NCBI GenBank assembly: GCA_018817515.1
Contig: JAHIUD010000004.1
Location: 1-64,000 of the forward strand
Reading direction: 5' to 3'
Source: Pseudomonadota bacterium
Lineage (GTDB): Bacteria > Desulfobacterota > Desulfovibrionia > Desulfovibrionales > Desulfovibrionaceae
DNA: 64,000 bases
The notes beneath the pieces are model-generated. The model worked only from the letters and a program-made list of their open reading frames with translations. It ran no database searches and was not told the DNA's origin. This document shows positions 1 through 64,000 of the stretch, piece by piece (the first letter of the stretch is position 1; each line of letters starts with the position of its first letter). The position numbers were made by a program, and so were the translations under genes.

Positions 1-8
1 GTCTGCCC

Positions 9-1175
9 TTGAACCGGAAGACCCTGGCCGTGGGGGGCGTGATCCTTGCCCTGGTCTCCGCTCTGGTTCTGGCCGCCACGACCTTTTCCAAGACCAAGCC
101 GCCCCGCAGCGCCCCGGTGCCTGTGCGGGTCCAGCCTGTGGAGGGCGCGCTGGGGCCTTCCGGCCTGCGCTATTCGGCCAACATCAACCCGCGCGAGCAG
201 GTGGAGCTGGCCTTCAAGGTCGGCGGCTACGTGCGCGAGATCGTGGCCGTGCCCGGCCCGGACGGCGCCAAGCGCGAGCTGCGCGCAGGCGACCGCGTGA
301 GCCGGGGCATGGTGCTGGCCCGCCTGGACCCGCAGGATCATGCGGCGCGCGCCAACCAGGCCCGTGCTGCCATGGAGGAGGCCAAGGCCTCCCTGGTGCA
401 GGCGAATAAGAACTTCGAGCGCTCGCAGGCCCTGGTCGCCGGCGGCTACCTGGCCAAGAGTGAGTTCGACCTCTCGCAGGAGCGCCTGGGCGTGGCCCGG
501 GCCAAGCTCGACGGCGCGCGCGCCCAGCTGGAGCAGGCCAACATCCAGCTGGCCGACAGCCAGCTCAAGTCGCCCCTGGACGGCGTGGTGGCCAGCCGCA
601 GCGTGGAGCATGGCACCCTTGTTTCCAGCGGCACCAAGGCCTTCGTGCTGGTGGACCTGTCCTTGGTCAAGGCCGTGTTCGGCGTGCCGGACACCATGCA
701 GGGGCGCATCAAGCCCGGCGCGCCCCTGTCCGTGGTGGTCGACGCCCTGGGTGGCCGCGAATTCGCGGGCAAGGTCACGGCGGTTTCGCCCTCGGCCGAC
801 CCCAAGAGCCGCGTCTTCGACATCGAGCTGACCATCCCCAACCCGGACGCGCTGCTCAAGGACGGCATGGTCGCCACGGTGCGCCTGGATGGAGTCGACG
901 GCTTGGACGCCGCTGCGTCCCAGGCCCCGGCTGCTGCCCAGGCCAGCGTGCCCTTGCAGTCCGTGGTGCGTCCGCCGAGCGATCCGAACGGCTACATGGT
1001 CTACGTGGCGGTGGATGAGGGCGGGCAGACCGTGGCCCGCGGCCGCCGCGTGGAGCTGGGCGATGTCACCGGCCGCAGCGTGCTGGTGCGCGGAGGCGTC
1101 AAGCCCGGCGAGCGCGTCATCACCGCCGGGGCCACCCTGGTCAGCGACGGCGCGGCCATCACCATCGTGCCGTAG
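9..1175 (+). CDS. RND efflux periplasmic adaptor (HlyD/AcrA family)
   Basis: Membrane-fusion protein expected to link the inner-membrane RND permease encoded next to it with an outer-membrane channel. The 388-residue product begins with a basic patch (MNRK) and a hydrophobic segment to about residue 24, which fits a signal anchor. A beta-barrel/lipoyl half follows (PREQVELAFKVGGYV near residue 65), then a coiled-coil hairpin rich in Ala, Glu, Gln and Lys (about 115-180), the second lipoyl half (SPLDGVVASRSVEHG) and C-terminal barrel domains. The start used is TTG at base 9. The frame stays open to the left edge, so an upstream start cannot be excluded, but the signal segment begins here. The permease gene follows after 59 bases. 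The family is clear; the exported substrate is unknown. Confidence 0.88.
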   Translation: MNRKTLAVGGVILALVSALVLAATTFSKTKPPRSAPVPVRVQPVEGALGPSGLRYSANINPREQVELAFKVGGYVREIVAVPGPDGAKRELRAGDRVSRGMVLARLDPQDHAARANQARAAMEEAKASLVQANKNFERSQALVAGGYLAKSEFDLSQERLGVARAKLDGARAQLEQANIQLADSQLKSPLDGVVASRSVEHGTLVSSGTKAFVLVDLSLVKAVFGVPDTMQGRIKPGAPLSVVVDALGGREFAGKVTAVSPSADPKSRVFDIELTIPNPDALLKDGMVATVRLDGVDGLDAAASQAPAAAQASVPLQSVVRPPSDPNGYMVYVAVDEGGQTVARGRRVELGDVTGRSVLVRGGVKPGERVITAGATLVSDGAAITIVP

Positions 1176-1234
1176 GCCAGAGAGCGCAGCTCCCCTCCCA
1201 CCCCGCGTTTCAGGCGGGCATTCAAGGATTCCGC

Positions 1235-4200
1235 ATGCACGGCAAGGACGAGAGACTCATGCTGGAGAAGCACAACACGGCGCGCTTCTTCGTCGAAAAC
1301 CGGCAGATCGCCCTGGTGCTGCTGGTGGCCATCTTCATTTGGGGGGCTGTGAGCTACTTCCGCATGCCCCAGCGCAAGGACCCGGACATCCCCATGCGCG
1401 TGGCCGCGGTGACCTGTTCCTGGCCCGGCGCCGCCGCCGACAAGGTCGAGGATCTGGTGACGCGCCGCCTGGAGGAGCGCATCGCCGAGAACGACAAGGT
1501 GGACCGCATCGAGTCCACCACGCGCACCGGCCTGGCCGTGGTCATCATCAAGCTGCACGACGAGGTCAAGAGCCCGGGCGACGTGTTCGACGACCTGAAC
1601 CTCAAGCTCAACGCCGTGAGCGGCCTGCCCGACGGGGCCGGACCTGTGAATTTCATCAAGGATTTTGGGGATCCCACCACGCTCATGCTCACCGTTGCCT
1701 CGCCGCTGGAGGGCGAGGTGGAGCTTTCCCTGCGGGCGAAGCAGGTGCAACAGAGCATTGTGGATCTGCGCGGCCCGGCCCAGGTTACCACGCAGGCCAC
1801 CGCCCAGGCCAGCACTCAGTCCAACAGCACCTCTGCCGACACTGGACGCGCGACCCTGGTGGAGGTGCTCCCGGCCACGGCCACGGAGCCGTCGGTGCGC
1901 CGCAAGGTGGAGCTCTTCGCCCGCTTCCTGGCGGACAAGGGCCTGGGCCGCGACGTGCGCACGAGCTATACCCCGGGCCTGGCCCTGCTTGATGTGCGCA
2001 CGGACAGGACCGATGCGGAGTTGCAAGCGGCGGTGCTCGGCTTTGTGGCCGAGCGTCTGCGGGCCTCGGAGTTCCACCCGGACGCCTGGCCCGTGGCCAT
2101 CGTGCGCGACCCGGCCAAGACCGCCGAGGCGCTGGCCCTGGTGGCGGGCAGCCGCTACGGCTTCAGCGACCTGGAGAAATACACCGACGAGATCATGCGC
2201 ACCCTGCAGGCCCTGCCGGACGTCTCCCGCGTGACCCGCTGGGGCGTGCGCGATGAGGCCGTGTACCTGAACTATTCCCAGGAGCGCCTGGCGGCCTATG
2301 GCATCGGCCCCTTGCAGATCAAGAGCGTGCTGGGCGAGCGGAACATCCGCCAGGGCGGCGGCGTGGTGGAGGCTGCGGGCAAGTCCATGCTGGTGGACCC
2401 CTCGGGCGAGATCACCAGCGAGGACGAGCTGGGCGGCGTCACCGTGGGCCGCGCCAAGAACGGCGCCCTGGCCTATCTGCGCGATCTGGTGGACATTGAG
2501 CGCGGCTACGTGAGCCCGCCCGCCAAGCGCCATTACCACGTGGTGCGTGATGCGCGCGGCAACTGGTCGCGCATGCCCGCCATCACCCTGGCCATCACCA
2601 TGAAGAGCGGCGAGCAGATCGGGAAGTTTTCCAAGGTGGTGGACGCGACCCTGGCGAACCTCAAGGCGCGGCTGCCTGCGGACCTCATCTTCTCGCGCAC
2701 CTCGGACCAGCCCCAGCAGGTGGAGGACAAGGTCGACCTGTTCATGACCAGCCTCTACGAGGCCATCATCCTGGTGGTGCTGGTGTCCTTCGTGGGCTTC
2801 CGCGAATGGCGCTCGGCCCTGCTCATGGCCCTGTCCATCCCCATCACCCTGGCCATGACGTTCGGCATGATGAACCTGCTCGGCATCGACATCCAGCAGA
2901 TCTCCATCGCCGCGCTGATCCTGGCCCTGGGCCTGCTGGTGGATGACCCCGTGGTGGCCAACGACGCCATCAAGCTGGAGATACGGGCGGGCAAGTCCTA
3001 TGATGTGGCGGCCTGGCTCGGTCCCACCAAGCTCGCCAAGGCTATCATGTACGCCACCATCACCAACATCGTGGCCTATCTGCCGTACCTGATGCTCTCC
3101 GGCGACAAGGGCCTCTTCCTGTACTCGCTGCCCGTGGTCATAGGCTGTTCGCTTGTGGCCTCGCGCATCGTGTCCATGACCTTCATTCCGTTCATCGCCC
3201 AGTATCTGCTGCGGCCCGGCAAGAACGCGGGCAAGAGCGTGGAAGATCTGCGCAGCCAGGGCTTCACCGGGCGTTACTACCGCCTGGCCAGTTCGCTCAT
3301 CGAGCACCGTTGGAAGGCGCTGGGCGTCTCGCTGGTCATCGTGGTGGTGGCCTTTGTCATGAAGGCCCAGCTCAAGGACCAGTTCTTCCCCTACGACCTG
3401 TCGCACCTGGCTTACGTGGACCTCTGGCTGCCTGAGGACGCCTCGGTGCTGGCCTCGGACCAGGCCGCGCGCAAGGCCGACGCGGTCATCGCCCAGGCAG
3501 CGGACCAGTATGCGCAGGAGCATCCGCAGAACGGCGGCAAGGACAGGAAGGTGGTCAAGAGCATGACGGCCTTCATCGGCGCGGGCGGGCCACGTTTCTG
3601 GTTCTCCGTGACCCCGGAGCTGGGGCAGCCCAACTACGCCCAGATCTTGCTTGAGATCAACGACGTGAAGGATACCGAAGGCTTCATGGAGTATCTCCAG
3701 CCCCGGCTCACCGCCGCCATGCCCGGGGTGCGCGCCAGCGCCCGCAGGCTGGAAAGCGGCCCGCCCGTGGGCATTCCGGTGCAGCTCAGGCTCTCGGGCG
3801 ACGACATCCCGACCCTGCGCGCCCAGGCCGAGAAGCTTAAAGGCATCCTGCGCGACAGGCCCGACACCGACCGCGTGCAGGACAACTGGGGTGCGGAGAT
3901 CTTCCGTGCGCACCTCAAGATCGACCCGGACAAGGCGGCGCTTGCCGGGGTGACCAATCAGGACGTGGCGCGGTCCTCGGCCGCGGGCATGAACGGCTTT
4001 ATGGTCACGAGCCTGCGTCAGGGCCGCATCGAGGTGCCGGTGTACGCGCGGCTGCGCATGGAGGAGCGCGCGGGCATGGAGGACATCAAGAACCTCTACG
4101 TCAGCTCCTCCGACGGCGCGACCAAGGTGCCGCTGGGCCAGATCTCCACGGTGTCCTGGGGCCTGGAGACGGAGAAGATCGCTCGGCGCAACCACTTCCG

Positions 4201-4846
4201 CACCATCACCGTGTCCTGCTTCACCGCGCCCGGCGTGCTCACCAGCGAGGTCATCCAGGCCATCAAGCCGCAGCTCGACGCCTTCACGGCCCAGCTGCCG
4301 CCGGGCTACAGGGTGGAGATCGGCGGCGAGTACGAGGAGCAGACCAAGGGCTTTGGCGAGATGGCCATGGTCATGGGCGTGTCCATCCTGTCCATCTATC
4401 TGGCGCTGCTGTTCCAGTTCAAGAACGCGGTGAAGCCGCTTATCGTCTTTGCCGCCGTGCCCTACGGCATGTCCGGGGCCTTCGGCGCGCTGTATCTCGC
4501 AGGCTCGCCCTTCGGCTTCATGGCCTACCTCGGCATCGTGAGCCTCATGGGGGTCATCGTCAGCCACATCATCGTGCTCTTCGACTTCATCGAGGAGCGC
4601 CGTGCCGAGGGCGACGACCTGCGCATGGCCATTCTGGACGCGGGCATCATGCGCCTTAGGCCCGTCATGATCACCGTGGCGGCCACCGTCTTCGCCCTGG
4701 TGCCCCTGGCCCTGCATGGCGGCCCGCTCTGGGAGCCCCTGTGCTATGCCCAGATCGGCGGGCTCACCGTGGCCACCTTCGTGACCCTGCTCATGGTGCC
4801 GGTGCTCTATTCCATCGCGGCGTTTGATTTGAAGATCGTGGACTAG
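1235..4846 (+). CDS. RND efflux permease with an extra N-terminal-half domain
   Basis: Inner-membrane proton-driven RND exporter working with the adaptor upstream. At 1203 residues it is longer than the usual 1020-1060. The first membrane helix is at about 22-40, the second block of helices starts near residue 508, and the proton-relay aspartates sit in GLLVDDPVVANDA. A second porter half and a C-terminal helix bundle (SILSIYLALLFQFKNAV onward) complete the fold. The extra length is an insert at about residues 170-308, between the usual porter motif (ELSLRAKQVQQSI) and its continuation (FSDLEKYTDEIM). The start may be ATG 1235 or ATG 1259; both have only weak AGGA-type ribosome sites. Closest in style to the AcrB-like transporters of proteobacteria with short adaptors; substrate unknown. 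Confidence 0.9.
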   Translation: MHGKDERLMLEKHNTARFFVENRQIALVLLVAIFIWGAVSYFRMPQRKDPDIPMRVAAVTCSWPGAAADKVEDLVTRRLEERIAENDKVDRIESTTRTGLAVVIIKLHDEVKSPGDVFDDLNLKLNAVSGLPDGAGPVNFIKDFGDPTTLMLTVASPLEGEVELSLRAKQVQQSIVDLRGPAQVTTQATAQASTQSNSTSADTGRATLVEVLPATATEPSVRRKVELFARFLADKGLGRDVRTSYTPGLALLDVRTDRTDAELQAAVLGFVAERLRASEFHPDAWPVAIVRDPAKTAEALALVAGSRYGFSDLEKYTDEIMRTLQALPDVSRVTRWGVRDEAVYLNYSQERLAAYGIGPLQIKSVLGERNIRQGGGVVEAAGKSMLVDPSGEITSEDELGGVTVGRAKNGALAYLRDLVDIERGYVSPPAKRHYHVVRDARGNWSRMPAITLAITMKSGEQIGKFSKVVDATLANLKARLPADLIFSRTSDQPQQVEDKVDLFMTSLYEAIILVVLVSFVGFREWRSALLMALSIPITLAMTFGMMNLLGIDIQQISIAALILALGLLVDDPVVANDAIKLEIRAGKSYDVAAWLGPTKLAKAIMYATITNIVAYLPYLMLSGDKGLFLYSLPVVIGCSLVASRIVSMTFIPFIAQYLLRPGKNAGKSVEDLRSQGFTGRYYRLASSLIEHRWKALGVSLVIVVVAFVMKAQLKDQFFPYDLSHLAYVDLWLPEDASVLASDQAARKADAVIAQAADQYAQEHPQNGGKDRKVVKSMTAFIGAGGPRFWFSVTPELGQPNYAQILLEINDVKDTEGFMEYLQPRLTAAMPGVRASARRLESGPPVGIPVQLRLSGDDIPTLRAQAEKLKGILRDRPDTDRVQDNWGAEIFRAHLKIDPDKAALAGVTNQDVARSSAAGMNGFMVTSLRQGRIEVPVYARLRMEERAGMEDIKNLYVSSSDGATKVPLGQISTVSWGLETEKIARRNHFRTITVSCFTAPGVLTSEVIQAIKPQLDAFTAQLPPGYRVEIGGEYEEQTKGFGEMAMVMGVSILSIYLALLFQFKNAVKPLIVFAAVPYGMSGAFGALYLAGSPFGFMAYLGIVSLMGVIVSHIIVLFDFIEERRAEGDDLRMAILDAGIMRLRPVMITVAATVFALVPLALHGGPLWEPLCYAQIGGLTVATFVTLLMVPVLYSIAAFDLKIVD

Positions 4847-4980
4847 GTTCCAGGCCGCTGATAATTCATCATCTGCTGCGTTGCCGCGAAAATTTCAAGC
4901 CCTCGCGTATGTCGAATACGCGTCGGGCGTGAGAATTTTCTTGCGCCTTGCATCTGACGTTATTTGAGCGGCCTGGGAAC
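4847..4980. repeat. 134-bp imperfect palindrome (repeat-like element)
   Basis: The segment starts at the base after the RND permease stop codon. It begins GTTCCAGGCCGCT and ends AGCGGCCTGGGAAC, so its two ends are near-perfect inverted repeats. The arms stay complementary inward with mismatches (AAAATTTC against GAATTTTC) to a core CGCGTAT-gtcga-ATACGCG at 4904-4922. The size, symmetry and position resemble non-coding interspersed palindromic repeats of proteobacteria. It could also act as a strong 3' hairpin for the RND transcript. Copy number elsewhere cannot be judged from one window. Confidence 0.7.
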
Positions 4981-5160
4981 TTGAGTGTGCCGACGGTCCG
5001 GTACTGAGGCGTCTGGACTTCCGTCCCGAATCAAAGGGCGGGTTATCGAGCGGCAGCTCGCAGCCCGGACTTTTGACTTGGATGGAGGGAGTTCGTGGAG
5101 AATCATTCCCCCCGGCGGGGTCCAGGGGCGTTGCCCCAGGCGGTTGCACGGAAAATAATT
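4981..5160. other. Intergenic region without a gene
   Basis: Space between the palindrome and the glnK terminator. It holds two small GC-rich hairpins, CCCC-ggc-GGGG (5110-5120) and GGGGC-gtt-GCCCC (5125-5137). I see no convincing reading frame, no RNA gene and no promoter. Confidence 0.5.
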
Positions 5161-5235
5161 GGCCCCTGCCTGGGCGTTACAGGCAGGGGCCGGAGAGGAA
5201 GGCGGCCGCGCGCGTCCCTCAACACGCGCGGCCGC
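5152..5235 (-). terminator. Tandem hairpins ending the amtB-glnK transcript
   Basis: Reading leftward from the glnK stop, a GC-rich stem (GCGGCCGCGCG / CGCGCGGCCGC, 5202-5235) is followed by a perfect 12-bp stem GGCCCCTGCCTG / CAGGCAGGGGCC (5161-5191). On the minus strand this second stem runs into AATTATTTTC. The second hairpin plus T-rich tail fits an intrinsic terminator. Confidence 0.75.
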
Positions 5236-5253
5236 ACCGCATGGGAGGGAGAG

Positions 5254-5610
<357 letters not shown>

Positions 5611-7185
5611 CTAGCGGTGGGTCTTGTTGATGGAGAACTCGGGGTAGCCGATGACGGCCACTTCCGCCATGTCCAGGCCTTCCTGTTCGAGCTCGGGGGC
5701 CACGCGCATCTTCACGAACTTGTTGGAGACCTTGAAGAAGATGAACATGACCACGAACACGAAGATGATGTTGACGCTCACGCCGACGACCTGTGCCATG
5801 AACTGACTCGCGTCGCCGTAGAACAGGCCGGTGACCGCGCCCTTCACGCCGTTGGCGCCGTCGCCGTAGGTGCCGTCAGCGAAGAGGCCGAGGGCCAGCA
5901 TGCCCCAGGTGCCGCAGACGCCGTGGACCGAGATGGCGCCAACGGGGTCGTCGATCTTCAGGGTGTTTTCGATAAAGAGCACGCTCATGCACAGGATCAC
6001 GCCGGCGATGCCGCCGATGACCACAGACATGATGGGGGTGACGAAGGCGCAAGGGGCGGTGATGGCGACCAGGCCAGCCAGCAGGCCGTTGGCGGCCATG
6101 GAGACGTCGGGCTTGCCGAAGCGCATCCACATGTAGAGCAGGGCGGTCATGCACCCGCCAGCGGAGGCGAGCATGGTGTTGGCGGCCACGACGCCGATGC
6201 GCAGGTCGCCGCCGGCCAGGGTGGAGCCGGCGTTGAAGCCGAACCAGCCGAAGGCCAGGATGAGACAGCCGGCAATGGCCATGGGGATGTGGTGGCCGGG
6301 AATGGCGTTGGCCGTGCCGTCAGCGCGGAACTTGCCAAGGCGCGGTCCGAGGACCATGGCGCCGGCCAGGGCCGCGACGCCGCCGGTCATATGCACGACG
6401 GAGGAGCCAGCGAAGTCCATGAGGCCGTGGCCCAGGCCAAAGTTGGCGCCGAGCTGCGACAGGAAGCCGCCGCCCCAGACCCAGTTGGCGTACAGCGGGT
6501 ACACGAACATGGAGATGAAGAAACCGTAGAGGCAGAAGTGCTTGAAGGTCCAGCGCTCGGCCATGGCGCCCGTGGGGATGGTGGCCGTGGTGTCCATGAA
6601 GACCATCTGGAAGAGGAATATGGTCAGCACGGTGCCATCATACACATCGCTGCCAAGGAAGAAGCCCTTGGTGCCGAAGAGGCCGAAGTCCTTGCCGAAA
6701 ATGTTGACGATGAACTCGGAGTTAAGCACGCCGCCGCCACCAAGGGCTGCCGCGCCGCCGCTGCCGCCCATCTGCAGGCCGAAGCCGCAGATCCAGAAGC
6801 CGAGCATGCCGATGGCGTAGACCATCATGTTCATGCCCATGGTGTGGCCCGCGTTCTTGGCGCGGGTGAAGCCAGTCTCGGCCAGAGCGAAGCCGCACTG
6901 CATGAACATGACCAGGAAGCCGCAGATGAGCGTCCAGACCATGTTGATGGCGATGCGGTTGTGCCCGATGACATCGGCGAGCTTGGTGGCCAGCGGTTCA
7001 GCCGCCGCCATCTTTTCCATGTCCTCGGCCGTGGGCGCGCCGGAGGTGGCGTTGACCACGTCAGAAGCGGTGCCGATGGATGCGCCGGAGGGGTCCGGCT
7101 TCGGGGGATCGCCCGCGAAACACGTACCGGTCCCCACGAGGACGACCAGAGCCAAAGTAAGAGCCAGGAGAATGTTCTTGAACAT
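5611..7185 (-). CDS. amtB: Ammonium transporter (Amt family)
   Basis: Trimeric inner-membrane channel for ammonium/ammonia. The pore histidine pair is visible in SVVHMTGG and SVHGVCGTWG, and eleven or so hydrophobic helices follow a cleavable signal peptide (MFKNILLALTLALVVLVGTG, cleavage near CFA-GDP). The 524-residue product is about 100 longer than E. coli AmtB. The extra length lies in an N-terminal periplasmic stretch and in a Gly/Ala-rich loop after the second helix (about residues 140-185). The start is ATG 7185, because a GGAGG ribosome site sits 5 bases before it; a TTG 12 bases further upstream lies inside that site. It is first in an operon with glnK and is probably transcribed by sigma-54 RNA polymerase. 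Confidence 0.95.
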   Translation of the reverse strand: MFKNILLALTLALVVLVGTGTCFAGDPPKPDPSGASIGTASDVVNATSGAPTAEDMEKMAAAEPLATKLADVIGHNRIAINMVWTLICGFLVMFMQCGFALAETGFTRAKNAGHTMGMNMMVYAIGMLGFWICGFGLQMGGSGGAAALGGGGVLNSEFIVNIFGKDFGLFGTKGFFLGSDVYDGTVLTIFLFQMVFMDTTATIPTGAMAERWTFKHFCLYGFFISMFVYPLYANWVWGGGFLSQLGANFGLGHGLMDFAGSSVVHMTGGVAALAGAMVLGPRLGKFRADGTANAIPGHHIPMAIAGCLILAFGWFGFNAGSTLAGGDLRIGVVAANTMLASAGGCMTALLYMWMRFGKPDVSMAANGLLAGLVAITAPCAFVTPIMSVVIGGIAGVILCMSVLFIENTLKIDDPVGAISVHGVCGTWGMLALGLFADGTYGDGANGVKGAVTGLFYGDASQFMAQVVGVSVNIIFVFVVMFIFFKVSNKFVKMRVAPELEQEGLDMAEVAVIGYPEFSINKTHR

Positions 7186-7230
7186 GATGCCCTCCAAAAT
7201 GAAGTAATGAAAAACGTATGGACGGGCTCA

Positions 7231-7246
7231 GGCAAGAAGTGGGCCA
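7231..7246 (-). promoter_or_regulatory. Sigma-54 (-24/-12) promoter of amtB-glnK
   Basis: On the minus strand the sequence reads TGGCCCACTTCTTGCC. The GG and GC dinucleotides are separated by exactly 10 bases, as the sigma-54 consensus TGGCAC-N5-TTGC requires. Transcription would start near 7219, about 34 bases before the amtB ATG. Nitrogen-regulated sigma-54 control of amtB-glnK is common in proteobacteria. The activator binding site was not identified; an inverted repeat CCAGCA / TGCTGG at 7348-7373 lies about 110-120 bp upstream and is a possible candidate. Confidence 0.7.
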
Positions 7247-7804
7247 GTAGTATAATGCGCTGATATTATTAATTGTAAATATTTTACAACACAATTTGCT
7301 TAGTGTTCATATTGCAATTATGTTCAATTCGCGCGTTTTGAATTATGCCAGCATCAGCCAGGCACACTGCTGGTATTTATATATTACTTGTAAATTCGGT
7401 ATGTTATTTCGATGTTCGCCGTTTGACATCTTGCATTGCAGTTTGTCGCCAGCCTTCTGGAATGTCCTGGTTGCGAAAATGTAGAATGCTGCCCGTGTTG
7501 TCGCAACTACGAGAATCGCTGCGGTATGTGTTTGAATTAATAGGTTTTCACGGTCAGCCATTGCAGGTTAGCATGTTGGTAATGAGCCGTGTCACCCCGA
7601 AAATCACTGGATCAACCGCCTTAAGGTTGTTATGGAATGCTGCTATGCTAAAATTGTAAATTTATAACATTTCAGTTTGCCTGCAGTTCCTCTTCATTGA
7701 CAGTACAGCTGAGCTTTCAGTAAGGATGCGTTCCGACCCTTGCTTGCAGCCGCTGGCCGCACCTTTTACGCCTGCCCCTTATATACCCGGAGGATATCCT
7801 CATA
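7247..7804. other. AT-rich divergent intergenic region (amtB / kup)
   Basis: About 560 bases between the divergent amtB and kup genes, clearly richer in A and T than the surrounding coding DNA. Short frames exist (for example 7345-7659, plus strand) but have no ribosome site, no recognisable domain and cysteine- and leucine-scattered composition, so I do not call them. A weak sigma-70-like pair TTGACA (7697-7702) with GTAAGG 17 bases later could serve kup. An inverted repeat CCAGCA / TGCTGG lies at 7348-7373. The kup ribosome site GGAGG is embedded in a perfect palindrome, GAGGATATCCTC, at 7790-7801. No known riboswitch was recognised. Confidence 0.5.
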
Positions 7805-9820
7805 GTGTCAAGCGATTTGCCAAGCGCCAAGACTGCAGAAGCGCCAAAGCCAGCCGCCCCGGAGGTCACTCAGCAGGGGGGGCCTGACGCAAACGTTGGC
7901 CACGACTCTTCTGGCGGCCACGACTCTTCTGGCGGCCACGACTCTTCTGGCGGCCATGGCCGGACCATGGCTCTCGCCCTGGCCGCCCTGGGCGTCGTCT
8001 ATGGCGATATCGGCACCAGTCCGCTTTACGCCGTGAAGGAATGCTTCCACGGTCCGCACGCCATTCCGTTGCTGCCGGTCAACATCATGGGCGTGCTTTC
8101 GCTCATCGTCTGGTCGCTGACCATCGTCGTCAGCGTCAAATACGTCATGTTCGTCCTGCGCGCCGACAACAAGGGCGAGGGCGGCGTGTTCGCGCTCCTG
8201 GCGCTTTTGCACACCGCCGTGGAGGGCAAGAGTAAGGCCAGGTATGCCGTCGTCATCTTCCTGGGCATTTTTGGGGCGGCGCTCTTGTATGGTGACGGCA
8301 TCATCACCCCGGCCATCTCCGTGCTCTCGGCCATGGAAGGCTTAAGCGTCGCCACGGATGCCCTGACCCCTTTCATCATTCCCGGCACCTGCCTGGTGCT
8401 CATCACGCTGTTCATGATGCAGCGGCACGGTACCGAGAAGATCGGCAAGGTCTTCGGGCCGATCATGATCCTCTGGTTCTCCACCCTGGCCATCCTCGGC
8501 CTTGTGGCCATCGCCGATAATCCCGTCATCCTCGCGGCGGTGAATCCCTACTATGCCGTGCGCTTCTTCATGGAGAACCATCTCCATGGCATGGTCGTGC
8601 TGGGCTCCGTGGTCTTGTGCATCACCGGCGGCGAGGCCCTCTACGCCGACATGGGCCATTTCGGCCGCGTGCCCATCCGACTGTCCTGGTACTGCATGGT
8701 ACTGCCCTCGCTTTTGCTCAACTACTTCGGCCAGGGTGCGCTGCTTTTGACCGATCCCACAAAATCATTCAATCCGTTCTACGGGCTTGTGCCGGGCTTC
8801 CTGCTCTACCCAATGGTCGCCTTGTCCACCATGGCCACGGTCATCGCCTCCCAGGCCATGATCTCCGGCGTGTTCTCGCTGACGCAGCAGGCCGTGCAGA
8901 TGGGCTTCTGTCCGCGCATCCGCATCGTCAACACCTCTGCCCACACCAAGGGCCAGATCTACCTTCCCGGCGTGAACCGGGCCATGATGGTGGCCTGCCT
9001 CGGACTCGTGCTGGCCTTCAAGAGCTCCAGCGGCCTTGCGGCGGCCTACGGCATCGCCGTCACCATCGACATGACCATCACCTCCATCTTCTTCTTTTTC
9101 GTCATGTCCTTGCTGTGGCGCTGGTCCGCCTGGAGAACCGTGCCCCTGGTGGCGCTGTTCCTGCTCTTCGACCTGTCGTTTTTGGGCTCCAACCTGCTCA
9201 AGATTCTGGATGGCGGCTGGTTCACCCTCACCGTTGCCGCGGTCATCATGACCTGTCTGCTCACCTGGCGCGACGGCAAGAAGGGGCTGGGCAAGCAGTT
9301 CGCATCCATCGGGCTGCCCATCAACCTGTTCCTGGAAAGCCTTGTGGCGCTGGACCGGCCCATCCGCATTCCCGGCACGGCGGTGTTCATGTCCGTGTCG
9401 AGCACGGGCACGCCCATCACGCTTTTGCACCACTACAAGCATATCAAGGTGCTGCACGAGCAGGTCATCCTGCTTTCCATCACCTCCACCGAGATGCCCT
9501 TTGTGCCCGAGGCCTCGCGCCTTGAGGTGACCAGCCTGGGGCACGGGTTCTTCCGTCTCATCGCGCGCTACGGCTTCATGCAGACGCCGAACGTGCCGGA
9601 GATCTTGAGCTTGGCGCGGGCCCATGGCCTTGACATCGACCTTTCCAGCACCACCTATTTCCTGGGGCGCGAGACCCTGCTCACCGGCGGGCCCACGAAG
9701 ATGGCCGCCTGGCGCAAGTCGCTGTTTGCATACATGTCGCGCAACGCCTGGAACGCCACGACCTTCTTCGGCATCCCGCCCGGGCGCGTGGTGGAATTGG
9801 GCAGCCAGGTGGAACTCTAG
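7805..9820 (+). CDS. kup: Potassium uptake protein Kup
   Basis: Inner-membrane K+/H+ symporter of the KUP/HAK/KT family. The 671-residue product carries the family signature GVVYGDIGTSPLYAVKE near residue 64, about twelve hydrophobic helices up to about residue 495, and a C-terminal cytosolic domain. The start is GTG 7805 with GGAGG about 10 bases upstream. Before the first helix there is a non-conserved tail containing three perfect GHDSSG repeats (residues 32-49) encoded by an 18-bp tandem repeat. The gene is monocistronic or the first of a loose group with tatA, 89 bases downstream. Confidence 0.95.
   Translation: MSSDLPSAKTAEAPKPAAPEVTQQGGPDANVGHDSSGGHDSSGGHDSSGGHGRTMALALAALGVVYGDIGTSPLYAVKECFHGPHAIPLLPVNIMGVLSLIVWSLTIVVSVKYVMFVLRADNKGEGGVFALLALLHTAVEGKSKARYAVVIFLGIFGAALLYGDGIITPAISVLSAMEGLSVATDALTPFIIPGTCLVLITLFMMQRHGTEKIGKVFGPIMILWFSTLAILGLVAIADNPVILAAVNPYYAVRFFMENHLHGMVVLGSVVLCITGGEALYADMGHFGRVPIRLSWYCMVLPSLLLNYFGQGALLLTDPTKSFNPFYGLVPGFLLYPMVALSTMATVIASQAMISGVFSLTQQAVQMGFCPRIRIVNTSAHTKGQIYLPGVNRAMMVACLGLVLAFKSSSGLAAAYGIAVTIDMTITSIFFFFVMSLLWRWSAWRTVPLVALFLLFDLSFLGSNLLKILDGGWFTLTVAAVIMTCLLTWRDGKKGLGKQFASIGLPINLFLESLVALDRPIRIPGTAVFMSVSSTGTPITLLHHYKHIKVLHEQVILLSITSTEMPFVPEASRLEVTSLGHGFFRLIARYGFMQTPNVPEILSLARAHGLDIDLSSTTYFLGRETLLTGGPTKMAAWRKSLFAYMSRNAWNATTFFGIPPGRVVELGSQVEL
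7898..7951 (+). repeat. Three perfect 18-bp tandem repeats in kup
   Basis: The unit GGCCACGACTCTTCTGGC occurs three times with no mismatch (7898-7915, 7916-7933, 7934-7951) and encodes Gly-His-Asp-Ser-Ser-Gly. The unit is a multiple of three, so copy changes keep the frame. Confidence 0.95.
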
Positions 9821-9839
9821 GATTTCCGCGCTCCGGTAG

Positions 9840-9868
9840 CCTGCGGGGGGTTTTCAAACCCCGGCAGG
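9840..9868 (+). terminator. Possible hairpin after kup
   Basis: CCTG-C-GGGG..TTT with AAACCCC-GG-CAGG forms a strong stem 20 bases after the kup stop. No T tract follows on the plus strand, so it may be an RNA-stability or pausing hairpin and not an intrinsic terminator. Confidence 0.4.
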
Positions 9869-9909
9869 TAGGATATGAAAGATTCCAGGTAAACCCCTTG
9901 GAGGCCATC

Positions 9910-10212
9910 ATGATTGGCGAACTGTTTCAGCCCATGCATCTGCTTCTGATTCTGGTCATTGCCCTGCTGTTGTTCGGCCCGGGCAAGCTGCCGCAGATAG
10001 CGGCCAACCTTGGCAAAAGCATCCGTGAGTTCAAGGGTGCGCTGTCCGCCCAGGAAGAGGTCGTTGTCGCTCCGCCGGCCCAGCAGCCTGCCCCGGCCCA
10101 GCCCGTGCAGGCTCAGGCCCAGGCCCAGCCCGAGCAGCCGCAGGCTGCCCAGGCCCAGGCCCAGGCCCAGGCCCAGGCCGAGGCGCCGAAGCAGGAGCAG
10201 AAGAACTCCTAG
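9910..10212 (+). CDS. tatA: Sec-independent translocase TatA-type protein
   Basis: Small pore-forming component of the twin-arginine translocase. The 100-residue product has a short N-terminal membrane helix (residues 10-21), the hinge LFGPGKLPQIA and the amphipathic helix ANLGKSIREFKGAL that define TatA/E. The C-terminal half is an unusual Ala-Gln-Pro repeat tract encoded partly by five GCCCAG hexamers (10147-10176). The start ATG 9910 has GGAG 7-8 bases upstream; an upstream TTG overlaps that site and is not the start. tatB and tatC are not adjacent. TatB is unlikely because the protein is short and lacks a long charged helix. Confidence 0.85.
   Translation: MIGELFQPMHLLLILVIALLLFGPGKLPQIAANLGKSIREFKGALSAQEEVVVAPPAQQPAPAQPVQAQAQAQPEQPQAAQAQAQAQAQAEAPKQEQKNS
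10147..10176 (+). repeat. Five GCCCAG hexamers in tatA
   Basis: Perfect tandem GCCCAG units encode alternating Ala-Gln in the TatA tail. Similar but imperfect units lie just upstream (10105-10130). Confidence 0.85.
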
Positions 10213-10323
10213 TGGCTGCTCTGCATTCAGATAATCGCGTCGCGCAGGGCGTTCCGGTCCGGGCTTTCCGGGCCGGGCGTCCTGGCCTTTTGCTCGTCGC
10301 CTGATGAACTCTATGGCGGCAGC

Positions 10324-10884
10324 GTGGATCTGACCTACTACCTTTCCACTTACGGCTATCTGGCGCTGTTCATCGGAACCTTCCTGGAAGGCGAGACCAT
10401 CCTCATTATCGCCGGTTTCGCGGCGTTCAATGGGCACCTCTCGTTGCCGTTGTGCATCCTGGCGGCGTTTTTTGGCAGCTTCGCGGGTGACCAGACGGCC
10501 TTTTACGTGGGGCGTTACAACAAGCGCTTCCTGGAAACCAGGCTCAAGAAGTGGGAATGCCGCATCGAGAGGGTGCACCGGCTGCTGGAGAAGCATCAGG
10601 TGCTGGTCCTTGTCTCTTTCCGATTCTTTTATGGATTCCGCAACATCACGCCGTTCGCCGTGGGCACCTCGAACATCTCGCCCTTGCGCTTCTTCTTGCT
10701 GAACGGCATCGGCGCGGGGGTCTGGGCTGTGTCCTTCGGCCTTGGCGGATACTATCTGGGCGATGTCCTGGAGCGTTTCCTCCAGGAGGCCAAGTGGTGG
10801 GTGGCCGGCGGCCTGTTCGGCGTCATCATGCTCATCTGGCTCATCAAGACCTTGCGCAACCGGGTGCGTCCTCCCGCCTGCTAG
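10324..10884 (+). CDS. DedA-family membrane protein
   Basis: Inner-membrane protein of the DedA/VTT (SNARE-associated) superfamily, whose studied members move lipids such as undecaprenyl phosphate across the membrane. The 186-residue product has the family features: GTFLEGETILIIAGF near residue 17, FFGSFAGDQTAFYVGR, and RFFYGFRNITPFAVG with the conserved arginines, followed by membrane helices up to residue 180. The start is the GTG at 10324; no good ribosome site is visible, so it is uncertain. It stands 111 bases after tatA and converges with the SYLF gene. Which lipid it handles cannot be told. Confidence 0.85.
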   Translation: MDLTYYLSTYGYLALFIGTFLEGETILIIAGFAAFNGHLSLPLCILAAFFGSFAGDQTAFYVGRYNKRFLETRLKKWECRIERVHRLLEKHQVLVLVSFRFFYGFRNITPFAVGTSNISPLRFFLLNGIGAGVWAVSFGLGGYYLGDVLERFLQEAKWWVAGGLFGVIMLIWLIKTLRNRVRPPAC

Positions 10885-10890
10885 CCGATC

Positions 10891-11664
10891 TCACTGCGCC
10901 TTCGAGCCCCGGTCCTTGGGCGGGTCCACGCCAAGCGCTCCCCAAAGCTCGAAGACCTCAATCCCCGGGGCGTTCACGCCCTGCATCACGGCTTTGGCAT
11001 CGCCCAGGTCCTGGCCTTGGCCCTGGCCGTAATAGGCTTTGGTCAGGCCCTCGTTCAGCGTGAGCACGGCTCCGCGCATGGCCACGCCCACCATGAGTCC
11101 CACCCCGTCGCTGAAGGCCAACACCGGGCGGTGCGCCGTAAGCGAGCCCTGGCCCGTTTCCTCGCGCACGCTCAGCACGTCGTATTTGGCGATGACGTCG
11201 AAGTTGAGCCCGCCCTCAAGGATGCTCTCAAGCATCTCCTGATCCTGCACGACGAGCACAAGACGCTGCTTTTCCAAGCCGATCTGCATGCCGAGCCCGG
11301 CTCCGCCGACGCCGACAAAGGCTGGGGCTCCCCAGCCGCCGTTCTTGGTGCGCGACACGATGACGCCGCTGCCGCCGTGCACGGAGTAGTAGAACCCGGC
11401 CTGGTACACGCCCGGCAGCACGATGACTCCGCAGGCGTCGGCAAGGGCATGGTCCAGGATGTGTTGACGCGTGGCTGCGCGCAGCTCCTTGAGGGCGGTG
11501 GCGGAATCGGCGACCAGTTCCGCGCCCAGTGTGCCGCGCTGGCTCTGCTGGTCAGCGCGTGTGGCGGTGGCTGGCCTGGCGGCGCAGGACGCCAGCGCAC
11601 AGATCGAGAGCAGGAAAAGTGAGATCAGGCAGAGTGAGGTAAACCGGAGGTGCGGGCGGGGCAT
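10891..11664 (-). CDS. SYLF-domain (Ysc84-like) lipoprotein
   Basis: Predicted lipid-anchored protein of the YSC84/SYLF family, whose domain binds phosphoinositides in eukaryotes; the bacterial role is not known. The signal peptide ends in a lipobox ALASC (Cys near residue 27). The SYLF core follows, with ACGVIVLPGVYQAGFYYSV, then GSGVIVSRTKNGGWGAPAF and a glycine-rich GVGGAGLGMQIG. The length of 257 residues is normal. It starts 2 bases after the Hpt gene, whose stop TAG sits inside its ribosome-site region (CCGGAG), so the two are almost certainly co-transcribed with cheV. Confidence 0.85.
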   Translation of the reverse strand: MPRPHLRFTSLCLISLFLLSICALASCAARPATATRADQQSQRGTLGAELVADSATALKELRAATRQHILDHALADACGVIVLPGVYQAGFYYSVHGGSGVIVSRTKNGGWGAPAFVGVGGAGLGMQIGLEKQRLVLVVQDQEMLESILEGGLNFDVIAKYDVLSVREETGQGSLTAHRPVLAFSDGVGLMVGVAMRGAVLTLNEGLTKAYYGQGQGQDLGDAKAVMQGVNAPGIEVFELWGALGVDPPKDRGSKAQ

Positions 11665-11666
11665 GG

Positions 11667-12062
11667 CTACTCCGGCGGGTGTGCGAGCAGCATTTCGAGC
11701 GTATTCAGGAGCTTGGGCATTTCTGCCGGAGCCGGGCCGCAGGGGTCGCAGAGCAGGTCGCGCAGGAGGTCCACGCCGTCGAGCAGCGCCTGGGTCACGT
11801 CCGCGCGCGGGGCGAGCTGGCCCTTGCGCAAGCTGTCCAGCACGTTCTCCAACCGATGGGATGTGGTCTCGATGCTCTTCAGGCGCAGCAGGTTTGCTCC
11901 TGCCTTGATGGAATGCGCATCGCGGAATACTGCGTTCAGCAGTTCCTGCTGCGGGTTTTTTGATGCGCGCTCAAGCTCCAGCAGGCCGGCTTCCAGGGCG
12001 CTGACGCGCTCCGCGGACTCCTCGGCAAAGGCGGCCAGAACTTCCGGATCGGTTTCAAGCAT
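11667..12062 (-). CDS. Free-standing Hpt phosphotransfer protein
   Basis: Small 131-residue protein made of a single histidine-phosphotransfer domain. The phospho-acceptor motif is FRDAHSIKAGANLL (His near residue 46), as in the P1 domain of CheA; no kinase domain follows. The start is ATG 12062, which overlaps the cheV stop codon in ATGCTTGA. Upstream in-frame codons lie inside cheV and are not used. The coupling to CheV suggests phosphate exchange with the CheV receiver domain, but this is inference from position. Confidence 0.82.
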   Translation of the reverse strand: MLETDPEVLAAFAEESAERVSALEAGLLELERASKNPQQELLNAVFRDAHSIKAGANLLRLKSIETTSHRLENVLDSLRKGQLAPRADVTQALLDGVDLLRDLLCDPCGPAPAEMPKLLNTLEMLLAHPPE

Positions 12063-13065
12063 TGCGTTGTCTCCGCTTCTGTTCATACTCCTGCACCAGC
12101 TGCACCGCCGTTTCCGGGATCGTCTCCAGGTCGGGCTTTGATATCTGGCGGTCAGCGCCGACGGACTGGCCCTTGTGCCGCAGCTCGTCGGTGATGATGG
12201 AGGAGTACAGCACAACGGGCAGATCGCGCAATACCGCGTCGTGCTTGAGATTTTTTGTCAGGGTAAAGCCGTCCATGAGGGGCATCTCGATGTCGGAGAT
12301 GACGATGTCCAGAAAGTCTTGGATGGGCCTGCCCTCTGCCTGGGCCTGGCGCGCCAGCGCGCGCGCGGTCTCCAGGGCCTCCTGCCCGTTTGAGGCGATG
12401 GTGGGGGTGATCCCGGCGCGGGTCAGGCTTTTCTTGAGCATCAGGCGGATGGTCGCGGAATCGTCGGCCACCAGCGCCTTGAGCTCGCGCGTGGTCACAA
12501 AGGCCGGGGCGTCGTCGCTCTGGTCGGCCGAGGGCGAGAGGTCGGCTATGATGGTCTCCAGGTCCAGGAGCTGGATGAAGTGGCCGTCGCGCTCCACGAG
12601 GCCGATGATGGCCTGGACGCCGGTCTTGGGCATGTAGTTGTCGGGCGGGATGACCTCGGGCCAGCCAACGCGGTGGATGCCCGTGACGCCGGAGACCACG
12701 AAGCCGGTGACGGCCTTGCTGAACTCGGTGACGATGACGTTGTCCAGCGGGGCGGGGGACTTGGTGATGCTCAGCCAGACTGCGAGGTCGATGACGGGCA
12801 GGATGTGGCTGCGCAGTGGGATGATGCCCCGGAAGCTTGGGTGCGTGGCGCCAGGCAATGGCTCCAGCCCCGGGCTTTCGATGACTTCCATGACCTTGGC
12901 CACGTTGACGCCAAAGGAATGCCGCACGCTCGGATCATCCGGGCCAGCGTCGCTGTCGATGTGGAACTCAAGGATTTCGAGTTCGTTGGTGCCGGTGTCC
13001 AGAAGGATCCCGGTCCGCATGACATCAGCGCTGGTGTCGACGTTCTGATTTTTCATAGTACGCAT
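12055..13065 (-). CDS. cheV: Chemotaxis coupling/response protein CheV
   Basis: Cytosolic chemotaxis adaptor with an N-terminal CheW-like domain (about residues 28-180) and a C-terminal receiver domain (about 195-330). The receiver has the acidic pair Asp201-Asp202, the phospho-acceptor Asp258 in ISDIEMPLMDG, Ser in VVLYSSI and Lys in QISKPD, so it should be phosphorylatable. The length of 336 fits CheV proteins. The start may be ATG 13065 or ATG 13056; neither has a clear ribosome site. It leads a unit with the Hpt and SYLF genes. No CheA or receptor gene is in the window. Confidence 0.92.
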   Translation of the reverse strand: MRTMKNQNVDTSADVMRTGILLDTGTNELEILEFHIDSDAGPDDPSVRHSFGVNVAKVMEVIESPGLEPLPGATHPSFRGIIPLRSHILPVIDLAVWLSITKSPAPLDNVIVTEFSKAVTGFVVSGVTGIHRVGWPEVIPPDNYMPKTGVQAIIGLVERDGHFIQLLDLETIIADLSPSADQSDDAPAFVTTRELKALVADDSATIRLMLKKSLTRAGITPTIASNGQEALETARALARQAQAEGRPIQDFLDIVISDIEMPLMDGFTLTKNLKHDAVLRDLPVVLYSSIITDELRHKGQSVGADRQISKPDLETIPETAVQLVQEYEQKRRQRNA

Positions 13066-13156
13066 TTACCGCGCCAAGACGGCCATGTCCAGCATGGCGA
13101 GTGAAAAAGTAAGGCGGTCGCTGCGGTTTGTGTCCCGTGCGAGGTTCTGCTAGAAG

Positions 13157-13233
13157 TGGCGTGCCCGGAAGGACTCGAACCTTCGGCCGTCAGCTTAGAA
13201 GGCTGATGCTCTATCCAACTGAGCTACGGGCAC
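13157..13233 (-). tRNA. tRNA-Arg (anticodon TCT)
   Basis: Minus-strand cloverleaf of 77 bases. The acceptor GTGCCCG pairs with CGGGCAC, the D arm reads AGCTCAGTTGGATAGAGC, the anticodon stem TCAGC / GCTGA encloses loop CTTCTAA with anticodon TCT, and the T arm contains GGTTCGAGTCC. The CCA end is encoded after discriminator G. Confidence 0.97.
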
Positions 13234-13247
13234 GCACGAGGAACCAT

Positions 13248-13276
13248 TCACTAATCAAGCTCAGGGGCGCGGTCAA
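13248..13276 (-). promoter_or_regulatory. Candidate sigma-70 promoter of tRNA-Arg
   Basis: TTGACC (13271-13276) and TAGTGA (13248-13253) are separated by 17 bases on the minus strand, 15 bases upstream of the tRNA. The -35 is good and the -10 mediocre. Confidence 0.45.
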
Positions 13277-13281
13277 GGCCC

Positions 13282-14607
13282 GTGTCCGCAAGGTCGTCCG
13301 TGACGCACTCCCAAACCTTCCAAGAATTTCTGGACCGCCTGGACAGCCTGGGCCTGTTCCACATGGACTTGAGCCTGGACCGCATGGACGCCTTTGTGAA
13401 GCGCTGCGGGCTGCCGCGCTTTCCGGTGCTGCATGTGGTGGGCACCAACGGAAAGGGCTCCACGGCCACCATCCTGGCCGAACTTCTGCGCGCCCACGGC
13501 CTGCGCGTGGGGCTCTACACCAGCCCGCATTTTGTCAGCGTGCGCGAACGCGTGCTGGTGGACGGGGCCATGCTCTCCGAGGACGCCTGGGCCCGCCTGG
13601 GCGAGGAGGCCTTGCGCCAGTCCGAGGGCCTGGGCCTGACCTATTTCGAGCTGCTCACGGCCCTGGCCGTCCTGGCCTTCAGCGATGCCAAATGTGATGT
13701 GGCGGTGATGGAAGCTGGCCTGGGCGGACGCTTCGACGCCACCAACGTCCTTGACCCAGCGCTCACGGTGTTCACCCCCATCGGCCTGGACCACATGAAC
13801 GTGCTGGGCAACACCCTGGCCGAGATCGCCCGGGACAAGGCCGGGGCCATGCGTGGGCCTGCGCGAGGCGGCGGCCTGGCCATTTCCGCGCACCAGGAGC
13901 CTGAAGTCATGGAGGTTCTGCGGCGCCAGGCCGGGGATGTCGGCGCGGAGCTGGTTGGCGTGGGCGAGGTGCTCTCGTATTCGCGTGCCAAGGGCCGCGT
14001 TACCCCGTCCGCCAAGGGCAAGGTCTTTGTGCCGCATATGACGGGCCTGTTCTTGAGCCTGCCGGGCCTGCACCAGCAGGAGAACGCCCGCCTGGCCTTG
14101 GCGGCCTTCTCGCTCTGGGCCGCGCGGCTGCGCCTGCCGGTCATCGAGGAGGCCTGCCAAGACGCCTTCCGGCGCGTCTTTATTCCTGGCCGCATGCAGC
14201 GCGTGCCCGCAGGCAGCGGCCTCCCCGAGCTCATTTTGGACGGTGGACACAACGCCCACGGCCTGGCGGCGCTCAAGGCGTCGCTGGACGCCGACGCCAT
14301 CCGTCCGTCCGCCGTCATCTTCGGCTGCCTGCGCGACAAGCCGCTGAGCACCATGCTGCCGCTGGTGCGCACCCTCACCGAGGGCGCCGTCTACGCCACG
14401 GGCATACCCGGCTGCCCGCGCGCCTGCGAGCCGCAGGAGCTGGCCGGGCTTCTGGGGCCGGGGGCCGTGCCTGCGGCGGATGTGCACGCGGCCCTGGAGC
14501 AATGCCTGGACTCGGGCAGTGCCGGACCTGTGCTTGTCTGCGGTTCCTTGTATTTGCTGGGCGAGTTTTATACTAGACACACGGGGCTGCTGGAGCGTCC
14601 GGAGTGA
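13282..14607 (+). CDS. folC: Folylpolyglutamate synthase / dihydrofolate synthase
   Basis: Cytosolic Mur-ligase-family enzyme that adds glutamate to dihydropteroate or tetrahydrofolates. The ATP loop is VVGTNGKGSTATILAE near residue 52, followed by YTSPHFVSVRERV, EAGLGGRFDATNV, GLDHMNVLG and the C-terminal domain with LILDGGHNAHGLAAL. The 441-residue length fits. The start is GTG 13282 as given; GTG 13300 with AAGG 6-7 bases upstream is equally possible and would remove six residues. It is the first gene of the plus-strand stretch leading to selA, 40 bases downstream. Confidence 0.93.
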   Translation: MSARSSVTHSQTFQEFLDRLDSLGLFHMDLSLDRMDAFVKRCGLPRFPVLHVVGTNGKGSTATILAELLRAHGLRVGLYTSPHFVSVRERVLVDGAMLSEDAWARLGEEALRQSEGLGLTYFELLTALAVLAFSDAKCDVAVMEAGLGGRFDATNVLDPALTVFTPIGLDHMNVLGNTLAEIARDKAGAMRGPARGGGLAISAHQEPEVMEVLRRQAGDVGAELVGVGEVLSYSRAKGRVTPSAKGKVFVPHMTGLFLSLPGLHQQENARLALAAFSLWAARLRLPVIEEACQDAFRRVFIPGRMQRVPAGSGLPELILDGGHNAHGLAALKASLDADAIRPSAVIFGCLRDKPLSTMLPLVRTLTEGAVYATGIPGCPRACEPQELAGLLGPGAVPAADVHAALEQCLDSGSAGPVLVCGSLYLLGEFYTRHTGLLERPE

Positions 14608-14647
14608 TCCCGTCGCCGCGCCGCCCCGTTTTATTGGAGGATATGCC

Positions 14648-16120
14648 GTGAGCAAACTGTTCCGCCACCTGCCCGCCGTGGACCAGTGCCTGGGCGCCCT
14701 GGCCGCGGATTCGTCCCGCCAGGCCGGGAGCCCGCGCCCTGTTACGGAAGGCCTGCCGCGTCCCCTGGTCAAGGACCTGGTGAACGGCTTTCTGGACCTC
14801 GTGCGCGAGGAGATCCGCGCCGGGGCCTTTGCCGAGGAGGCAGAGCTGACCCTGGCCGCGCTCTATCCGCGCATGCTGGCCTTTGTGCGCAGGGGCGCAA
14901 GACCGCGCTTCCGCCGTGTGCTCAACGCCACGGGCGTGGTGGTGCACACCAACATGGGCCGTTCGCTCCTGGCGCCGGAGGCTGTGGCCGCCGTGTCCGA
15001 GGCCGCCGCGCATTATTCCAACCTGGAGTTCGACCTGGCCACGGGCGAGCGGGGCAGCCGCTACACCCATGTGGAAGCCCTGCTGTGCCGCCTCACCGGG
15101 GCCGAGGCCGCGCTGGTGGTGAACAACAACGCCGCCGCCGTGCTCATCGTGCTGGACACCCTGTGCAAGGGGCGCGAGGTCATCGTCTCGCGCGGGCAGC
15201 TGGTGGAGATCGGCGGCAGCTTCCGCATCCCCGAGGTCATGGCCAAAAGCGGGGCCGTGCTGCGCGAGGTCGGGGCCACCAACCGCACGCATCTGCGCGA
15301 CTACGAGGCCGCCATCGGCTCGGAAACCGCAGCCCTCATGAAGGTCCACACCTCCAATTTCCGCCAGGTGGGCTTCGTCAAGGAGGTGCCGCTTGGCGAG
15401 CTCAAGGCCCTGGCCGCCACCTTCGGCCTGCCGGTCATCGAGGACCTGGGCAGCGGCAGCCTGCTGCGGCTTGACGTGGACGGCCTGCCCGGCGAGCCCA
15501 CGGCGGCGGAGTCCGTCGCCGCTGGCGCGGACGTGGTCACCTTCTCCGGCGACAAGGTCCTGGGCGGACCCCAGGCGGGCATTATCGTGGGCCGCCGCGA
15601 GATCATCGAGTGCATCAAGAAGAACCCGCTGAACCGCGCCCTGCGCATCGACAAGATGACCCTGGCCGCGCTGGAGGCCACCCTGCGCCTGTACCTGGAC
15701 CCGGAACTGGCAAAGGGCCGCGTGCCCACCCTGGCCATGATGACCCGCCCGCTTTCGTCCCTGCGCGCCCAGGCCGCGCGCCTGGCCGGGGTCTTGAAGA
15801 AGCGCCTGCCCGCCTGCCTTGACGGGCGGCTTGGCGTGTCCGTGCGCCAGGGCGCGTCGCGCGTGGGCGGCGGGGCCTTCCCCGAGGCCGACCTGCCCAC
15901 GGCCCTGGTGGCCCTGACCCCGCTTGCGGGCGCGGGCAAGAATTCCGGCCTCTCGGTCGACGCCCTGCGCCAGGCCCTCTTGTCCACGGACCCGCCGCTG
16001 GTGGCGCGTGTGGAAGACGGCGCGCTCTGCCTGGATCCGCGCACCCTGGATGCTTCCGAGCACGCCCTGGTCCTAGGCGCTCTCAATCAGGCGCTGGGCC
16101 AAGCCCTGGGCGATGACTGA
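14648..16120 (+). CDS. selA: L-seryl-tRNA(Sec) selenium transferase
   Basis: PLP-dependent enzyme that converts seryl-tRNA(Sec) to selenocysteinyl-tRNA(Sec) with selenophosphate. The 490-residue protein has the N-terminal tRNA-binding helices, the signature RRVLNATGVVVHTNMGRS, VNNNAAAVLIVLDTL and the PLP lysine region TFSGDKVLGGPQAGII. The start is GTG 14648, placed by GGAGG 7-8 bases upstream; the frame is open further upstream but that part overlaps folC. With selB two genes downstream, the organism is equipped to insert selenocysteine. tRNA-Sec (selC) and selD are not in the window. Confidence 0.96.
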   Translation: MSKLFRHLPAVDQCLGALAADSSRQAGSPRPVTEGLPRPLVKDLVNGFLDLVREEIRAGAFAEEAELTLAALYPRMLAFVRRGARPRFRRVLNATGVVVHTNMGRSLLAPEAVAAVSEAAAHYSNLEFDLATGERGSRYTHVEALLCRLTGAEAALVVNNNAAAVLIVLDTLCKGREVIVSRGQLVEIGGSFRIPEVMAKSGAVLREVGATNRTHLRDYEAAIGSETAALMKVHTSNFRQVGFVKEVPLGELKALAATFGLPVIEDLGSGSLLRLDVDGLPGEPTAAESVAAGADVVTFSGDKVLGGPQAGIIVGRREIIECIKKNPLNRALRIDKMTLAALEATLRLYLDPELAKGRVPTLAMMTRPLSSLRAQAARLAGVLKKRLPACLDGRLGVSVRQGASRVGGGAFPEADLPTALVALTPLAGAGKNSGLSVDALRQALLSTDPPLVARVEDGALCLDPRTLDASEHALVLGALNQALGQALGDD

Positions 16121-16159
16121 ACCATTAATAACGACACCTGAACCCCCCGGAGCATATTC

Positions 16160-17554
16160 GTGAGCAAAGTAAAGCCTGAACTGGAACATTCCTCCCGCAA
16201 CTGCTGGGACGTCTACGCCTCCGCAGCCGATCGCAAGGCGCTCAGCGCCTGCGCCGACGCCTACATGCGCTTTCTCTCCACCTGCAAGACCGAGCGCGAG
16301 ACCATCGACTACGTGCTCGATGCTGTGAAGAAGGCCGGGTTCAGCGAGACGCTGACCGCAAAAACCAAGGCCTATGCCCGCGTGCTGCGCGGCAAGTCCA
16401 TCCTGCTGGTGCGGCGCGGGCGCAAGCCCTTGTCCCAGGGCTTCCGGCTCCTGGGCGCGCACGCCGACACCCCGCGCATCGACCTGAAGCAGCATCCGCT
16501 CTACGAGGACACCGACCTGGGCCTCATGAAGACCCACTATTACGGCGGCATCCGCAAGTACCAGTGGCTGGCGCGCGAGCTGGCCCTGCACGGCGTGGTG
16601 GTCAAGAAGGACGGCACCGTGGTCAAGGTCACGGTGGGCGAGGAGCTTTCCGATCCTGTGCTGACCATCACCGACCTCTTGCCGCACCTGGCTCAGAAGC
16701 ACTCGGAGCAGAAGGTCTCCGATGCCTTTGAGGCCGAGAAGCTGAACGCCGTGGTGGCTCATGAACCGGCCAAAGCGGGCGACGTGAAGCACGCCAAGGA
16801 CAAGGACCGCGTGCGCCAGCGGGTGCTGGAGCTCTTGAACAAGCGCTACGGCATCACCGAGAGCGACCTGTTCAGCGCCGAGCTGCAGCTTGTGCCTGCC
16901 GGGCCTGCTCGCAGCGTGGGGCTCGACGGCTCCATGATCGGCGGCTACGGCCACGACGACCGCTCCTGCGTGTTCGCGTCGCTGCAGGCCCTTTTGGCAG
17001 AGAAGACCCCGGAGCACACCCAGTTGGTGCTGTTCTGGGACAAGGAGGAGATCGGCTCCGAGGGCGGCACGGGCGCGCAGTCCCTGTTCTTCGAGTACGC
17101 CGTGGCCGACCTGCTGGCGGCCTGGGAGCCCAAGGCCCGCCTGTCCGAAGTCTTCCAGCGCGGCATGGCCATTTCTGCGGACGTCAACGCCGCCGTGGAC
17201 CCGGACCATCTGGACGTCTTCGAGAAGCGCAACGCCGCGTACATGGGCTATGGCCCGTGCTTCAACAAGTTCACCGGGCACCGGGGCAAGGTCGGGGCCA
17301 ACGACGCGCACCCGGAATACGTGGCCTACCTGCGCAATATTTTGGACAAGGCCGGGGTGCCCTGGCAGATGGCCGAACTCGGCAAGGTCGACCTGGGCGG
17401 CGGCGGCACGGTGGCGAAGTTCCTGGCCGTGTACGGCATGGACGTCATCGACATGGGGCCGGCGGTGCTGTCCATGCACAGCCCGTTCGAGGTGCTGGGC
17501 AAGGCCGACCTGTACGCCACGGTCCTGGCCTTCCGCGCCTTCCTCAAGAGCTAG
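16160..17554 (+). CDS. M18-family aminopeptidase
   Basis: Zinc/cobalt aminopeptidase of family M18, expected to release N-terminal residues from peptides in the cytosol. The 464-residue sequence shows the metal-ligand regions LLGAHADTPRIDLKQ, FWDKEEIGSEGGTGAQS, AISADVNAAVDPDH and the C-terminal VLSMHSPFEVLGKAD. The start is GTG 16160 (GGAG about 13 bases upstream). It sits between selA (39-base gap) and selB (8-base gap), in one apparent operon. Nothing in its sequence explains a link to selenium; the placement may be only co-transcription. Confidence 0.92.
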   Translation: MSKVKPELEHSSRNCWDVYASAADRKALSACADAYMRFLSTCKTERETIDYVLDAVKKAGFSETLTAKTKAYARVLRGKSILLVRRGRKPLSQGFRLLGAHADTPRIDLKQHPLYEDTDLGLMKTHYYGGIRKYQWLARELALHGVVVKKDGTVVKVTVGEELSDPVLTITDLLPHLAQKHSEQKVSDAFEAEKLNAVVAHEPAKAGDVKHAKDKDRVRQRVLELLNKRYGITESDLFSAELQLVPAGPARSVGLDGSMIGGYGHDDRSCVFASLQALLAEKTPEHTQLVLFWDKEEIGSEGGTGAQSLFFEYAVADLLAAWEPKARLSEVFQRGMAISADVNAAVDPDHLDVFEKRNAAYMGYGPCFNKFTGHRGKVGANDAHPEYVAYLRNILDKAGVPWQMAELGKVDLGGGGTVAKFLAVYGMDVIDMGPAVLSMHSPFEVLGKADLYATVLAFRAFLKS

Positions 17555-17562
17555 GAGCATAC

Positions 17563-19479
<1,917 letters not shown>

Positions 19480-19567
19480 GGCGCGCCGCCCAGTCAGAGG
19501 TTTGGCTGGGCATTCGACTTGATTTTTCGGCTGGCCTCAAGCACAGTCCGGGCGCTGCGGCGGGCAA

Positions 19568-19597
19568 AAGAAAAGGCCCCGTGCGAAACGGGGCCTT
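19568..19597 (-). terminator. Intrinsic terminator of tRNA-His
   Basis: AAGGCCCC / GGGGCCTT stem (19573-19597) with a 9-base loop; on the minus strand it is followed by TTCTTTT. It lies directly downstream of the tRNA-His gene and may also stop selB transcription from the other side, where a T-poor tail follows. Confidence 0.7.
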
Positions 19598-19609
19598 GGG
19601 TTTCTCGAG

Positions 19610-19686
19610 TGGGGTGAGTGAAGGGGCTTGAACCCTCGGCCCCCAGGGCCACAACCTGGTGCTCTGCCAACTGAGCTACACCCACC
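19610..19686 (-). tRNA. tRNA-His (anticodon GTG)
   Basis: Minus-strand cloverleaf of 77 bases including the extra 5' G(-1) typical of tRNA-His, paired with C73. Anticodon stem CCAGG / CCTGG encloses TTGTGGC with anticodon GTG. The T arm reads GGGTTCAAGCCC and CCA is encoded. Confidence 0.97.
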
Positions 19687-19701
19687 ACAAGAGGAAGACT
19701 G

Positions 19702-19729
19702 TCTATACGACACCCCCCCGGACGGTCAA
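19702..19729 (-). promoter_or_regulatory. Sigma-70 promoter of tRNA-His
   Basis: TTGACC (19724-19729) and TATAGA (19702-19707) are separated by 16 bases on the minus strand and end 15 bases before the tRNA. Both boxes are close to consensus. Confidence 0.65.
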
Positions 19730-19796
19730 GGACTAATTCCAGAAATAACGAAACTGGCCACGACTCAGGTCTGGCCGGGGAACACAAGGACACAAC

Positions 19797-21050
19797 ATGG
19801 ACAAGCTCATCATCGAAGGCGGCACGAAACTCAAGGGGACCATCCAGGTCAGCGGCTCCAAGAACGCGGCCCTGCCCATCCTCATCGCCTGCCTGCTGGC
19901 CAAGGGCACCGTGCGCCTGACCAACGTGCCGCGCCTGCGCGACATCTTCACCACCTTGAAACTCTTGAATATCCTGGGCTGTGAGACCACCTTCGAGGGC
20001 AACACGGTGACGGCCAGGGTCACGAACCTGAAGCACGAGGCCCCCTACGAGCTGGTCAAGACCATGCGCGCCTCGGTGCTGTGCCTGGGCCCGCTTTTGG
20101 GCTTTCTGGGCGAGGCCAAGGTGGCCCTGCCCGGCGGCTGCGCCATCGGCGCGCGGCCCGTGGACCTGCACCTGAAGGCCCTGGAGCGCATGGGCGCGCG
20201 GTTCATGCTTGATTCCGGCTACATCCACGGCGTGTGCGGCGGGCTCATCGGCGCGCGCATCGTGTTCGACTTTCCCACCGTGGGCGGCACCGAGAACCTG
20301 CTCATGGCCGCCAGCGTGGCCAAGGGCTGCACCATCCTGGAGAACTGCGCCCGCGAGCCCGAGGTGGTCGACCTGGCCAACTTCCTCACCGCCTGCGGGG
20401 CGCGCATCCGTGGCGCAGGCACCGCCATCATCGAGGTCGAGGGCGTGCGCGAGCTCACGGGTTGTGAGTACCGCGTCATGCCCGACCGCATCGAGGCCGG
20501 GACCTACCTTGTGGCCGGGGCCATCACCGATGGCGAGCTCAACCTCATCGACTGCCCCCTGGACGAGCTGGACGCGGTGGTCTCCAAGCTGCGCGAGATG
20601 AACGTGCTGGTGGAGCGCCAGGAGGACGGCACGGTGCTCGTGCGCCGCAATGGCGAGCTCATGGGCGTGGACCTGACCACCCAGCCGCACCCCGGCTTCC
20701 CCACGGACATGCAGGCTCAGCTCATGGCGCTGATGTGCGTGGCCTCGGGCTCGGGCTCCATTCAGGAGAAGATCTTCGAGAACCGCTTCATGCACGTGTC
20801 CGAGCTGGGCCGCATGGGCGCGCGCATCTCGCTCAAGGACCGCACGGCCATGGTGCGCGGCGTGCCGGAGCTGGTGGGCGCCCCGGTGATGGCCTCGGAC
20901 CTGCGCGCCAGCGCCTCCCTGGTGCTGGCCGGGCTGGTGGCCCAGGGCACCACCGAGGTCCAGCGCATCTACCACCTGGATCGCGGCTACGAGCGCATGG
21001 AAGAGAAGCTGGCCGCCGTGGGCGCGCGCATCCGCAGAGAGCAGGAATAG
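19797..21050 (+). CDS. murA: UDP-N-acetylglucosamine 1-carboxyvinyltransferase
   Basis: First committed enzyme of peptidoglycan synthesis, transferring enolpyruvate from PEP to UDP-GlcNAc in the cytosol; target of fosfomycin. The 417-residue length is standard. [16 protein letters not shown] is at the N-terminus. The catalytic cysteine is in [16 protein letters not shown] (residue about 116), so the enzyme should be fosfomycin-sensitive at this position, unlike Cys-to-Asp variants. The start ATG 19797 has AAGGA 7-8 bases upstream. comEC follows after 36 bases. Confidence 0.97.
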
Positions 21051-21086
21051 CCCGGCGCGCGAAGACGCAGCCCGATCAGGGAGAGT

Positions 21087-23567
21087 ATGCTCGCCAGCCA
21101 ACGCCAGGACGACCCCGGGGCAACTGGCCAGCCGCCCGGCTTGCTGGCCTGGCAGGTCTACTTTCTGGCCTATGTGGCGGGCATCTGGAGCCTGCGGCAC
21201 CCTGAACCGGCCCTGGCCGCAGCCGGGCTGCTCTGGGTCGGGCTGGCGGCTTTCCGGGCCCAGGGCTGGCGCAGGTGCGTCCTGACCCTGGTCCTGGTGG
21301 CCGCAAGCTTCGTGCTTGGCATGCAGCACGCGCGCATTGTCCTGCCGGAGGTGCCGCCTCTCTCCCCGGCCGCCACCGATGGCCGGAGCCGCGCCCTGCT
21401 GCGTGGCCGCGTGGCCGAGGTCACGGACAAGCCTTTTGGTCGCCTGGAGATTCTGCTGGAGCACGTCCGGGCCACGACTCAGGACAACGCCACCGTTACA
21501 CTGCCCGGCCAGGTGTCCTTTGACTGGGACGAGGCGGACTACCGGCCTGCGCCCGGCCAGGAGGTCGCGGTGCTGCTGCGGCTCTGGCCCGTGCGCGGCT
21601 TCCAGAACCCGGGCGGTGCGGACTTCGACTGGCAGCAGCGCCTGCGCGGGGTGTTTCACCGGGCCTATGCGCGCGGAGCGCTGCCAGACGTCCAATGGGG
21701 ACAGCGGCCTGCGCACTTCTGGTGGGACCTGCGTGAATCCCTGCGCGCGAATCTGCTGCGGCATCTGCCGCCGACCCAGGGCGGGGCCGTGGTGCTGGGC
21801 CTGCTCCTGGGCGACCGCTCACACATCGACCTGCCCGTCACCGAAGAGCTGCGCGCCGCCGGGCTGGCGCACACCCTGGCCCTGTCTGGACTGAACGTGG
21901 TCTACGTGGCGCTGCTGGGCTGGGGCCTGGCCTGGCTGGCGGGGTTTGCCCGGCCCGCGCTGTTCCTGCGCATTCCCCGTCAAAAGCTGGCGATCCTCAT
22001 CTCCTTTCCGCTCATCGCGGCCTACGTGTGGGTGGGGCAGGCCAGCCCTTCCCTGGTGCGCTCGGCCTGCATGTTCGGGTTCTGGGGTTTGCTCCTGCTG
22101 CTCGACCGCAGCCGCGCGCTCATCGACGGCCTGTTCCTGGCCCTGGCGCTGATGATCCTCGTCGCGCCGCTCTCTGTCTTTGATGTGGGCTTGCAGATGT
22201 CGGCCCTGGCCGTGGCTGGACTGGCGATACTGTTCCCGTGGCTGCGGGGTATTTGGCCGCGCCGGGAGGGCCATTCGCTGCGTTGGCTGAATCGTCTGCT
22301 GAAACTTGGCTGGGACGCCCTGGCCATGAGCCTGGCCGCCAACCTGGCGCTTCTGCCCGTTGTGGTCACCTATTTCGGCGTGTTCCAGCCAAATTTCCTG
22401 TTTAACCTGCCCTGGGTGCCGGTGCAGGGGATGGTGGTGCAGATGCTCGGCATGGTCGGTCTTGTGCTTGCCCTGATTCCCGGGCTTGACCCTGCCGCTG
22501 GCTGGCTGCTCCAGGCTGCGGCCCAGGCGCAGGAGGCCATGCTGCATGTGCTGCACGCGGCCTCGCAGGCGGGCTGGCTGCCGGTGTGGGCGCTCTTGCG
22601 GCCCCGCTGGCCGGAGCTGCTGGGCGCTGGCCTGGTCACGGCCCTTGCGCCGTACTGCTGGCGCAGGCGGAACAGCCGGAACGGTCAAAACAGTGCGCCG
22701 CTGCTGCTGGCGCTGGCCGGGCTGCTCCTCATGGCCGTGGCGCAGGGGCGGCTGCTTTGGGACGAAGCCAAGGCCGAGGTCCGTCTGACCTTGCTGGACG
22801 TGGGCCAGTCCCAGGCCCTGCTGGTGACTGCGCCAAACGGTCGGCGGGTGCTGGTGGACGGCGGCGGCACGGCCAGCCCGACCTTCGACATGGGCCGCTC
22901 CGTGGTGGGCCCGTCCCTGGCCTGGGGGCAACCGCCCAGGCTCGACGCCGTGGTCATGAGCCACCCGGACCTGGACCACGCCCAGGGCCTTGCGCACATC
23001 CTGCGGCGCTTCCGGGTGGGGCGGTTCATCACCAACGGGCAATGGCCGGACGGAAGGATCGGGGAGAATTTCAAGGCGGCCCTTTCTGCTGGGGCGCCCA
23101 GCCCGGAGGTGTTCGGCCCTGGAGACCGCCTGGACCTGGGCTCCGGGGTCTGGCTGGAGGCCCTGCATCCGGCGGCGGCTTTCGACGGGGCCAAGACCAA
23201 TGAGCGCTCGCTGGTGCTGCGGCTGGGGTGGAACGACACGCCCCTGGCGCTCTTGCCCGGGGACGTGCAGCGTGCGGGCATCGAGGACATGATCGAGCGG
23301 GGACGCGATCTGCGCGCCCAGGTGCTGGTGCTGCCGCACCACGGGTCCAAGTCGAGTCTGTCGGGGATGCTCTACGAGGCCGTTGCGCCGGTCCAGGCCG
23401 TAGTGAGTTGCGGGTACCTGAACCACTTCCGCTTCCCGAACCAGGCCGTGGTCGACGAGCTTCTCCAGCGCGGCATTCCCCTTGCCAGCACGGCGGAGCG
23501 GGGCAGCCTTGAGCTGGTGTGGAGCGGGCCCGGCCAGGGCTTCCGGCTTTCGGGCCTGCGGCCCTGA
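21087..23567 (+). CDS. comEC: ComEC/Rec2-type DNA-uptake channel
   Basis: Inner-membrane protein through which single-stranded DNA enters naturally competent cells. The 826-residue product has the three expected parts: an N-terminal membrane and OB-like region (about 1-210), a central Competence domain with many helices ([19 protein letters not shown], about 215-500) and a C-terminal metallo-beta-lactamase domain ([38 protein letters not shown]). All three are intact. The start ATG 21087 follows AGGGAGAG. Presence of comEC alone does not prove competence; no comEA or type IV pilus gene is nearby. Confidence 0.93.
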
Positions 23568-23573
23568 GCAGGG

Positions 23574-26132
23574 TTACCTGCAGCCGCCGACGCAGCCCAG
23601 GAGAAAGGCCCAGGCCTCCTGGGTGGGCAGGGGCTTGGCGTAGAAATAGCCCTGGGCGAATTCGCACTGGAGCGCTGTGAGGATCATCTGCTGCTCAACG
23701 CGCTCCACGCCCTCGGCCACCACCTGGAGCTTCAGGGAATGCGCCAGGCTGATGATGGCCTTGACGATCTCCAGGCCTTCCTGGCTGGTGTCCAGCCGCC
23801 GCACAAAGCTCAAATCGATCTTCAGGTTGTCCAGGGGGAACTGCTGCAGGCTGCTCATGGAGGAGTAGCCGGTGCCGAAGTCATCGATGGACAGGGTGCA
23901 GCCCAGTGCCTTGAGCTTTCTGAGCTTTTCCACCGCGCTGCTGGCGTTCTCCATGATCGCCGATTCGGTGATCTCAAGCTTGAGCGCGCCGGGTGGCAAG
24001 CCGGTCTCCTCCAGCACGGAGCGTATGTCTTCAACCAAGGTGGACTCCGAGAACTGCCGTGGTGAAAGGTTCACGGACATGACCAGCCCCCTGGCCAGGT
24101 CCGAGGTCTCGCGCCAGGTCATGAGGGTCTGGCAGGCCTCGCGCAGCACCATGAGCCCCAGGGGCACGATGAGTCCGGTTTCCTCGGCCACAGGGATGAA
24201 CTCGCCCGGAGAGACAAGGCCTTTTTCCGGGTGGTTCCAGCGCACCAGGGCCTCGAAGCCTTGCAGGGTAGCTTGGCCGTCCAGGCGCACGATGGGCTGG
24301 TAGCACAGGAAGAATTCCTGCCGGGAGATGGCCCGCCGGAGGTCGGTCTCCACGTTCAAAAGGTCGCTGGCCCGGGCGAGCATGGCCTTGGTGAAGACCT
24401 TGAAGCGGTTGCGCCCAGCCTTTTTGGCCTGATGCATGGCCAGGTTGGCATTGCGTAGCAGGTCTTCCGGCGTGTCGGAATCCTGCGCGCCCAGGGTGAT
24501 GCCAAGACTGGCGGTGAGCTGGATGTCGTGGCCGTCCAGGGCAAGGGGCGCGGCCAGGGCCTGGCGGATGCGCTGGACGGCCTGGATGGTTTCGCGCGGG
24601 GAGACCAGCTCCTCCAGCAGGATGACGAACTCGTCGCCGCCGAAGCGCGACACAGTGTCCAGACCACGCACGCACTCACGCAGCACGTCGGACACGGCCA
24701 TGAGCACCTTGTCGCCAAAGGCGTGCCCTAGGCTGTCGTTTAAGACCTTGAAGCGGTCCAGGTCCAGGAAAAGCAGGGAGAAGTGGTACGGCTGGCGGCG
24801 GCGGGACCGCTCCATTGCCTGGCGCAGGCGGTCCAGGCACAGGGTGCGGTTGGCCAGGGCGGTCAGCGGGTCGTGCAGGGCCAGGTGCCGGAGCTGGAGC
24901 TCCATCTCCTTGCGTTCGGTGATGTCGCGCAGGGAGATGCGCAGGCCGAGCGAACCGCCGTTGCCGCTCATGACATCGCGCTTGACCTCGCTGACCCAGC
25001 GCAGCTCGTTGTCCTTGTTCAGGATGCGGAAGTCCAGGCTGTCGTCAGCGGCATGAAAGCTGTCGGAATGGAAGCGTCGCCAGGCGTCCAGGTCCTCGGG
25101 GTGGATAAGCTGCTCCAGTCCACTGGGATTGCTGAGAAAGTATTCGCGTGAGTGGCCGGTAATGCGTTCGCACGAGGGGCTGACGTAGAGGATCTCCCTG
25201 GTGGGGCTGATCCAGCATTCCATGGCGTGGGTGTAGTCGGCCACGATGCGGTAGCGGTCCTCACTCTTCTGCAGGTCCTGTTCGGACTGGATCTGGGCCG
25301 TGATGTCCACCGCGATGCCGGCCACGGCGAAGGTGACGCCGTTTTGCACCAGGGGGAACTTGGACACCTGCAGGAATCGGGGCGGCCCGCCCGTGATCCG
25401 GCGCACTTCTTCCAAGATGAGCAGGGGCTTGCCCTCGTTGAGGACGAAGTGGTCGTTCTCGCGCAGCATGTCGGCCACGTCCTGTGGCCAGAGATCAAGG
25501 TCCGTGCGGCCGAGGATGTCTTCCGTCTTCATGCCCAGGCTGGCGCCGTGGGCCGGGTTGCTGAAGATGTAGTAGCCGGAGGTGTCCTTGATGAAGGCCA
25601 TGGCGGGTGAGTGCTCCATGAACGAGGCGAACAGCTGGCGGCTCTTGTCCAGCTCGGCCTCCATCTGCTGGCGCATGGTCACGTCTCGCGCCACGACAAC
25701 GGCGTAGCCCGCGCCCGCGAAGGTGTGCAGGGTCACGGTGATCTCCACCGGGGTATGCCGACCGCCCTTGCCGGTGAGCGAGGTCACCAGATGTCCGTTG
25801 CGGAACTGGGCCTGAAGGCCGCCCTGGGCGGCAGCCACACCCGCGTAGCGCAGGGCTATCTCCGGCGGAAAGAACTGGGATATGGGCGCGGAGAGCACAG
25901 TTTCGCGCGGGAGCCCCAGGATGGCCAGGGCTGTCTCGTTGACGTCGGCCACGGTCCAGCCCTTGGTCTCGAAGACGAAGATGGCGTCGTTGGCGTGGTC
26001 GACGACGGCCCGGAAGCGTTCCAGATCCTCAAGGCGGCGCTTGAGCTCCGGGTAGTAGCTTTTGGCGATGCTGTGTTCGCCCAGGCCGATGAGGCGATCG
26101 CGCAGATCGTTCGGGTTCCCGCTAGAGGGCAT
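23574..26132 (-). CDS. PAS-PAS-PAS-GGDEF-EAL cyclic-di-GMP protein
   Basis: Predicted cytosolic sensor that makes and/or breaks cyclic di-GMP. About 852 residues. Three PAS domains (about 40-155, 163-285, 290-410) precede a GGDEF domain (about 430-590) with an intact RFGGDEFVILLEE motif and a product-inhibition site RGLD exactly five residues before it. The EAL domain (about 605-845) keeps EALVRW, MSVNLSPRQF, ITESAIMEN and DDFGTGYSS, so both halves look catalytically competent. No membrane helix is present. The start is uncertain: ATG 26132 overlaps the end of the alcohol dehydrogenase gene by 11 bases, and an in-frame TTG lies at 26138. The two genes are translationally coupled. Confidence 0.92.
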   Translation of the reverse strand: MPSSGNPNDLRDRLIGLGEHSIAKSYYPELKRRLEDLERFRAVVDHANDAIFVFETKGWTVADVNETALAILGLPRETVLSAPISQFFPPEIALRYAGVAAAQGGLQAQFRNGHLVTSLTGKGGRHTPVEITVTLHTFAGAGYAVVVARDVTMRQQMEAELDKSRQLFASFMEHSPAMAFIKDTSGYYIFSNPAHGASLGMKTEDILGRTDLDLWPQDVADMLRENDHFVLNEGKPLLILEEVRRITGGPPRFLQVSKFPLVQNGVTFAVAGIAVDITAQIQSEQDLQKSEDRYRIVADYTHAMECWISPTREILYVSPSCERITGHSREYFLSNPSGLEQLIHPEDLDAWRRFHSDSFHAADDSLDFRILNKDNELRWVSEVKRDVMSGNGGSLGLRISLRDITERKEMELQLRHLALHDPLTALANRTLCLDRLRQAMERSRRRQPYHFSLLFLDLDRFKVLNDSLGHAFGDKVLMAVSDVLRECVRGLDTVSRFGGDEFVILLEELVSPRETIQAVQRIRQALAAPLALDGHDIQLTASLGITLGAQDSDTPEDLLRNANLAMHQAKKAGRNRFKVFTKAMLARASDLLNVETDLRRAISRQEFFLCYQPIVRLDGQATLQGFEALVRWNHPEKGLVSPGEFIPVAEETGLIVPLGLMVLREACQTLMTWRETSDLARGLVMSVNLSPRQFSESTLVEDIRSVLEETGLPPGALKLEITESAIMENASSAVEKLRKLKALGCTLSIDDFGTGYSSMSSLQQFPLDNLKIDLSFVRRLDTSQEGLEIVKAIISLAHSLKLQVVAEGVERVEQQMILTALQCEFAQGYFYAKPLPTQEAWAFLLGCVGGCR

Positions 26133-27291
26133 GTTCAAAGACCGAGCGGATGTCCAGGGCCGTCGGAGCCTTGGGGTTGGTGACCATGCAGGGGTCGTTC
26201 ATGGCGAATTCGGACAGGCGCTCCAGGTCCCCCGCGGATACACCCAGGGAGGCCAGGGTGGCCGTGGCGCCCACGGCAGCCTTGAGCTCTCGCACCTGGG
26301 CCAGGACCAGCGCGCGCTTCTGCTCGGTGTCCGCGCCGGGGGGGATGCTCGCGCCGAGGGCCACGCCGATGTCCGTGTAGCGTTCCGGGGCGGCGGCGAA
26401 GTTGTAGTCGATGACGTGGTCCAGCAGGATGGCGTTGCACTGGCCGTGGGGCAGGTCCAGCAGGCCGCCCAGGCTGTGGGCCATGGCGTGCACAGCGCCG
26501 AGGATGGCGTTGGAGAAGGCCAGCCCGGCGTACATGCTGCCGAGCATCATGCCTGCGCGCGCGTCTATGTCCTGCGGGTTTTGTATGGCTGCGGGCAGGT
26601 GGCTGGCGATGCGCCGCACGGCCTCCAGGGCGAAGAGGTCGGTGATGGGGCCGTGGGCGTTGGAGACGTAGGCCTCAACCGCGTGGGTCAGTGCGTCCAC
26701 ACCGGTGTTGGCAGTGAGCTCGCGGTTCATGGTCACGGTGAGCGCCGGGTCGATGAGCGCCGCGTCAGGCACCATGGCCTTGCTGACGATGGCGATTTTC
26801 ACCTTGCGCGTGGTGTCGGTGATGATGGCGAACTGGGATACGTCGGCCGAGCTGCCGGCCGTGGTGGGCACGCAGATGAGCGGCGGGCCGGGGTCGGGCA
26901 CATTGTCCACCCCTTCGAACTCGAGAATGTGGCGGTTATTGACGCAGACAATGCCTATGCCCTTGGCGCAGTCCATGGGGCTGCCACCACCCACGGCCAC
27001 GATGCAGTCGCAGCCCTCGGCCCGGTAGACCTCGGTGCCGCGCATGACTTGGAGGTCGCGCGGGTTCGGGGAGACATCGGCAAAGAGCACATGCTCCACG
27101 CCGATCTCATCCAGGGAAGCCACGATGTCCTGGAACCAGGGCTGGCCTGCCACGCCGGGGTCGGTGACCAGGAGCACCTTGCGCGCGCCGAGGTTGCGGG
27201 CGTAGCGACCGGCGAGCCTGCCCGCGCCAACGCCAAAGACCGTCTCCGGGGCGAGGAACTTGCGCAGATCAAGCAGAATGTCGTTGACCAT
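26122..27291 (-). CDS. Iron-containing alcohol dehydrogenase
   Basis: Group III NAD(P)-dependent alcohol dehydrogenase, 389 residues. The cofactor loop is VGGGSPMDCAKG and the metal region contains DALTHAVEAY, AVHAMAHSLGGLLDLPHG with the expected Asp and three His ligands. ATG 27291 is chosen because AGGAG lies 7 bases before it; the ATG two codons upstream is too close to that site. Abundant enzymes of this family oxidise ethanol for energy in Desulfovibrio, but the substrate here cannot be fixed from sequence. It is first of a two-gene unit with the GGDEF-EAL gene. Confidence 0.93.
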   Translation of the reverse strand: MVNDILLDLRKFLAPETVFGVGAGRLAGRYARNLGARKVLLVTDPGVAGQPWFQDIVASLDEIGVEHVLFADVSPNPRDLQVMRGTEVYRAEGCDCIVAVGGGSPMDCAKGIGIVCVNNRHILEFEGVDNVPDPGPPLICVPTTAGSSADVSQFAIITDTTRKVKIAIVSKAMVPDAALIDPALTVTMNRELTANTGVDALTHAVEAYVSNAHGPITDLFALEAVRRIASHLPAAIQNPQDIDARAGMMLGSMYAGLAFSNAILGAVHAMAHSLGGLLDLPHGQCNAILLDHVIDYNFAAAPERYTDIGVALGASIPPGADTEQKRALVLAQVRELKAAVGATATLASLGVSAGDLERLSEFAMNDPCMVTNPKAPTALDIRSVFEHAL

Positions 27292-27330
27292 GACCATACT
27301 CCTGAGTGCGGATGCACCAAAATAGGTTCA

Positions 27331-27365
27331 TTGGTCCAACATACATGACTCGCAGGGGATTGCAA
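27331..27365 (-). promoter_or_regulatory. Candidate promoter and operator of the alcohol dehydrogenase gene
   Basis: TTGCAA (27360-27365) and TATGTT (27338-27343) are 16 bases apart on the minus strand. The palindrome TTGGTCCAA (27331-27339) overlaps the -10 end and start site, a usual position for a repressor. No regulator gene is adjacent. Confidence 0.4.
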
Positions 27366-27394
27366 AGCAAAGCAGGACTATTGCGTGGTTTGTG

Positions 27395-28243
27395 TTAAAA
27401 ATTCCAGGTTTGCCCTGCGGCAAGAGGGAGGACCTCGCACCCGGCCAGGCGGGCCTTCAGCATGGCCAGCCGGTCAGGGCCTGTGCAGTGCCCGGCGATG
27501 AGCTGCTGGACGCCGAACGCTTCGATGGCCTGGGCGGTCTCTTCCACGGCCTCTGGCCCGGCCTTGAACAGATGCAGGCCGCCCAGCACGGAGTGCACCT
27601 GATCGATGCCCAGGCGCTCGCGCAGGCAGCAGAGGGAGTTGGCCAGGCCGCTGTGGCAGCAGCCCAGGATGACCACCGCCCCCTGCTGGCTGTCCAGGAC
27701 CAGAAAAGCGTCGTCGGGCACGGTGTCGGGTCCTGTGCCGTCCGGGTTGAGCGTGAAGCCCTGCACGGCCTGGAAACGGCCAGGCTGGCGCGGAATGTCC
27801 GTGATCAGGGTCAGGCCGGGGGCGAGTTCTGTCAGCGGGGCGGCCGGGATGAACTCCGGCAGGGGCTTGGGCGGGCCGATGGAGCGCCTGGGCCTGCCGC
27901 CGGACTCCTCGGCGAAGCGCGCCTGGGCGCAGGCCGGGTGGGCGTGGATGGGCGCGCGGAAGGTGGCTCCGGAGCACAGGGCGGCCAGCCCGCCGGTATG
28001 GTCGTAGTGGCCGTGGCTCAGGGCCAGGCCGCATGCTTCACTCAGGTCGAGGCCGAGGGCGCGGGCGTTTGCCAGAAACAGATCGGTCTGGCCGGTGTCC
28101 CAGAGCCAGAGGCCGTGCTCGGCCATGTCCACGGCCAGGGCCAGGCCCCATTCGCAGCCGCAGCGCTGGTCGACGGTCTCGTTGTCGCAGAGCACCACCA
28201 CACGTTTGGGCGTATGCCTGTGCGCTGACGGGCGCTCAGCCAT
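27395..28243 (-). CDS. Metallo-beta-lactamase-fold hydrolase
   Basis: Cytosolic 282-residue MBL-fold protein with the dinuclear metal motif [10 protein letters not shown] near residue 76 and further ligands in GCCHSGL and AGHCTG. The N-terminal [13 protein letters not shown] and overall layout resemble the MBL group annotated as dihydropterin-ribofuranosylaminobenzene-phosphate synthase-like; that name comes from archaeal methanopterin work and should not be taken as function here. It starts 6 bases after cimA and appears to be the last gene of the pdxJ-led operon. Real substrate unknown. Confidence 0.82.
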
Positions 28244-28249
28244 GGCGGC

Positions 28250-29872
28250 CTACTTGGACTTGTCGTGCTTGCCGCCGGGCTGGGGCCACTTCTGCGGATC
28301 GTCCTTGAAGAGCTTGTAGTTGATGGAGTCCACAAGCGCCTGCCAGCTGGCCTCGATGATGTTGTGCGACACGCCGACGGTGGTCCAGCGGTCCTGCTTG
28401 TCGCCGGACTCGATGAGCACGCGCACGAAGGAGGCCGTGCCGCCGCCGTCCTTGTTGGCGATGGACATGACGCGCACCTTGAAGTCGAGCAGGCGCATCT
28501 GGGCCAGGGTGGGGTAGGAGGGCTCCAGCGCCCGGCGCAGGGCCACGTCCAGCGCGTTCACCGGACCGTGTCCCGTGGCCGCCGTATGCGCCACCTCGCC
28601 GCGCACCTGGAGCATCACCGTGGCCTCGGAGAAGGGCTCCTTCTCCTCATTCACGGCGTCGAGCACACGGTAGTTCACCAGTTGGAAGTAGCGCTTGCTC
28701 CAGCCCATCATGCGGAAGAAGAGGATCTCGTAGCTGGCCTCGGCCACGGAGTATTCGTAGCCCAGAGTCTCGCGGCGCTTGAGTTCGGCCAGGAGGTCCA
28801 TGACCGAGGGGTCGTCCTTGTCCAGGTCGTAGCCGTACTGCTTGGCCTTGAACAGGATGTTGCTGCGCCCGGCCAGGTCGGAGAGCAGCACGCGGTTGAC
28901 GTTGCCCACCAGCTCGGGCCGGACGTGCTCGTAGGTTTCCGGGTTCTTGACCACGGCGCTGACATGCACCCCGGCCTTGTGCGCAAAGGCCGAGCCGCCC
29001 ACGTAAGGCTGGTGCGGGAAGGGCCGCAGGTTCACTGTCTCGGCCACGTAGTGGGCCACTTTGGTGAGCTTTTCGAGGTTCTCCTTGCCGATGCAGGAGA
29101 CGCCCATCTTGAGCTCCAGGCTGGGGATGATGGAGCAGAGGTTGGCGTTGCCGCAGCGCTCGCCGTAGCCGTTCACCGTGCCCTGCACCTGCACCGCGCC
29201 CAGGCGCACGGCCTCCAGCGAATTGGCCACGGCCAGCTCGGAGTCGTTGTGGGTGTGGATGCCAAGGGCCGCGCCGGGCAGCTCCTTTTGGACCCGCGCG
29301 AGGATGGGCGCCAGCTCATGGGTCATGGTGCCGCCGTTGGTGTCGCAGAGCACCAGCACATCGGCCCCGGCCTTGTGGGCGGCCTTGAGGGCCGTCAGGG
29401 CATACTCCGGGTTGGCCTTGAAGCCGTCGAAGAAGTGCTCGGCGTCGAAGAACAGCTCGCGCACGCCGGGGCGCAGGGCGGCCAGGCTGCCGCTGATGAG
29501 TTCCAGGTTGCGCGGCAGCGTCACGCGCAGGGCGTGGCTCACATGGAAGTCCCAGGTCTTGCCGAAGATGGTCGCCACCTCCACCCCGGAGTCCAGGATG
29601 GCCTTGAGGTTCGGGTCGCTCTCCGGCGTGGTCTTGTTGTTGTGGGTGCTGCCAAAGGCCGCCACGCGGGCGTTCTTCAGGTTGTAGTTCTTGATTTCCT
29701 TGAAGAACTGCTTGTCCGTGGCGTTGGAGCCGGGCCAGCCGCCCTCGATATAGTGCAGCCCCAGTTCGTCCAGCTTGCAGGCGATGCGGATCTTGTCCTC
29801 GGTGGTGAGGTTGAGTTCTTCTGCCTGGGTGCCGTCCCTGAGGGTCGTATCGTAGATGCTGGCCTGGCGCAT
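28250..29872 (-). CDS. cimA: (R)-citramalate synthase
   Basis: Condenses acetyl-CoA with pyruvate, starting a threonine-independent route to isoleucine. The 540-residue protein has the catalytic start [17 protein letters not shown], a HMGL-like barrel with [15 protein letters not shown] and [15 protein letters not shown], and a C-terminal regulatory LeuA-dimer domain. The EELNLT spacing and the overall length match the CimA branch and not 2-isopropylmalate synthase, which is encoded separately at 39445-40998. It follows lysC by 4 bases. LeuCD and LeuB encoded in this window could catalyse the next steps, as these enzymes accept both substrates in some bacteria. Confidence 0.93.
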
Positions 29873-29876
29873 GGTC

Positions 29877-31103
29877 CTATCCTACCTGGTATTGTCCGAC
29901 AAAGGTCTGGTGCAGGGTGCGCACCGCGAGTTCCGTGTACTTGTCCTCGATGAGGCAGGTCAGCTTGATTTCCGAGGTGCTGATCATGAGGATGTTGATG
30001 TTCTCGTCGCGCAGGGCGCGGAAGGCCTGGGCCGCCACGCCGGAATGGTTGCGCATGCCCACGCCGATGACCGAGACCTTGGCCACGTCCCTGTCCGAAA
30101 GCAGGGCCAGGTAGCCGATCTCAGCCTTGAGGCCCTCCATGAGCTTCAGGGTGTCGGGCAGGTCGGAGCGGGGCACGGTGAAGGTGATGTCCGTGCGGCC
30201 CTCGCGGCTGGGGTTCTGCACGATCATGTCCACCAGGATTCTCTTCTCGGCGATGGGCGTGAAGATAGCGGCGCACACGCCGGGCTCGTCGAGCACGCCG
30301 ACCACGGTGACCTGGGCCTGATCCTTATCGTAGGCGACGCCGGCGACCTTGACGGATTCCATGACTGCTTCCTCCTGGGTGACTATCGTGCCGGGCTCGT
30401 CGCTGAAGGTCGAGCGCACATGCACCGTGACGTTGTATTTCTTGGCGAACTCAACCGAGCGGATCTGGAGCACCTTGGCGCCCATGCTGGCCATCTCCAG
30501 CATCTCGTCGTAGGAGATGCGGTCGAGCTTTCTGGCCTCGGCGCACATGTTCGGGTCGGTGGTGAAAACGCCCGGAACGTCGGTGTAGATCTCGCACACC
30601 TCGGCCTGGAGCGCGGCAGCCACGGCCACGGCCGAGGTGTCCGAACCGCCCCGGCCAAGAGTCGTGATGCGGTCGTTTGCGTCCACGCCCTGGAATCCCG
30701 CCACAACCAGCACGTCGTAGTCCTCCAGCATGGCCACCAGCTTTTCGGAGTCGATGCTCTCGATGCGGGCCTTGCCGTAGGCGCTATTGCTGATGATGGG
30801 CACCTGGAAACCGAGCACGGAGCGGCAGTTGATGCCCTCGTCCTTGGCCATCATGGCGAACAGCGCCACGGAGATCTGCTCGCCGGTGGAGACCAGGCTG
30901 TCGAGTTCGGCCAGGTCAGGAGCGGGCGACCACTCCTTGGCCAGGGCCAGGAGCCGGTTGGTCTCTCCGGCCATGGCCGAGAGCACCACGATGACTTTGT
31001 CGCCTGCCGCCAAGGGGCGGCGAACATTGTTCAGCACCTGCTTCATGCACTCGAGATTGCGCACGGAGGTGCCACCGAATTTCTGGACCACGATGTTCTT
31101 CAT
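29877..31103 (-). CDS. lysC: Aspartate kinase
   Basis: Phosphorylates aspartate, the first step to lysine, methionine, threonine and diaminopimelate. The 408-residue product has the kinase core VQKFGGTSVRN at the N-terminus, VVAGFQGVDANDRITTLGRGGSDT in part, and two C-terminal ACT domains (from about residue 265) that bind feedback amino acids. The start is ATG 31103, which overlaps the tsaE stop as ATGA. The frame is open further upstream but only within tsaE. It is followed by cimA after 4 bases. Confidence 0.95.
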   Translation of the reverse strand: MKNIVVQKFGGTSVRNLECMKQVLNNVRRPLAAGDKVIVVLSAMAGETNRLLALAKEWSPAPDLAELDSLVSTGEQISVALFAMMAKDEGINCRSVLGFQVPIISNSAYGKARIESIDSEKLVAMLEDYDVLVVAGFQGVDANDRITTLGRGGSDTSAVAVAAALQAEVCEIYTDVPGVFTTDPNMCAEARKLDRISYDEMLEMASMGAKVLQIRSVEFAKKYNVTVHVRSTFSDEPGTIVTQEEAVMESVKVAGVAYDKDQAQVTVVGVLDEPGVCAAIFTPIAEKRILVDMIVQNPSREGRTDITFTVPRSDLPDTLKLMEGLKAEIGYLALLSDRDVAKVSVIGVGMRNHSGVAAQAFRALRDENINILMISTSEIKLTCLIEDKYTELAVRTLHQTFVGQYQVG

Positions 31104-31597
31104 ACTGCGAAACCCTTCTGCCATTGGTTGAGCGCCGGTGCCAGGGACGTGAGCAGGCCGCTGGCCGCCTTTCCCCATGCACTGATTTCGAGCGCTCGTC
31201 CAGAGGGAACAGCCACCCATTCCACGCGCAGTGCCTCGTCAGGCCAGAGTTTTTCATCAACCCGGTCGATCCATTCGGCCACAAGCAGGGTGCCCGCAGA
31301 GCCGAGGAGTTCTTCGAATTCTTCAAGCGTGTGGGCCGAGTCCAGGCGATAGAGGTCGAAATGGGCCACCTGGGGCCTGGTGGGGTAGATGTTCACCAGA
31401 TTGAAGCTGGGGCTTGAGACCTCGGCATCTTCGGCCCCCGGCAGCGCGGAAACCAGCCCGCGCACCAGGGTGGTCTTGCCGGACCCGAGCGGGCCTTGGA
31501 GCAGCAGGGCCACGGGCGTGGCGGCCCCGGCCAGGCCGCGCCCCAGCGCCGCGCCCAGAAGCAGCGTGTCGTCGGGGCTCGGCAATAACAGCAGCAT
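31100..31597 (-). CDS. tsaE: tRNA t6A-modification ATPase TsaE
   Basis: Small ATPase of the threonylcarbamoyl-adenosine (t6A37) tRNA-modification complex with TsaB, TsaC and TsaD. The 165-residue product has Walker A GPLGSGKTTLVRGL, SSPSFNLVNIY and the Walker B-like region AHFDLYRL, followed by VAEWIDRV. The start is ATG 31597, one codon after a TTG; a GGTAGAG site precedes both. It lies 15 bases after the CBS gene and overlaps lysC by 4 bases. Confidence 0.93.
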   Translation of the reverse strand: MLLLLPSPDDTLLLGAALGRGLAGAATPVALLLQGPLGSGKTTLVRGLVSALPGAEDAEVSSPSFNLVNIYPTRPQVAHFDLYRLDSAHTLEEFEELLGSAGTLLVAEWIDRVDEKLWPDEALRVEWVAVPSGRALEISAWGKAASGLLTSLAPALNQWQKGFAV

Positions 31598-31612
31598 CAA
31601 CTCTACCTGGGC

Positions 31613-32071
31613 CTAGGGCTTCTGGCCCAGGAGGGTGCGCAGGATGTCCTCCTTGCCCACCACGCCGACGAGCTTGCCATCGGCCACCACGGGCAGGGTG
31701 AAGAGCTTTTCGTTGACCATGACCGTGGCGATCTCGTCGATGGGCGTCTGCGGGCTCACGGTCTTGGGGTCCTTGGTCATGGCCTGGGAGACCATGGTGG
31801 CGGCGATCTTCTGCATTTCGTGCTCAAAATCGTCGCGGCTGGACAGGGCGATGAAGCCGTCGAGCATGGCGAAGATCGAGGGCAGGGTGACCTGCTTCTG
31901 CTGCGCCACAAGGTCGCTCTGGCAAAGCACGCCGACGAGCTTGCCCTTGGCGTCGACCACCGGTGCGCCGTTGATCTTCTTGTCCAGGAGCAGGGTGGCG
32001 GCGGTGCGGATGTCTGTGTCCGGGGACAGGGTGAACGGTTCCGGGGTCATGATGTCGATGGCCTTCAGCAT
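31613..32071 (-). CDS. Two-CBS-domain protein
   Basis: Cytosolic 152-residue protein consisting only of a pair of CBS domains (a Bateman module). Typical motifs are AIDIMTPEPFTLSPDTDI, VDAKGKLVGVLCQSDL and VVADGKLVGVVGKEDILR. Such modules usually bind adenine nucleotides. AAGGAG lies upstream of ATG 32071 at a normal distance. It overlaps the end of nnr by 7 bases and precedes tsaE by 15 bases. What it regulates is unknown. Confidence 0.88.
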   Translation of the reverse strand: MLKAIDIMTPEPFTLSPDTDIRTAATLLLDKKINGAPVVDAKGKLVGVLCQSDLVAQQKQVTLPSIFAMLDGFIALSSRDDFEHEMQKIAATMVSQAMTKDPKTVSPQTPIDEIATVMVNEKLFTLPVVADGKLVGVVGKEDILRTLLGQKP

Positions 32072-33687
32072 GGGGCTTGCTCCTTGAGGACGTGTGGAAG
32101 TGTGTGGGCGATCTCGGAGGCGAGATTGCCCCGGGCCGGGAAATCATCCGCCAGGGCCAGGCCGCAGAGGCCGTGCCAGTAAACTCCGAGGCAGGCGGCA
32201 TGCAGGGGGGCGACGCCGCGCGCCAGAATTGCCGCGATGACTCCTGCCAGCACGTCGCCGGAGCCGCCCACGGCCAGGTTCGGGGCGACGATGGGCGAGA
32301 GGTGCAGCAGGTCGGCCTGGCCCACCAGGGTGCCCGCGCCCTTGAGCGTCAGCACCTGGGGATGCGTGGCCAGGAAGCGGTGCGCGGCCGCGACGCGGTC
32401 GGCCTGGACCTCGCCCATGCCCATGCCGAGCAGCCGCGCCATCTCGCCGGGGTGCGGGGTGAGCACCGCGTCCCGGGGCAGTTCAGCCATGATCCTGGGG
32501 TTCTGGGCCAGATGGTAAAGCGCATCGGCGTCGTAGATGCACGGGACGGCCCAGCCCTTGTCAAAGGCCTCGGCAAAGGCCCTGGGGAACAGGGCCAGGA
32601 AATCTGCGGCCTCCTTGTTGCGGCCCAGGCCCGGGCCGATGACCACGGCGTCGTAGCGGCCCAGGGTCGGAATGAGGGAGTCCATGCAGTCCGGGGTCCA
32701 GGTCGTGCCGTGGCCCAGGCCCAGGGCCATGATGTCCGGCATTCCGGCCTTGACCTCGGGCAGCACGCCGCGCGGACAGCCCACGGTGACGAGCCCGGCG
32801 CCGGCGCGCAGCGCGCCGAGGCCGCAGAGCTGGGCGGCGCCGGTAAGGCCCTCGCTGCCGCCCAGCACCAGCACGTGCCCGGCCCGGCCCTTGTGCATCT
32901 CTGCGGAAGGGGTGGGCAGCAGCCCGAAGAGGCGTTGGGTGAGCAGCACCTGACGCGGCGGAGAAGCGGCCATCACCGCGTGGGGAATGCCGATGGCGCG
33001 TGGCACCAGCGTGCCCACGAAGGGCGCGGCCAGGGGCAGGGCGCTGCCCAGCTTGGGGGCATGGAAGGCTACGGTGACGTCCGCGCGCACGGCCTCGGGC
33101 CGGGGTACGCCCGTGAGCCCGTCCAGGCCGGAGGGGCTGTCCAGGGCCAGCACAAAGCAGTTTTCGCCCAGGTCGTTCATGGCCTGCACCAGGGTCAGCG
33201 CCTCGGGCTTGAGCTCACCGCTGAAGCCCGTGCCCAGCAGGCCGTCGACGAGGATGTCCGGAGCTTCGCAGGCGCAGAGCGCGGACTTGGCGCGGGCAGG
33301 GGACAGGTAGTGGCAGGAGACGCCGGAGCGCCGGGCCAGGTCCAGGTGGTAGCGGGCCGCGCCCCGGTAGCCGGAGACGGGCCGGGTATGCAGCACCAGG
33401 GGGGCGGCCCCCTCGTCCAGCAGCCTGCGGGCCAGCACAAAGGCGTCGCCGCCATTGTTGCCGCCGCCAGCCACGAGCAGGACCTTGGCTTCGGAAAGCG
33501 ACCCGTAGGCCTTGCGCAAAACGCTCAGGGCCTCGGCCCCGGCATTCTCCATGAGCAGCTCGGCCTTGAGGCCGAAGTCACGGATGGCGGCCTGGTCCCA
33601 GGCGGCCATTTCCGCCGGTGTGGGCAGCGGCTCGAAAAGGTTCAGGGTTTTGGAGCAAGTGGTCGTGGCCGGTTCCGGCGTACGCAT
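32065..33687 (-). CDS. nnr: Bifunctional NAD(P)H-hydrate repair enzyme
   Basis: Fusion of NAD(P)HX epimerase (YjeF_N, about residues 15-225) and ADP/ATP-dependent NAD(P)HX dehydratase (about 240-535), which restores damaged nicotinamide cofactors. The N-terminal half shows LLMENAGAEAL, AGGGNNGGDAFVLARRL and DSPSGLDGLTG. The C-terminal half shows HKGRAGHVLVLGGSEGLTGA, TPHPGEMARLLG and the catalytic NLAVGGSGDVLAGVIAA. About 540 residues, as usual. Two adjacent ATGs (33690, 33687) follow GGAGG; 33687 has the better spacing. The long frame upstream of these codons has no ribosome site. It follows acpS by about 22 bases. Confidence 0.93.
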   Translation of the reverse strand: MRTPEPATTTCSKTLNLFEPLPTPAEMAAWDQAAIRDFGLKAELLMENAGAEALSVLRKAYGSLSEAKVLLVAGGGNNGGDAFVLARRLLDEGAAPLVLHTRPVSGYRGAARYHLDLARRSGVSCHYLSPARAKSALCACEAPDILVDGLLGTGFSGELKPEALTLVQAMNDLGENCFVLALDSPSGLDGLTGVPRPEAVRADVTVAFHAPKLGSALPLAAPFVGTLVPRAIGIPHAVMAASPPRQVLLTQRLFGLLPTPSAEMHKGRAGHVLVLGGSEGLTGAAQLCGLGALRAGAGLVTVGCPRGVLPEVKAGMPDIMALGLGHGTTWTPDCMDSLIPTLGRYDAVVIGPGLGRNKEAADFLALFPRAFAEAFDKGWAVPCIYDADALYHLAQNPRIMAELPRDAVLTPHPGEMARLLGMGMGEVQADRVAAAHRFLATHPQVLTLKGAGTLVGQADLLHLSPIVAPNLAVGGSGDVLAGVIAAILARGVAPLHAACLGVYWHGLCGLALADDFPARGNLASEIAHTLPHVLKEQAPC

Positions 33688-33709
33688 CATGTGCCTCCTT
33701 GCAGGCTCG

Positions 33710-34129
33710 CTATGGGCTCTGACAGGGCGTGGGCGAGCTCGGGGAAAGCTGGGGCGCACCCTCCAGGATCACGGTGGCGGCGGCGATGTCGCGGCCATGG
33801 GTCAGGGAAATATGCATCCTTTGTACGCCCATTGCGTCGGCAATTTCAAGGGCTTTGCCATGCAGTTTGAGCGTCGGGGCGCCGGAGGGCAGGGGAACGA
33901 CCTCGATGCTGGCCAGGGTGACCCCCTGGGCAAAGCCCGTGCCCAGGGCCTTTGCGGCGGCCTCCTTGGCGGCGAAGCGCGCGGCAACGTAGGGCGCGGG
34001 GTTGTTCTTCGGCATGCCCGCAGCCTCGGCCCCGGTGAGCACGCGGCTGATGAAGCGCGCGCCGAAACGCTCCAGGGAGTCGCGGATGCGGGAAAGCTCC
34101 GCCACGTCGAGGCCGACGCCCAGAATCAT
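33710..34129 (-). CDS. acpS: Holo-[acyl-carrier-protein] synthase
   Basis: Transfers 4'-phosphopantetheine from CoA to apo-ACP for fatty-acid synthesis. The 139-residue protein starts [14 protein letters not shown] with the magnesium-binding Asp, and has [15 protein letters not shown] and [15 protein letters not shown]. It has about ten extra Pro/Ser-rich residues at the C-terminus compared with typical AcpS. The start ATG 34129 follows GGGAG. It lies 9 bases after pdxJ; the pdxJ-acpS pair is common in proteobacteria. Confidence 0.95.
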
Positions 34130-34138
34130 CGGCGCTCC

Positions 34139-34864
34139 CTAGTCCACGAAGCCGAGCAGGATGTCGGCCATGTCGCGGGTGGCCTGGCGCAGGCCGATGT
34201 AGGCGGCGCGGGAAACGATGCTGTGGCCGATGGAATACTCGCAAATGCCCGGCACCTGCGCGAAGGCCAGCACGTTGACGTAGTTCAGGCCGTGGCCCAG
34301 GTTGACCTTGAGCCCCAGGCCCTGGGCGTGGCGGATGCCCGTGAGGATCTTCTCCAGCTCGGCCTGGCGCGCGGCCTGGCTCACGGCGTCGGCGTAGTGT
34401 CCGGTGTGGATCTCGATGAACTGCGCGCCGGTGCGGCTGGCGGCCTCGATCTGGGCCGGGTCGGCGTCGATGAACAGGCTGGCTTCGATGTCCTGGGCCA
34501 GCAGCGGGGCCAGGTAGGCCGAGAGCTCGCCCTCGCGGCCCACGCAGTTGAGGCCGCCCTCGGTGGTCAGCTCCTGGCGCTTTTCCGGCACCAGGCATAC
34601 GGTGTCCGGGCGGATGCGCAGGGCGATGTCCTGCATCTCGGCCGTGGCGGCCATCTCCAGGTTGAGTTTGGTGTTCACCGTGCGGCGCAGGATCTCCACG
34701 TCGCGGTCCTGGATGTGCCTGCGGTCCTCGCGCAGGTGCACGATGATGCCTGTGGCGCCGCCCAGCTCGGCCTCGTGGGCCCCCAGGACAGGGTCAGGCT
34801 CCCGGCCCAGGCGGGCCTGGCGCAGGGTGGCGATGTGGTCGACGTTGACGCAGAGAAAGGGCAT
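34139..34864 (-). CDS. pdxJ: Pyridoxine 5'-phosphate synthase
   Basis: Final enzyme of the DXP-dependent vitamin B6 pathway, joining deoxyxylulose phosphate with aminoacetone phosphate. The 241-residue length and the motifs [51 protein letters not shown] and GHGLNYVNV are standard. GGAGG lies 7 bases before ATG 34864. It leads the eight-gene minus-strand operon. Confidence 0.96.
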
Positions 34865-34896
34865 GCATACCTCCAGCGATTGCTTGAACCATCGAA

Positions 34897-34925
34897 ATAT
34901 TACGCCTTCCGGTGGGCAAAGGCAA
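34897..34925 (-). promoter_or_regulatory. Promoter of the pdxJ operon
   Basis: TTGCCT (34920-34925) and TAATAT (34897-34902) are 17 bases apart on the minus strand. Transcription would start near 34890, about 26 bases before the pdxJ ATG. Confidence 0.6.
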
Positions 34926-34960
34926 CAGGCCGACCGACCCGGGACGCAGGCGTCCTCTCG

Positions 34961-34989
34961 TTGACATCAGAGCTTGGTGAATGTACCCC
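34961..34989 (+). promoter_or_regulatory. Possible promoter of ugd
   Basis: TTGACA (34961-34966) is perfect; 17 bases later TACCCC (34984-34989) is a poor -10. It lies about 45 bases before the ugd start. Confidence 0.3.
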
Positions 34990-35033
34990 AAGGCGGTCAA
35001 TACGAACAGTTTCGCGCACCGCGAGGAGAATAT

Positions 35034-36371
35034 ATGAACGTATGCATCGTCGGCACCGGCTACGTGGGGCTCGTCACCGCGGCCTGCCTGTCTGAAATGG
35101 GCAACCACGTGCGTTGCGTGGACAAGAGCCCCAAGGTTGTGGAGACCTTGCGCGCCGGAAGCATCCATATCTTCGAGCCCGGGCTTGAGGAGCTGGTGCG
35201 CCGCAACTTCGCCGAGGGCCGCCTGGCCTTCACCACCAGCCTGGCTGACGGCCTGTCCTTTGACGGCTCGGGAGCGGAGTTCGCCTTTGTCTGCGTGGGC
35301 ACGCCGTCTGGCGACGACGGGGTCTGCGACCTCTGCTACGTCGACGCCGTGGCCGAGGAGATCGGCCGCACGGTGAGCGCCCCGCTCATCGTCATCAACA
35401 AGTCCACCGTGCCCGTGGGCACCGCCGACCGCGTGCGCGCCATCATCACCCGCGAGCTTGCCGCGCGCGGGGCCGAGGTCGAGTTCGACGTGGTGTCCAA
35501 CCCGGAATTTTTGAAAGAGGGCGACGCCGTGCAGGACTTCATGAAGCCCGACCGCGTCATCGTGGGCACCGAGAACCCCAAGAGCGCGGAGATGCTGAAG
35601 GCGCTTTACGCGCCCTTCGCCCGCAGCCGCGAAAAGCTCATCATCATGGGCGTGCGCAGTGCGGAGATGACCAAGTACGCGGCCAACTGCATGCTCGCTA
35701 CCAAGATCAGCTTCATCAACGAGGTGGCCAACATCTGCGAGCGCGTGGGCGCGGACGTTTCCGAGGTGCGCCTCGGCATCGGCAGCGACCACCGCATCGG
35801 CTACAATTTCATCTACCCCGGCGTGGGCTACGGCGGCTCCTGCTTTCCCAAGGACGTGAAGGCCTTTCTGGCCACGGCGCGCGAGGCCGGCTACGAGGCC
35901 GGGCTCATCAGGTCCGTGGACGAGGTCAATGACCGGCAGAAGGTCGTGCTGGCCCAGAAGGTCCTGGCGCATTTCGCTCCGCTGGGCGGCGTGGCCGGGC
36001 GGACCCTGGCCCTGTGGGGGCTGGCCTTCAAGGCCAATACCGACGACGTGCGCGAGGCCCCGGCCTTCGACATCATCCGCGAGCTGACGGCCCAGGGCAT
36101 GCGCGTCAAGGCCTTTGACCCCGTGGCGGCCAAGCGCGCCCAGGCCGAGCTCTCCGGCAACGGCCTGGTGGAACTGGTGGAGACCCAGTACGACGCCCTG
36201 GAAGGCGCCGACGCCCTGGCCGTTGTCACGGACTGGAACCAGTTCCGCAACCCGGACTTCGCGGGCATCGCCCGCAAGCTTGCCGAGCCGGTGATCTTTG
36301 ACGGCCGCAACCTGTATTCCCGCTCGCTTCTCTCGCGCTTCGGGCTCAAGCACTACGGCATCGGGCGCTAG
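35034..36371 (+). CDS. ugd: UDP-glucose 6-dehydrogenase
   Basis: NAD-dependent enzyme producing UDP-glucuronate for capsule, LPS or exopolysaccharide. The 445-residue protein begins MNVCIVGTGYVGLVTAACL (Rossmann loop), has VSNPEFLKEGDAVQDFM and the catalytic cysteine in YPGVGYGGSCFPKD (residue about 268), and ends with the C-terminal UDP-binding domain. The start is ATG 35034 with GAGGAG 6-7 bases upstream; the frame is open for 20 more codons without a ribosome site. It appears monocistronic. Confidence 0.96.
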   Translation: MNVCIVGTGYVGLVTAACLSEMGNHVRCVDKSPKVVETLRAGSIHIFEPGLEELVRRNFAEGRLAFTTSLADGLSFDGSGAEFAFVCVGTPSGDDGVCDLCYVDAVAEEIGRTVSAPLIVINKSTVPVGTADRVRAIITRELAARGAEVEFDVVSNPEFLKEGDAVQDFMKPDRVIVGTENPKSAEMLKALYAPFARSREKLIIMGVRSAEMTKYAANCMLATKISFINEVANICERVGADVSEVRLGIGSDHRIGYNFIYPGVGYGGSCFPKDVKAFLATAREAGYEAGLIRSVDEVNDRQKVVLAQKVLAHFAPLGGVAGRTLALWGLAFKANTDDVREAPAFDIIRELTAQGMRVKAFDPVAAKRAQAELSGNGLVELVETQYDALEGADALAVVTDWNQFRNPDFAGIARKLAEPVIFDGRNLYSRSLLSRFGLKHYGIGR

Positions 36372-36427
36372 CCCGAGGTAAGGCGATTTTTCCTTTGCCC
36401 GCATCTTACGGTGAGGAGGTGTTTGAC

Positions 36428-37768
36428 ATGAGCGCTTCCAAGCAAGCTCCCATCGAAATCCTCATGCATCCGTTCAACCGCTTTTTCAAGACTTCCGCCT
36501 CGGGCGGGCTGGTGCTTCTGGCCTGCACGGCCATCGCCATGGTCTGGGCCAATTCCCCGTGGAGTGCCTCTTACTCCCAGTTCAGGGAAGTGCCCCTGAG
36601 CCTCGGGTTTGCGGACCAGACGCTTTCGCTGTCGCTCAAACATTGGGTGAACGATGGCGTCATGGCTGTGTTTTTCTTCGTCGTCGGGCTGGAGATCAAG
36701 CGCGAGTTGCTGGTGGGAGAGCTTTCCACGGCCAGGAAGGCGCTTCTGCCCATCGTTGCGGCCATAGGCGGCATGCTTGCTCCTGCGGCGCTTTATCTCG
36801 TTTTTAATTCGGGAACTCCACACGCTGCTGGCTGGGGTGTGCCCATCACCACTGACATCGCCTTCGCACTGGGCATCCTTTCCCTGTTTGGCCGCCGTGT
36901 TCCTGTGAGCCTCAAGGTGTTCCTGACGGCGGTGGCCATCGCAGATGACATGAGCGCGGTGCTGGTCATCGCGCTGTTCTACACGGCCAATCTCTCGCTG
37001 TCGCAACTTGGCCTCGGTCTGGCGTTGCTCGCGCTCATGGCGGCGGCCAACGCCCTTGGCGTCCGTAAGCCTTTGGTCTACCTGTTGCTCGGCGTTGGCG
37101 CGTGGCTTTTGTTTTTCCATTCCGGTGTACACGCCACAGTCTCCGGCGTCATCGCTGCCATGGCCATCCCAGCCAGGTCAAAGAGCAGCTCCAAGGATTT
37201 TCTCACCCGTTGTTGTAGCATTTTGGAAGAATACCAAGCCCTATTGAGCGCGGACAGGGGCAGTATGCTGGAAAGTAAGCGCCAGCCGATACTCCTGCAG
37301 ACTTTGCGCGAGACATGCCGGGATGCCGAGACCCCATTGCAGAGCATAGAGGCAGTGTTGCACCCTTGGGTGGCGTTCCTTGTCATGCCCCTGTTCGCGC
37401 TGGTCAATGCAGGCGTGGCCCTTCCAGCGGACATGGCTCAGGCCTTGGCTCAGCCTGTGAATCTGGGCATCTTATGCGGCCTGATGCTCGGCAAGCCGCT
37501 TGGCGTGTGCCTTGCCGCCGCTGTGATGATGTCCACGGGCCTGGCGCCCAGGCCGGAGGGCGTCACTTGGCGCCACATGCTGGGGGCCGGTTGCCTCGCC
37601 GGGATTGGCTTCACCATGTCCATCTTCATCGCCGAGCTGGCGTTTTCCGATCAGGCGGTCAAGGATTCTGCCAAGATCGGCATCCTTGGGGGCTCCTTCG
37701 TGTCCGCCGTGCTTGGCTGGCTGGTTCTGCGCGGCGCGCCGGAAATCGACTCCCAAGTTGAATCCTGA
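36428..37768 (+). CDS. nhaA: Na+/H+ antiporter NhaA
   Basis: Inner-membrane antiporter exporting Na+ for protons. The 446-residue protein has about twelve hydrophobic helices, the ion-binding aspartate pair in TAVAIADDMSAVLVI, VNDGVMAVFFFVVGLEIKRE and LGAGCLAGIGFTMSIFIAEL. A hydrophilic loop of about 50 residues (around 250-300, ending before LQSIEAVLHPWVAF) is common in longer NhaA forms. GGAGG lies about 9 bases before ATG 36428, which decides this start over the upstream in-frame ATG at 36395. GC at third positions is slightly lower than in the neighbours. Confidence 0.95.
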   Translation: MSASKQAPIEILMHPFNRFFKTSASGGLVLLACTAIAMVWANSPWSASYSQFREVPLSLGFADQTLSLSLKHWVNDGVMAVFFFVVGLEIKRELLVGELSTARKALLPIVAAIGGMLAPAALYLVFNSGTPHAAGWGVPITTDIAFALGILSLFGRRVPVSLKVFLTAVAIADDMSAVLVIALFYTANLSLSQLGLGLALLALMAAANALGVRKPLVYLLLGVGAWLLFFHSGVHATVSGVIAAMAIPARSKSSSKDFLTRCCSILEEYQALLSADRGSMLESKRQPILLQTLRETCRDAETPLQSIEAVLHPWVAFLVMPLFALVNAGVALPADMAQALAQPVNLGILCGLMLGKPLGVCLAAAVMMSTGLAPRPEGVTWRHMLGAGCLAGIGFTMSIFIAELAFSDQAVKDSAKIGILGGSFVSAVLGWLVLRGAPEIDSQVES

Positions 37769-37802
37769 GGTTGCGCCAGGGCCTGCCGCAAGCGCATCGT
37801 TG

Positions 37803-37831
37803 TTGACCTTGCGCGCAATGGCGGGTAATTC
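37803..37831 (+). promoter_or_regulatory. Candidate promoter of psd-pssA
   Basis: TTGACC (37803-37808) and TAATTC (37826-37831) are 17 bases apart. Transcription would begin near 37838, about 39 bases before the psd ATG. Confidence 0.5.
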
Positions 37832-37876
37832 ACTACTGCCGGAGTACGCACACGACCCCTAAGGAGACCTAAGCGC

Positions 37877-38515
37877 ATGCGCAAACCGACCATCGGACTG
37901 AGCCTGGAAGGCCTGCCTTCCATCGGCCTCTCGGCCTTTGCCACCCTTGTCTTCGCCGCTATGGGCTGGTGGCTCCTGGCCCTGCTCCTGCTCGTCGTCA
38001 CCGGCTTTGTGGTGCATTTCTTCCGCGATCCCGAGCGCGTGACGCCCGAGGATCTGGACGCCGTGGTTTCCCCGGCGGATGGACGCGTGTGCAAGGTCGA
38101 TTTCGCGCCGGACCCTGTCAGCGGTCAGATCCGCCAGGTGGTCTGCGTGTTCATGAACGTGGTCGACGTGCACGTGAACCGCGCCCCCGTGGAGGGCAGC
38201 GTGGAGCTCATCCGCTACATCCCCGGCAAGTTCTTCAATGCCAGCCTGGACAAGGCCAGTACGGACAACGAGCGCAACATCTTGGTGCTGGGCCGTGGCG
38301 CGGAGCGCTTCACCGTGGTGCAGATCGCGGGGCTCATCGCCCGGCGCATCGTCTGCTGGTCCGAGGCCGGGGACATCCTGCGCCGGGGTGAACGCTTCGG
38401 TCTGATCAAGTTCGGGTCCAGAGTTGACCTCTACCTGCCCGACGGCTATGCTGTGAAGGTGTACGTGGGCGAAACCGTCCGAGCGGGCGAGACGGCCATC
38501 GCCGTCCGCAAGTAG
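37877..38515 (+). CDS. psd: Phosphatidylserine decarboxylase
   Basis: Converts phosphatidylserine to phosphatidylethanolamine. The 212-residue short form has an N-terminal membrane anchor (about residues 18-45), VVSPADGRV, DVHVNRAPVEG and the self-cleavage site FGSRVDLYLP, where the serine becomes the pyruvoyl group. AAGGAG lies about 11 bases before ATG 37877. pssA follows after 27 bases and supplies its substrate. Confidence 0.95.
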   Translation: MRKPTIGLSLEGLPSIGLSAFATLVFAAMGWWLLALLLLVVTGFVVHFFRDPERVTPEDLDAVVSPADGRVCKVDFAPDPVSGQIRQVVCVFMNVVDVHVNRAPVEGSVELIRYIPGKFFNASLDKASTDNERNILVLGRGAERFTVVQIAGLIARRIVCWSEAGDILRRGERFGLIKFGSRVDLYLPDGYAVKVYVGETVRAGETAIAVRK

Positions 38516-38542
38516 TGCAAGCCGGAGTATTTTAGGAGTCGT

Positions 38543-39310
38543 ATGGCCAAGGAAAAGGCACTGCCGCGCCACAAAGGCGTGTACATCCTGCCGAACCTGT
38601 TCACCACCGCGAGCCTGTTTCTCGGGTTCATGGGGATGATCTGGGCCATTGAGGGCCTCTACGAGTATTCCGCCCTGTGCATCCTGGGGTCCTGCCTCTT
38701 TGACGGTCTGGACGGCAAGGTGGCCCGGCTCACCAATACCACCAGCGAGTTCGGCGTGCAGTTCGACTCCCTGGCCGACCTCGTGGCCTTTGGCGCCACC
38801 CCGGCGCTCACCGTGTACCTCTGGCAGTTGCGCTCCTTCGGCACCCTGGGGCTCATGGCCTCGTTCCTGCTCATCGCCTGCGGCGCGTTGCGCCTCGCGC
38901 GCTTCAACGTGCAGGCTGCGGTGACGAGCAAGAAATTCTTCGTGGGCCTGCCCATTCCGGCCCAGGCCAGCACGCTGGCCACGCTCATCCTGTTCGCCCC
39001 GCATCTCCCGGAAAACTGGATCGCCGACGTGTTGCCCACGGCCTGCCTGGTCCTCGTGTATGTGTTGTCCTTCCTCATGGTCAGTACCATGCGCTACGCC
39101 TCCTTCAAGGAGTACGGGTTCATCAAGGCCCACCCCTTCAGCTCCATGGTCACGGTCATTCTGCTCTTCGTCATGGTGGCCTCGCGCCCCAAGATGTTGG
39201 GCTTCCTCTTCTTCCTCGGCTATCTCATCTCAGGCCCCATCTACACCATGTTCATCCTATCCCCGCGCAGTTCCAAGCTCCTACGAGAGTCCCAGAAGGA
39301 ACCCTCGTAA
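38543..39310 (+). CDS. pssA: CDP-diacylglycerol-serine O-phosphatidyltransferase
   Basis: Membrane enzyme making phosphatidylserine from CDP-diacylglycerol and serine. The 255-residue protein has about seven to eight hydrophobic helices and the CDP-alcohol phosphotransferase motif FDGLDGKVAR...FGVQFDSLADLV with both metal-binding aspartate pairs. AGGAG lies 6 bases before ATG 38543. It forms a two-gene unit with psd. Confidence 0.95.
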   Translation: MAKEKALPRHKGVYILPNLFTTASLFLGFMGMIWAIEGLYEYSALCILGSCLFDGLDGKVARLTNTTSEFGVQFDSLADLVAFGATPALTVYLWQLRSFGTLGLMASFLLIACGALRLARFNVQAAVTSKKFFVGLPIPAQASTLATLILFAPHLPENWIADVLPTACLVLVYVLSFLMVSTMRYASFKEYGFIKAHPFSSMVTVILLFVMVASRPKMLGFLFFLGYLISGPIYTMFILSPRSSKLLRESQKEPS

Positions 39311-39392
39311 GCCGACGCCTCACCTCGTTTCCTTATCGGCTGCAGGAGCTCTCTCTGGGACGTACCCGTGTGCGGGCGCCTGCCCGCCGTTG

Positions 39393-39421
39393 TTGCCAGC
39401 CATCCATTAAGCAGATACAAG
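39393..39421 (+). promoter_or_regulatory. Candidate promoter of the leu operon
   Basis: TTGCCA (39393-39398) and TACAAG (39416-39421) are 17 bases apart, ending 23 bases before leuA. I see no leucine-rich leader peptide or T-box in the 134 bases after pssA. Confidence 0.45.
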
Positions 39422-39444
39422 ACCAAACCACGTGAGGAGGATTT

Positions 39445-40998
39445 ATGTCAGACCGCGTGTATATTTTCGACACCACGCTCCGTGACGGCGAGCAGTCGCC
39501 GGGCGCCACCATGAACCAGGAAGAGAAGGTCAGCCTCGCGCGTCAGCTTGAGGCCCTGGGCGTGGACATCATCGAGGCGGGCTTCCCCGCCGCCAGCCAG
39601 GGCGACTTCGAGTCTGTCCAGGCCATCGCCCGCTCTATCAAGCACATCCAGGTGGCGGCCCTGTGCCGCGCACTCGACAAGGATATCGACCGCGGCTGGG
39701 AGGCCATCAAGGACGCCGCCAACCCGCGCATCCACACCTTCCTGGCCACCAGCGAGATCCACATGACGCACAAGCTGCGCAAAACGCGCGAGCAGGTGCT
39801 TCAGATGGCAGAGGCTGCGGTGAAACACGCCGTGAGCCTGTGCCCCAACGTGGAATTCTCGGCTGAGGACGCCTCGCGCTCGGACTGGGAATTCCTGGCC
39901 AAGGTCTGCGAGGTGGTCATCCGCGCCGGGGCCAAGACCGTGAACATCCCGGACACCGTGGGCTATGCCCAGCCCTTTGAGTTCGGCGAGCTCATCGCCT
40001 ATTTGCTCAAGACCGTGCCCAACGCCAAGGACGCCGTATTCAGCGTGCATTGCCACAACGACCTGGGCCTGGCCGTGGCCAACAGCCTGTCGGCCATCCG
40101 GGCCGGGGCGCGCCAGGCCGAGGTGACGCTCTGCGGCATCGGCGAGCGCGCGGGCAATGCCTCCCTTGAAGAGCTCGTCATGGCCCTGCACACGCGCCAT
40201 GAGCTCTACAAGCTTGAGTGCGACGTCAAGACCGAGCAGTTGTACCCCTCCTGCCGCCGCCTCTCGCAGATCATCGGCCAGCCCATTCCGCCCTACAAGG
40301 CCATCGTGGGGCCCAACGCCTTTGCGCACGAGTCCGGCATCCACCAGGACGGCATGCTGAAAAATCCGCTGACCTATGAGATCATGACGCCCGCCTCCGT
40401 GGGCCGCAAGGGCACGGACATGGTCATCGGCAAGCATTCCGGCAGCCATGCCATCAAGTCCAAGCTCACCGAGCTTGGCTACGCCCTGGACGACGCCCAG
40501 CTCAGCGTTGTCTTTTCCGCGGTGAAGGAGCTGGCGGACAAGAAGGAGCGCGTGTTCGACGAGGACGTGGAGGCGCTGGTCCTGGAGATGGTCTACCGCC
40601 GCCGCGACAAGTACCGGCTGAAGGACATGAGCGTGTTCTCCGGCACGGGCGGGGTTCCGCCTCATGCGGCCATGGTCCTTGAGGTCCTGGATGGCGAAGA
40701 GGTGGCCGAGGTGCGCCGCCATTCGTCGTTTGGCGAGGGGCCTGTGGACGCCTTGTTCAAATGCATCGGGGCCATGGTGGGCTACGCGCCCGCCCTGGAC
40801 CGCTTCCAGATCAACGCCGTCACCGGCGGCACGGACGCGCAGGCCACGGTGACCGTGCGCATCGAGCATGAAGCAAAGAGGTCTGTTGGACGCGGCACCA
40901 ACGAGGACATCCTCGTGGCCAGCGCCATGGCCTTCATCAACGCACTCAATCGTTTGGAAAAAATGAGGGAGGAGAAGAGCGAATGTCCCACAATTTAG
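39445..40998 (+). CDS. leuA: 2-isopropylmalate synthase
   Basis: First committed enzyme of leucine synthesis, condensing acetyl-CoA with 2-oxoisovalerate. The 517-residue long form has FDTTLRDGEQSPGATMN, the barrel with SVHCHNDLGLAVANSL and GIGERAGNASLEEL, and a C-terminal LeuA regulatory domain (about 385-510). GGAGG lies 7 bases before ATG 39445. Its last 16 bases overlap leuC. Confidence 0.97.
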   Translation: MSDRVYIFDTTLRDGEQSPGATMNQEEKVSLARQLEALGVDIIEAGFPAASQGDFESVQAIARSIKHIQVAALCRALDKDIDRGWEAIKDAANPRIHTFLATSEIHMTHKLRKTREQVLQMAEAAVKHAVSLCPNVEFSAEDASRSDWEFLAKVCEVVIRAGAKTVNIPDTVGYAQPFEFGELIAYLLKTVPNAKDAVFSVHCHNDLGLAVANSLSAIRAGARQAEVTLCGIGERAGNASLEELVMALHTRHELYKLECDVKTEQLYPSCRRLSQIIGQPIPPYKAIVGPNAFAHESGIHQDGMLKNPLTYEIMTPASVGRKGTDMVIGKHSGSHAIKSKLTELGYALDDAQLSVVFSAVKELADKKERVFDEDVEALVLEMVYRRRDKYRLKDMSVFSGTGGVPPHAAMVLEVLDGEEVAEVRRHSSFGEGPVDALFKCIGAMVGYAPALDRFQINAVTGGTDAQATVTVRIEHEAKRSVGRGTNEDILVASAMAFINALNRLEKMREEKSECPTI

Positions 40999-42242
40999 CC
41001 GAAAAAATCCTGCAGGCGCACACGGATGAGGAAATCACCCGCGCCGGGCAGATCGTCACCTGCCGTGTGTCCCTGGTCCTGGCCAACGACATCACCGCGC
41101 CGCTGGCCATCAAGTCCTTCAAGGGCATGGGCGCCACCAAGGTCTTTGACAAGGACAAGGTTGCCCTGGTCTGCGACCACTTCACGCCGAACAAGGACAT
41201 CGACTCCGCCGAGCAGGTCAAGGTGGTGCGCGAGTTCGCCCACGAGATGGGCGTGACGCACTATTACGAGGGCGGCGACTGCGGCGTGGAGCACGCGCTT
41301 TTGCCCGAGCTCGGCCTGGTGGGCCCCAAGGACATCGTGGTCGGCGCGGACAGCCACACCTGCACCTACGGCGGCCTGGGCGCCTTTGCCACGGGCATGG
41401 GCAGCACCGACATTGCCGGGGCCCTGGCCCTGGGCGAGACCTGGTTCAAGGTGCCGCCCACCATCCGCGTGGAATTCGACGGCCAGCTTGAGCCCTTCGT
41501 GGGCGCCAAGGACCTTATCCTGCACCTCATCGGCCGCCTTGGCGTGTCCGGCGCGTTGTACCGGGCGCTGGAATTCGGCGGGCCGGTCATCGACAACATG
41601 AGCATCGAGGGCCGCATGACCATGGCCAACATGGCCATCGAGGCCGGCGGCAAGGTCGGTCTGTTCCCGGTCGACGCCAAGACCCTGGCCTATTGCGCGG
41701 CCCACGGCCGCACCGGGGACAAGGCGCTCAAGGCCGATCCCGGCGCGGTGTACGAGCAGGAGCTGTCCCTGTCCGTCACCGGCATGGGCCCGCAGGTCTC
41801 CTGCCCGCACCTGCCCGACAACGTTCGCGGCGTGGACGAACTGAAGGGCATGCGCGTGGATCAGGCCGTCATCGGCTCCTGCACCAATGGCCGCATCGAG
41901 GACATGCGCGAGGCCGCCGCCATCCTGAAGGGCCGCAAGGCGAACAAGAACGTGCGCCTGATCATCCTGCCCGCCACGCCGAAGATCTGGCGCCAGGCCA
42001 TGGACGAAGGGCTGTTCAGCATCTTCCTGGACGCCGGGGCCGTGGTCGGTCCGCCTACCTGCGGGCCCTGCCTGGGCGGCCACATGGGCATTCTGGCCGG
42101 TGGCGAGCGCTGCATCTCCACCACCAACCGCAACTTCCGCGGCCGCATGGGCAGCCTGGAAAGTGAAGTCTATCTGGCCAGCCCGGCGGTCGCCGCCGCC
42201 AGCGCCGTGGCCGGTGAGATCATTCACCCCGGCAAGCTGTAG
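40983..42242 (+). CDS. leuC: 3-isopropylmalate dehydratase large subunit
   Basis: Fe-S aconitase-family subunit that isomerises isopropylmalate with LeuD. The 419-residue length is the shorter archaeal/HacA type. Iron-sulfur cysteines are in IGSCTNGRIEDM and PTCGPCLGGHMGIL; VGADSHTCTYGGLGAFATGMG is the family signature. ATG 40983 lies inside the end of leuA with GGGAGGAG about 10 bases upstream, so translation is coupled. Confidence 0.96.
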   Translation: MSHNLAEKILQAHTDEEITRAGQIVTCRVSLVLANDITAPLAIKSFKGMGATKVFDKDKVALVCDHFTPNKDIDSAEQVKVVREFAHEMGVTHYYEGGDCGVEHALLPELGLVGPKDIVVGADSHTCTYGGLGAFATGMGSTDIAGALALGETWFKVPPTIRVEFDGQLEPFVGAKDLILHLIGRLGVSGALYRALEFGGPVIDNMSIEGRMTMANMAIEAGGKVGLFPVDAKTLAYCAAHGRTGDKALKADPGAVYEQELSLSVTGMGPQVSCPHLPDNVRGVDELKGMRVDQAVIGSCTNGRIEDMREAAAILKGRKANKNVRLIILPATPKIWRQAMDEGLFSIFLDAGAVVGPPTCGPCLGGHMGILAGGERCISTTNRNFRGRMGSLESEVYLASPAVAAASAVAGEIIHPGKL

Positions 42243-42292
42243 GCCAGACAGGCTGAAAGACGGCAGGCAGTCAGAACATCGAGAAGCAAGAC

Positions 42293-42317
42293 CCGCCCGA
42301 GAATGCGTTCCGGGCGG
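42293..42317 (+). other. Intercistronic hairpin between leuC and leuD
   Basis: CCGCCCG and CGGGCGG form a 7-bp GC stem with an 11-base loop, 18 bases before the leuD start. No T tract follows. It may adjust mRNA stability in the leu operon. Confidence 0.4.
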
Positions 42318-42334
42318 CGTACAAGGAGAGAGAT

Positions 42335-42835
42335 ATGCTCGTGACAGGCAAGGTGCACAAGGTCGGTGCGCACATCGACACCGACGCCATCATCCCGGCG
42401 CGGTTCCTGGTGACCACGGACGCCGAGGTCCTGGGCTCCAACTGCATGGAGGGGCTTGAACCCGGCTGGGTCAAGCGCGTGCAGAAAAACGACATCATCG
42501 TGGCCGACGAAAACTTCGGCTGCGGCTCTTCCCGCGAACATGCCCCCATCGCCATCCTGGGCGCGGGCATGCCCGTGGTGGTGGCCAAGAGCTTCGCCCG
42601 CATCTTCTACCGCAACGCGTACAACATGGGCCTTGTGCTGCTTGAGGTCGGCGCGGATGCGGACAAGCTGCGTGACGGCGACACGCTGGAAGTGGACCTC
42701 GACGCCGGACAGATCAAGAATCTGACCACCGGCGCTGTGGTGGTCTGCGCCCCGGTGCCCCAGTCCATGCAGGACCTTCTCGACGCTGGCGGGCTCGTGC
42801 CTTACGTCAAGAAACGCTTGGCTGAGAAGCAGTAG
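42335..42835 (+). CDS. leuD: 3-isopropylmalate dehydratase small subunit
   Basis: Swivel domain subunit completing the LeuCD enzyme. The 166-residue short form fits its HacA-type partner. [19 protein letters not shown] and [16 protein letters not shown] are the family signatures. AAGGAG lies 7-8 bases before ATG 42335. leuB follows after 11 bases. Confidence 0.96.
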
Positions 42836-42846
42836 GGGGCTGGCAC

Positions 42847-43917
42847 ATGAATATTTGCGTCATGCCCGGAGACGGCATCGGCCGTGAAATCGTCGCCCAG
42901 GCCCTGCGGGTGCTGGACAAGGTCGGGGCCAAGTTCGGCAAGAAGTTTGAGACGCAGGAGGCCCTCATCGGCGGCTGCGCCATCGACGCCACCGGCGGCC
43001 CCCTGCCGGAGGAGACCGTTCGCCTGTGCAAGGCCGCCGATGCCGTACTGCTTGGCGCCGTGGGCGGCCCCAAGTGGGACACCATCGACCCGGCCATCCG
43101 GCCTGAGCGCGGCCTGCTCGGCATCCGCAAGGAGCTGGGGCTGTTCGCCAACCTGCGTCCCGCCAGCCTGTTCCCGGAGCTCAAGCACGCCTGCTACCTC
43201 CGGCCCGACATCGTGGCCAAGGGCATCGACCTCCTGGTGGTGCGCGAGCTCACCGGCGGCGCGTACTTCGGAACGCCCAAGGGGGTTGAGGTGCGTGACG
43301 GCGAGCGCGTGGGCTTCAACAACATGATTTACTCCGAGCACGAGATCCGGCGCATCGCCAAGGTCGGCTTCGAGGCCGCGCGCAAACGCCGCAAGCAGCT
43401 TTGCAGCGTGGACAAGGCCAACGTGCTGGATGTCTCGCGCTTGTGGCGCGAGGTCGTCATCGAGGTGAGCAAGGACTACCCGGACGTGGCGCTCTCGCAC
43501 ATGTACGTGGACAACGCGGCCATGCAACTGGTGCGCGACCCCTCGCAGTTTGACGTCATCGTCACCGAGAACCTCTTCGGCGACATCCTCTCCGACGAGG
43601 CCTCGGTCATCACCGGGTCCATCGGCATGCTGCCTTCGGCCTCCCTTGGCGCGGGCAATCCCGGCCTGTTCGAGCCCATCCACGGCTCGGCCCCGGACAT
43701 CGCGGGCCAGAACAAGGCCAACCCGCTGGCCACCATCCTCTCTGTGGCCATGTTGCTGCGCTATAGCTTTAGCGACATGGACGAGCCCGCCGCCGCCATC
43801 GAGGCCGCCGTGCAGAAGGCCCTGCAGGCCGGATACCGCACCGGCGACATCCGCGAGGAAGGCTGCAAGCTGGTGGGCTGCGTGGAGATGGCCGACGTGG
43901 TGCTGGCGAACCTGTAG
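42847..43917 (+). CDS. leuB: 3-isopropylmalate dehydrogenase
   Basis: NAD-dependent oxidative decarboxylase, third enzyme of leucine synthesis. The 356-residue protein has [31 protein letters not shown], the substrate/metal region [15 protein letters not shown] and [25 protein letters not shown] lies about 8 bases before ATG 42847. Last gene of the leu operon, followed by a strong terminator. Confidence 0.96.
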
Positions 43918-43943
43918 CCAGCCCCAGCATCCGCTCTGATTCG

Positions 43944-43975
43944 ACGGGGGGCCGGGCGACCGGTCCCCCGTTTTT
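43944..43975 (+). terminator. Intrinsic terminator of the leu operon
   Basis: CGGGGGG-CCGG-GCGA-CCGG-TCCCCCG forms a long stem (43944-43970) followed by TTTTT, 27 bases after leuB. Confidence 0.88.
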
Positions 43976-43977
43976 GC

Positions 43978-44024
43978 TTGACCTCTGTGCAACTTTGTTG
44001 CATCGCTAGCGCAACAAAGTTGCA
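43978..44024 (+). promoter_or_regulatory. Double palindromic Zur/Fur-type operator
   Basis: Two 13-bp palindromes, GCAACTTTGTTGC (43989-44001) and GCAACAAAGTTGC (44011-44023), are inverted copies of each other. Their centres are 22 bp apart, about two helical turns. TTGACC (43978-43983) just upstream is a candidate -35, so bound repressor would cover the promoter. They sit 24 bases before a zinc-binding-protein gene that is followed by a Fur-family regulator, which makes a zinc-responsive operator the best reading. Confidence 0.75.
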
Positions 44025-44047
44025 TTTGCAAGGCTGGGAGGTCGACC

Positions 44048-44947
44048 ATGCGCAAACTGTTGGTGCTGTTGTGTGTCTTCATCGCTGGATTCGCCGCCAG
44101 CGCGAAGGCCGGGCCAATGCCGAAGCCCATGCAGGTCGCCGTGGGCGTGGCCCCGGTGGAGTACTTCGCCAGGAAGATCGGCGGGCAGTTGATCCAGACC
44201 GTGGTGCTGGTTCCTGCCGGGGCTGATGCCCACACCTATGAGCCCAAGCCCTCGCAGATGCGCGAGCTTTCCAGGGCCGGGCTGTACCTGTCCGCTGGCC
44301 TGGAGTTCGAGACGGCCTGGGAGCCCCGGCTCAAGGCCGCCAACCCTGGGCTGTTGGTGGTGCGCACCGACCAGGGCCTGGCCCGCATGCCTATGCCCGG
44401 AGGACATGACGACCACCACGACGACCGCCACAAGGCCGCGCGCGACCACGAGGCCGAGATGGACCCGCACGTCTGGGTCTCGGCCGCCAATGTCCGGCAC
44501 ATGGCCGCGCGCATTGCCGAGGCCTTTGCCAAAGCCGATCCGACCCACGCCAAGGTCTACACAGCCAACCTGGCGGCATTCCAGAAGGAAATCGACGCTG
44601 TGGACGCCGAGCTGCGCAGCGCCTTTGCCGGAATTCCGGCGGACAAGCGCGGCTTCCTGGTGTTCCACCCGGCCTGGGGCTATCTGGCCCGGGACTACGG
44701 TCTGACGCAGGCGGCCATCGAGTTCGAGGGCAAGGAGCCTTCGCCCAGGCGGCTGGGGGCGTTGATCGCACAGGCCAAGACCACGGGCGTCAAGGTCATC
44801 TTTGTGCAGCCGCAGATGAGCCGCCGCACGGCGGAGAGCATCGCCCAGGCATTGGGCGCGCGGGTGCTCGTGGTCGATCCGTTGGCTGCGGACTGGGCCG
44901 CCAACCTGCGCGCGGTGGCCGGCGTCTTCCGCTCGGCGCTGCGCTAG
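44048..44947 (+). CDS. znuA: ZnuA-like zinc ABC transporter binding protein
   Basis: Periplasmic metal-binding protein of the cluster A-I family. The 299-residue product has a signal peptide (cleavage near ASAKA-G, about residue 21), the first metal histidine in DAHTYEPKPSQM, a His/Asp-rich loop GGHDDHHDDRHK typical of zinc and not manganese members, DPHVWVS and VFHPAWGYLARDYG. GGGAGG lies about 7-8 bases before ATG 44048. A Fur-family gene follows after 9 bases. No permease or ATPase gene is next to it. Zinc is favoured by the His loop and the Zur-type context. Confidence 0.88.
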   Translation: MRKLLVLLCVFIAGFAASAKAGPMPKPMQVAVGVAPVEYFARKIGGQLIQTVVLVPAGADAHTYEPKPSQMRELSRAGLYLSAGLEFETAWEPRLKAANPGLLVVRTDQGLARMPMPGGHDDHHDDRHKAARDHEAEMDPHVWVSAANVRHMAARIAEAFAKADPTHAKVYTANLAAFQKEIDAVDAELRSAFAGIPADKRGFLVFHPAWGYLARDYGLTQAAIEFEGKEPSPRRLGALIAQAKTTGVKVIFVQPQMSRRTAESIAQALGARVLVVDPLAADWAANLRAVAGVFRSALR

Positions 44948-44956
44948 GAGGGTGAC

Positions 44957-45364
44957 ATGGAAGCCTCGGAACTGCTGGAGCATTGTGGCGTGGCCGCAAC
45001 GGAAAACCGGCTGCTAGTGATGCGGGCGCTGTCCGGCGCGGATCATCCGCAAACACCGCTGGAGCTGCTGGCCCAGTTGGACGGACGCATGAACCGCGTG
45101 ACCCTGTACCGCATCCTGGAGCGGCTTGTGGAGCGCGGGGTGGTGGCCCGGCACAACGCGGGCGAGCGGGCCTTCCGCTACTGCCTGGGCCGGGGCGTGG
45201 CCGGGCATTCGCATTTTCACTGCACGCGCTGCGGGGCCACTCAGTGTTTGGATTCCGCGCTCCTGGAGCCGGGCCTCTCGCGAATCCTGTCCGGCCTGCC
45301 CATGCGCGTGGACATGGCCGAGATCACCCTTGGCGGGGTCTGCGAGGGCTGCCAGAACGCCTAA
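44957..45364 (+). CDS. zur: Fur-family metalloregulator (probably Zur)
   Basis: DNA-binding repressor of 135 residues. The winged helix carries MNRVTLYRILERLVERGVV; the dimerisation half has GHSHFHCTRCGATQCLD with the CxxC structural zinc site and a second CxxC in GVCEGCQNA. Linkage to the zinc-binding protein gene and the palindromic operator upstream favours Zur over Fur or Mur. GGAGG lies 6 bases before ATG 44957, so it is co-translated with the znuA-like gene and probably autoregulated. Confidence 0.87.
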   Translation: MEASELLEHCGVAATENRLLVMRALSGADHPQTPLELLAQLDGRMNRVTLYRILERLVERGVVARHNAGERAFRYCLGRGVAGHSHFHCTRCGATQCLDSALLEPGLSRILSGLPMRVDMAEITLGGVCEGCQNA

Positions 45365-45386
45365 ACGGCTGTTCCGCACAATACAA

Positions 45387-45420
45387 AGGCCCGACTTGGA
45401 GATGTCTCCAGGCCGGGCCT
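45387..45420. terminator. Bidirectional hairpin between zur and the tautomerase gene
   Basis: AGGCCCG and CGGGCCT enclose a second stem CTTGGAGA / TCTCCAGG, giving a long hairpin between convergent genes. On the minus strand it is followed by TTTGTATT; on the plus side the tail is not T-rich. Confidence 0.65.
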
Positions 45421-45443
45421 GTGTCGTTGGATAGGGGGAGGCG

Positions 45444-45833
45444 CTAGACCTTCACCTGATACCCCAGGTCCACCAGATCGGCGCGCTGGCCGCCCCGGAT
45501 GCCGAAGTTCTCGCGCGGCTGGTCGACGATGCGGATGAACACGTCTCCGCGCGGCACGCCAAGCGCCTCCAGCGCGTCGCAGATGGATGTGTACAGCGCA
45601 CCCTTGGTCTCGGGCGTGCGGCCCGCGAACAGCGCGATCTCCACCAGCGTGAAGGCTCTGCTCTTGCCTTCGGGCAGCAGCCACTCGTCGTGGGCGTGCT
45701 CGGCCAGACGAATGTAGCGGTCTTGCGGCGGCAGCTTCAGCGTGGCCGTGATGGCCCCTTGCACAGCCTCAAGCAGGGCGGTCTTCTGGGCGCTGTCGCG
45801 GCCCTTGACGACGCTCACCAGGGTAACGGGCAT
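45444..45833 (-). CDS. Tautomerase-superfamily protein
   Basis: Small 129-residue enzyme with the N-terminal Met-Pro that leaves a catalytic Pro1 after processing (MPVTLVSVVKGR). The size corresponds to the duplicated-motif members of the superfamily (tautomerase_2 / malonate-semialdehyde-decarboxylase-like) rather than the 62-residue 4-oxalocrotonate tautomerase. FIRIVDQPRENFGIRGG near the C-terminus is family-like. GGAG lies 5 bases before ATG 45833, and the gatA stop TAG is inside that ribosome site. The reaction cannot be deduced; its position after gatA looks like simple co-transcription. Confidence 0.82.
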   Translation of the reverse strand: MPVTLVSVVKGRDSAQKTALLEAVQGAITATLKLPPQDRYIRLAEHAHDEWLLPEGKSRAFTLVEIALFAGRTPETKGALYTSICDALEALGVPRGDVFIRIVDQPRENFGIRGGQRADLVDLGYQVKV

Positions 45834-45841
45834 AAGGGCTC

Positions 45842-47305
45842 CTACAGACTCGGCAGGCCGGTTGCAGGGACATTTCTCTCCAGCACCCCGGCCACTTGCA
45901 GCAGGCGCGCCTCGTCAAAGGCCCGGCCAGTCAACTGCAGGCCCACAGGCATGCCCGAGTCGCGTCCGAGGCCCACGGGCAGGCTCATGCCCGGCAGTCC
46001 GGCCAGGTTGGTGCTGATGGTGAAGATGTCCATCAGGTACATCTGCAGCGGGTCGGCGGTCATCTCCCCGACCTTGAAGGCCGTGGTCGGGCACACCGGG
46101 CCCATGATGACGTCGCACTGGGTGAGCGCGGCCTCGAAGTCCTGGCGGATGAGCCTGCGCACCTGCGCGGCCTTGCGGTAATAGGCGTCGTAGTAGCCGG
46201 AGGAGAGCACGTAGGTGCCCAGGATGATGCGCCGCTGAACCTCCTCGCCAAAGCCCTGGGTGCGGCTCTTGACGTACATTTCGATGAGGCTTTGGGCATC
46301 GTGATCGCGGTGGCCGTAGCGCACGCCGTCAAAGCGCGCCAGGTTGGAGCTCGCCTCGGCCACGGCGATGATGTAGTACGTCGCGATGGCGTATTCCGAG
46401 AGCTTGAGCCGCACGGGCACGGTCTTTGCGCCCAGCGCCTCGGCCTGTTTGATGGCCGCAGCGCAGGCCTCGGCGACCTCGGATGAAAGGCCTTTGTCCC
46501 AGTATTCTTCAGGCAGGCCGATGGTCAGGCCCTTGAGGTCGTTGCTCTGGGCCAGGCCCGCCACGTAGTCCGGCACGGGCGTGTTGACGCTCGTGGAGTC
46601 GCGCTCGTCGTGCCCGGCGATGACCTGAAGCAGGCGAGCGGCGTCTTCCACAGTGCGGGTCATGGGGCCGATCTGGTCCAGCGAGGAGCCGTAGGCCACC
46701 ATGCCGAAGCGCGACACGCGGCCATAGGTGGGCTTGAGGCCCACGATGCCGCAGAAGCTCGCGGGCAGGCGGATGGAGCCGCCGGTGTCGGTGCCGAGCG
46801 CGCCAAAGCACTGGCAGGCGGCCACGGTGGCGCCGGAGCCGCCGCTGGAGCCGCCGGGCACGCGCGAGGTGTCCCAGGGATTCTTGGTGGCGAAATAGGC
46901 GGAGTTCTCGGTGGTGGAGCCCATGGCGAACTCGTCCATGTTGGCCTTGGCCAGGATGATGGCCCCGGCGTCCTTGAGCCGCGCCACGGCGGTGGCGTCG
47001 TACACGGGCCGAAAGTTTTCCAGGATCTTGGAGCCGCAGGTCGTCGGGGCGTCCTTGGTGCACAAAACGTCCTTGACCACCAGGGGCACGCCCCAGAGCG
47101 GCTTGGCGGCGTCCGGTCCCTGGGCGTCCAGAGCCTTGGCCCGGGCTCTGGCCTCCTCGGCCTGAACGGACAGCAGGGCTTGCACCGTGGGCTCGGTGGC
47201 CTGAATGCGCGCAAGCGCGGCCTCGGTGACATCCAAGGCGGTGAGGGTCTTGTCCGCGAGCTTGGCGCGGACCTCGGACAAGGTCAATTGAGTCAGGTCG
47301 GACAT
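45842..47305 (-). CDS. gatA: Asp/Glu-tRNA amidotransferase subunit A
   Basis: Amidase subunit of GatCAB, which converts misacylated Glu-tRNA(Gln) and/or Asp-tRNA(Asn) to the amide form. The 487-residue protein has the amidase signature with the Lys-cisSer-Ser triad: PLVVKDVLC (Lys), [14 protein letters not shown] and [16 protein letters not shown]. gatC lies 39 bases upstream. gatB is not in the window. Confidence 0.96.
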
Positions 47306-47344
47306 GATGGTGTTTCCGTGGCTGGAAGGGGTTTGGGGCAGGCG

Positions 47345-47629
47345 CTAGACGATGCGCGGCACGATGAAGAAGCTGCCGTCGGTCTCGGGCGCGTTCTTCA
47401 GGATGTCCTCGCGGGCGTAGTCCTTGCGGACAACATCGTCGCGCATGACGCTGACATGGTCAACAGGCGAGTACATGGGCTCCACCGAACTGGTGTCCAG
47501 CTCCGAGAGCTTGTCCATGTAGCCCAGGATGCCGTCAAGCTGTCCGGCGTACTGGTCGATCTTCTCGGGCGAAAGGTCCAGGCGGGCGAGCCTGGCGACC
47601 TTGGCCACTTCTTCCGGGCTGATCTTCAT
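47345..47629 (-). CDS. gatC: Asp/Glu-tRNA amidotransferase subunit C
   Basis: Small 94-residue GatC that holds GatA to GatB. It starts MKISPEEVAKVARLARLDLS and contains ILGYMDKLSELDTSSVEPM, both typical. AAGGAG overlaps the stop codon of the upstream lipoprotein gene and lies about 10 bases before ATG 47629. Confidence 0.95.
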   Translation of the reverse strand: MKISPEEVAKVARLARLDLSPEKIDQYAGQLDGILGYMDKLSELDTSSVEPMYSPVDHVSVMRDDVVRKDYAREDILKNAPETDGSFFIVPRIV

Positions 47630-47642
47630 GTGCTGTCGCTCC

Positions 47643-49676
47643 TTATTCCGTGGGCTCTTTGGTCAGGCTCCCGGAGGAGCCGGAGAGCTTCTTGTCGCGT
47701 TGCAGTTGGCGTGAATAGACCAGGCGGCGCTCGCGGCGGGACTTGGCCTTGGCGGCGTCGGCGCGCAGTTCGTCCGGGTCCGCCAGGACCTTGCCTTCCT
47801 TGCGCGGGCTGAACAGGTAGAGGTTCTGGCGGGCGATGCCCTCGGCGTCCCAGGTGATGGGCGCCATGCTGAACTCAAGGCCGCGCAGGACCTGCAGCCT
47901 CTGGTTGACCTGTGCCGGGGTCCAGTCCGCAGGCAGGTTCAGCGCTGCGGCGAAATTTATGAAGTCATGCCCCAGGGCCACCCAGAAATCGGCGTCATCC
48001 GAGGACTTTCCCGCCAGGGCGGCCTGCAGCGCCTTGGCCGCAGGGGCCTCGGCCCACCATGCGCCCGGACACACGGCAAGCTGGAAGTAGGAGTCGTCGA
48101 TGTCCTTGACGTTGTCCAGGGCCACGCTCCAGAGCTCCGTGCCCAGAAAGACCATGTGCTGGCCTTCGAAAAAATGGAAGTTGGACATGAGCAGTTCGGC
48201 CTTGTCCCAGTCAACGGGCACGAAAACCGCCTCGAAGTCCGGCATGGGCAGGGGCATGTTCTTGTTGTGGTGGAAGGAGTCGGGCACCTTGAGCAGACGC
48301 TCCACGCTGTGGCTCCAGCTCGGGTGGTCGTTGGGCGCGTAGGTCCCGCTCGCCGCGATGCGCAGGCCCTTGGCCTTGGCCTCGGCCTGGAACACGGTTG
48401 TCATGCCCTGGCCAAAGGCGGTCTTGGGCGCCAGCACGGCCACGGAACGGATGCCCAGCTTGTCGGCGGTGAGGTCCACCAGGGCCCGCACCTGGTCCGT
48501 GGGGCTGGTGAAGAAGCGCCAGGCCTGCGCGCCCTCGGTGAGGGTCTTCAGCACCGGCAAAAAGGCGAACACGGCGTGGGAGGCGGTGACGCCCGAGGCC
48601 TGCATCTCCTGCAGGCGGTCCGGCTGCATGGGGCCGCCCACCACGGTGAACTCCGGGGGCAGTGCCGCGAGCTGTTCGCGCCAATCCGCAGCCTCGGCGT
48701 TGATGGCTTTCACTTCCACCGACCGGCCTTGGGCGGCGAGCTTTTGTTGCGCCACCTCGGCTCCGCGCAGGACCTTGGCCGCCGTGGTGGCGTAGCGCCC
48801 GGTGAGCGGCAGCACCAGGGCCACGCGCGTGGTGCCCATGGCCGACGCCAAAAGGCTCCCGGTCAGGTCGGAGGCGGTGCGGCGAGAGGAATCGGCCAGT
48901 ATGGTGCTCTTGGCGCTGATGCGCGGCGCCAGGGCGCGGCGTTTGGTCTCGCGCTGGATGAGGGCGTGGGGGAAGGTGTCGGAGCCGCCTGTGCCGACAA
49001 GCCGCGCCAGGCCCAGGAGCTGCTGCTCAGGCATGTCGCGCAGCTGCGCGCCGTATTCGGCCTCCATGGCGGCCTTGCCCTTGCGGTCGGGGGATTGCTT
49101 GTGGGTGCTGGCCAGGATCTCGATGACCCGGGCCAGTTCGCCGCTCTGGGTGTAGACCTCGGCAAAGGCCAGGGCCGCGTGCGCGCGCACCTCAAAGGGC
49201 AGCTCCGTGTGCGCCGCCAGCCAGACACGGTGGTTCTCCAGCAGGTCCGGCCGGTTCAGCGCGCCCAGGGTCTTGATGTACTGCTCGTGCCAGGCCCAGG
49301 TGGTCAGCACAGTGCCATCGGCCACGACCATGCGGTCCAGGGCCGACTTGGCCTGGTAGTAGTGCCGCGAATTGAAGGCGCTGACGGCCAGGCGGTTCAG
49401 GGCCTGGTGCCGCTGCTCGGCGCCCAGCTGGCGCTCCAGCAGGCGGGTGTACAGGAGCTCGCTCTGGGGGAAGTTGCCGGAGGCGAAGAAGCCCTCGGCA
49501 TCCTTGGTCAGGTCCTCCGTGGACTGCTCTTGCGGGAGTTCCGTCTGTGCCTCGCTGGCGGTGGGCAGCTTGAGTTCCACGCAGCCGACGGCCATAAGCG
49601 CCAGGAGCAGGCCCAGCGCGGCCAGGATTCTGGATGCGCCGACGCGGGCTCCGGGGGGACGCGGGGTGTGTTTCAT
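47643..49676 (-). CDS. LpoA/LppC-like penicillin-binding-protein activator lipoprotein
   Basis: Predicted outer-membrane lipoprotein of 677 residues. A signal peptide ends at LALMAVGC (a slightly unusual lipobox, Cys about residue 32). A TPR-like helical region (about 55-240) is followed by a type-1 periplasmic binding fold (from about 280: RVALVLPLTGRYATTAAKVL). This layout matches LpoA, the activator of PBP1a in gammaproteobacteria, and distant relatives elsewhere. The start is ATG 49676, fixed by GGAGG 7-8 bases upstream; the open frame further upstream runs through the dnaK terminator. It leads gatC-gatA-tautomerase, 13 bases before gatC. Function in peptidoglycan synthesis is by family only. 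Confidence 0.78.
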   Translation of the reverse strand: MKHTPRPPGARVGASRILAALGLLLALMAVGCVELKLPTASEAQTELPQEQSTEDLTKDAEGFFASGNFPQSELLYTRLLERQLGAEQRHQALNRLAVSAFNSRHYYQAKSALDRMVVADGTVLTTWAWHEQYIKTLGALNRPDLLENHRVWLAAHTELPFEVRAHAALAFAEVYTQSGELARVIEILASTHKQSPDRKGKAAMEAEYGAQLRDMPEQQLLGLARLVGTGGSDTFPHALIQRETKRRALAPRISAKSTILADSSRRTASDLTGSLLASAMGTTRVALVLPLTGRYATTAAKVLRGAEVAQQKLAAQGRSVEVKAINAEAADWREQLAALPPEFTVVGGPMQPDRLQEMQASGVTASHAVFAFLPVLKTLTEGAQAWRFFTSPTDQVRALVDLTADKLGIRSVAVLAPKTAFGQGMTTVFQAEAKAKGLRIAASGTYAPNDHPSWSHSVERLLKVPDSFHHNKNMPLPMPDFEAVFVPVDWDKAELLMSNFHFFEGQHMVFLGTELWSVALDNVKDIDDSYFQLAVCPGAWWAEAPAAKALQAALAGKSSDDADFWVALGHDFINFAAALNLPADWTPAQVNQRLQVLRGLEFSMAPITWDAEGIARQNLYLFSPRKEGKVLADPDELRADAAKAKSRRERRLVYSRQLQRDKKLSGSSGSLTKEPTE

Positions 49677-49703
49677 GCGGCTGCCTCCCTGTGCTTGGGT
49701 GCC

Positions 49704-49740
49704 AAAAAAATCCCGGCCCACGGAGGTCCGCAGGCCGGGA
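49704..49740 (-). terminator. Intrinsic terminator of grpE-dnaK
   Basis: TCCCGGCC / GGCCGGGA stem (49711-49740) followed on the minus strand by seven T residues (49710-49704). It lies 48 bases after the dnaK stop and only 27 bases before the lipoprotein gene, which therefore has little room for a promoter of its own. Confidence 0.88.
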
Positions 49741-49788
49741 TATATGTACTCACTCTTGCCCTGCAAGGCAAGCAGACGCCTTGGCGCG

Positions 49789-51720
<1,932 letters not shown>

Positions 51721-51806
51721 GATATGAACCTCCAAAGGTGGGGGATGATGTTACTTCGTTGAGGCTTTTAGTAAGTCCGGTTTTGCCGATGTAAAGACCG
51801 GAAGGC

Positions 51807-52358
51807 CTACACTTCCTGTTTCTTGTTGACCAGAACCTTGGCCGGGCGGATGACGCGGCCCTTGAGCACGTAGCCGCTCTGGCTGATCTTGGCCACGCAG
51901 CCCTCTTCCTGGCCCGGGTCGCACACGGTGCCGATGGCTTCGTGCATGCCCGGATCAAAGGTCTCGCCGCAGGCGCCCACGCACTCCAGGCCGTGGCGCT
52001 TGAGCGTGTCCAAAAAAATCTTGCGGGTCATGTCCACGCCCATGACGAGGTTCTTGCAAGCCGGGTTGTCGCCCGCGTGCTCGATGGCCAGGGCCAGGTT
52101 GTCCAGCACCGGAAGCAGGTCCGAGAGCACGGACTCTGTAGCGTAGCGGCGGACCTCTTCGGTCTCCCGCTGGATGCGGCGCTTGAAGTTCTCGTTGTCG
52201 GCCAGGGCGCGCAGCTTGATGTCCTCTGCCTCGGCCATGACCGCGCACTTGGTGCAGACATGGGCCTTGCACAGGGCCTGGAGCTCTTCTTCGCTCAGGT
52301 CGACCTTGGGAGCCTCGGCTTCCGGTTCCTGCATCTCATTCTTCTCGGTTTTCGACAT
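51807..52358 (-). CDS. grpE: Nucleotide-exchange factor GrpE (cysteine-rich)
   Basis: DnaK co-chaperone that releases ADP. The 183-residue protein has the coiled-coil dimer helix (about 40-95, DIKLRALADNENFKRR) and the beta-domain with DPGMHEAIGTV and VLKGRVIRPAKVLV. Eight cysteines are present (30, 35, 38, 101, 126, 130, 146, 154), including CxxxxCxxC near the N-terminus and two Cys pairs in the DnaK-contacting beta-domain. GrpE proteins are usually poor in cysteine. It is transcribed ahead of dnaK; hrcA is not adjacent. Confidence 0.95.
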   Translation of the reverse strand: MSKTEKNEMQEPEAEAPKVDLSEEELQALCKAHVCTKCAVMAEAEDIKLRALADNENFKRRIQRETEEVRRYATESVLSDLLPVLDNLALAIEHAGDNPACKNLVMGVDMTRKIFLDTLKRHGLECVGACGETFDPGMHEAIGTVCDPGQEEGCVAKISQSGYVLKGRVIRPAKVLVNKKQEV

Positions 52359-52399
52359 CGTTGCTCCGTCTTGTGCGTGTTGCTCTCAAACGTGCGAGG

Positions 52400-52434
52400 A
52401 CGCCAGGAGGCTTGAACACAAGCTGTCCCGGCGT
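52400..52434 (-). promoter_or_regulatory. Stem-loop in the grpE leader
   Basis: On the minus strand ACGCCGGGA...TCCTGGCGT encloses a perfect inner stem GCTTG-TGTT-CAAGC. It lies between the candidate promoter and the grpE ATG, 42 bases upstream of the start. It could be a regulatory or stabilising 5' structure; it is not CIRCE. Confidence 0.5.
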
Positions 52435-52447
52435 CTCGTCAGGGATA

Positions 52448-52475
52448 CAAGTAAACACGGGGCTTGGGTTGTCAA
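52448..52475 (-). promoter_or_regulatory. Candidate promoter of grpE-dnaK
   Basis: TTGACA (52470-52475) and TACTTG (52448-52453) are 16 bases apart on the minus strand. This gives a leader of roughly 80 bases containing the stem-loop. Confidence 0.5.
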
Positions 52476-52524
52476 CAGGGCGGAGTGCGGATTTGGGCTG
52501 CCCAGGGGCGAAAAAATCCGGGCG

Positions 52525-53742
52525 TCAGACCAGGAACTGGCCGTTGTCGTAGATTGTGCGCCGACCGCCTTCCCCCTTGTCGCTGGGCAGAATGGCCGTG
52601 ACGCGCCTGGCCTCGGTGCTCACCAGGTCCCAGTGCATGGCCGAGGCGTTGAAACCGAGTTCGGCCTCGCGCTCCGGGGTCAGCTCGTCCGGCGGGCCGG
52701 TGAAGCTGGCAGCCGAGGCACCTCCCAGCGCGATGTGGCAGTTGCCGAACTCGCCGCCGCAGTTCTCGTCGAGCAGGGTGTGGGCCATGAAGCGCTCGAC
52801 CTTGGAGATACGCCTGTCCGTGAGCGAGAACTCGCCCACTCGGCGTGCGCCGCCGTCGCTGGCCAGCCGCCCGGCCAGGAATTGCCCGCCGCGTGCGGCC
52901 TCGGTGTTTACTGCCACTCCGCCATGGAACTCCAGGCGCACATCGGAGAGGACCCGGCCCCAGCGCAGGCTCGGCTGGTTGGCGAAGTACACGCCCTCCA
53001 CGGTGCGCCAATCCGGCGCGAGGTACAATTCGTAACTGGGGATGTTGCGGCCCGTCAGGCCCACGAATTTTCGCTTTGCGCCGGGGGAGAGCGTCAGGTC
53101 GCTGCGCTCGCTCTCCAGGTGCAGGCGCGAGATATTCAGTCCGTCCAGCCACTTGCCGATCTCCGCCAACTCCTTCTTGGTGCGCTTCCACTCGGCCACG
53201 GGGTCGGGTGTGAAGAGCAGGCAGGCCCGGGCCAGGCGCTCGGCGTACTCGCTTAGGTCCATGCCGCTGGCCTCGGCGAGCGCTTCCGTGGGGTACAGGC
53301 AGACCGTGGAGCCGAGCAGGCCCGCGCGGCGGCGGCGGTCCAGCACGCCTGCGGCCTTCATCTCGGTCTGCTCCCCTGCGGCGATGGTGCGCGGGTCGAT
53401 GTGGCTGAGGTGCGTCAGGTCGTCGGGCGCCAGGATGGTGATGACGCCAGCGGTGCCCTTGTAGAGCTCATCCAGGCCCGGCTGGCTGAAGGTGAGCTGG
53501 CCGAAGCTGGAGTTGCCGAAGTGCTCGGACTGCATGAAGGCCGTGGGCTGGGCCATGGGCAGGGGGTGCAGGTGCGCGTCCATGAGCGTGGCGTATACGG
53601 CCTCGGCCAGGGGAAGGGCGTCGTGATCGTAGCGCAGCAGCACCAGCTCACCGTTCTTGAAGGGCACGGCGCGGCTCGTGCGCATAGCCCAGACGAGGAC
53701 CTCGGCGTAGGAGGCGAGTTGGTCGTGGGTGAGGTGGGGCAA
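52525..53742 (-). CDS. M29-family aminopeptidase
   Basis: Metallo-aminopeptidase of the AmpS/PepS/T family, 405 residues. The metal-binding region is in the C-terminal half: EGVYFANQPSL, VGEFSLTDRRI, HTLLDENCGGEFGNCHIALG and SAMHWDLVST. These supply the Glu, Glu, His, His and Asp ligands known for the family. The start codon is ATG 53742, only 6 bases after the AT-rich orphan gene. No clear ribosome site is visible. Likely role in peptide turnover in the cytosol. Confidence 0.9.
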   Translation of the reverse strand: MPHLTHDQLASYAEVLVWAMRTSRAVPFKNGELVLLRYDHDALPLAEAVYATLMDAHLHPLPMAQPTAFMQSEHFGNSSFGQLTFSQPGLDELYKGTAGVITILAPDDLTHLSHIDPRTIAAGEQTEMKAAGVLDRRRRAGLLGSTVCLYPTEALAEASGMDLSEYAERLARACLLFTPDPVAEWKRTKKELAEIGKWLDGLNISRLHLESERSDLTLSPGAKRKFVGLTGRNIPSYELYLAPDWRTVEGVYFANQPSLRWGRVLSDVRLEFHGGVAVNTEAARGGQFLAGRLASDGGARRVGEFSLTDRRISKVERFMAHTLLDENCGGEFGNCHIALGGASAASFTGPPDELTPEREAELGFNASAMHWDLVSTEARRVTAILPSDKGEGGRRTIYDNGQFLV

Positions 53743-53748
53743 GCGAAC

Positions 53749-54147
53749 CTACTTTTTAACGAACAAAGATGCTAGTTTTGCTAGTGGAACGATTCCTGGG
53801 ATTGAAAATATAGTTTCACATGCAGAAAGAGCTGAAGTTGTTTGTATCCATGTGATGTATTTAGTTTCAGTGATTATCTCGCTTCTTGCTGCTTCGCCAA
53901 TGATAATGCCACAATCAGCGATATCACGAAATACAATAAAGCGAAGTTGAGCAGCGCTAGTTTTTGTCTTAGCGTTAGCAATTCGCGATAGTGTCAGGCC
54001 TATGTTTTTCACATGATTATTGAGTATGTCAGCTTTGTCGCCATCAACAGTTGCAATCTCGTCAGCCATGGCAACTGTGTGCTTCAAAAATTCTTGTAAA
54101 CCAGCCTCAAACTGACGACTATATCCTGTATACTCTGTTTCTACCAT
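53749..54147 (-). CDS. AT-rich orphan protein of unknown function
   Basis: I do not recognise this gene. It encodes 132 residues with no signal peptide. The first ~100 residues look mostly helical and polar; the last ~30 are hydrophobic (IFSIPGIVPLAKLASLF) and end in VKK, which could be a membrane-associated or hairpin segment. Two sampled 60-base stretches are 35-37% GC, against well over 60% in both neighbours. GGAG lies 8 bases before ATG 54147, so it looks translatable. It ends 6 bases before the M29 aminopeptidase gene and may drive its transcription. Base composition suggests recent acquisition; no transposase, integrase or tRNA is beside it. Confidence 0.7.
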   Translation of the reverse strand: MVETEYTGYSRQFEAGLQEFLKHTVAMADEIATVDGDKADILNNHVKNIGLTLSRIANAKTKTSAAQLRFIVFRDIADCGIIIGEAARSEIITETKYITWIQTTSALSACETIFSIPGIVPLAKLASLFVKK

Positions 54148-54222
54148 ATAATTATCTCCAGTCGTAAAAATGCATCCTTATGCGGTTATACTACGCGTGT
54201 GTAGAACGTGTGAGATTCACCC

Positions 54223-56898
<2,676 letters not shown>

Positions 56899-56967
56899 GT
56901 TGTGTCCTCCCGGATTTTCCGCCGGGGTCACGAGGCCCTGGCGGACTGCTTTGGTTCGTTGCCGTGT

Positions 56968-57282
56968 TTACAGAAGACGGCGCAGTTCGCTGAGCTCCAG
57001 CTCCAGGCGTTCCACGCGGTCGATGAGGTCCACGATGATGCAGCCTGCGGCGTGGGAGATTTCCAGGTCGCGGCAGAGGCGCTGGAGCTTCTGGATGCGG
57101 TACACGTCGCGTGCGCGGAACAGGTACTCGTCCGCGTTGGTGCGCACAGGGTCGATCCAGCCCATTTCCAGAAGCTCGGCCACAGTTGTGGGCTCCACGC
57201 AGGTCAGCTCCACAAGCCTGGTCCAGGCGATGAAGTCTGATGGAATGGGTAGTCTACCGGAATCATTCACTATGATCGTCAT
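56968..57282 (-). CDS. cbpM: CbpM-type chaperone modulator
   Basis: Small 104-residue MerR-like winged-helix protein of the CbpM family, which binds the J domain of CbpA and inhibits it. ELLEMGWIDPVRTNADEYLF, RDVYRIQKLQRLCRDLEI and the C-terminal leucine-rich helix (RVERLELELSELRRLL) are typical. GGGGG lies about 7-8 bases before ATG 57282. It lies 36 bases after cbpA. Its direct DNA binding, as in HspR relatives, is possible but unproven. Confidence 0.85.
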   Translation of the reverse strand: MTIIVNDSGRLPIPSDFIAWTRLVELTCVEPTTVAELLEMGWIDPVRTNADEYLFRARDVYRIQKLQRLCRDLEISHAAGCIIVDLIDRVERLELELSELRRLL

Positions 57283-57318
57283 GTCAGTCCCCCGTGGGTG
57301 TGGGCTGGGGTGTTCGGA

Positions 57319-58290
57319 TCAATCCCTGGGCGCAAAGTCGGAAGCCGCCGCCAACTGTTCCCAAAGGGCGCGCGCTTCGGGCGAGAGCTCCTTGGGCGAC
57401 TGGATCATGATGCGCACCATCTGGTCGCCGCGCCTTCCCGCCGCGCCCAGGCCCTTGCCGCGCACGCGCAGCTTGGCCCCGGAGCTGATGCCCGGCGGAA
57501 TCTTCATCTCCACGGCCCCGTCCAGGGTGGGCACGCGCACGGTTGCGCCAAGGGCGGCCTCCCAGGGGGCCAGCTTGAGGTCGTAGACCACGTTGTCGTC
57601 CTTGACCTTGAACTGCGGATGCGCCGCCAGCCTGATCTTGAGGTACAGGTCACCGGCCTCGCCGCCGCCCGCGCCCGGACTTCCCTGGCCGGACAGGCGG
57701 ATCTTCTGGCCGTCCTTGACGCCGGGCGGGATGTTGACCTTGAGCGTCTTGGTCTGGAGGCGCGGCTGGCCGTCGGCCCCGTAGACCTGCTCCTGCAGGC
57801 TCAGGGATTGCGGGCCGCCCGCGTAGGCCTGTTCCAGGCCGATCTCGTAGGTGACCTCGGCGTCCTGGCCGCGCCGGGAGCGCATCTGGTGGCCGCCGAA
57901 ACCGCCGAAGCCACCGCGCGGTCCGCCCTGGGCGCCGCCGAACAGGGTCTCGAAGAAGTCGCTGAAGCCGCCTGCGCCGCCGCCAAAACCGCCTCCAGGA
58001 CCGCCGTTGAACTGGAAGTGCATGTTCTCAAAGCCCGGCGGGCGCTGGAAGTTCTGGCCCTGCTGCCAGTTGGCGCCAAGCTGATCGTAGAGCTTGCGCT
58101 TTTCCGGGTCTTTCAGCACCTCGTTGGCCTCGTTGGCTTCCTTGAACTTGCCCTCGGCCTCGGGATTGCCTGGGTTCAGGTCCGGGTGGAACTTGCGGGC
58201 CAGCTTCTTGAAGGCCTTGGATATCTCGTCCTGGGTGGCCGTGCGCGCCACGCCGAGGATCTTGTAGTAGTCCTTGTATTCGACGCTCAT
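57319..58290 (-). CDS. cbpA: DnaJ-class co-chaperone CbpA
   Basis: Co-chaperone stimulating DnaK, also called curved-DNA-binding protein. The 323-residue protein has a J domain (residues 5-70) with the essential HPD in ARKFHPDLNPG, a Gly/Phe-rich linker (about 90-150) and two C-terminal beta domains. There is no cysteine-rich zinc finger, so it is CbpA-type and not DnaJ. AAGGAG lies upstream of ATG 58290. First gene of the cbpA-cbpM-clpB unit. Confidence 0.94.
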   Translation of the reverse strand: MSVEYKDYYKILGVARTATQDEISKAFKKLARKFHPDLNPGNPEAEGKFKEANEANEVLKDPEKRKLYDQLGANWQQGQNFQRPPGFENMHFQFNGGPGGGFGGGAGGFSDFFETLFGGAQGGPRGGFGGFGGHQMRSRRGQDAEVTYEIGLEQAYAGGPQSLSLQEQVYGADGQPRLQTKTLKVNIPPGVKDGQKIRLSGQGSPGAGGGEAGDLYLKIRLAAHPQFKVKDDNVVYDLKLAPWEAALGATVRVPTLDGAVEMKIPPGISSGAKLRVRGKGLGAAGRRGDQMVRIMIQSPKELSPEARALWEQLAAASDFAPRD

Positions 58291-58341
58291 TGCGTCCTTG
58301 CTCCTTGCCGGGCCGAAGCCGCTGATGTTTTCAACTTGTAT

Positions 58342-58369
58342 AAAATAGTGTGTGTTTGCGCACTGTCAA
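58342..58369 (-). promoter_or_regulatory. Promoter of cbpA-cbpM-clpB
   Basis: TTGACA (58364-58369) and TATTTT (58342-58347) are 16 bases apart on the minus strand, about 50 bases upstream of the cbpA ATG. No CIRCE or HAIR element is visible. Confidence 0.6.
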
Positions 58370-58594
58370 GGGAGTTTTCCACAGGTTTGCGGAGAGAGCA
58401 CGCGCCGTGCCGTGTCGCTCTTGGCCGCGCCTTATAGGAAACATAGCACGGTGGTGGCGACACTGACAACAAAGGGTCGAAAGTCTTCCCTGCGCCTGGC
58501 CAACGTGCACCAAAATGCTCATCAGCGCATCGCGGCCTCGCTCGGCACGTCCTTGCGCAGCTGAGTGACTTGCACAGCGGCCTGGGGTCGGGCC
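58370..58594. other. Intergenic region without a gene
   Basis: Together with the cbpA promoter this makes a 304-base space between cbpA and the rhomboid gene. A perfect 7-bp inverted repeat GTGTCGC / GCGACAC (58412-58418, 58457-58463) with a 38-base loop is the only structure noted. I see no gene. Confidence 0.5.
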
Positions 58595-59320
58595 TCACTC
58601 GAAGCGGAAGTCCGTGCGGGTACCCTTGTACTCGCAGTAGTAGCAGCGCTCCGGCTTCATGAACAGGCGCACCAGGACCATGCCCGCCACAAAGCCACCC
58701 ACGTGCGCCCACCAGGCGATGCCCTGGACCGGTGCTCCCAGCTGCTCGAACAGTCCGGAGAACATCTGCGAGAGGAACCAGAAGCCCAGGAACAGCCAGG
58801 CGGGCAGGCGCACGATGTAGGGAATGATGATGATGGGGATGAAGGTCAGGACCTTTCCGCGCGGGTACAGGAGCACGTAGGCGCCCATGACCCCGGCCAC
58901 GGCACCGGAGGCCCCGATGATGGGCGCGGTGGCCGTGGTGTTGAAGAACAGGTGCAGGGCCAGGGCCGCCAGCCCGCAGAGCAGGTAGAAGCACACAAAC
59001 CGGCCCGGGCCCATGACGTCCTCGATGTTGTCGGCGAAGATCCAGAGCATCCACATGTTCATGATCAGGTGCCACCAGCCGCCGTGCAGGAACATGTAGG
59101 TGATGAACGGCAGGATGCCCGTGGCCGGAAAGCCCACGAAAGCTGCCCAGTCCGGGAAGAGGTAGCGCGCGGGCACCACCCCGAACAAATAGTAGAAATG
59201 CTCACGGGCCACCGGGTGCAGCTGGCTCAGGAACAGGTGCATGGCCACGTTGGCCAGGATGACGAGGATGACGGCATAGGGCGTGTGCACCCTGGGCGTG
59301 TCGTCCTTGAGCGGGATCAC
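58595..59320 (-). CDS. Rhomboid intramembrane serine protease
   Basis: Seven-helix intramembrane protease of 241 residues. The motifs are complete: HGGWWHLIMNMWMLW (oxyanion His and Asn), IGASGAVAGVMGAYV with the catalytic serine, and WAHVGGFVAG with the catalytic histidine. The cytosolic C-terminus carries a small cysteine motif, ERCYYCEYKGT. It starts at GTG 59320, which overlaps the stop of the RluD-CoaE gene as GTGA, so the two are coupled. Substrate unknown. Confidence 0.92.
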   Translation of the reverse strand: MIPLKDDTPRVHTPYAVILVILANVAMHLFLSQLHPVAREHFYYLFGVVPARYLFPDWAAFVGFPATGILPFITYMFLHGGWWHLIMNMWMLWIFADNIEDVMGPGRFVCFYLLCGLAALALHLFFNTTATAPIIGASGAVAGVMGAYVLLYPRGKVLTFIPIIIIPYIVRLPAWLFLGFWFLSQMFSGLFEQLGAPVQGIAWWAHVGGFVAGMVLVRLFMKPERCYYCEYKGTRTDFRFE

Positions 59321-61140
59321 GTCTCGTCTTCCTCCCAGTCGTACTCGTCCTCTTCGCTCTCTTCTCCGCTTTCATCCGCTGGCAGGGCCAGGGTCTCGCC
59401 CGCCACGGCGTTGAGCAACGCGTCCAGGCGCGACTGGAAGCGCGCGCGGCGTTCCCGGCGCAGCTCTTCCAAGGCGGCAAGCAGCTCGCTGGCGCGCCGG
59501 TCCAGGCCGTCTTGCCCGTCCACATCACCGTCATTGTCGACCACGAGGTCGCAGGCGGCGAGCTTGCGCTCGGCGGGCCACTGCCAGGAGTCGAAGGCCG
59601 CCAGCACCTCCGGGGCCAGGCCTCGGCTCTCGCGCATCTCGCCCTGGCGCTTGTCCTCCGGGCAGCGCACCCCGACCAGGACATCGGCCAGGACATCGGT
59701 CAGGACAGGGGCCAGGGCTTGGCCCTGGGCGTTTTTGCCGCCGTCAGCTTTGGCGCGCCAGCCAGCCTCAAGGAACAGCGGCACCTCGGCCACGGCCAGG
59801 GGCTCGTCCGCGTGGGCAGCCCAGAACTGCTTCAGCGCGTGCTCCACCAGCGGGTGGATGATGTCCTCAAGTTCGCGGCGCAAGGAGGGCTTGTCCAGCA
59901 GCAGGGCCAAGAGGCGCGGTCGGTCCACGCCGCCGTCGGTGTCCAGCAGGTCGCGGCCGAAACTGCGGGCGATGAGCGCCGCGCCGTCGCCGCCGGGGGC
60001 ATAAAGCTCGGCCACGCTGGCGTCGGCGCTGAAGACAGCCGGGGCGTTCGGCTGCCGGGCCAGGGCGCGCAGCAGGGCGGACTTGCCGCTGCCGGGCATG
60101 CCGGTGATGACCACGCGCTGGCAGTCGGACTCCAGCGCAGCCAGCAGGGCGAAGAAATCCGCTGGCGGGTCGCAGCGCAGGTCCAGCACCTGGCCGGTCT
60201 GCGGGTGGCGCAGCGCCAGCCGGAAGGCGTGGAGCATCTGCCGCGAGGCGAGCGCGGCCAGGGTTCCGCCCTGGGCCAGCCAGTTGGCGTGCTGGGCCGG
60301 GCCGTAGACCGGGTCGCCCACCAGGGCGTGGCCGATGTGCGCGAAGTGCACGCGGATCTGGTGCGTGCGGCCCGTGTGCAGGCGCACGGCCATGAGGCTG
60401 GCGCGGCCCAGGCGGTCTGTCCACAGCCTGCGCCAGCTGGTTCGCGCCTCGCGCCCGCCCTTGGGCAGCACGGCCATCTTGGTGCGGATGCTCGGGTGGC
60501 GGCCCATGGGCAGGTCGATGCGGCCCGTGTTAGGGTCGCCCGCCTCCTGGTCCACGATCTCGGACTTGGGGCGGCCATGCACGATGGCCAGATAGGTCTT
60601 GCTCACGCTGCGCGCGGCAAAGGCGGCGGAGAGCGCCAGGCGCACGCCCTCGTTCAGGGCCACGACGATGAGGCCCGTGGTGTCCTTGTCCAGGCGGTGC
60701 ACGATGCCCGGCCGCTCGCCCTCCATGCCCGAACGCTCCGGCAAGAGCTCCGGGAAATGGTGCAGCAGGCGGTTGACCAAGGTGCCGTCGGGCTGGCCGG
60801 GCGCGGGGTGCGTGGTCAGCCCGGCCGGTTTGTTGATGACCGCCAGGTCGGCGTCGCGGTAGAGGACGGCCAGGGGCGCATCCTCGGACCTCGGCGCGTT
60901 CTGGGAGGTCAGGGCCGGGGGGGCCAGGGCCAGCTTCTCCGCGCCTTCCAGGCGTTGGCCCGGCTTGCGGCAGACCTTGCCGCCGATTTGCGCGAACCCG
61001 GCCTGGATCCATTCCTTGACGCGCTCGCGGGATACGCCTTCGGCGACCATCTCGCGCGCCCAAAACTGGTCCAGGCGCGTGCCAGCGTCGTCCGGGGTGG
61101 CGGTGCGCTCGAAGCGTGTTGTTTCTGCGGTGTTTTGCAT
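59317..61140 (-). CDS. Fusion of RluD-type pseudouridine synthase and dephospho-CoA kinase
   Basis: A 607-residue two-enzyme protein. Residues about 15-70 are an S4-like RNA-binding domain and 90-330 a RluA/RluD pseudouridine synthase with the catalytic aspartate in GIVHRLDKDTTGL (Asp151) and LHTGRTHQIRVHFAH. From residue 342 a CoaE kinase follows, with Walker A ITGMPGSGKSALLRAL, FSADASVAELYAPGG and VAEVPLFLEAGW; it performs the last step of CoA synthesis. A short insert (about 460-485) and a very acidic tail (EESEEDEYDWEEDET) are unusual. The start is ATG 61140; the frame extends far upstream but antisense to the glycosyltransferase gene. No stop or frameshift separates the halves. Confidence 0.9.
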   Translation of the reverse strand: MQNTAETTRFERTATPDDAGTRLDQFWAREMVAEGVSRERVKEWIQAGFAQIGGKVCRKPGQRLEGAEKLALAPPALTSQNAPRSEDAPLAVLYRDADLAVINKPAGLTTHPAPGQPDGTLVNRLLHHFPELLPERSGMEGERPGIVHRLDKDTTGLIVVALNEGVRLALSAAFAARSVSKTYLAIVHGRPKSEIVDQEAGDPNTGRIDLPMGRHPSIRTKMAVLPKGGREARTSWRRLWTDRLGRASLMAVRLHTGRTHQIRVHFAHIGHALVGDPVYGPAQHANWLAQGGTLAALASRQMLHAFRLALRHPQTGQVLDLRCDPPADFFALLAALESDCQRVVITGMPGSGKSALLRALARQPNAPAVFSADASVAELYAPGGDGAALIARSFGRDLLDTDGGVDRPRLLALLLDKPSLRRELEDIIHPLVEHALKQFWAAHADEPLAVAEVPLFLEAGWRAKADGGKNAQGQALAPVLTDVLADVLVGVRCPEDKRQGEMRESRGLAPEVLAAFDSWQWPAERKLAACDLVVDNDGDVDGQDGLDRRASELLAALEELRRERRARFQSRLDALLNAVAGETLALPADESGEESEEDEYDWEEDET

Positions 61141-61188
61141 GATGCGCCCTTCTACCCCGGACGGCGCAAAAGCACAAACAGCCGCAGC

Positions 61189-61217
61189 TTGACCCCTGCG
61201 GTGGCGCATCGTACAAG
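61189..61217 (+). promoter_or_regulatory. Candidate promoter giving a leaderless or near-leaderless mRNA
   Basis: TTGACC (61189-61194) and TACAAG (61212-61217) are 17 bases apart and end 7 bases before the ATG at 61225. No ribosome site is visible in the 20 bases before that ATG. Confidence 0.4.
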
Positions 61218-61224
61218 TCCGCAT

Positions 61225-62013
61225 ATGGCCCCACGCACCCCCCCCCGCACCGTCGGACTCATCCTGACCTACAACGGCGAGCGCCTGCTGGCGCGCTGCC
61301 TGGCGAGCCTGTCCTTCTGCGACGAGATCATTGTCGTGGACTCCCTCAGTTCCGACGCCACCTGCGACATCGCCCGGGCCGCCGGGGCCACCGTTCTGGA
61401 GCGCCGCTGGGAGGGGCCGGGGCCGCAGTTCCGCTTTGCGCTGGAGCACATCCGAGCCCTGGAGCCCAAGGTCGACTGGGTGGTCAGCCTGGACCAGGAC
61501 GAATATCTGACCGACGAGCTTGCCGCGAACATCCGCGCCGCCGTGACCCGCGAAGAAGACCTCGCAGGCTACTGGATGCCGCGTTCGTCCTTCTATTTCG
61601 ACCGCTTCATGCGCCACAGCGGCTGGTACCCGGACCACCTGCTGCGGCTGTTCCGGCCCGCGCGCATGGAAGTCCACGTGAGCGGCGCGCACTACAGCTT
61701 TCGCCCCCTGGGCGACACCGGCAGACTCAGCGGCGACATCATTCACTATCCATACCGCAATTTCCGCGAGCACCTGGACAAGATCAACTCCTACGCCCAG
61801 CAGGGTGCGGATTCCCTCAAGGCCAAGGGCCGTCCCGGCGGCGTGCTGGCCGGAACCATCCACGGCCTGGCCCGCTTCGCCAAGCTGTACCTGCTCAAGC
61901 TGGGCCTGCTCGATGGCCGCGCCGGGTTCATCAACGCCGTGCATGGCGCGTTCTACGCCTTCCTCAAGTACGTCCGCGCCAGCGAGCGCGAGGACTGGGG
62001 GCCGAAGCCTTGA
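61225..62013 (+). CDS. Family-2 glycosyltransferase (WaaE/KdtX-like)
   Basis: Cytosolic-face transferase of 262 residues resembling the LPS-core glucosyltransferases of the WaaE/KdtX group. VGLILTYNGERLLARCL, EIIVVDSLSSDATCDIA and the metal-binding DQDE in VVSLDQDEYLT define the GT-A fold; FMRHSGWYPDHLLRLFR is typical of this group. The start ATG 61225 lacks a ribosome site; the frame is open far upstream but only antisense to the RluD-CoaE gene. mnmA overlaps its stop as TTGA. Confidence 0.88.
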   Translation: MAPRTPPRTVGLILTYNGERLLARCLASLSFCDEIIVVDSLSSDATCDIARAAGATVLERRWEGPGPQFRFALEHIRALEPKVDWVVSLDQDEYLTDELAANIRAAVTREEDLAGYWMPRSSFYFDRFMRHSGWYPDHLLRLFRPARMEVHVSGAHYSFRPLGDTGRLSGDIIHYPYRNFREHLDKINSYAQQGADSLKAKGRPGGVLAGTIHGLARFAKLYLLKLGLLDGRAGFINAVHGAFYAFLKYVRASEREDWGPKP

Positions 62014-63062
62014 CCATCGCCGTTGCCGTGAGCGGCGGCGGCGACAGCCTGGCCGCGCTTCTGGCCCTGCGCGATGCCGGCCACAAGGTCTTTGCCCTGC
62101 ACGGGCTTTTTCTCCCGCACACCCCGAATGCCGACGATGCCGCTTCCCAAGGGCTGGCCGAGGCCTGCGCGCGCTTGGGCATTCCCCTGCATCTGGTGGA
62201 CCTGCGCGCGGAGTTCGAGGCCCTGGTGGCTGCGCCCTTCGCTGCCGAGTATCTGTCCGGGCGCACGCCCAACCCCTGCGCGCGCTGCAATGCCCGCGTG
62301 AAGTTCGGCCTGCTGCTGGACCGCGCCCTGGACCTGGGCGCAGACAGGCTGGCCACAGGGCATTTCGCCGCCAGCGGAGCGCACCCGGACTACGGCTGGG
62401 CGCTCTCGCGCGGGGCGGACCCGGTGAAGGATCAGAGCTATTTTTTGTCCCTGACCCCGCGTGAGCGGCTGATGCGCGCGCTGTTTCCCCTGGCGCTGCG
62501 GCTCAAGGCCGAGGCCCGGGCCGAGCTGGACGGGCGCGGCTATCCGCCGCCCCTGCCCGAGGAGAGCCAGGAGATTTGCTTCGTGCCCGGAGACGACTAC
62601 CGCGCCTTCCTGGCCGGGCGCTGCGACACTTTGCCGGAAGCCCAGTTGCCAGGCGGCGGGCAGGCCGTGCTGCCGGACGGAACCGTGGTCGGAACGCACC
62701 AGGGCCTGTGGCGCAGCACCATCGGCCAGCGCCGGGGCCTGGGCATCGCCTGGCGCGAGCCCCTCTACGTGCTGGACAAGGACCTTGCGCGCAACGTGCT
62801 GGTGGTCGCTCCGCGAGCGGAGCTTATGGTGGAGTCTTTCACGGCGGGCGAGGTGAACGTTCTGGTGGAGCCTGTACTTTGGCCCGAGCAGGTGCTGGTG
62901 CAGACGCGCTACCGCGAGACGGCCCGGCCCGCGCGGGTGGAATTGTCCGGGGACGCGCTCGTTGTGCAGTATCTGGAGCCGCAGTTGCGGCCCGCGCCCG
63001 GGCAGGTGGCCGCGCTGTACGACTCCGGCGGCGCGGTGCTGGCTGGCGCGGTGGTGGCCTGA
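62010..63062 (+). CDS. mnmA: tRNA-specific 2-thiouridylase MnmA
   Basis: Thiolates uridine-34 of tRNA Lys, Glu and Gln. The 350-residue protein has an ATP loop VSGGGDSLAALLAL, the catalytic cysteine in TPNPCARCNARVKFG (about residue 90) and the second in SQEICFVPG (about 191), and a C-terminal barrel. The start is TTG 62010, within the stop of the glycosyltransferase gene (TTGA), so the genes are coupled. Some family members have SGGVDS where this has SGGGDS. Confidence 0.92.
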   Translation: MTIAVAVSGGGDSLAALLALRDAGHKVFALHGLFLPHTPNADDAASQGLAEACARLGIPLHLVDLRAEFEALVAAPFAAEYLSGRTPNPCARCNARVKFGLLLDRALDLGADRLATGHFAASGAHPDYGWALSRGADPVKDQSYFLSLTPRERLMRALFPLALRLKAEARAELDGRGYPPPLPEESQEICFVPGDDYRAFLAGRCDTLPEAQLPGGGQAVLPDGTVVGTHQGLWRSTIGQRRGLGIAWREPLYVLDKDLARNVLVVAPRAELMVESFTAGEVNVLVEPVLWPEQVLVQTRYRETARPARVELSGDALVVQYLEPQLRPAPGQVAALYDSGGAVLAGAVVA

Positions 63063-63117
63063 CAGGGCATCGGGTGCTGGCCGTGATTGGTGCCGTCGGC
63101 GTGTGCCCGTTACGGGG

Positions 63118-63633
63118 CTAGCGCCAGCCTCCAAGCCTGTCGCGCTCCATTTCGAGCTGTTCGCGCTGGCCCTTTTTCAGGGCCTCCAGGATGTCCCGGA
63201 TGACCTCGGGCGCCGGTTCTTCGGGGTGGTTGCGCAGGCGTGCGGCCTCTTCCTGCACGAACTTCTGGTGGTAGAACTTCCCCGGCCAGCGGTAGGTCAG
63301 CAGTTCCTTCAGCCCGGCCTCGCGCTCGCCCTTGCCAATGCGCGACAGGCCCAGGTACAACAGGCTCTCGGGTTCGCCAGGGGAGAGGGTCTGGACCGTC
63401 TGGAGGCTCTGCTCGGCCCGGACGTAGTCCTTGAGATCGAAATAGGCCAGCCCGAGCCGCCGGTGCAGCATCCAGTCGTCCGGATTCTTGGCCAGGGCCG
63501 CCTTGTAGATCTCAATGGCCCGGCGCTGGTCCGCGTCGTTGAAGATGAACCCGCCGCTGACGCCAAAGGTGCAGCCAGGGAGCAGGAGCGAGGCGGAGAG
63601 GCACAGGGCGAGGACTAAGGTCAGGGCGCGCAT
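63118..63633 (-). CDS. TPR-repeat lipoprotein
   Basis: Predicted lipoprotein of 171 residues. The signal peptide ends in the lipobox LLLPGC (Cys about residue 21). Two to three TPR motifs follow (about 38-125, for example DWMLHRRLGLAYFDLKDYV). The C-terminus is charged. Such proteins usually act as scaffolds in the envelope; no partner is apparent. Its gene diverges from mtaB. Confidence 0.85.
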   Translation of the reverse strand: MRALTLVLALCLSASLLLPGCTFGVSGGFIFNDADQRRAIEIYKAALAKNPDDWMLHRRLGLAYFDLKDYVRAEQSLQTVQTLSPGEPESLLYLGLSRIGKGEREAGLKELLTYRWPGKFYHQKFVQEEAARLRNHPEEPAPEVIRDILEALKKGQREQLEMERDRLGGWR

Positions 63634-63716
63634 GGAGTCTCCTTGAGTCGTGCCGCGGGCGAGTTTTGCACATTCTGACGCGGACGCTGAAGAATTACCA
63701 CGAAAAGATTGAGGCC

Positions 63717-64000
63717 ATGCAAAAATTTCATGTCACTACGCTCGGTTGCAAGATAAACCAGTACGAGTCCGAGGCCGTGATCGAGGCCTGGCGCGCGTTG
63801 GGTTTTGTGGAGGTCGACGCGCCGGAGGGCGCCCAGATGCTCCTGGTGAACTCCTGCGCCGTCACCAGCCGGGCCGTGAGCGACCTGCGCGCCCAGCTGC
63901 GCCGTCTGCGCAAGGCCAACCCCGGCGCTCGCCTGGTGGTTACGGGCTGCGCGGCCCAGGTGCTGCGCGAGGAGCTGGCCGCCATGTCCGAGGTGGACGA
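63717..64000 (+). CDS. mtaB: tRNA-t6A methylthiotransferase MtaB, N-terminal part
   Basis: Start of a radical-SAM methylthiotransferase of the MiaB/MtaB family, cut by the right edge after about 94 residues. The first cysteine of the auxiliary cluster is in TLGCKINQYES, the second in VNSCAVTSRAVSD and the third in VTGCAAQVL. The TLGCKxNQYE form points to MtaB (adds methylthio to t6A37) and not MiaB. GAGG lies just before ATG 63717. Interestingly tsaE, needed for the t6A substrate, is also in this window. Confidence 0.88.
   Translation, partial: MQKFHVTTLGCKINQYESEAVIEAWRALGFVEVDAPEGAQMLLVNSCAVTSRAVSDLRAQLRRLRKANPGARLVVTGCAAQVLREELAAMSEVD

Follow-up and report, generated by a model that had tools for sequence, protein, structure and literature searches.

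Fusion of an RluD-type pseudouridine synthase with dephospho-CoA kinase in Desulfovibrionales

Dephospho-CoA kinase (DPCK, or CoaE) catalyzes the last step of CoA synthesis. In the mammalian CoA synthase (PDB ID 2f6r, mouse), DPCK is part of a bifunctional chain, and its partner there is PPAT, the enzyme of the preceding step of the pathway. RluD of Escherichia coli (PDB IDs 2ist and 1qyu), the 23S rRNA pseudouridine(1911/1915/1917) synthase, has no CoaE partner. In mycobacteria, CoaE carries an additional UPF0157 domain, which is located at the C terminus, has been assigned a role in folding, and is not an RNA enzyme, as described in the accessible part of PMC2765170. A chain that combines a pseudouridine synthase with CoaE is not described in the papers found by a search of PMC full texts, and it is not mentioned in the accessible parts of PMC10102598 and PMC12570885.

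The window, which is the whole 64,000-nt stretch of DNA analyzed here, contains an rluD-coaE fusion gene (positions 59317..61140, minus strand, stop codon included) that encodes a 607-aa protein in a single frame. The gene starts with an ATG at position 61140, with an SD-like GAAGG immediately 5' of it, and ends with a stop codon at positions 59319-59317. The first-pass annotation had placed one uninterrupted 607-residue frame at these very coordinates, although it had left out the strand, and both the reading frame and the Pfam matches agree with it. Specifically, PF00849 matches residues 98-268 (107.6 bits; cut-off, 26.8) and the CoaE family PF01121 matches residues 343-464 (71.7 bits; cut-off, 27). 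The same annotation had seen two complete enzymes in this chain, and this holds in the Pfam and NCBIfam matches, in the sequence motifs, and in both folds of a structural model. The observation is thus confirmed as a genuine fusion of RluD-type and CoaE enzymes. Directly downstream, the fusion gene is adjoined by a gene for a rhomboid-family protease (PF01694; 58595..59320, minus strand, start uncertain), a conserved neighbor outside the fusion with a homologue at 12 of the 27 public-record loci (L096-L122) discussed below. On the other side, there are divergent genes for a GT2 glycosyltransferase and MnmA.

The RluD-type pseudouridine synthase half (residues 1-337; 60130..61140, minus strand) consists of an N-terminal S4-like region and a catalytic domain. 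Its catalytic Asp151 (60688..60690, minus strand) lies within HRLDK, matching the HRLD catalytic motif of RluA-family pseudouridine synthases. This Asp is invariant in an alignment of 22 sequences and is found in 46 of 46 fusions. The synthase half reaches the family score of TIGR00005 (RluA subfamily; 231 bits versus a cut-off of 192.7). The RluD equivalog NF008385 is the top-scoring equivalog, yet its 232.4 bits fall below the cut-off of 351; therefore, this half is named only RluD-type and its rRNA target is assigned by analogy, with 23S rRNA (helix 69) as the putative substrate. In phmmer searches against the PDB, the fusion protein retrieved RluD (1qyu; 6.6e-58), as well as the dephospho-CoA kinases 6n39 and 4i1u. 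The window's genome has four RluA-family matches, and the fusion is the best scorer among them.

The dephospho-CoA kinase half (residues 339-565; 59446..60126, minus strand; PF01121) carries the Walker A motif GMPGSGKS at residues 347-354 (60079..60102, minus strand). This motif and Asp151 are both located where the first-pass annotation had put them. The SAD-type Asp and the HP, AE.PL..E, and R...R (lid Arg) motifs are also present, and all of these are presumed to have the roles generally ascribed to them in CoaE. The SAD-type Asp is kept in 43 of the 46 fusions and is lost in L076, L080, and L084. An SWQWP motif is typical of the kinases of the fused clade, and an insert at approximately residues 461-486 is found in the window's genus. 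In three other fused kinases (L073, L078, and L086), long variable inserts are located between the HP and PL..E motifs. By the scores of curated families, the CoaE half is divergent: it is barely above the cut-off for TIGR00152 (65.7 versus 65.55 bits) and does not reach the one for PRK03333, a CoaE model of 395 positions (75.1 versus 215 bits, over the first 120 positions only). The Pfam match spans just the first two thirds of CoaE, whereas the structural model includes the entire kinase fold. Purifying selection acts on both halves, with dN/dS values in six within-genus pairs of 0.13-0.40 for the synthase half and 0.24-0.36 for the kinase half.

The AlphaFold2 model, built on 22 fused sequences, has a pLDDT of 86.4 and a pTM of 0.80. 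Foldseek and VIA-align place its residues 79..342 on RluD (11wx_B, Z score of 29.3; 1qyu, Z score of 28.3; 2ist also aligns) and residues 339..564 on 4i1u_B (Z score of 23.9, rmsd of 2.0, 202 of 202 residues), i.e., on the full kinase fold. The RluD part ends with a helix at residues 327-337, and the first CoaE strand occupies residues 341-347, which leaves hardly any linker between the halves. The chain ends in a C-terminal extension with an acidic, disordered tail (residues 566-607; 59320..59445, minus strand), where residues 590-607 have pLDDT values below 50. A strongly acidic tail had been recorded as part of the fusion protein. It is indeed there, and all 12 genus members compared have a net acidic tail (4 to 13); nearly all sequences outside the genus are non-acidic, with L018 as an exception. 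The tail is thus a trait of the genus rather than of the fusion, and its role as a general functional part of the fusion is rejected.

The fusion is more widespread than could have been known from the sequence of the window. A survey of its distribution, suggested in the first-pass annotation, found both halves covered, in one place or one frame, in 54 of the 59 relatives searched with the fusion protein, including G045, whose kinase half is decayed. The five exceptions (G006, G010, G011, G017, and G053) have completeness of 73-89%, and in G011, G017, and G053 the match meets a contig end within the gene. A scan of public genomes yielded 37 loci, 27 of which (L096-L122) match the fused family and ten of which are weak matches elsewhere. 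One frame contains both halves at 24 of the 27 loci; L118 and L120 start inside CoaE at the start of a contig. In the draft assembly of Salidesulfovibrio brasiliensis JCM 12178 (L102), the frame is broken within the RluD part, reflecting either an error or decay. The 27 loci include those from Desulfovibrio, Pseudodesulfovibrio, Halodesulfovibrio spirochaetisodalis, S. brasiliensis, Nitratidesulfovibrio liaohensis, Mailhella, Desulfonatronum, and a Desulfonatronaceae bacterium; L098 and L103 are labeled just “Proteobacteria” and L120 “Deltaproteobacteria,” with no order given for these three. Independent genomes that share the architecture show 36-89% identity. The fusion is also found, with visible motifs, in the small genomes G032 (0.9 Mb, 74% complete) and G020 (1.5 Mb, 100% complete). 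A CoaE match is present in 288 of 297 Desulfovibrionales genomes; of the nine genomes without one, three have completeness of 90% or more and contamination of 5% or less. Among the matches listed, 8 of the 288 genomes have two CoaE matches, and several of these cases probably represent a single insert-bearing kinase split in two.

Outside the order, 57 Desulfobacterota genomes were picked among the matches listed, 27 of them mostly because of a low score or a long frame and 30 as approximately one per family; the order loci L039, L042, and L055 are not part of the 57, and L064 and L065, which gave no blastp match, are counted as misses. No RluD-CoaE fusion was seen at the loci of these 57 genomes. 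In 17 of the 57, a separate coaE is preceded on its own strand by an rluD homologue, a fraction that is not a prevalence estimate because the genomes were hand-picked; “rluD” here denotes whichever gene matched the RluD half best by blastp, and it may be a different member of the RluA family. In 9 of the 17 pairs, the coaE ATG overlaps the end of rluD by 4-29 nt, and in L062 and L063 the TGA stop codon of rluD shares bases with the coaE ATG. In L157 the two lie within approximately 15 nt of each other, in L049 there is a 127-nt gap, and in L060, L134, L145, and L153 approximately 700-815 nt separate them; L046 and L162 have no candidate coaE ATG at the end of rluD. The two activities had been described as having no known connection. 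This view has to be modified, as rluD and coaE are recurrent and often overlapping neighbors in the same phylum; their connection is an old operon.

In a midpoint-rooted tree of 80 CoaE sequences, made by a quick method without L057, L059, L064, L065, and L088, the fused CoaEs, represented by 25 of the sequences available, all fall on one side of a branch with an SH-aLRT value of 99. The nearest to this clade are L060/L061, followed by L058/L062/L063, and all five have rluD upstream. The ancestor probably had a translationally coupled rluD-coaE pair with overlapping stop and start codons. Loss of the stop codon or a frame shift within the overlap would then have produced a single frame, in one joining event near the base of Desulfovibrionales, and the fusion would have been retained ever since, mainly as the carrier of the organism's only coaE. 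Thus, the fusion very probably represents a coupled rluD-coaE pair that was joined once at the base of the order into a bifunctional chain with two autonomous enzymes, one of which is the product of the sole coaE.

An assembly or frameshift artefact, which the first-pass annotation had named as a possible source of the long frame, has a negligible probability: dozens of independently assembled genomes, some of them in a single contig, have the same architecture, and this recurrence among the relatives and the public loci speaks against an error and leads to its rejection. The kinase half might also be a relic, with the true DPCK encoded elsewhere, and a second coaE was sought along the lines of the same annotation. 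In the window's genome, whose assembly is 95% complete, the only CoaE match is the fused domain, and the archaeal-type DPCK (PF04019) was not found; CoaBC is present. With this completeness, a missed second copy of coaE is possible but unlikely. Given also the intact motifs of the window's kinase, its dN/dS values, and its complete fold, the relic explanation is very improbable, and a redundant kinase half is rejected for the window. It fits one small lineage, family f3, where kinase motifs, including the SAD Asp, have disappeared from L076 (G080), L080 (G071), L084 (G045), and L180 (G053; truncated), all of which have kept the synthase Asp. Between L080 and L084, pN/pS is 0.71 in the kinase half versus 0.41 in the synthase half. 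Separate canonical CoaEs are found in G071 (L042) and G080 (L039); the GC content around the separate CoaE versus around the fusion is 0.583 versus 0.561 in G071 and 0.455 versus 0.453 in G080, but with contamination of 6-7% in these two genomes the separate CoaEs could be contaminants despite the matching GC. No other CoaE was found in G045 (94% complete) or G053, both of which have a decayed fused kinase. If the decay in f3 is genuine, the fused kinase matters only as long as no other is present, and the synthase is independent of the kinase.

Both activities of the fusion protein are predicted from its sequence. The substrates of the two enzymes are unrelated, so substrate channeling is presumably absent and the benefit of the fusion, if any, would be equal dosage. 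Most likely, each chain contains two independent enzymes, with equal dosage as the sole consequence, and the fusion has been retained mainly because the only coaE lies in it. It is unlikely that the halves are functionally coupled, with the kinase acting at the maturing 50S subunit as a tether or a sensor of CoA/ATP status, or with a ligand bound by the kinase tuning the synthase. Such coupling would be consistent with the retention of the fusion across the order and in genomes of 0.9 and 1.5 Mb, with the near absence of a linker in a confident model, and with the recurrent rluD-coaE neighborhood in the phylum; however, a neutral fusion kept in place by its essential half accounts for all these points equally well, and the synthase half persisted where the kinase decayed (L076, L080, and L084). 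To our knowledge, there is no ligand common to the synthase and the kinase. The fusion might even be a regulatory joint, with the kinase held close to the nascent large subunit by the docking of the synthase, such that ribosome maturation answers the supply of CoA precursor or ATP, or the reverse, and other members of the phylum approximate this by translationally coupling their overlapping rluD and coaE; this idea is quite doubtful. The link between CoA supply and ribosome maturation that the first-pass annotation had suggested is neither supported nor excluded, and nothing in the sequence shows coupling; a demonstrated coupling would connect CoA supply with the assembly of ribosomes. It is also distinctly improbable that the fusion gene additionally yields free CoaE, by internal initiation or proteolysis. 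Unfused relatives do start coaE at the position of the junction, but an ATG is found in the junction of 25 of the 46 fusions, at scattered positions, and just 3 of the 46 have a start after a 5/6 SD match. An internal start is rejected, as there is no conserved signal among the 46 fusions.

The joining of coupled neighbors is an ordinary event that here produced an unusual pair of partners, apparently undescribed in the literature searched. Two housekeeping enzymes are fused throughout the order, and their unfused relatives with overlapping genes persist in the phylum, which provides a clear record of the passage from an operon to one protein. In this order of sulfate reducers, the fusion also places an enzyme predicted to modify rRNA in one chain with an essential enzyme of CoA synthesis. 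With a synthase and an essential kinase in one gene, knockouts and annotations of “dephospho-CoA kinase” in these organisms may report on both functions. In PMC5193443, Dde_1447 of Desulfovibrio alaskensis carries the name “dephospho-CoA kinase,” and its mutant fitness is given as -4.71 (vegetative growth, 10 uM phosphate); the word “pseudouridine” is absent from the accessible text of that paper. If Dde_1447 is the fusion, this value may come from the missing synthase half.

A second type of CoaE fusion is found in other Desulfobacterota, where a DUF169 domain (PF02596) is N-terminal to a canonical CoaE at 7 of the 8 long-frame loci scanned (L038, L040, L041, L135, L139, L152, and L156). It comes from the same phylum and again has CoaE as the C-terminal partner, but the other domain is different and its CoaEs are outside the RluD-fused clade. 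At L036, a frame of 555 aa ends with CoaE, and its initial 340 residues have no Pfam or NCBIfam match; this is perhaps a third CoaE fusion or else a chance open frame. G516 and G471 likewise have long open frames (555 and 525 aa).

Compared with E. coli RluD, the synthase half shows approximately 40% identity and shares the fold, with structural alignments over 242-315 residues, and the HRLD motif; it differs in having a CoaE partner and in scoring below the RluD equivalog cut-off. The kinase half has the complete fold of CoaE (PDB IDs 4i1u and 1jjv) and the CoaE motifs named above but adds the N-terminal partner, the SWQWP motif, the genus-specific insert, and the acidic tail. Like the mycobacterial CoaE-UPF0157, the window protein combines CoaE with an extra domain, which in the window is N-terminal and an RNA enzyme by family assignment. 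As in the mammalian CoA synthase, DPCK is part of a bifunctional chain, but its partner in the window is unrelated to CoA.
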